From contig CAIUEV010000114.1 in NCBI GenBank assembly GCA_903898335.1, positions 1 through 11,307 of the forward strand: a stretch of 11,307 nucleotides of DNA, written 5' to 3'. The notes under the pieces were generated by a model that saw nothing but the letters and a program-made list of their open reading frames with translations, had not been told where the DNA came from and did no database searches. Made by a program: the position numbers and the translations under genes. Positions 1 to 11,307 of this stretch are shown piece by piece (the stretch's first letter is position 1; every line of letters begins with the position of its first letter). Source of the DNA: an uncultured bacterium (GTDB taxonomy: Bacteria; Patescibacteriota; Minisyncoccia; CAIUEV01).

Positions 1-52
1 CTTATTGCTATTGACATTGGCATTGCTGTTAGAATTGCTATTCTTGTTGTCG
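1..52 (-). repeat. Degenerate simple repeat encoding an Asn/Ser tract
   Basis: On the minus strand this stretch is a run of AAY and AGY/GYN codons giving alternating Asn-Ser/Ala/Val at the end of the visible LCP protein. It is imperfect at the DNA level, with mixed third positions, so it looks selected as a flexible linker rather than being a fresh microsatellite. Similar Asn-rich linkers occur in the two pilin-peptidase proteins. Confidence 0.45.
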
Positions 53-1212
53 CTTTTCTTTTTTAATTCATCTTGAGTTTTCGGTTCGCTAACATAATCG
101 TAGCCGTTGGCGTCGGTTGGCACGATACTTTTAACCGCCTCCTCGTTGAAGATATTTTCACAGAGCTGTTTGATCTGATCGAAGTTGCCACCCTTGGGGA
201 GTAAAATGTAAGCCGGTCCGTCGTTTGTGTCGATGGTGGTTGAGTAAAGAAGCCCGTCTTTACCGTTGTCGATAACTTTATGAATGATGCCCGGGTTGTC
301 CATTTTTTGATAGATGCCGAACATTTTTTGCATTTCCCACGGTTCCATGGTGGTCTTAACATTGTCTCCAACTATGTCAAACAGGCCGTTAACCTTTGAA
401 AAGTCGGTTAAGGTTCCGGTCGAGAGAGCTTTATCTTTCATGGCGATAATGACCTCTTGTTGCCTTCTGGCTCGGTCGAAATCGCTTGAATTGTAACGGG
501 CTCGAGAATAACAAAGGGATTGTTCCCCATTAAGTTTGACATCGCCGGCCGGTAGTGAGAAAATCCCACCGCATTCATTGCCTTCAACAAACTGAGAGCT
601 TTCGCTGAAAGGTTTGTCCAGATGAACGACTACGCCGTCCAAGGTGTTAACTATGTCTCGTAAAGCTTGAAAATTTGCCGTTGCTACGTAATGGATTGGG
701 AGTCCGGTAACATTTTCAATGACCTGCTTCATGAGCTCCATTCCTTTTCCCTCTCCGGCCGATTCGCCCAAGCTGGTTGCCGAATTTATTTTTCTCTCTC
801 CGTGCCCCGGAATAGCGACATGCAAGTCTCGAGGAATGGAGATCATAGCGATTTTATTGTCGTTCGGTTTGACGCTGACAATCATAATAGTGTCGGAAAG
901 GAGACTCCCTCCGGGCATATTGCTGCCGCGCATTCCCAGAATCAGGAAGTTTATACGACCCTCCTCAACACCCTTCAAGTCCTCTTCTCCTTTAAATAGA
1001 CCACCTAAAAGACTTCCGTCACCGGTCGAAATCTTATTAAACAGGCTTGAAGCTTTGTAATAAGTGAAACCGCCGATTCCGGCCAGTAAAACAACGGCGA
1101 TTACAAGTGAAATTTTGAATTTGCGTGATTTCCAAAATCGAGTTGGGACTGACGTTTCTTCGCCAGCGATTTCGCTTGTCGTATCCTCTTTTTTGAGGGA
1201 ATAAAAAGCCAT
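1..1212 (-). CDS. LytR-CpsA-Psr (LCP) family protein, C-terminus cut by the window edge
   Basis: The 404 codons read from ATG at 1212 to the left edge without a stop, so the gene is partial. LCP proteins are membrane-anchored enzymes that transfer undecaprenyl-linked glycopolymers onto peptidoglycan or other envelope acceptors; the exact substrate here is unknown. A cytoplasmic N-terminus of about 32 residues is followed by one membrane helix (about 33-51) and an extracytoplasmic LCP domain (about 85-265). Family motifs are visible: SDT at 106-108, SIPRD at 125-129 (Arg128 and Asp129), SRAR at 235-238 and DFDRARRQQ at 244-252. After about residue 385 the chain becomes Lys- and then Asn/Ser-rich up to the edge, a linker also seen in other exported proteins here. 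It lies 69 bases downstream of the recombinase gene on the same strand, with a possible promoter of its own. Family assignment is firm; the length and nature of the missing end are unknown. Confidence 0.9.
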   Translation of the reverse strand, partial: MAFYSLKKEDTTSEIAGEETSVPTRFWKSRKFKISLVIAVVLLAGIGGFTYYKASSLFNKISTGDGSLLGGLFKGEEDLKGVEEGRINFLILGMRGSNMPGGSLLSDTIMIVSVKPNDNKIAMISIPRDLHVAIPGHGERKINSATSLGESAGEGKGMELMKQVIENVTGLPIHYVATANFQALRDIVNTLDGVVVHLDKPFSESSQFVEGNECGGIFSLPAGDVKLNGEQSLCYSRARYNSSDFDRARRQQEVIIAMKDKALSTGTLTDFSKVNGLFDIVGDNVKTTMEPWEMQKMFGIYQKMDNPGIIHKVIDNGKDGLLYSTTIDTNDGPAYILLPKGGNFDQIKQLCENIFNEEAVKSIVPTDANGYDYVSEPKTQDELKKKSDNKNSNSNSNANVNSNK

Positions 1213-1233
1213 CTTGTTGTCGTTATTTTTAAA

Positions 1234-1262
1234 AAATTAACACCTTCTGAGGGTAAAATCAA
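1234..1262 (-). promoter_or_regulatory. Possible sigma70-type promoter for the LCP gene
   Basis: Read on the minus strand, TTGATT (1262-1257) and TAATTT (1239-1234) are separated by 17 bases in the 69-base gap between the recombinase stop and the LCP start. Transcription would begin near 1227, leaving a leader of about 15 bases. The gap is A/T-rich, so a chance match is possible, and read-through from the recombinase gene is equally likely. Confidence 0.35.
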
Positions 1263-1281
1263 TAAAAAAAAATAGCAAACG

Positions 1282-2220
1282 TTATTTTTCTCCTTTTTTC
1301 TTGCGATGGAACTCTTCGTGAATCTCCTTTAAGTGCTTGTCGGTTATGTGGGTATAAACTTGGGTTGTGCTGATTGAGCTGTGACCGAGAAGCGCTTGGA
1401 CGGAACGGATGTCGGCGCCGTTTCTCAGTAGATCGGTGGCAAAAGAATGTCTCAGGGTGTGGGGATGGATATCCTTGGTTATGCCGGCTCGAGAACTGTG
1501 TTTTTTGACTATTCGTTGAACGGTTCGCACACTCAGTCGCAGGGTGGAATCGTCTTTAGTCTTGTGATGACGAACAAAGAGAGCTTCGTCTGTGTCCGTT
1601 CTTTTCTTGAGATACATGTAAAGAGCTTTTTGGGCCGCCTCTGACAGAAAAACCACTCTTCTTTTTCCTCCTTTTCCTTTGACGGTAAATTCATTGTTGG
1701 TAAGAGAAAAATTTTCTCTGTTGAGTGAGGCGAGCTCGGAGACTCGCAGCCCGGAAGAAAAAAGAATTTCCAGAATAGCCCTGTCTCTGAGACTGTCCAG
1801 GTTGGTTCCTTTTGGAGAAGCCAAAAGTCTTTCAATTTCCTCTCTCTCAAGGAATTCAATTTCTTTCCTTTCTGTTTTGCCCAGTTCAATTTTCTCGGGG
1901 GTTGGTACGGGCAGTCCTTTTTTGGCAACATACTTTAAGAAACCGCGAAGAGCGATAATGTGATAATCCTGAGTGATTTTTTTTAGCCCCACTTCCCCTT
2001 CTTTGGCCACCCGATTAAGAAAAATACGATACTTTCTGATGCAATCGTCGGTCAGGTCGCCTATGTCGCTTTCTTCCTTTTTAATAAACTCATTAAGCCA
2101 TCGAATAAACCGATCGAGATATCGGTCATAATTGACCAACGTTTTGGGAGCGCGATTTCTTTCTATTTCCAGATACTCCAAGAACTCATTTTTTAGTTCG
2201 GACAGGGTTTTGGTTTTCAT
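1282..2220 (-). CDS. Xer-type site-specific tyrosine recombinase (XerC/XerD family)
   Basis: This complete 312-residue protein is close in size to XerC/XerD (about 300). Xer enzymes resolve chromosome dimers by strand exchange at dif sites. An N-terminal SAM-like core-binding domain (about 5-105) precedes the catalytic domain (about 120-305). All catalytic residues are visible: Arg159 in SGLRVSEL, Lys183 in KGKGGK, His254 and Arg257 in HPHTLRHSF, His280 in LLGHSS and the nucleophile Tyr289 in QVYTHI. The spacing from His254 to Tyr289 matches E. coli XerD (H244, R247, H270, Y279). The length and compact N-terminus argue against a phage or ICE integrase, which usually carries an extra arm-binding domain. 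I cannot tell XerC from XerD, and many reduced genomes use a single Xer protein. The start at 2220 is preceded by an A-rich leader without Shine-Dalgarno and lies 30 bases past the tRNA-Gly 3' end, so the two may be co-transcribed. Confidence 0.93.
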   Translation of the reverse strand: MKTKTLSELKNEFLEYLEIERNRAPKTLVNYDRYLDRFIRWLNEFIKKEESDIGDLTDDCIRKYRIFLNRVAKEGEVGLKKITQDYHIIALRGFLKYVAKKGLPVPTPEKIELGKTERKEIEFLEREEIERLLASPKGTNLDSLRDRAILEILFSSGLRVSELASLNRENFSLTNNEFTVKGKGGKRRVVFLSEAAQKALYMYLKKRTDTDEALFVRHHKTKDDSTLRLSVRTVQRIVKKHSSRAGITKDIHPHTLRHSFATDLLRNGADIRSVQALLGHSSISTTQVYTHITDKHLKEIHEEFHRKKKGEK

Positions 2221-2250
2221 GAAACTTTTTTATTTTTCCGAAAAACTTTG

Positions 2251-2322
2251 AGCGGGTAACGGGATTCGAACCCGTCTCACCAGCTTGGAAGGCTGGGATA
2301 ATAGCCACTATACGATACCCGC
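2251..2322 (-). tRNA. trnG: tRNA-Gly (anticodon UCC)
   Basis: A 72-base cloverleaf can be folded by eye on the minus strand. The acceptor stem pairs GCGGGTA with TACCCGC and the discriminator base is T. The anticodon stem CCAGC/GCTGG encloses the loop CTTCCAA with anticodon TCC, which reads glycine GGA/GGG codons. The T stem ACGGG/CCCGT encloses TTCGAAT. The D stem is weak, with three pairs and one mismatch. The 3' CCA is not encoded (CAA follows), so it must be added after transcription. The gene precedes the Xer recombinase on the same strand and is divergent from the secretion-related operon. Confidence 0.96.
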
Positions 2323-2352
2323 AGATTTTCAAGATTGAACCTTAAGCCCAGC

Positions 2353-2378
2353 ATTATATATTTTTTTAAGGTGAGCAA
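2353..2378 (-). promoter_or_regulatory. Possible promoter for tRNA-Gly
   Basis: On the minus strand a perfect TATAAT (2358-2353) lies about 31 bases upstream of the tRNA 5' end, a good distance for a -10 box with a short leader. The only -35-like sequence, TTGCTC (2378-2373), sits at a short 14-base spacing, so the -35 assignment is weak. Confidence 0.35.
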
Positions 2379-2391
2379 GCTTAAACTTATT

Positions 2392-2419
2392 TTGAATTAA
2401 CAAAAGTCTACTTTAAAAT
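2392..2419 (+). promoter_or_regulatory. Possible sigma70-type promoter of the VirB6/pilin operon
   Basis: TTGAAT (2392-2397) and TAAAAT (2414-2419) are separated by 16 bases, immediately upstream of the first gene of the plus-strand cluster. Predicted transcription start is near 2426, only about 12 bases before the ATG, so the first message would be almost leaderless. This agrees with the absence of a Shine-Dalgarno sequence there. The 115-base divergent gap 2323-2437 would hold this promoter and the tRNA promoter back to back. Confidence 0.45.
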
Positions 2420-2437
2420 TAGTTCAAACAACAAAGT

Positions 2438-5083
2438 ATGGAAATGGAACAGAAAAGAAAAAGAAAAATCAGACCGAGTTTCAAACGGTTGGCTTTAGCG
2501 GCTATGTTATTTTTTTTATTGCCGATTTTTTCTCCGTTTGCTCTGGCCGATGAAGGCGTAACTCCGTCTAAAAACGGCGGGGCTTGGACGCGAAGCGCGG
2601 TGACGGCGGGCAACGAGCAGCTGATCGGTTTGACTTACAGCTTGAGAACATTGCTTTGGACGGCCGGTGTGGTTCTCGAATCCTCGGAGTTGGCCTTGAC
2701 CAGGGTGGCGGACATTACTTTTTATCAAGAAAATCCGATTGGCGGTTTCTATAAAAATCCCGACGTAGGAGCCAAATCCGGTGTGAGTAGCGAGCGGGGC
2801 GGCTGGAATATAATAAAAGAACTATGTAATTTTATTCTCATTATCATTCTTCTATTTATCGCCTTTGGGACGATTCTTCGAGTGGAGAGCTATAATTATA
2901 AATACCTATTGGTCAAGCTGGTGGTGGCAGCCTTACTTATAAATTTTAGCGGGGTAATCGCCGGTATTATTTTGGATTTCTCTCATATAATTATGGGCTC
3001 CAACATTTTTGCGGAAAAGATGACCGACATCGGGCGAATTTTACAGGAGAATTCCAAGGTTATCGAGTCTTTTCAGCAAAATGCCGACCTGAGCGACTTG
3101 CGCGGAGTCAGCGAAGAACTGGCGAAGAACAATATTACTCGAACCATTTCTCGGGTCAACGTGAATTTGATTCTTGCCTCCGTTTTGATGTTTATTCTGG
3201 GCATCACCATTCTTTCGGTTGCTCTGTTTTTGATCATTCGAACCGTTAGTCTGTGGTTTCTGTTTACTTTATCCCCATTGGCTTTTGTCTTGCATATACT
3301 TCCCCACACCAGAATTGCCAGTCTTAAATGGTGGGATGCTTTTTTGCGCAATGTTTTTTCCGGCCCGCTACTGTTCTTCTTTCTTTATTTAACTGTTTCC
3401 ATTTCCAAGAAGCTGGATATCTATTCTAACAGCGTGTTGGGGTCAAGAAATAATGAGAGCTTTATCCTGTTCTCCAGCCCCGGCAATTTCCTGGATTATC
3501 TGTTTTTGGTGGTATTGCTCTGGGTTAGTGTTTTTCTATCGCACTCTCTTTCGATAGCGGGATCAATGCAAGTGGTCGGTTATTTCAGAAACGCTTCGAG
3601 GGGAGAGGGTGGATTCAAGGTAATTTCGAAACTGATGGACTCCGGCGGTGCGGCTCTTGAGGGAACGCGAGTCGGTAAAGCGATCAATAAATGGACAGGA
3701 CCGCCATTGCAACTCAAAAGCGATTTGAAAGGTCCATTTGCGGGTGGAATGACCAGAGATATTGCGGCCGGTGGAGCCGGTGGCCCCGGCGGATTGGCTC
3801 AAGATCGAGGCAACTTTAGAACCGCTCTCAAGGAGCAATCGGCGGCGACCAGAAAAGCGTTGGAATCTTTACTTAATCCTTCGGCGGTCGGTCGAGCTAT
3901 CTCCATAGTGGAATCAAAAAGACAGGGTGTCGGTTTGGGTCAGCTGGGGGGAAATATCGATCAAATAGGCAAAGTCGCGAGCTTAAGCGTTAATGATCCT
4001 TCGGAATTTCTTAGAACTCTTTGGAAAAAATTCGAACCGTCTCAAAAGCCGACTGGCAGTTTCTGGAAGGACGCAAGAACTTTAAATGAGGAGATTAATC
4101 GTCAAATTGATTCGCAGGAGAAAGTTAGAGCCACTTTTAATGATATGGGGGTGGGCAGAGACAAAATTCAGGAATTTAAAGCTAAAGATCTTGAAGAAAG
4201 GGAGGCTCAAATATACAAGATGGCTTGGACCGGCGGTCTGGGTGATTATTTCAACAATAAATTGGGTAAAGCCTACAACAAGGAGGCCTTGGCCGGTTAC
4301 TTGAAGGGCAGCTTTGGGGAGAAAAGAGGGGCCGAGGTGGCGGAAAAATTGAAAATGATTGGTGAGACAAAGAAAGATCCCAGCCTCAATGTTACTTCCT
4401 GGAGTGAGAATAAAGGCCGCTTCGAGGTGACAGCCAAACCGCAAGAGACAACGAAAATAGAAGCCAAAGATTTGAAAAAATTGACACCGGACAGTATCAC
4501 GGAGAGGAACGAGAAAGGCCAACACGTCGGCTTCAATGAAGCGGGTAAGCAGATGCTGAAGCAAATGACGGGTGAGTATATGAAAGAAATCGAGAATATG
4601 AGAGAAGACACGAGGAAAGCTATTTCCGATGCCTTTAAAAATTCTCAAAAAGAAATTTCCAAAGAATTCGCCATCAAAATTGTTGACAACGCTCAGATGA
4701 AGGGAAGATTTAATGTTCAGGAGCTGCAAGCCCCCGGAGCGCAAATCAGCTTGGGTCAGCAATTTTTGAACAAAGTCGCCGGTCGTGCTTTTGCCTCCAA
4801 GAGAATTGATACCGGCGGAGTGGCCGTGGCCGATACTTCTGGGGTTAAAACCGCTGTGGATAAAGGAAAGAAAGAGAGAAACTTCGGCGAAAACGTTGAG
4901 AGAATAAAAAGTGAGGGTCAGAGAAGACAGGAGGAAAGGGTCTCGGGTAGAAGTTTCGCCGGCAGAAAAGATGAAGTTGACGATCTGGACTTAATCAAAC
5001 CGAATGAGAGCAAGGGGCAGGATGTGACTGGACTAAAGGATAAACAGAAGTATTTAATGTTAGGAGTTAAAAAAGATGCTTAA
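2438..5083 (+). CDS. VirB6/TrbL-like polytopic membrane protein with a long soluble C-terminal tail
   Basis: This 881-residue protein starts with a basic N-terminus and a signal-peptide-like segment (17-37, ending FALA before DEG). Hydrophobic segments follow at about 127-147, 157-182, 240-265, 268-288, 305-322 and 351-378, making six membrane helices. The segment LWFLFTLSPLAF (272-283) resembles the conserved helix of TrbL/VirB6 proteins, which form the inner-membrane platform of type IV secretion systems. Residues 386-881 form a charged tail of about 500 residues: a Gly-rich patch (442-452), then Lys/Glu-rich, probably helical sequence. That tail is much longer than classical VirB6 (about 300 residues in total), although extended VirB6 proteins are known. 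It heads a five-gene plus-strand cluster with two VirB2-like pilin-domain proteins. No VirB4 or VirD4 lies in the window. The assignment rests on topology, the SPLAF-type segment and neighbours. Met3 is an alternative start. Confidence 0.7.
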   Translation: MEMEQKRKRKIRPSFKRLALAAMLFFLLPIFSPFALADEGVTPSKNGGAWTRSAVTAGNEQLIGLTYSLRTLLWTAGVVLESSELALTRVADITFYQENPIGGFYKNPDVGAKSGVSSERGGWNIIKELCNFILIIILLFIAFGTILRVESYNYKYLLVKLVVAALLINFSGVIAGIILDFSHIIMGSNIFAEKMTDIGRILQENSKVIESFQQNADLSDLRGVSEELAKNNITRTISRVNVNLILASVLMFILGITILSVALFLIIRTVSLWFLFTLSPLAFVLHILPHTRIASLKWWDAFLRNVFSGPLLFFFLYLTVSISKKLDIYSNSVLGSRNNESFILFSSPGNFLDYLFLVVLLWVSVFLSHSLSIAGSMQVVGYFRNASRGEGGFKVISKLMDSGGAALEGTRVGKAINKWTGPPLQLKSDLKGPFAGGMTRDIAAGGAGGPGGLAQDRGNFRTALKEQSAATRKALESLLNPSAVGRAISIVESKRQGVGLGQLGGNIDQIGKVASLSVNDPSEFLRTLWKKFEPSQKPTGSFWKDARTLNEEINRQIDSQEKVRATFNDMGVGRDKIQEFKAKDLEEREAQIYKMAWTGGLGDYFNNKLGKAYNKEALAGYLKGSFGEKRGAEVAEKLKMIGETKKDPSLNVTSWSENKGRFEVTAKPQETTKIEAKDLKKLTPDSITERNEKGQHVGFNEAGKQMLKQMTGEYMKEIENMREDTRKAISDAFKNSQKEISKEFAIKIVDNAQMKGRFNVQELQAPGAQISLGQQFLNKVAGRAFASKRIDTGGVAVADTSGVKTAVDKGKKERNFGENVERIKSEGQRRQEERVSGRSFAGRKDEVDDLDLIKPNESKGQDVTGLKDKQKYLMLGVKKDA

Positions 5084-5115
5084 TTTCCAAATAATTCAAG
5101 TAATTTTATAAAACC

Positions 5116-6087
5116 ATGAAAATTATTGTAAACATTCCGGCCTACAATGAAGCTAAGAAAATCGGTTCGGTGATTAAAGATATCGCTCAAAAAAAGATTG
5201 CAGGCGTGGAAATGAAAATTCAGGTGGTGGACGACGGTTCGGTTGATGACACGGCCAAGGTGGCGAAGGAAGCCGGAGCCGACTATGTTTATGTTATGCC
5301 CCATCGCGGCCTCGGTTTGACTTTTAGGAGCGGGGTCGAAAAGGCCTTGGAAAACGGGGCCGATATTATGGTTAATATCGATGCGGACGGGCAATTCGAT
5401 TCAAATGATATCAAAAAGCTGGTCGAGCCGGTTATTTCTCAGCGAGCGGATATGGTCATTGCTTCAAGGTTTTCCGCCGACAAAGAATTGAACCCGCAAA
5501 GAATGCCGGCTTTCAAGAAGGTGATGAATATGATAATCGCCAAGACCGTCAGCTTTTTTTGGGGGCAAAAAATAGACGATTTGACTTGCGGATTTAGAGC
5601 TTACAGCCGGGAAGTTCTTCTGCGGCTTAATCTGAATCATCCTTTCACTTACACCCAAGAAACTATCATTGATGCCCTGTCGAAAAACTTTAATTTGCTT
5701 TGGATTCCGGTCAAGGTAACTTATTTTGAAAAAAGAAAATCAAGGATGACCGGCAAAATCTGGCTCTATATTTTTAATTCTTTGCGCATCATACTGTCCA
5801 TGCTCAGAGATACTAAGCCGATGAAATTTTTCGGCTTGCCGGCTCTAATGTTTATCGCTTCCGCCGGCATCATTTTTGCGGTTTTTTTGGTCTATTATTT
5901 TGCCAATTTCAAGGTGACACCTTTCAGGACTTGGCTGTCGTTGGCGAGTATATTGCTGATTTTAGGGCTACAGTTGATGGTTTTTGCTTTGATTGCCGAC
6001 ATGATTAAATCTCAAAGACAGATCAGTGAAGAAAATCTTTATTTGATAAGAAAAAAGAGGTACGGCCGTCGGGGAAAAACTAATTAG
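5116..6087 (+). CDS. Membrane-anchored family 2 glycosyltransferase (DPM1/GtrB-like)
   Basis: This 323-residue protein has a GT-A fold catalytic domain (1-230) with typical family 2 motifs: NIPAYNE at 6-12, VDDGS at 38-42, the metal-binding DADGQ at 89-93, TCGFR at 157-161 and YTQET at 179-183. A basic segment with RKSRM (207-211) follows. Two membrane helices (about 238-262 and 272-297) precede a basic tail. This layout matches polyprenyl-phosphate hexose synthases such as GtrB and DpmA, which move a sugar from a nucleotide donor to a lipid carrier at the cytoplasmic face of the membrane; the sugar is not predictable. The start lies 32 bases after the VirB6-like gene without Shine-Dalgarno. 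Its place between secretion genes suggests a role in surface glycosylation, possibly of the pilin-like proteins, but that is inference. Confidence 0.88.
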   Translation: MKIIVNIPAYNEAKKIGSVIKDIAQKKIAGVEMKIQVVDDGSVDDTAKVAKEAGADYVYVMPHRGLGLTFRSGVEKALENGADIMVNIDADGQFDSNDIKKLVEPVISQRADMVIASRFSADKELNPQRMPAFKKVMNMIIAKTVSFFWGQKIDDLTCGFRAYSREVLLRLNLNHPFTYTQETIIDALSKNFNLLWIPVKVTYFEKRKSRMTGKIWLYIFNSLRIILSMLRDTKPMKFFGLPALMFIASAGIIFAVFLVYYFANFKVTPFRTWLSLASILLILGLQLMVFALIADMIKSQRQISEENLYLIRKKRYGRRGKTN

Positions 6088-6099
6088 ATAATTCAGATA

Positions 6100-6285
6100 A
6101 TGGCTTTGGGTTTACAAATCGCGCTTGTTTTTGTGGCCGGCATCGGGGGAGGAATTTTTATGGGAGAAATCATCGGTGAGCGTTTGGGAAGCCGGCCGGT
6201 GGGAATAATAGCGGGGGTTCTTTGCGGAATAAGTCTGGCTTTTTTGTCCGTTTACAGACTGCTGAAAAAGGAAAAAAATATTTAG
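6100..6285 (+). CDS. Small two-helix membrane protein, AtpZ/AtpI-like
   Basis: This 61-residue protein consists of two hydrophobic helices (about 3-24 and 34-54) joined by GERLGSRP, with a basic end YRLLKKEK. The Gly-rich first helix, the xRLGSxP turn and the Gly-rich second helix ending in YRLLKK resemble AtpZ/AtpI (the ATPase_gene1 family, small accessory proteins of F-type ATP synthase). No ATP synthase gene is in the window, so the link is by sequence pattern only; any small helical hairpin of the envelope remains possible. It begins 12 bases after the glycosyltransferase stop and ends 21 bases before the first pilin-peptidase gene. This tight packing, plus the hydrophobic pattern, supports a real gene. 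No Shine-Dalgarno is visible. Confidence 0.65.
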   Translation: MALGLQIALVFVAGIGGGIFMGEIIGERLGSRPVGIIAGVLCGISLAFLSVYRLLKKEKNI

Positions 6286-6306
6286 TTTAAAATTCAAAAA
6301 TAAAAA

Positions 6307-8721
6307 ATGATTATTAATTTAGCTCAAGCTGCGGAAAGTATTGTTAGCTGCTCCGGAAGCGATTGCGGGACTTGCTCTATTCTGGAGACGATTAGTAACT
6401 TGTACAACTTTATTCTCGGTACCGGTTTCGCAGTGGCGGTTTTAGCTCTTGTTTTGGGAGGCAGCGAATATATTTTGAGTGGCGGGAATCCTCGGTTATT
6501 CGGTAAGGCTAAGCGATTTACCCGCGCCGCCGTTTTGGGATTTGCTTTTTTGCTTTGCGGTTGGCTGATTGTTCATTCGGTGATATCGGTGACGGGCTTT
6601 AAGGGGTCTTTTTTGTGGTGGAATTTTGAATGTGTGGACGATGTGAGCTTAAATTCTCGAAACGGTTTGCCAAAAAACAGTTTTGGTGATCGAGTGAGCT
6701 TCAAGGATATAGAGAGCTTTTTAAGGAGTAAAGAGCTGTCCGGCAAAATTGAAGAAAGCTTAGACGCTGAAACAATATTGAAACAACTTTACGGACTTCA
6801 GGAGGGTCAATCTTTGGATTTTTTGGCGCCCCAGAGTCTTGGGAGCGGAGATTCGGCGGAGAAAACACTGGCTTCATTCTTGACTGTTAAAAAAGAGAAC
6901 GGAGAGATTGATTTAGAGAGTGTCGGTGATTATGCAAATGTTTTAGGGGGTAACACTTCCCTTTTGACAGAAAAGAGTGGTCTTTCCGCGGAAAATCTCG
7001 AATTGCTGAAAAAATATTTCGGTAAGAGCGGAACCGATAAGTCTTTGGTTGGAACCGACGAAGAAGTTCTTGAATCGGGAGACATGAGCCAATCGGCGGC
7101 ATTGTATTCCGCTTTGACTCAGACCCTAAAAGAAGTGAATAATTCCGGTGAGTTGGCCGGGAATGCCGATCTATTTGAAAAAAGCCCATCGGAGTTACTT
7201 GCTTTGGCGATGGAATACTCCAAGGAAAACAAGGGTCAAAGTCAAGAAGACAGATTGATCGCTACCATGTTGGCAGAGACCATTAAAATGGCCGGCGTGG
7301 TCGGGGTGGAAAAAACAGATGGTCAAAAGGAAGATGACGGATATTTAGATAACTATAATTTCAATTCAAATTTTAACGAAAATACCAATATCAATAATAA
7401 CGATAATCATAGTAACGACAACAAAGTCAAAGAGGAGAATTGTATTTCTTCGGGTGGTAGTTGGCTGACCGAGATTGGACTGGGAGAAAAAATCAATCGT
7501 TGCGGAGGACAATCCGGTAATGAGAATATTAATTCCGATTCAGCTGAAGGATATTGCCGATGCCCCGAGAGTAAATGTTTTGACGAAGAAGGGATTTGCG
7601 TGAAAGAAGGCGTTGATAGCGATGACGACGGTATTTCAAACGAAGAAGATCGTTGTCCCAAAACTCCTCCGGCGGAAAAAACGGCCATCAATAAAAACAG
7701 GGGGACGAATTACGGTTGCAGCTGTTTTGATTTGGGAAATCGAAGAAAGCAGTGTCCTCAACAAACCTGTGAAGGTGACTATATGTTGATTTATCCAACA
7801 GATAACCAAGTTTGCAAGAACGGCGCCTTTGTCGCTTACTCTTGCGGGGTGACGCGAAGAGAAGAAAATGAGTTGTGCCGAGCGGAGAACCCGGCCAATG
7901 CGAATAAAAATGATAATTCTTCCGGTAGCGGCTCCGGCAGTGGATCGGGTAATGGAAAGAACCCAATAAAGGATGATTTCTCTAAGAGCAAAGATGAGAA
8001 TTCTGTCCCTTCTGGTTCCGGAAGTGCGGGTCACGACACGGAGCGGGGAGATGGAAGTCCTGAGGCAATTAAAAAAGCCCTTAAAAGAATAGAAGAAAAA
8101 GATCCTCTTCGGTATGAGATGGTAATGAGATTTACGAAAAGTATTACCCGTACGGGTTTTGGTGGGGGTATTTGCTACGGCTGCGGAAATATTCATGTTA
8201 ATGCCACCATGCCTATTGGACAAATCGACAGTGTTATTATTCATGAGGCAACCCACTCGGGGCATGACTGTCTTTACGGCTGGGGTAGAAATTCGATTGC
8301 TGAATCAGAGAGAATTGCAGTAGCGAATCAAATAGGAAGTGTTTGCAGAGAGGAAGGTCATAAGGATATGAGTGAATTTTCAAGACAAAAAGGAGGAATT
8401 ACATATAAAGGGAAAGAAGTAAGAGGGTATCTGAGTCGCCTTCAAAGTATGGTTTCACCAAAAGGGGAGTTGGGGACTGCTGCTTTTAGTCATTGGATTA
8501 ATTATGCGCTAAGTAATCATAACGGTTCCCAAGACAGAACAAAGGGAGAGTATCATTATGGAGACGATCCGTCCGGTGTTATGCTTGGTCTTAAATCGAA
8601 TGAAGAAAGTGTTGTTAAGGGGACTATGGAAAGTCAGAGAACCTGTATCTCTAAACCAACTTCAGATTTACCAAAAGTACAGGCCTGCGAGAACGCCAAA
8701 CAAGAAATAATAATAAGATAA
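6307..8721 (+). CDS. VirB2-like pilin domain fused to a Cys-rich/TSP3 region and a C-terminal HExxH metallopeptidase domain (paralogue 1)
   Basis: Residues 1-110 of this 804-residue protein look like a VirB2/TrbC-type (T4SS_pilin) domain: a Cys motif (C15, C20, C23), helix 1 (about 36-58), a basic loop (GGNPRLFGKAKR), helix 2 (about 74-96) and C109. A helical region (about 130-335) and an Asn-rich linker (350-373) follow. Residues 379-524 hold 14 cysteines and a TSP3-like calcium site (D437, D439, D441, N445, D448, C450-P451). After a Ser/Gly linker (538-549), residues 584-804 carry HEATHSGH (646-653), E666, VRGYLSR (705-711) and YHYGD (749-753). HExxH is the zinc-binding motif of zincins: His646 and His650 would bind zinc, Glu647 act as base and Glu666 be the third ligand. 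Six C-terminal cysteines match paralogue 2. VirB2 topology puts both ends outside the cytoplasm, consistent with the cysteines. TAA just before ATG 6307 fixes the start. Protease activity is predicted only. Confidence 0.85.
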   Translation: MIINLAQAAESIVSCSGSDCGTCSILETISNLYNFILGTGFAVAVLALVLGGSEYILSGGNPRLFGKAKRFTRAAVLGFAFLLCGWLIVHSVISVTGFKGSFLWWNFECVDDVSLNSRNGLPKNSFGDRVSFKDIESFLRSKELSGKIEESLDAETILKQLYGLQEGQSLDFLAPQSLGSGDSAEKTLASFLTVKKENGEIDLESVGDYANVLGGNTSLLTEKSGLSAENLELLKKYFGKSGTDKSLVGTDEEVLESGDMSQSAALYSALTQTLKEVNNSGELAGNADLFEKSPSELLALAMEYSKENKGQSQEDRLIATMLAETIKMAGVVGVEKTDGQKEDDGYLDNYNFNSNFNENTNINNNDNHSNDNKVKEENCISSGGSWLTEIGLGEKINRCGGQSGNENINSDSAEGYCRCPESKCFDEEGICVKEGVDSDDDGISNEEDRCPKTPPAEKTAINKNRGTNYGCSCFDLGNRRKQCPQQTCEGDYMLIYPTDNQVCKNGAFVAYSCGVTRREENELCRAENPANANKNDNSSGSGSGSGSGNGKNPIKDDFSKSKDENSVPSGSGSAGHDTERGDGSPEAIKKALKRIEEKDPLRYEMVMRFTKSITRTGFGGGICYGCGNIHVNATMPIGQIDSVIIHEATHSGHDCLYGWGRNSIAESERIAVANQIGSVCREEGHKDMSEFSRQKGGITYKGKEVRGYLSRLQSMVSPKGELGTAAFSHWINYALSNHNGSQDRTKGEYHYGDDPSGVMLGLKSNEESVVKGTMESQRTCISKPTSDLPKVQACENAKQEIIIR
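7441..7878 (+). other. Cysteine-rich insert with a thrombospondin type-3-like calcium-binding repeat
   Basis: This part of paralogue 1 (residues 379-524) holds 14 cysteines in 146 residues and has no counterpart in paralogue 2. At 7615-7659 (residues 437-451) the pattern DxDxDG...NxxDxCP matches the thrombospondin type-3 repeat, an Asp-rich calcium-binding loop common in exported bacterial proteins. The density of cysteines suggests disulfide bonding outside the cytoplasm. Confidence 0.7.
7918..7956 (+). repeat. Ser-Gly linker repeat
   Basis: This short in-frame run of alternating Ser and Gly codons encodes residues 538-550 of paralogue 1. It separates the Cys-rich insert from the peptidase domain and is probably a flexible linker. 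Confidence 0.6.
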
Positions 8722-8736
8722 AAATAAGGTTTAAAT

Positions 8737-10797
8737 ATGGAGGAAGTTAAACAAATAGTCAGTTGTTCCGGGATGGATTGCGGGATTTGCTCTTTGGTGG
8801 AAACGATTAGTAATCTGTATAACAGTTTTGTTGCTGTTAGTTTTGTGGTGGCCGTTTTTGGTTTGGTGGTGGCGGGAGCTTACTTGATGCTGGCCACCGG
8901 AAGAGAGCGTATTATTGCTAAGGCCAAACTGGCCGTTAAATCGGTTATTCTGGGTTTTTCTTTTGTTTTACTGGGGTGGCTGATTGTGCATTCGGCGATT
9001 GTCGCTACCGGTGGAAAAAATGTTGGAAGTTGGTTTAGCTTTGAGTGTAAGAAAGAATATGCAGTGGCTGATTCGACGATAAAAAAGACGGAAGTTCAAA
9101 GCTTCGCTTCGTTAGCCGATTTTCTTAAGAGTGATCAGGCCAAGGGAATCATACAAAGCAATCTGTCCAACGAAGACATGTCTTTGGAAATTAAAAAGCT
9201 TCTGTCCGGAGAAAAACTGGTTTTGTCTGCACCGGCCAAGATGAATTCCAGTGTTGCCGGAGTGGATAACTTAGCGGCCCATGTTCCCTTTCTCTCGATT
9301 AGCAATAACGGCGGAAATTTAAAAATCAACGAGGAGTCATTGGATAATTTAAGACAGTATCAAGATTTAATCAGTTCCGAGGCCGAGGAGGCGGTTTCTT
9401 TAACCAATGTGAAGGGACAATCTCTGAGCGCTGGCAACAGAGAGCAGATCAGCAAAGCGATAAATCAACAGATATCTTCTCTGCTGAGTTCTATTGAGTC
9501 TGACAGCCTCGGCGGTAACTCTTTTCTTTCCTCGTCGCAGTCTCTGGTCACTTTGGATGATTTAATTTTAAAAATGCAGAATGGCAATAAAGAAGAGATA
9601 AACCGGATAGTCGATTCGCTAATCAATGTGGTAGCCAAAGAAGTCGGTAAAGAAGTTGACGGATTTCAGGCGGAAAAAGTTTTGAGTGGAAATATCGGCG
9701 AAGGAGTGGCGGAAATTCAAAGAGTGAGCGGTGATCGCTCGGAACTCTCTAATTTGATAGACCAAATAAAACCCGGCATCAATTCTGAACAAGTCTCTAC
9801 TTCCTCAAAAAACTCAAACAGCAGTATTGACATTTGGCCCGGTACGGGAAGCGGCATAAACTCAGGCATCGGCGAGGGCGTATCCTCGACCAACAAGAGT
9901 AACTCCAACAAAAACAACAGCCAAAGCAATTCAAACGGCAATACCAATAAAAGCTGGGTGCAGAATTGGAACAGCAACAATAATTCTTCACAAAAACCTC
10001 CTTATGCGAATGACAATATGTCGCAGGGTGAAAATTTTGATGGCTGGAAGGACGATAAAGAGAATGATTATGATAATAAAAACGATAATTTCAATTGCAA
10101 TTACAAACCTAACGACACCAATATTATTATGGCGATGAAGCGGATCGAATGTCGAGATCCGCTGCGTTACGAAATGATTCATCGATTTGTGCGGACAATT
10201 AAGAATACTGATTTTGGAGGCGGATTTTGCGCCGGCTGCGGAGAAATAAATGTTAATTTTGACAAGCTGCCTCTAAAAATTCTTGATCAAGTAATCATTC
10301 ATGAAGCTACCCATTCCGCTCATTTCTGTGTGGGCATGTCCGAGCCAATTGCGGAGGTGGAACGTATCGCCTGTGGCAATCAAATGGGTAGTCTGAACAG
10401 AGACGGTTGCGACAAGCACGAAGGGGAGAAGAAAAATTTTATGATGCGAGAATTTGAACGCCAAGGCAAAGAAATTATGTATAAAGGGATTCCGGTGCGC
10501 GGCTATTTGAGCCGTTGGCAAAACAAAGTATCTCCTCTGGGTGATTTGACAGCCACTTCTTTTGACTGGCCGATTCAATATGCTTTGGGCTATGGGGACG
10601 CAACTTACGGTCCGTATCATTACGGTGATCATGAGGCGCAGAAAAATCTTGGACTAAAGAAAAACGAGGAGAGTATTGTTGAAAAAATTATGGAAAGTCG
10701 CCAACCCTGTTTTGCCAAATCAATGGAGGGCTTACCTAAGGCGGGAGAATGCGAAAAGACGGGCGGAGGACCGATTAAAATTGATTACAGTAAATAA
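8737..10797 (+). CDS. VirB2-like pilin domain fused to a C-terminal HExxH metallopeptidase domain (paralogue 2)
   Basis: This 686-residue tandem paralogue begins 15 bases after the stop of paralogue 1, with a possible weak AAGG ribosome site 7 bases before the ATG. Residues 1-105 repeat the pilin-like domain: Cys motif C10, C15, C18, helices at about 31-53 and 68-90, and C104. A helical region (about 118-345) follows, then a long Asn/Ser/Gly-rich linker (about 355-455). The C-terminal domain (460-686) has C498-x-x-C501, HEATHSAH (522-529), E540, VRGYLSR (587-593), YHYGD (627-631) and cysteines 531, 558, 658 and 672, all matching paralogue 1. The Cys-rich TSP3 insert is absent. HExxH, a downstream Glu and an extracytoplasmic position suggest a gluzincin-like surface peptidase tethered through a pilin-like anchor; family and substrate are not recognised. 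It is the last gene of the cluster. Confidence 0.85.
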   Translation: MEEVKQIVSCSGMDCGICSLVETISNLYNSFVAVSFVVAVFGLVVAGAYLMLATGRERIIAKAKLAVKSVILGFSFVLLGWLIVHSAIVATGGKNVGSWFSFECKKEYAVADSTIKKTEVQSFASLADFLKSDQAKGIIQSNLSNEDMSLEIKKLLSGEKLVLSAPAKMNSSVAGVDNLAAHVPFLSISNNGGNLKINEESLDNLRQYQDLISSEAEEAVSLTNVKGQSLSAGNREQISKAINQQISSLLSSIESDSLGGNSFLSSSQSLVTLDDLILKMQNGNKEEINRIVDSLINVVAKEVGKEVDGFQAEKVLSGNIGEGVAEIQRVSGDRSELSNLIDQIKPGINSEQVSTSSKNSNSSIDIWPGTGSGINSGIGEGVSSTNKSNSNKNNSQSNSNGNTNKSWVQNWNSNNNSSQKPPYANDNMSQGENFDGWKDDKENDYDNKNDNFNCNYKPNDTNIIMAMKRIECRDPLRYEMIHRFVRTIKNTDFGGGFCAGCGEINVNFDKLPLKILDQVIIHEATHSAHFCVGMSEPIAEVERIACGNQMGSLNRDGCDKHEGEKKNFMMREFERQGKEIMYKGIPVRGYLSRWQNKVSPLGDLTATSFDWPIQYALGYGDATYGPYHYGDHEAQKNLGLKKNEESIVEKIMESRQPCFAKSMEGLPKAGECEKTGGGPIKIDYSK
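9880..10020 (+). repeat. Low-complexity Asn/Ser-coding tract
   Basis: An AAY/AGY-rich stretch inside paralogue 2 encodes an Asn/Ser/Lys/Gln linker (about residues 382-428) between the helical region and the peptidase domain. It is compositionally like the Asn/Ser tract at the end of the visible LCP protein and the Asn-rich linker of paralogue 1. Such tracts are prone to length variation between strains. Confidence 0.5.
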
Positions 10798-10940
10798 GTT
10801 TATTTTTCTAAAATCTATTTTTAGGACTGATTCTAAGCATTATCGACCAATAGTTCAGGGATTTTTTATTCCAAGCACCTCGCGGAATTGTTTGAGCGAT
10901 TTTTTTGATTTCATTCTTCCCTATTTTTTCGAAAAGCCAA

Positions 10941-11307
10941 TCATTGCTCTCCGAGCTCTTCTTTGATCTTGCCGAAGGCGTGCCAGTTGAAAACGGTTTC
11001 GGTGGTTTGAATCGGTTCAATGTTGATTTTGAAGCTGGTCGTTGTGACATCAGAAACATAATATTTGGTGAGCAAGTTGCTGCTGGCGGGGGTCAGGGTG
11101 ACAATTGGCGGTTCGGCATATTCATTCTCAAAGCTGATAACAATATTTTCGGTATTGGCGATGATAGTCGCTTGCCCAACCGAATCCCGGCTCAACTCAA
11201 TCGGTTTTTCAAACTTGGCCACTCCACTGAAAGTCACTTCTCCCAAGAACACAACGGCCTTTTCAAAAGTAGCCTCCATTGAGAACCAGACTTCTTTGAA
11301 GAAGCCA
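10941..11307 (-). CDS. C-terminal part of a beta-rich, probably surface-exposed protein (N-terminus beyond the window)
   Basis: The minus-strand frame ends in TGA at 10943-10941 and stays open to the right edge. The ATG at 11279 is therefore probably internal: the frame continues upstream with FFKEVWFS. At least 121 residues are visible. The first part shows Phe at regular spacing of about six (FEKAVVFLGEVTFSGVAKF), as in short beta-strand repeats or solenoids. The rest is a beta-rich end with SFENEYAEPPIVTLTPAS and FNWHAFG, resembling the C-terminal domains of large exported proteins annotated in Patescibacteria; I know of no defined function. It converges on the pilin-peptidase operon. Overlapping frames on both strands are open too, but this one is chosen for its strand-like pattern and open edge. 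Confidence 0.6.
   Translation of the reverse strand, partial: GFFKEVWFSMEATFEKAVVFLGEVTFSGVAKFEKPIELSRDSVGQATIIANTENIVISFENEYAEPPIVTLTPASSNLLTKYYVSDVTTTSFKINIEPIQTTETVFNWHAFGKIKEELGEQ

Follow-up and report, generated by a model that had tools for sequence, protein, structure and literature searches.

Two Adjacent Genes Join a Pilin-Type Anchor to a Zincin-Like Head

The window is the whole stretch of DNA that was analyzed, 11,307 nucleotides long, and corresponds to one contig (C114) of an uncultured patescibacterial genome assembled as 961 kb in 148 contigs. Two of its genes encode proteins in which an N-terminal T4SS_pilin module is joined to a C-terminal zincin-like head (Table 1). The second gene lies downstream of the first, with a gap of 15 bases between ORF 6307-8721 and ORF 8737-10797. 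The original prediction had placed a pilin domain fused to a putative zinc metallopeptidase at 8056..8721. The fusion is real and recurs in all four genomes of the family examined, but this interval covers only the head, residues 584-804; the whole fusion is larger and takes up the entire ORF of 804 aa. The same prediction labeled the gene paralogue 1, and the second fusion is found just downstream.

Table 1. Positions of the features in the window.
Feature	Position	Strand	Description and basis
Polytopic protein, possibly TrbL/VirB6-like	2438..5083	+	881 aa; several hydrophobic segments
Fusion protein 1	6307..8721	+	804 aa; T4SS_pilin profile, homologue alignment
Layout of fusion protein 1			Pilin-type anchor, stalk, Cys-rich region, Gly/Ser/Asn-rich linker, zincin-like head
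T4SS_pilin (PF18895) module of protein 1	6376..6573	+	Residues 24-89; profile match
Cys-rich region of protein 1	7390..7878	+	About residues 362-524
Zincin-like head of protein 1	8056..8721	+	Residues 584-804; HEATH 646-650, invariant E668
Putative metal site, H646-E647-x-T649-H650 to E668	8242..8310	+	Invariance 20/20; metal binding predicted
Fusion protein 2	8737..10797	+	686 aa; paralogue with the same anchor and head, HEATH 522-526
T4SS_pilin module of protein 2	8791..8988	+	Profile match
Zincin-like head of protein 2	10111..10797	+	About 52-55% identical to head 1

The Pilin-Type Anchor

The T4SS_pilin profile, proposed as a check on the N-terminus, matches protein 1 above the Pfam cut-off (27.6 versus 26.6 bits) and protein 2 with 30.4 bits. 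A search of the protein database returned 12 zincin proteins, two of which are the window's own, and all were aligned. T4SS_pilin exceeds the Pfam cut-off in three of the 12 and reaches an E-value of 0.01 or better in nine; the database's own annotation assigns T4SS_pilin to three. All but P0006 start before the first pilin helix, and P0006, which starts in the second, is perhaps a truncated gene.

The module of protein 1 is composed of two helices with a basic loop between them, preceded by CxxxxCxxC and followed by WWxxxC. The fold comparison of the anchor was uninformative. VirB2-type pilus subunits are short proteins of about 100 residues; the two window proteins, with 804 and 686 aa, are not of this length, and their length is kept in the relatives.

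The loop that connects the two hydrophobic helices carries a net charge of +4 in each window protein, while the 25-residue flanks of the helix pair are neutral or negative. A positively charged loop stays on the inner side of the membrane (the positive-inside rule), and both ends of the anchor are therefore expected outside. The heads of both proteins are thus predicted to lie outside the cytoplasmic membrane. A sub-threshold TSP3-like stretch lies in the Cys-rich region of protein 1 and, together with the cysteines, would fit an extracellular stalk.

The Zincin-Like Head

The motif HEATHSGH is present at residues 646-653 of protein 1, as predicted. By composition, about 0.013 occurrences of HExxH would be expected in ORF1 and about 0.008 in ORF2; a single one is present in each. 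All 20 aligned heads share H646, E647, T649, and H650. Homologues lacking HExxH, named beforehand as an observation that would speak against the prediction, were not seen among these heads, and all 12 database proteins carry the motif. The glutamate originally pointed out, 16 residues after the second His (E666), is not a conserved column in the 20 aligned heads; the invariant acidic residue is E668, 18 residues after it, and A671 is invariant too. A conserved HExxH with a conserved downstream Glu, as in gluzincins, is present in all 20 heads, in which E690, R711, and Y733 are also invariant. As for the six cysteines described as conserved, five are mostly kept among the 20 heads (C623 in 14, C626 in 18, C655 in 18, C780 in 19, and C794 in 15), but C680 is found in only six.

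The structure of the head was predicted confidently (pLDDT 92.9), with both His on one helix (head residues 54-74) and the Glu on the next (81-93). In the comparison with zincin folds, the neighbors of the predicted structure are mainly zincin-type, but all are weak, none with a Foldseek E-value of 0.001 or better, and the top one is an alpha-ketoglutarate oxygenase. The highest structural Z scores are those of the alpha-ketoglutarate HExxH oxygenases (8.9 for the ChlB HExxH domain and 7.2 for SjiH), followed at lower rank by Wss1 (5.0), M32 (4.9), IrrE (4.6), selecase (3.5), and thermolysin (3.0).

The window heads matched no family in sequence searches of Pfam, NCBIfam, PHROGs, and the PDB, where a single row had an E-value of 0.17, and the enzyme class is therefore assigned from motif, conservation, and fold. 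Homologue P0010 has a head that scores 18.2 bits against Pfam DUF6782, "putative metallopeptidase", below the cut-off of 27. Profile scans of the two window proteins gave no match to an SLT or CHAP-type peptidoglycan hydrolase domain. In comparison with the described gluzincins (M32, IrrE, selecase, and thermolysin) and Wss1-type zincins, to which they show no significant sequence match, the window heads have the additional invariant residues E690, R711, and Y733 and the conserved cysteines.

Distribution of the Zincin-Like Head

The zincin head was found in four of the nine genomes of the order examined, those of the window and of three others of its family, with two heads in each; it is absent from the five order genomes that belong to another family. 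When 383 genomes of the class were searched with a head profile, the strong matches came from the same four genomes and two weaker ones from elsewhere, and a further draw from the phylum (379 genomes) returned a strong match in the window's own genome only, with one weaker match. As judged from these searches, the zincin head is confined to one family, in which all four examined genomes have it. The matches outside the family (G077, E-value 1.6e-5; G183, 0.0084; G619, 4.5e-4) lie in frames of 182, 133, and 194 aa, respectively, all without the anchor. For G077, a distant relationship to the head is possible. By eye, G183 and G619 resemble another small metallopeptidase family. A length-limited profile search found three head-sized proteins, which are probably gene fragments since all lie on contigs of 1801 bases or less. 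No relative turned up in a scan of viral contigs. Among the relatives, P0005 bears the name Candidatus Moranbacteria and L053 that of Candidatus Moraniibacteriota, a phylum in the Parcubacteria group of Patescibacteria.

In the head tree, protein 1 groups with P0003/P0004 (support 83/83) and protein 2 with P0009 (100/100). A recent tandem duplication of the window pair is rejected on the basis of this tree, according to which the two paralogues are old lineages.

Sibling Proteins on the Same Anchor

The genome of the window contains 18 T4SS_pilin matches on 16 proteins, of which eight are long (352-810 aa) and eight are short (94-227 aa). CxxxxCxxC before the first helix is present in all eight long proteins and in none of the short ones, and W[WF]xxxC after the second helix in seven of eight and none of eight, respectively. 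BLAST comparison within a set of 22 proteins, to which the E-values refer, revealed that the anchor and stalk of protein 1 are shared with C40 (1.6e-25), C25 (4.8e-20), C15 (4.3e-20), and C143 (1.1e-19) of the same genome. These matches cover the first 190-310 residues of protein 1. Separate matches of about 2e-10 each link its Cys-rich region to C40 and C15, and this region is common to protein 1 and the VanY-headed and unassigned-head paralogues. The head of protein 1 has a significant match only to its tandem paralogue in this set.

The C-termini of the siblings differ. C25 has an SLT head (42.9 bits, cut-off 21.3). The head of C49 is also SLT, with 20.2 bits in hmmscan, just under that cut-off, and 23.4 in the genome search, over it. 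C40 carries a head matching both VanY (31.0 bits) and M15 (31.2 bits) above cut-off; its pilin match is below cut-off (19.3 bits), and its anchor was judged by the match to protein 1. Profile scans assigned no family to the heads of C143 and C15, and recognized no head in the short C12. A short S-x-G-C motif in the heads of C143, C15, and L074 is reminiscent of L,D-transpeptidases, an identity that no profile library supports. With these differing C-termini on a shared anchor, the zincin is one of several heads that a common carrier bears. Not every hydrolase is anchored, since the genome also has a VanY match in a frame of 282 aa outside the pilin-module frames.

The SLT-headed siblings (C25 and those of G001, G002, and G003) have an extra, signal-peptide-like N-terminal hydrophobic segment. 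The loops between their helices are near neutral (0 or +1), which makes the argument from charge weak for them.

Pilin-Module Fusions in Other Genomes

A non-random survey was made of all 22 other frames of at least 400 aa among the matches listed for the class and of three shorter, hand-picked frames, 25 in total. The pilin module is near the N-terminus in 14 of them, all of which were scanned for other domains, as were six of the 11 others. Half of the 14 N-terminal-anchor fusions carry a wall hydrolase above cut-off (five SLT, one VanY, one M23); the rest comprise one with LamG, one with an Ig-like domain, and five with only the pilin module above cut-off. Hydrolase heads are present in five of six frames from the family of the window and in two of eight from other families, an M23 in G015 and an SLT in G012, the G012 pair being among the three hand-picked frames. 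The six family frames from other genomes show CxxxxCxxC in four cases and W[WF]xxxC in all six; the Cys signature is found in none of the eight N-terminal-anchor fusions of other families. LamG, Ig-like, PKD, and fn3 domains are further partners of the module, which in some frames is C-terminal.

A complementary survey of SLT (PF01464) gave 20 matches in 15 of 37 genomes. The pilin module lies on the same protein in six of seven matches from the four family genomes, where several loci ended at or ahead of the module and the assessment relied on longer loci. Outside the family this holds for four of 13, as judged with a module model built partly from the same proteins (its training rows include G012 but not G036, G020, or G034) and with the locus L096, which gave no usable frame, counted as without module. 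The frames of G036, G020, and G034 add three more families with SLT and the pilin module in one frame, at Pfam pilin scores of 26.0, 18.2, and 22.6 bits, all below 26.6.

Locus L076 of G012 has two neighboring genes that are identical over 427 bases (125 residues) covering the anchor and diverge after it, one having an SLT head and the other a different head. Unless an assembly error lies behind it, this pair would show a head swap under way. At L057 of G015, a HEFSH motif accompanies a weak M64-like match (17.0 bits, cut-off 26), perhaps an independent pilin-metallopeptidase fusion.

Gene Neighborhoods and the Link to Type IV Secretion

The window, G003, and one of the two G001 loci have the same order of genes: a membrane protein of 870-904 aa, a family-2 glycosyltransferase, a small AtpI-like gene, and the zincin fusion. 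In G001, two further very long proteins then follow, each with a sub-threshold T4SS_pilin module. The membrane proteins at this position in G001 and G003 score 18.5 and 19.4 bits against PF04610, below the cut-off of 25.9, and the window's own protein of 881 aa has no TrbL match in Pfam. A possibly VirB6-like gene is upstream of a zincin fusion in three of four family genomes; none is present in the stretches examined at G002 and at the other G001 locus. In G002, both fusions instead have two VirD4/TraD-like ATPases (PF10412, above cut-off) no more than a few kilobases away. According to the accessible text of a survey (PMC12102498), VirD4-like genes occur commonly in Patescibacteria and in most cases away from virB4, and these neighbors therefore say little. 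The searched part of the ORFs, in the window and in the examined neighborhoods of zincin fusions, yielded no virB4.

In the window's genome, a single gene of 214 aa lies between the pilin-SLT gene of C25 and virB4 (359.8 bits, cut-off 325); the gene ahead of virB4 has weak TrsD and VirB4 matches. G001 and G002 show the same order, the examined region ending in a virB4 fragment. The SLT-headed sibling is near virB4 in three of four family genomes, and the region examined in G003 stops short. An SLT or CHAP-type domain, by which VirB1 is recognized, is carried by siblings in the window's genome, unlike the window proteins.

Comparison with Known Systems

PrgK, TraG of pIP501, and Orf14 of Tn916 are described in the accessible text of a review as membrane-anchored VirB1-type enzymes acting on peptidoglycan outside the cell at a T4SS (PMC12857230). 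The SLT-headed siblings are similar to these Gram-positive hydrolases in domain and gene position. The Gram-positive proteins differ in that their domains are, in the same text, SLT, CHAP, MUR, or LytM (PMC12857230), whereas the window heads are HExxH zincin-like, and the anchor here is a T4SS_pilin module. The two-helix module itself is that of the VirB2-like pilins of Patescibacteria (PF18895, PF04956). Compared with such a pilin of 100 residues, the window proteins are about seven to eight times longer and add cysteines at both membrane boundaries and a conserved C-terminal head. ChlB-type enzymes among the alpha-ketoglutarate HExxH oxygenases modify peptides in RiPP pathways, as stated in the accessible part of one report (PMC12636437), while the window heads are in a cysteine-rich and probably extracytoplasmic context. 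A VirB1-like function on a VirB2-like anchor, with an unassigned zincin-type head, is proposed here.

Moranbacteria presumably belong to Paceibacteria, and pilin-SLT genes near virB4 may therefore already be counted as VirB1, with their anchor unremarked, in a 2025 survey of Patescibacteria T4SS. In the accessible text of this survey of 3,035 genomes, VirB1 homologues are few and not highly associated with VirB4 except in Paceibacteria, most genomes with VirB2 are without VirB1, and the putative pilus is inferred not to need VirB1 (PMC12102498). Pilin arrays are widespread and no pilin-hydrolase fusion is reported in the same accessible text (PMC12102498). The titles and abstract openings of the open-licence literature likewise yielded no report of a pilin-to-hydrolase fusion.

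Proposed Function and Alternatives

It is moderately likely that the zincin pair is a member of a swappable set of pilin-anchored extracytoplasmic hydrolases serving the T4SS of Patescibacteria. The fusion, its conservation, the anchor and stalk shared with other proteins, the hydrolase siblings, and one sibling near virB4 are computational observations; orientation, zinc binding, catalysis, contact with the T4SS, and substrate are what we infer. The N-terminal VirB2-type two-helix module would insert into the membrane with both ends outside and the basic loop inside, and the Cys-rich stalk and flexible linker would carry a gluzincin-type zinc metallopeptidase outside. One anchor-and-stalk would serve interchangeable heads: a lytic transglycosylase, a D,D-carboxypeptidase, an unassigned head, and the zincin. 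The anchor may park the head at the T4SS platform (VirB4/VirB6) via the contacts that a pilin would make, and the parked head would open the envelope locally, so that the set would amount to a tethered VirB1 with several enzymes. For the zincin, the target would be a barrier of peptide or protein: peptidoglycan peptides or else a surface protein, of its own or a partner cell. To our knowledge, wall hydrolases rarely use HExxH, and there is accordingly a slight lean to protein as the substrate.

The original prediction offered two options, a protease displayed on a pilus-like structure and a pilin-like anchor reused at a secretion channel, and did not place the pair within a broader set of anchored enzymes. 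Under the former, the fusion is a minor pilin built into a VirB2-type pilus, with the protease displayed along the pilus or at its tip. The module does pass the T4SS_pilin threshold, the eight short pilin-like proteins of the genome could form the shaft, and pilin genes of the T4SS cluster are essential in one Saccharibacterium according to the accessible text of two reports (PMC12857230, PMC10633639). However, the long proteins are marked by a Cys signature that the short pilins are without (8/8 versus 0/8), the recognized heads of the siblings act on the cell wall, and an extension of several hundred residues would be hard to pack unless the subunit is rare. The minor pilin is considered unlikely; reuse of the anchor is favored because of this Cys-marked long subset and the wall-hydrolase heads, together with the sibling near virB4.

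The module may also be a generic hairpin without any link to the T4SS, which merely tethers secreted enzymes and adhesins. Its company of LamG, Ig-like, PKD, and fn3 domains, its presence at C-termini, the scattering of the own-genome fusions over seven contigs, and the lack of the Cys signature in the fusions of other families would all agree with this, but the SLT-headed sibling is kept near virB4, and a possibly VirB6-like gene accompanies the zincin fusion, each in three of four family genomes; a generic anchor is judged improbable. That the head is not a peptidase is very unlikely. If it were an iron/alpha-ketoglutarate HExxH oxygenase, as its top structural neighbors are, it would act outside the cell, where the co-substrate is not expected, and its lower-ranked structural neighbors are peptidases or peptidase-like. 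If it were an inactive zincin used for binding, the full retention of HExTH and E668 would be unexpected.

A more far-reaching version, which is possible but doubtful, is that these proteins constitute a tool rack of the T4SS: VirB2-like subunits with differing wall- or protein-cutting enzymes or an adhesin, assembled at or on the apparatus, would breach the envelope of the partner, with the zincin pair as a family-specific tool. The tools would change by head swapping on the common pilin anchor.

In the only Patescibacterium tested, epibiotic growth requires the T4SS, according to the accessible text of two publications (PMC12102498, PMC12857230). If wall hydrolases are often fused to pilin-like anchors, separate scoring of pilins and VirB1 could miscount both. 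The set of pilin-anchored hydrolases proposed here offers a testable idea of how cells of Patescibacteria may open an envelope, and the genes to test are named.

Other Heads on the Pilin-Type Anchor

The T4SS_pilin anchor of the zincin fusions is joined to other C-terminal heads (table). The S-x-G-C head was not assigned to any family from Pfam, NCBIfam, PHROGs, or PDB. The HEFSH protein from G015, a genome of another family, is possibly an independent pilin-metallopeptidase fusion. The 182 aa protein from G077, also outside the window's family, may be a free-standing distant relative of the zincin-like head.

Sequence comparison of the two neighbouring genes from G012 (another family) revealed that their anchors share 427 identical bases, corresponding to 125 identical residues. 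Their heads differ, and SLT is found on one of the two genes. Either one head was exchanged recently, or the pair arose through misassembly.

Genes Neighbouring the Zincin Fusions

The ORF adjoining the window fusions matched H-type lectin with a score of 23.9, marginally below the cut-off of 24. No Pfam match was found for the small ORFs between tandem paralogues. Both long proteins downstream of the G001 fusion show sub-threshold pilin modules.

Pilin Modules at the C-Terminus

The pilin module is also found at the C-terminus of long proteins. Among the six frames scanned, PKD domains were found in one and fn3 domains in one, both adhesin-like.

Features of the pilin-type fusions and their neighbours (L, fetched locus with its own coordinates)
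Location	Genome	Feature	Remark
L044:926-3265, L045:3114-5417, L074:1531-3813		Conserved C-terminal head, S-x-G-C motif	Same anchor as zincin fusions
L057:2554-4683	G015	Pilin module, Ig-like domain, HEFSH motif	Weak M64-like match
L076:1673-2815, L076:2787-3725	G012	Two neighbouring genes	Anchor shared, heads different
L023:4337-4885	G077	182 aa, HESFH, no anchor	Head-profile match 1.6e-5
10941-11306 (-)	Window	ORF adjoining fusions	Runs off contig edge
L019:6902-7363	G003	Small ORF between tandem zincin paralogues	
L022:11783-12148	G002	Small ORF between tandem zincin paralogues	
L020:10739-14056, L020:14095-15915	G001	Very long proteins immediately after zincin fusion	1105 aa, 606 aa
L058, L060, L062, L064, L067, L072		Long proteins	C-terminal pilin module
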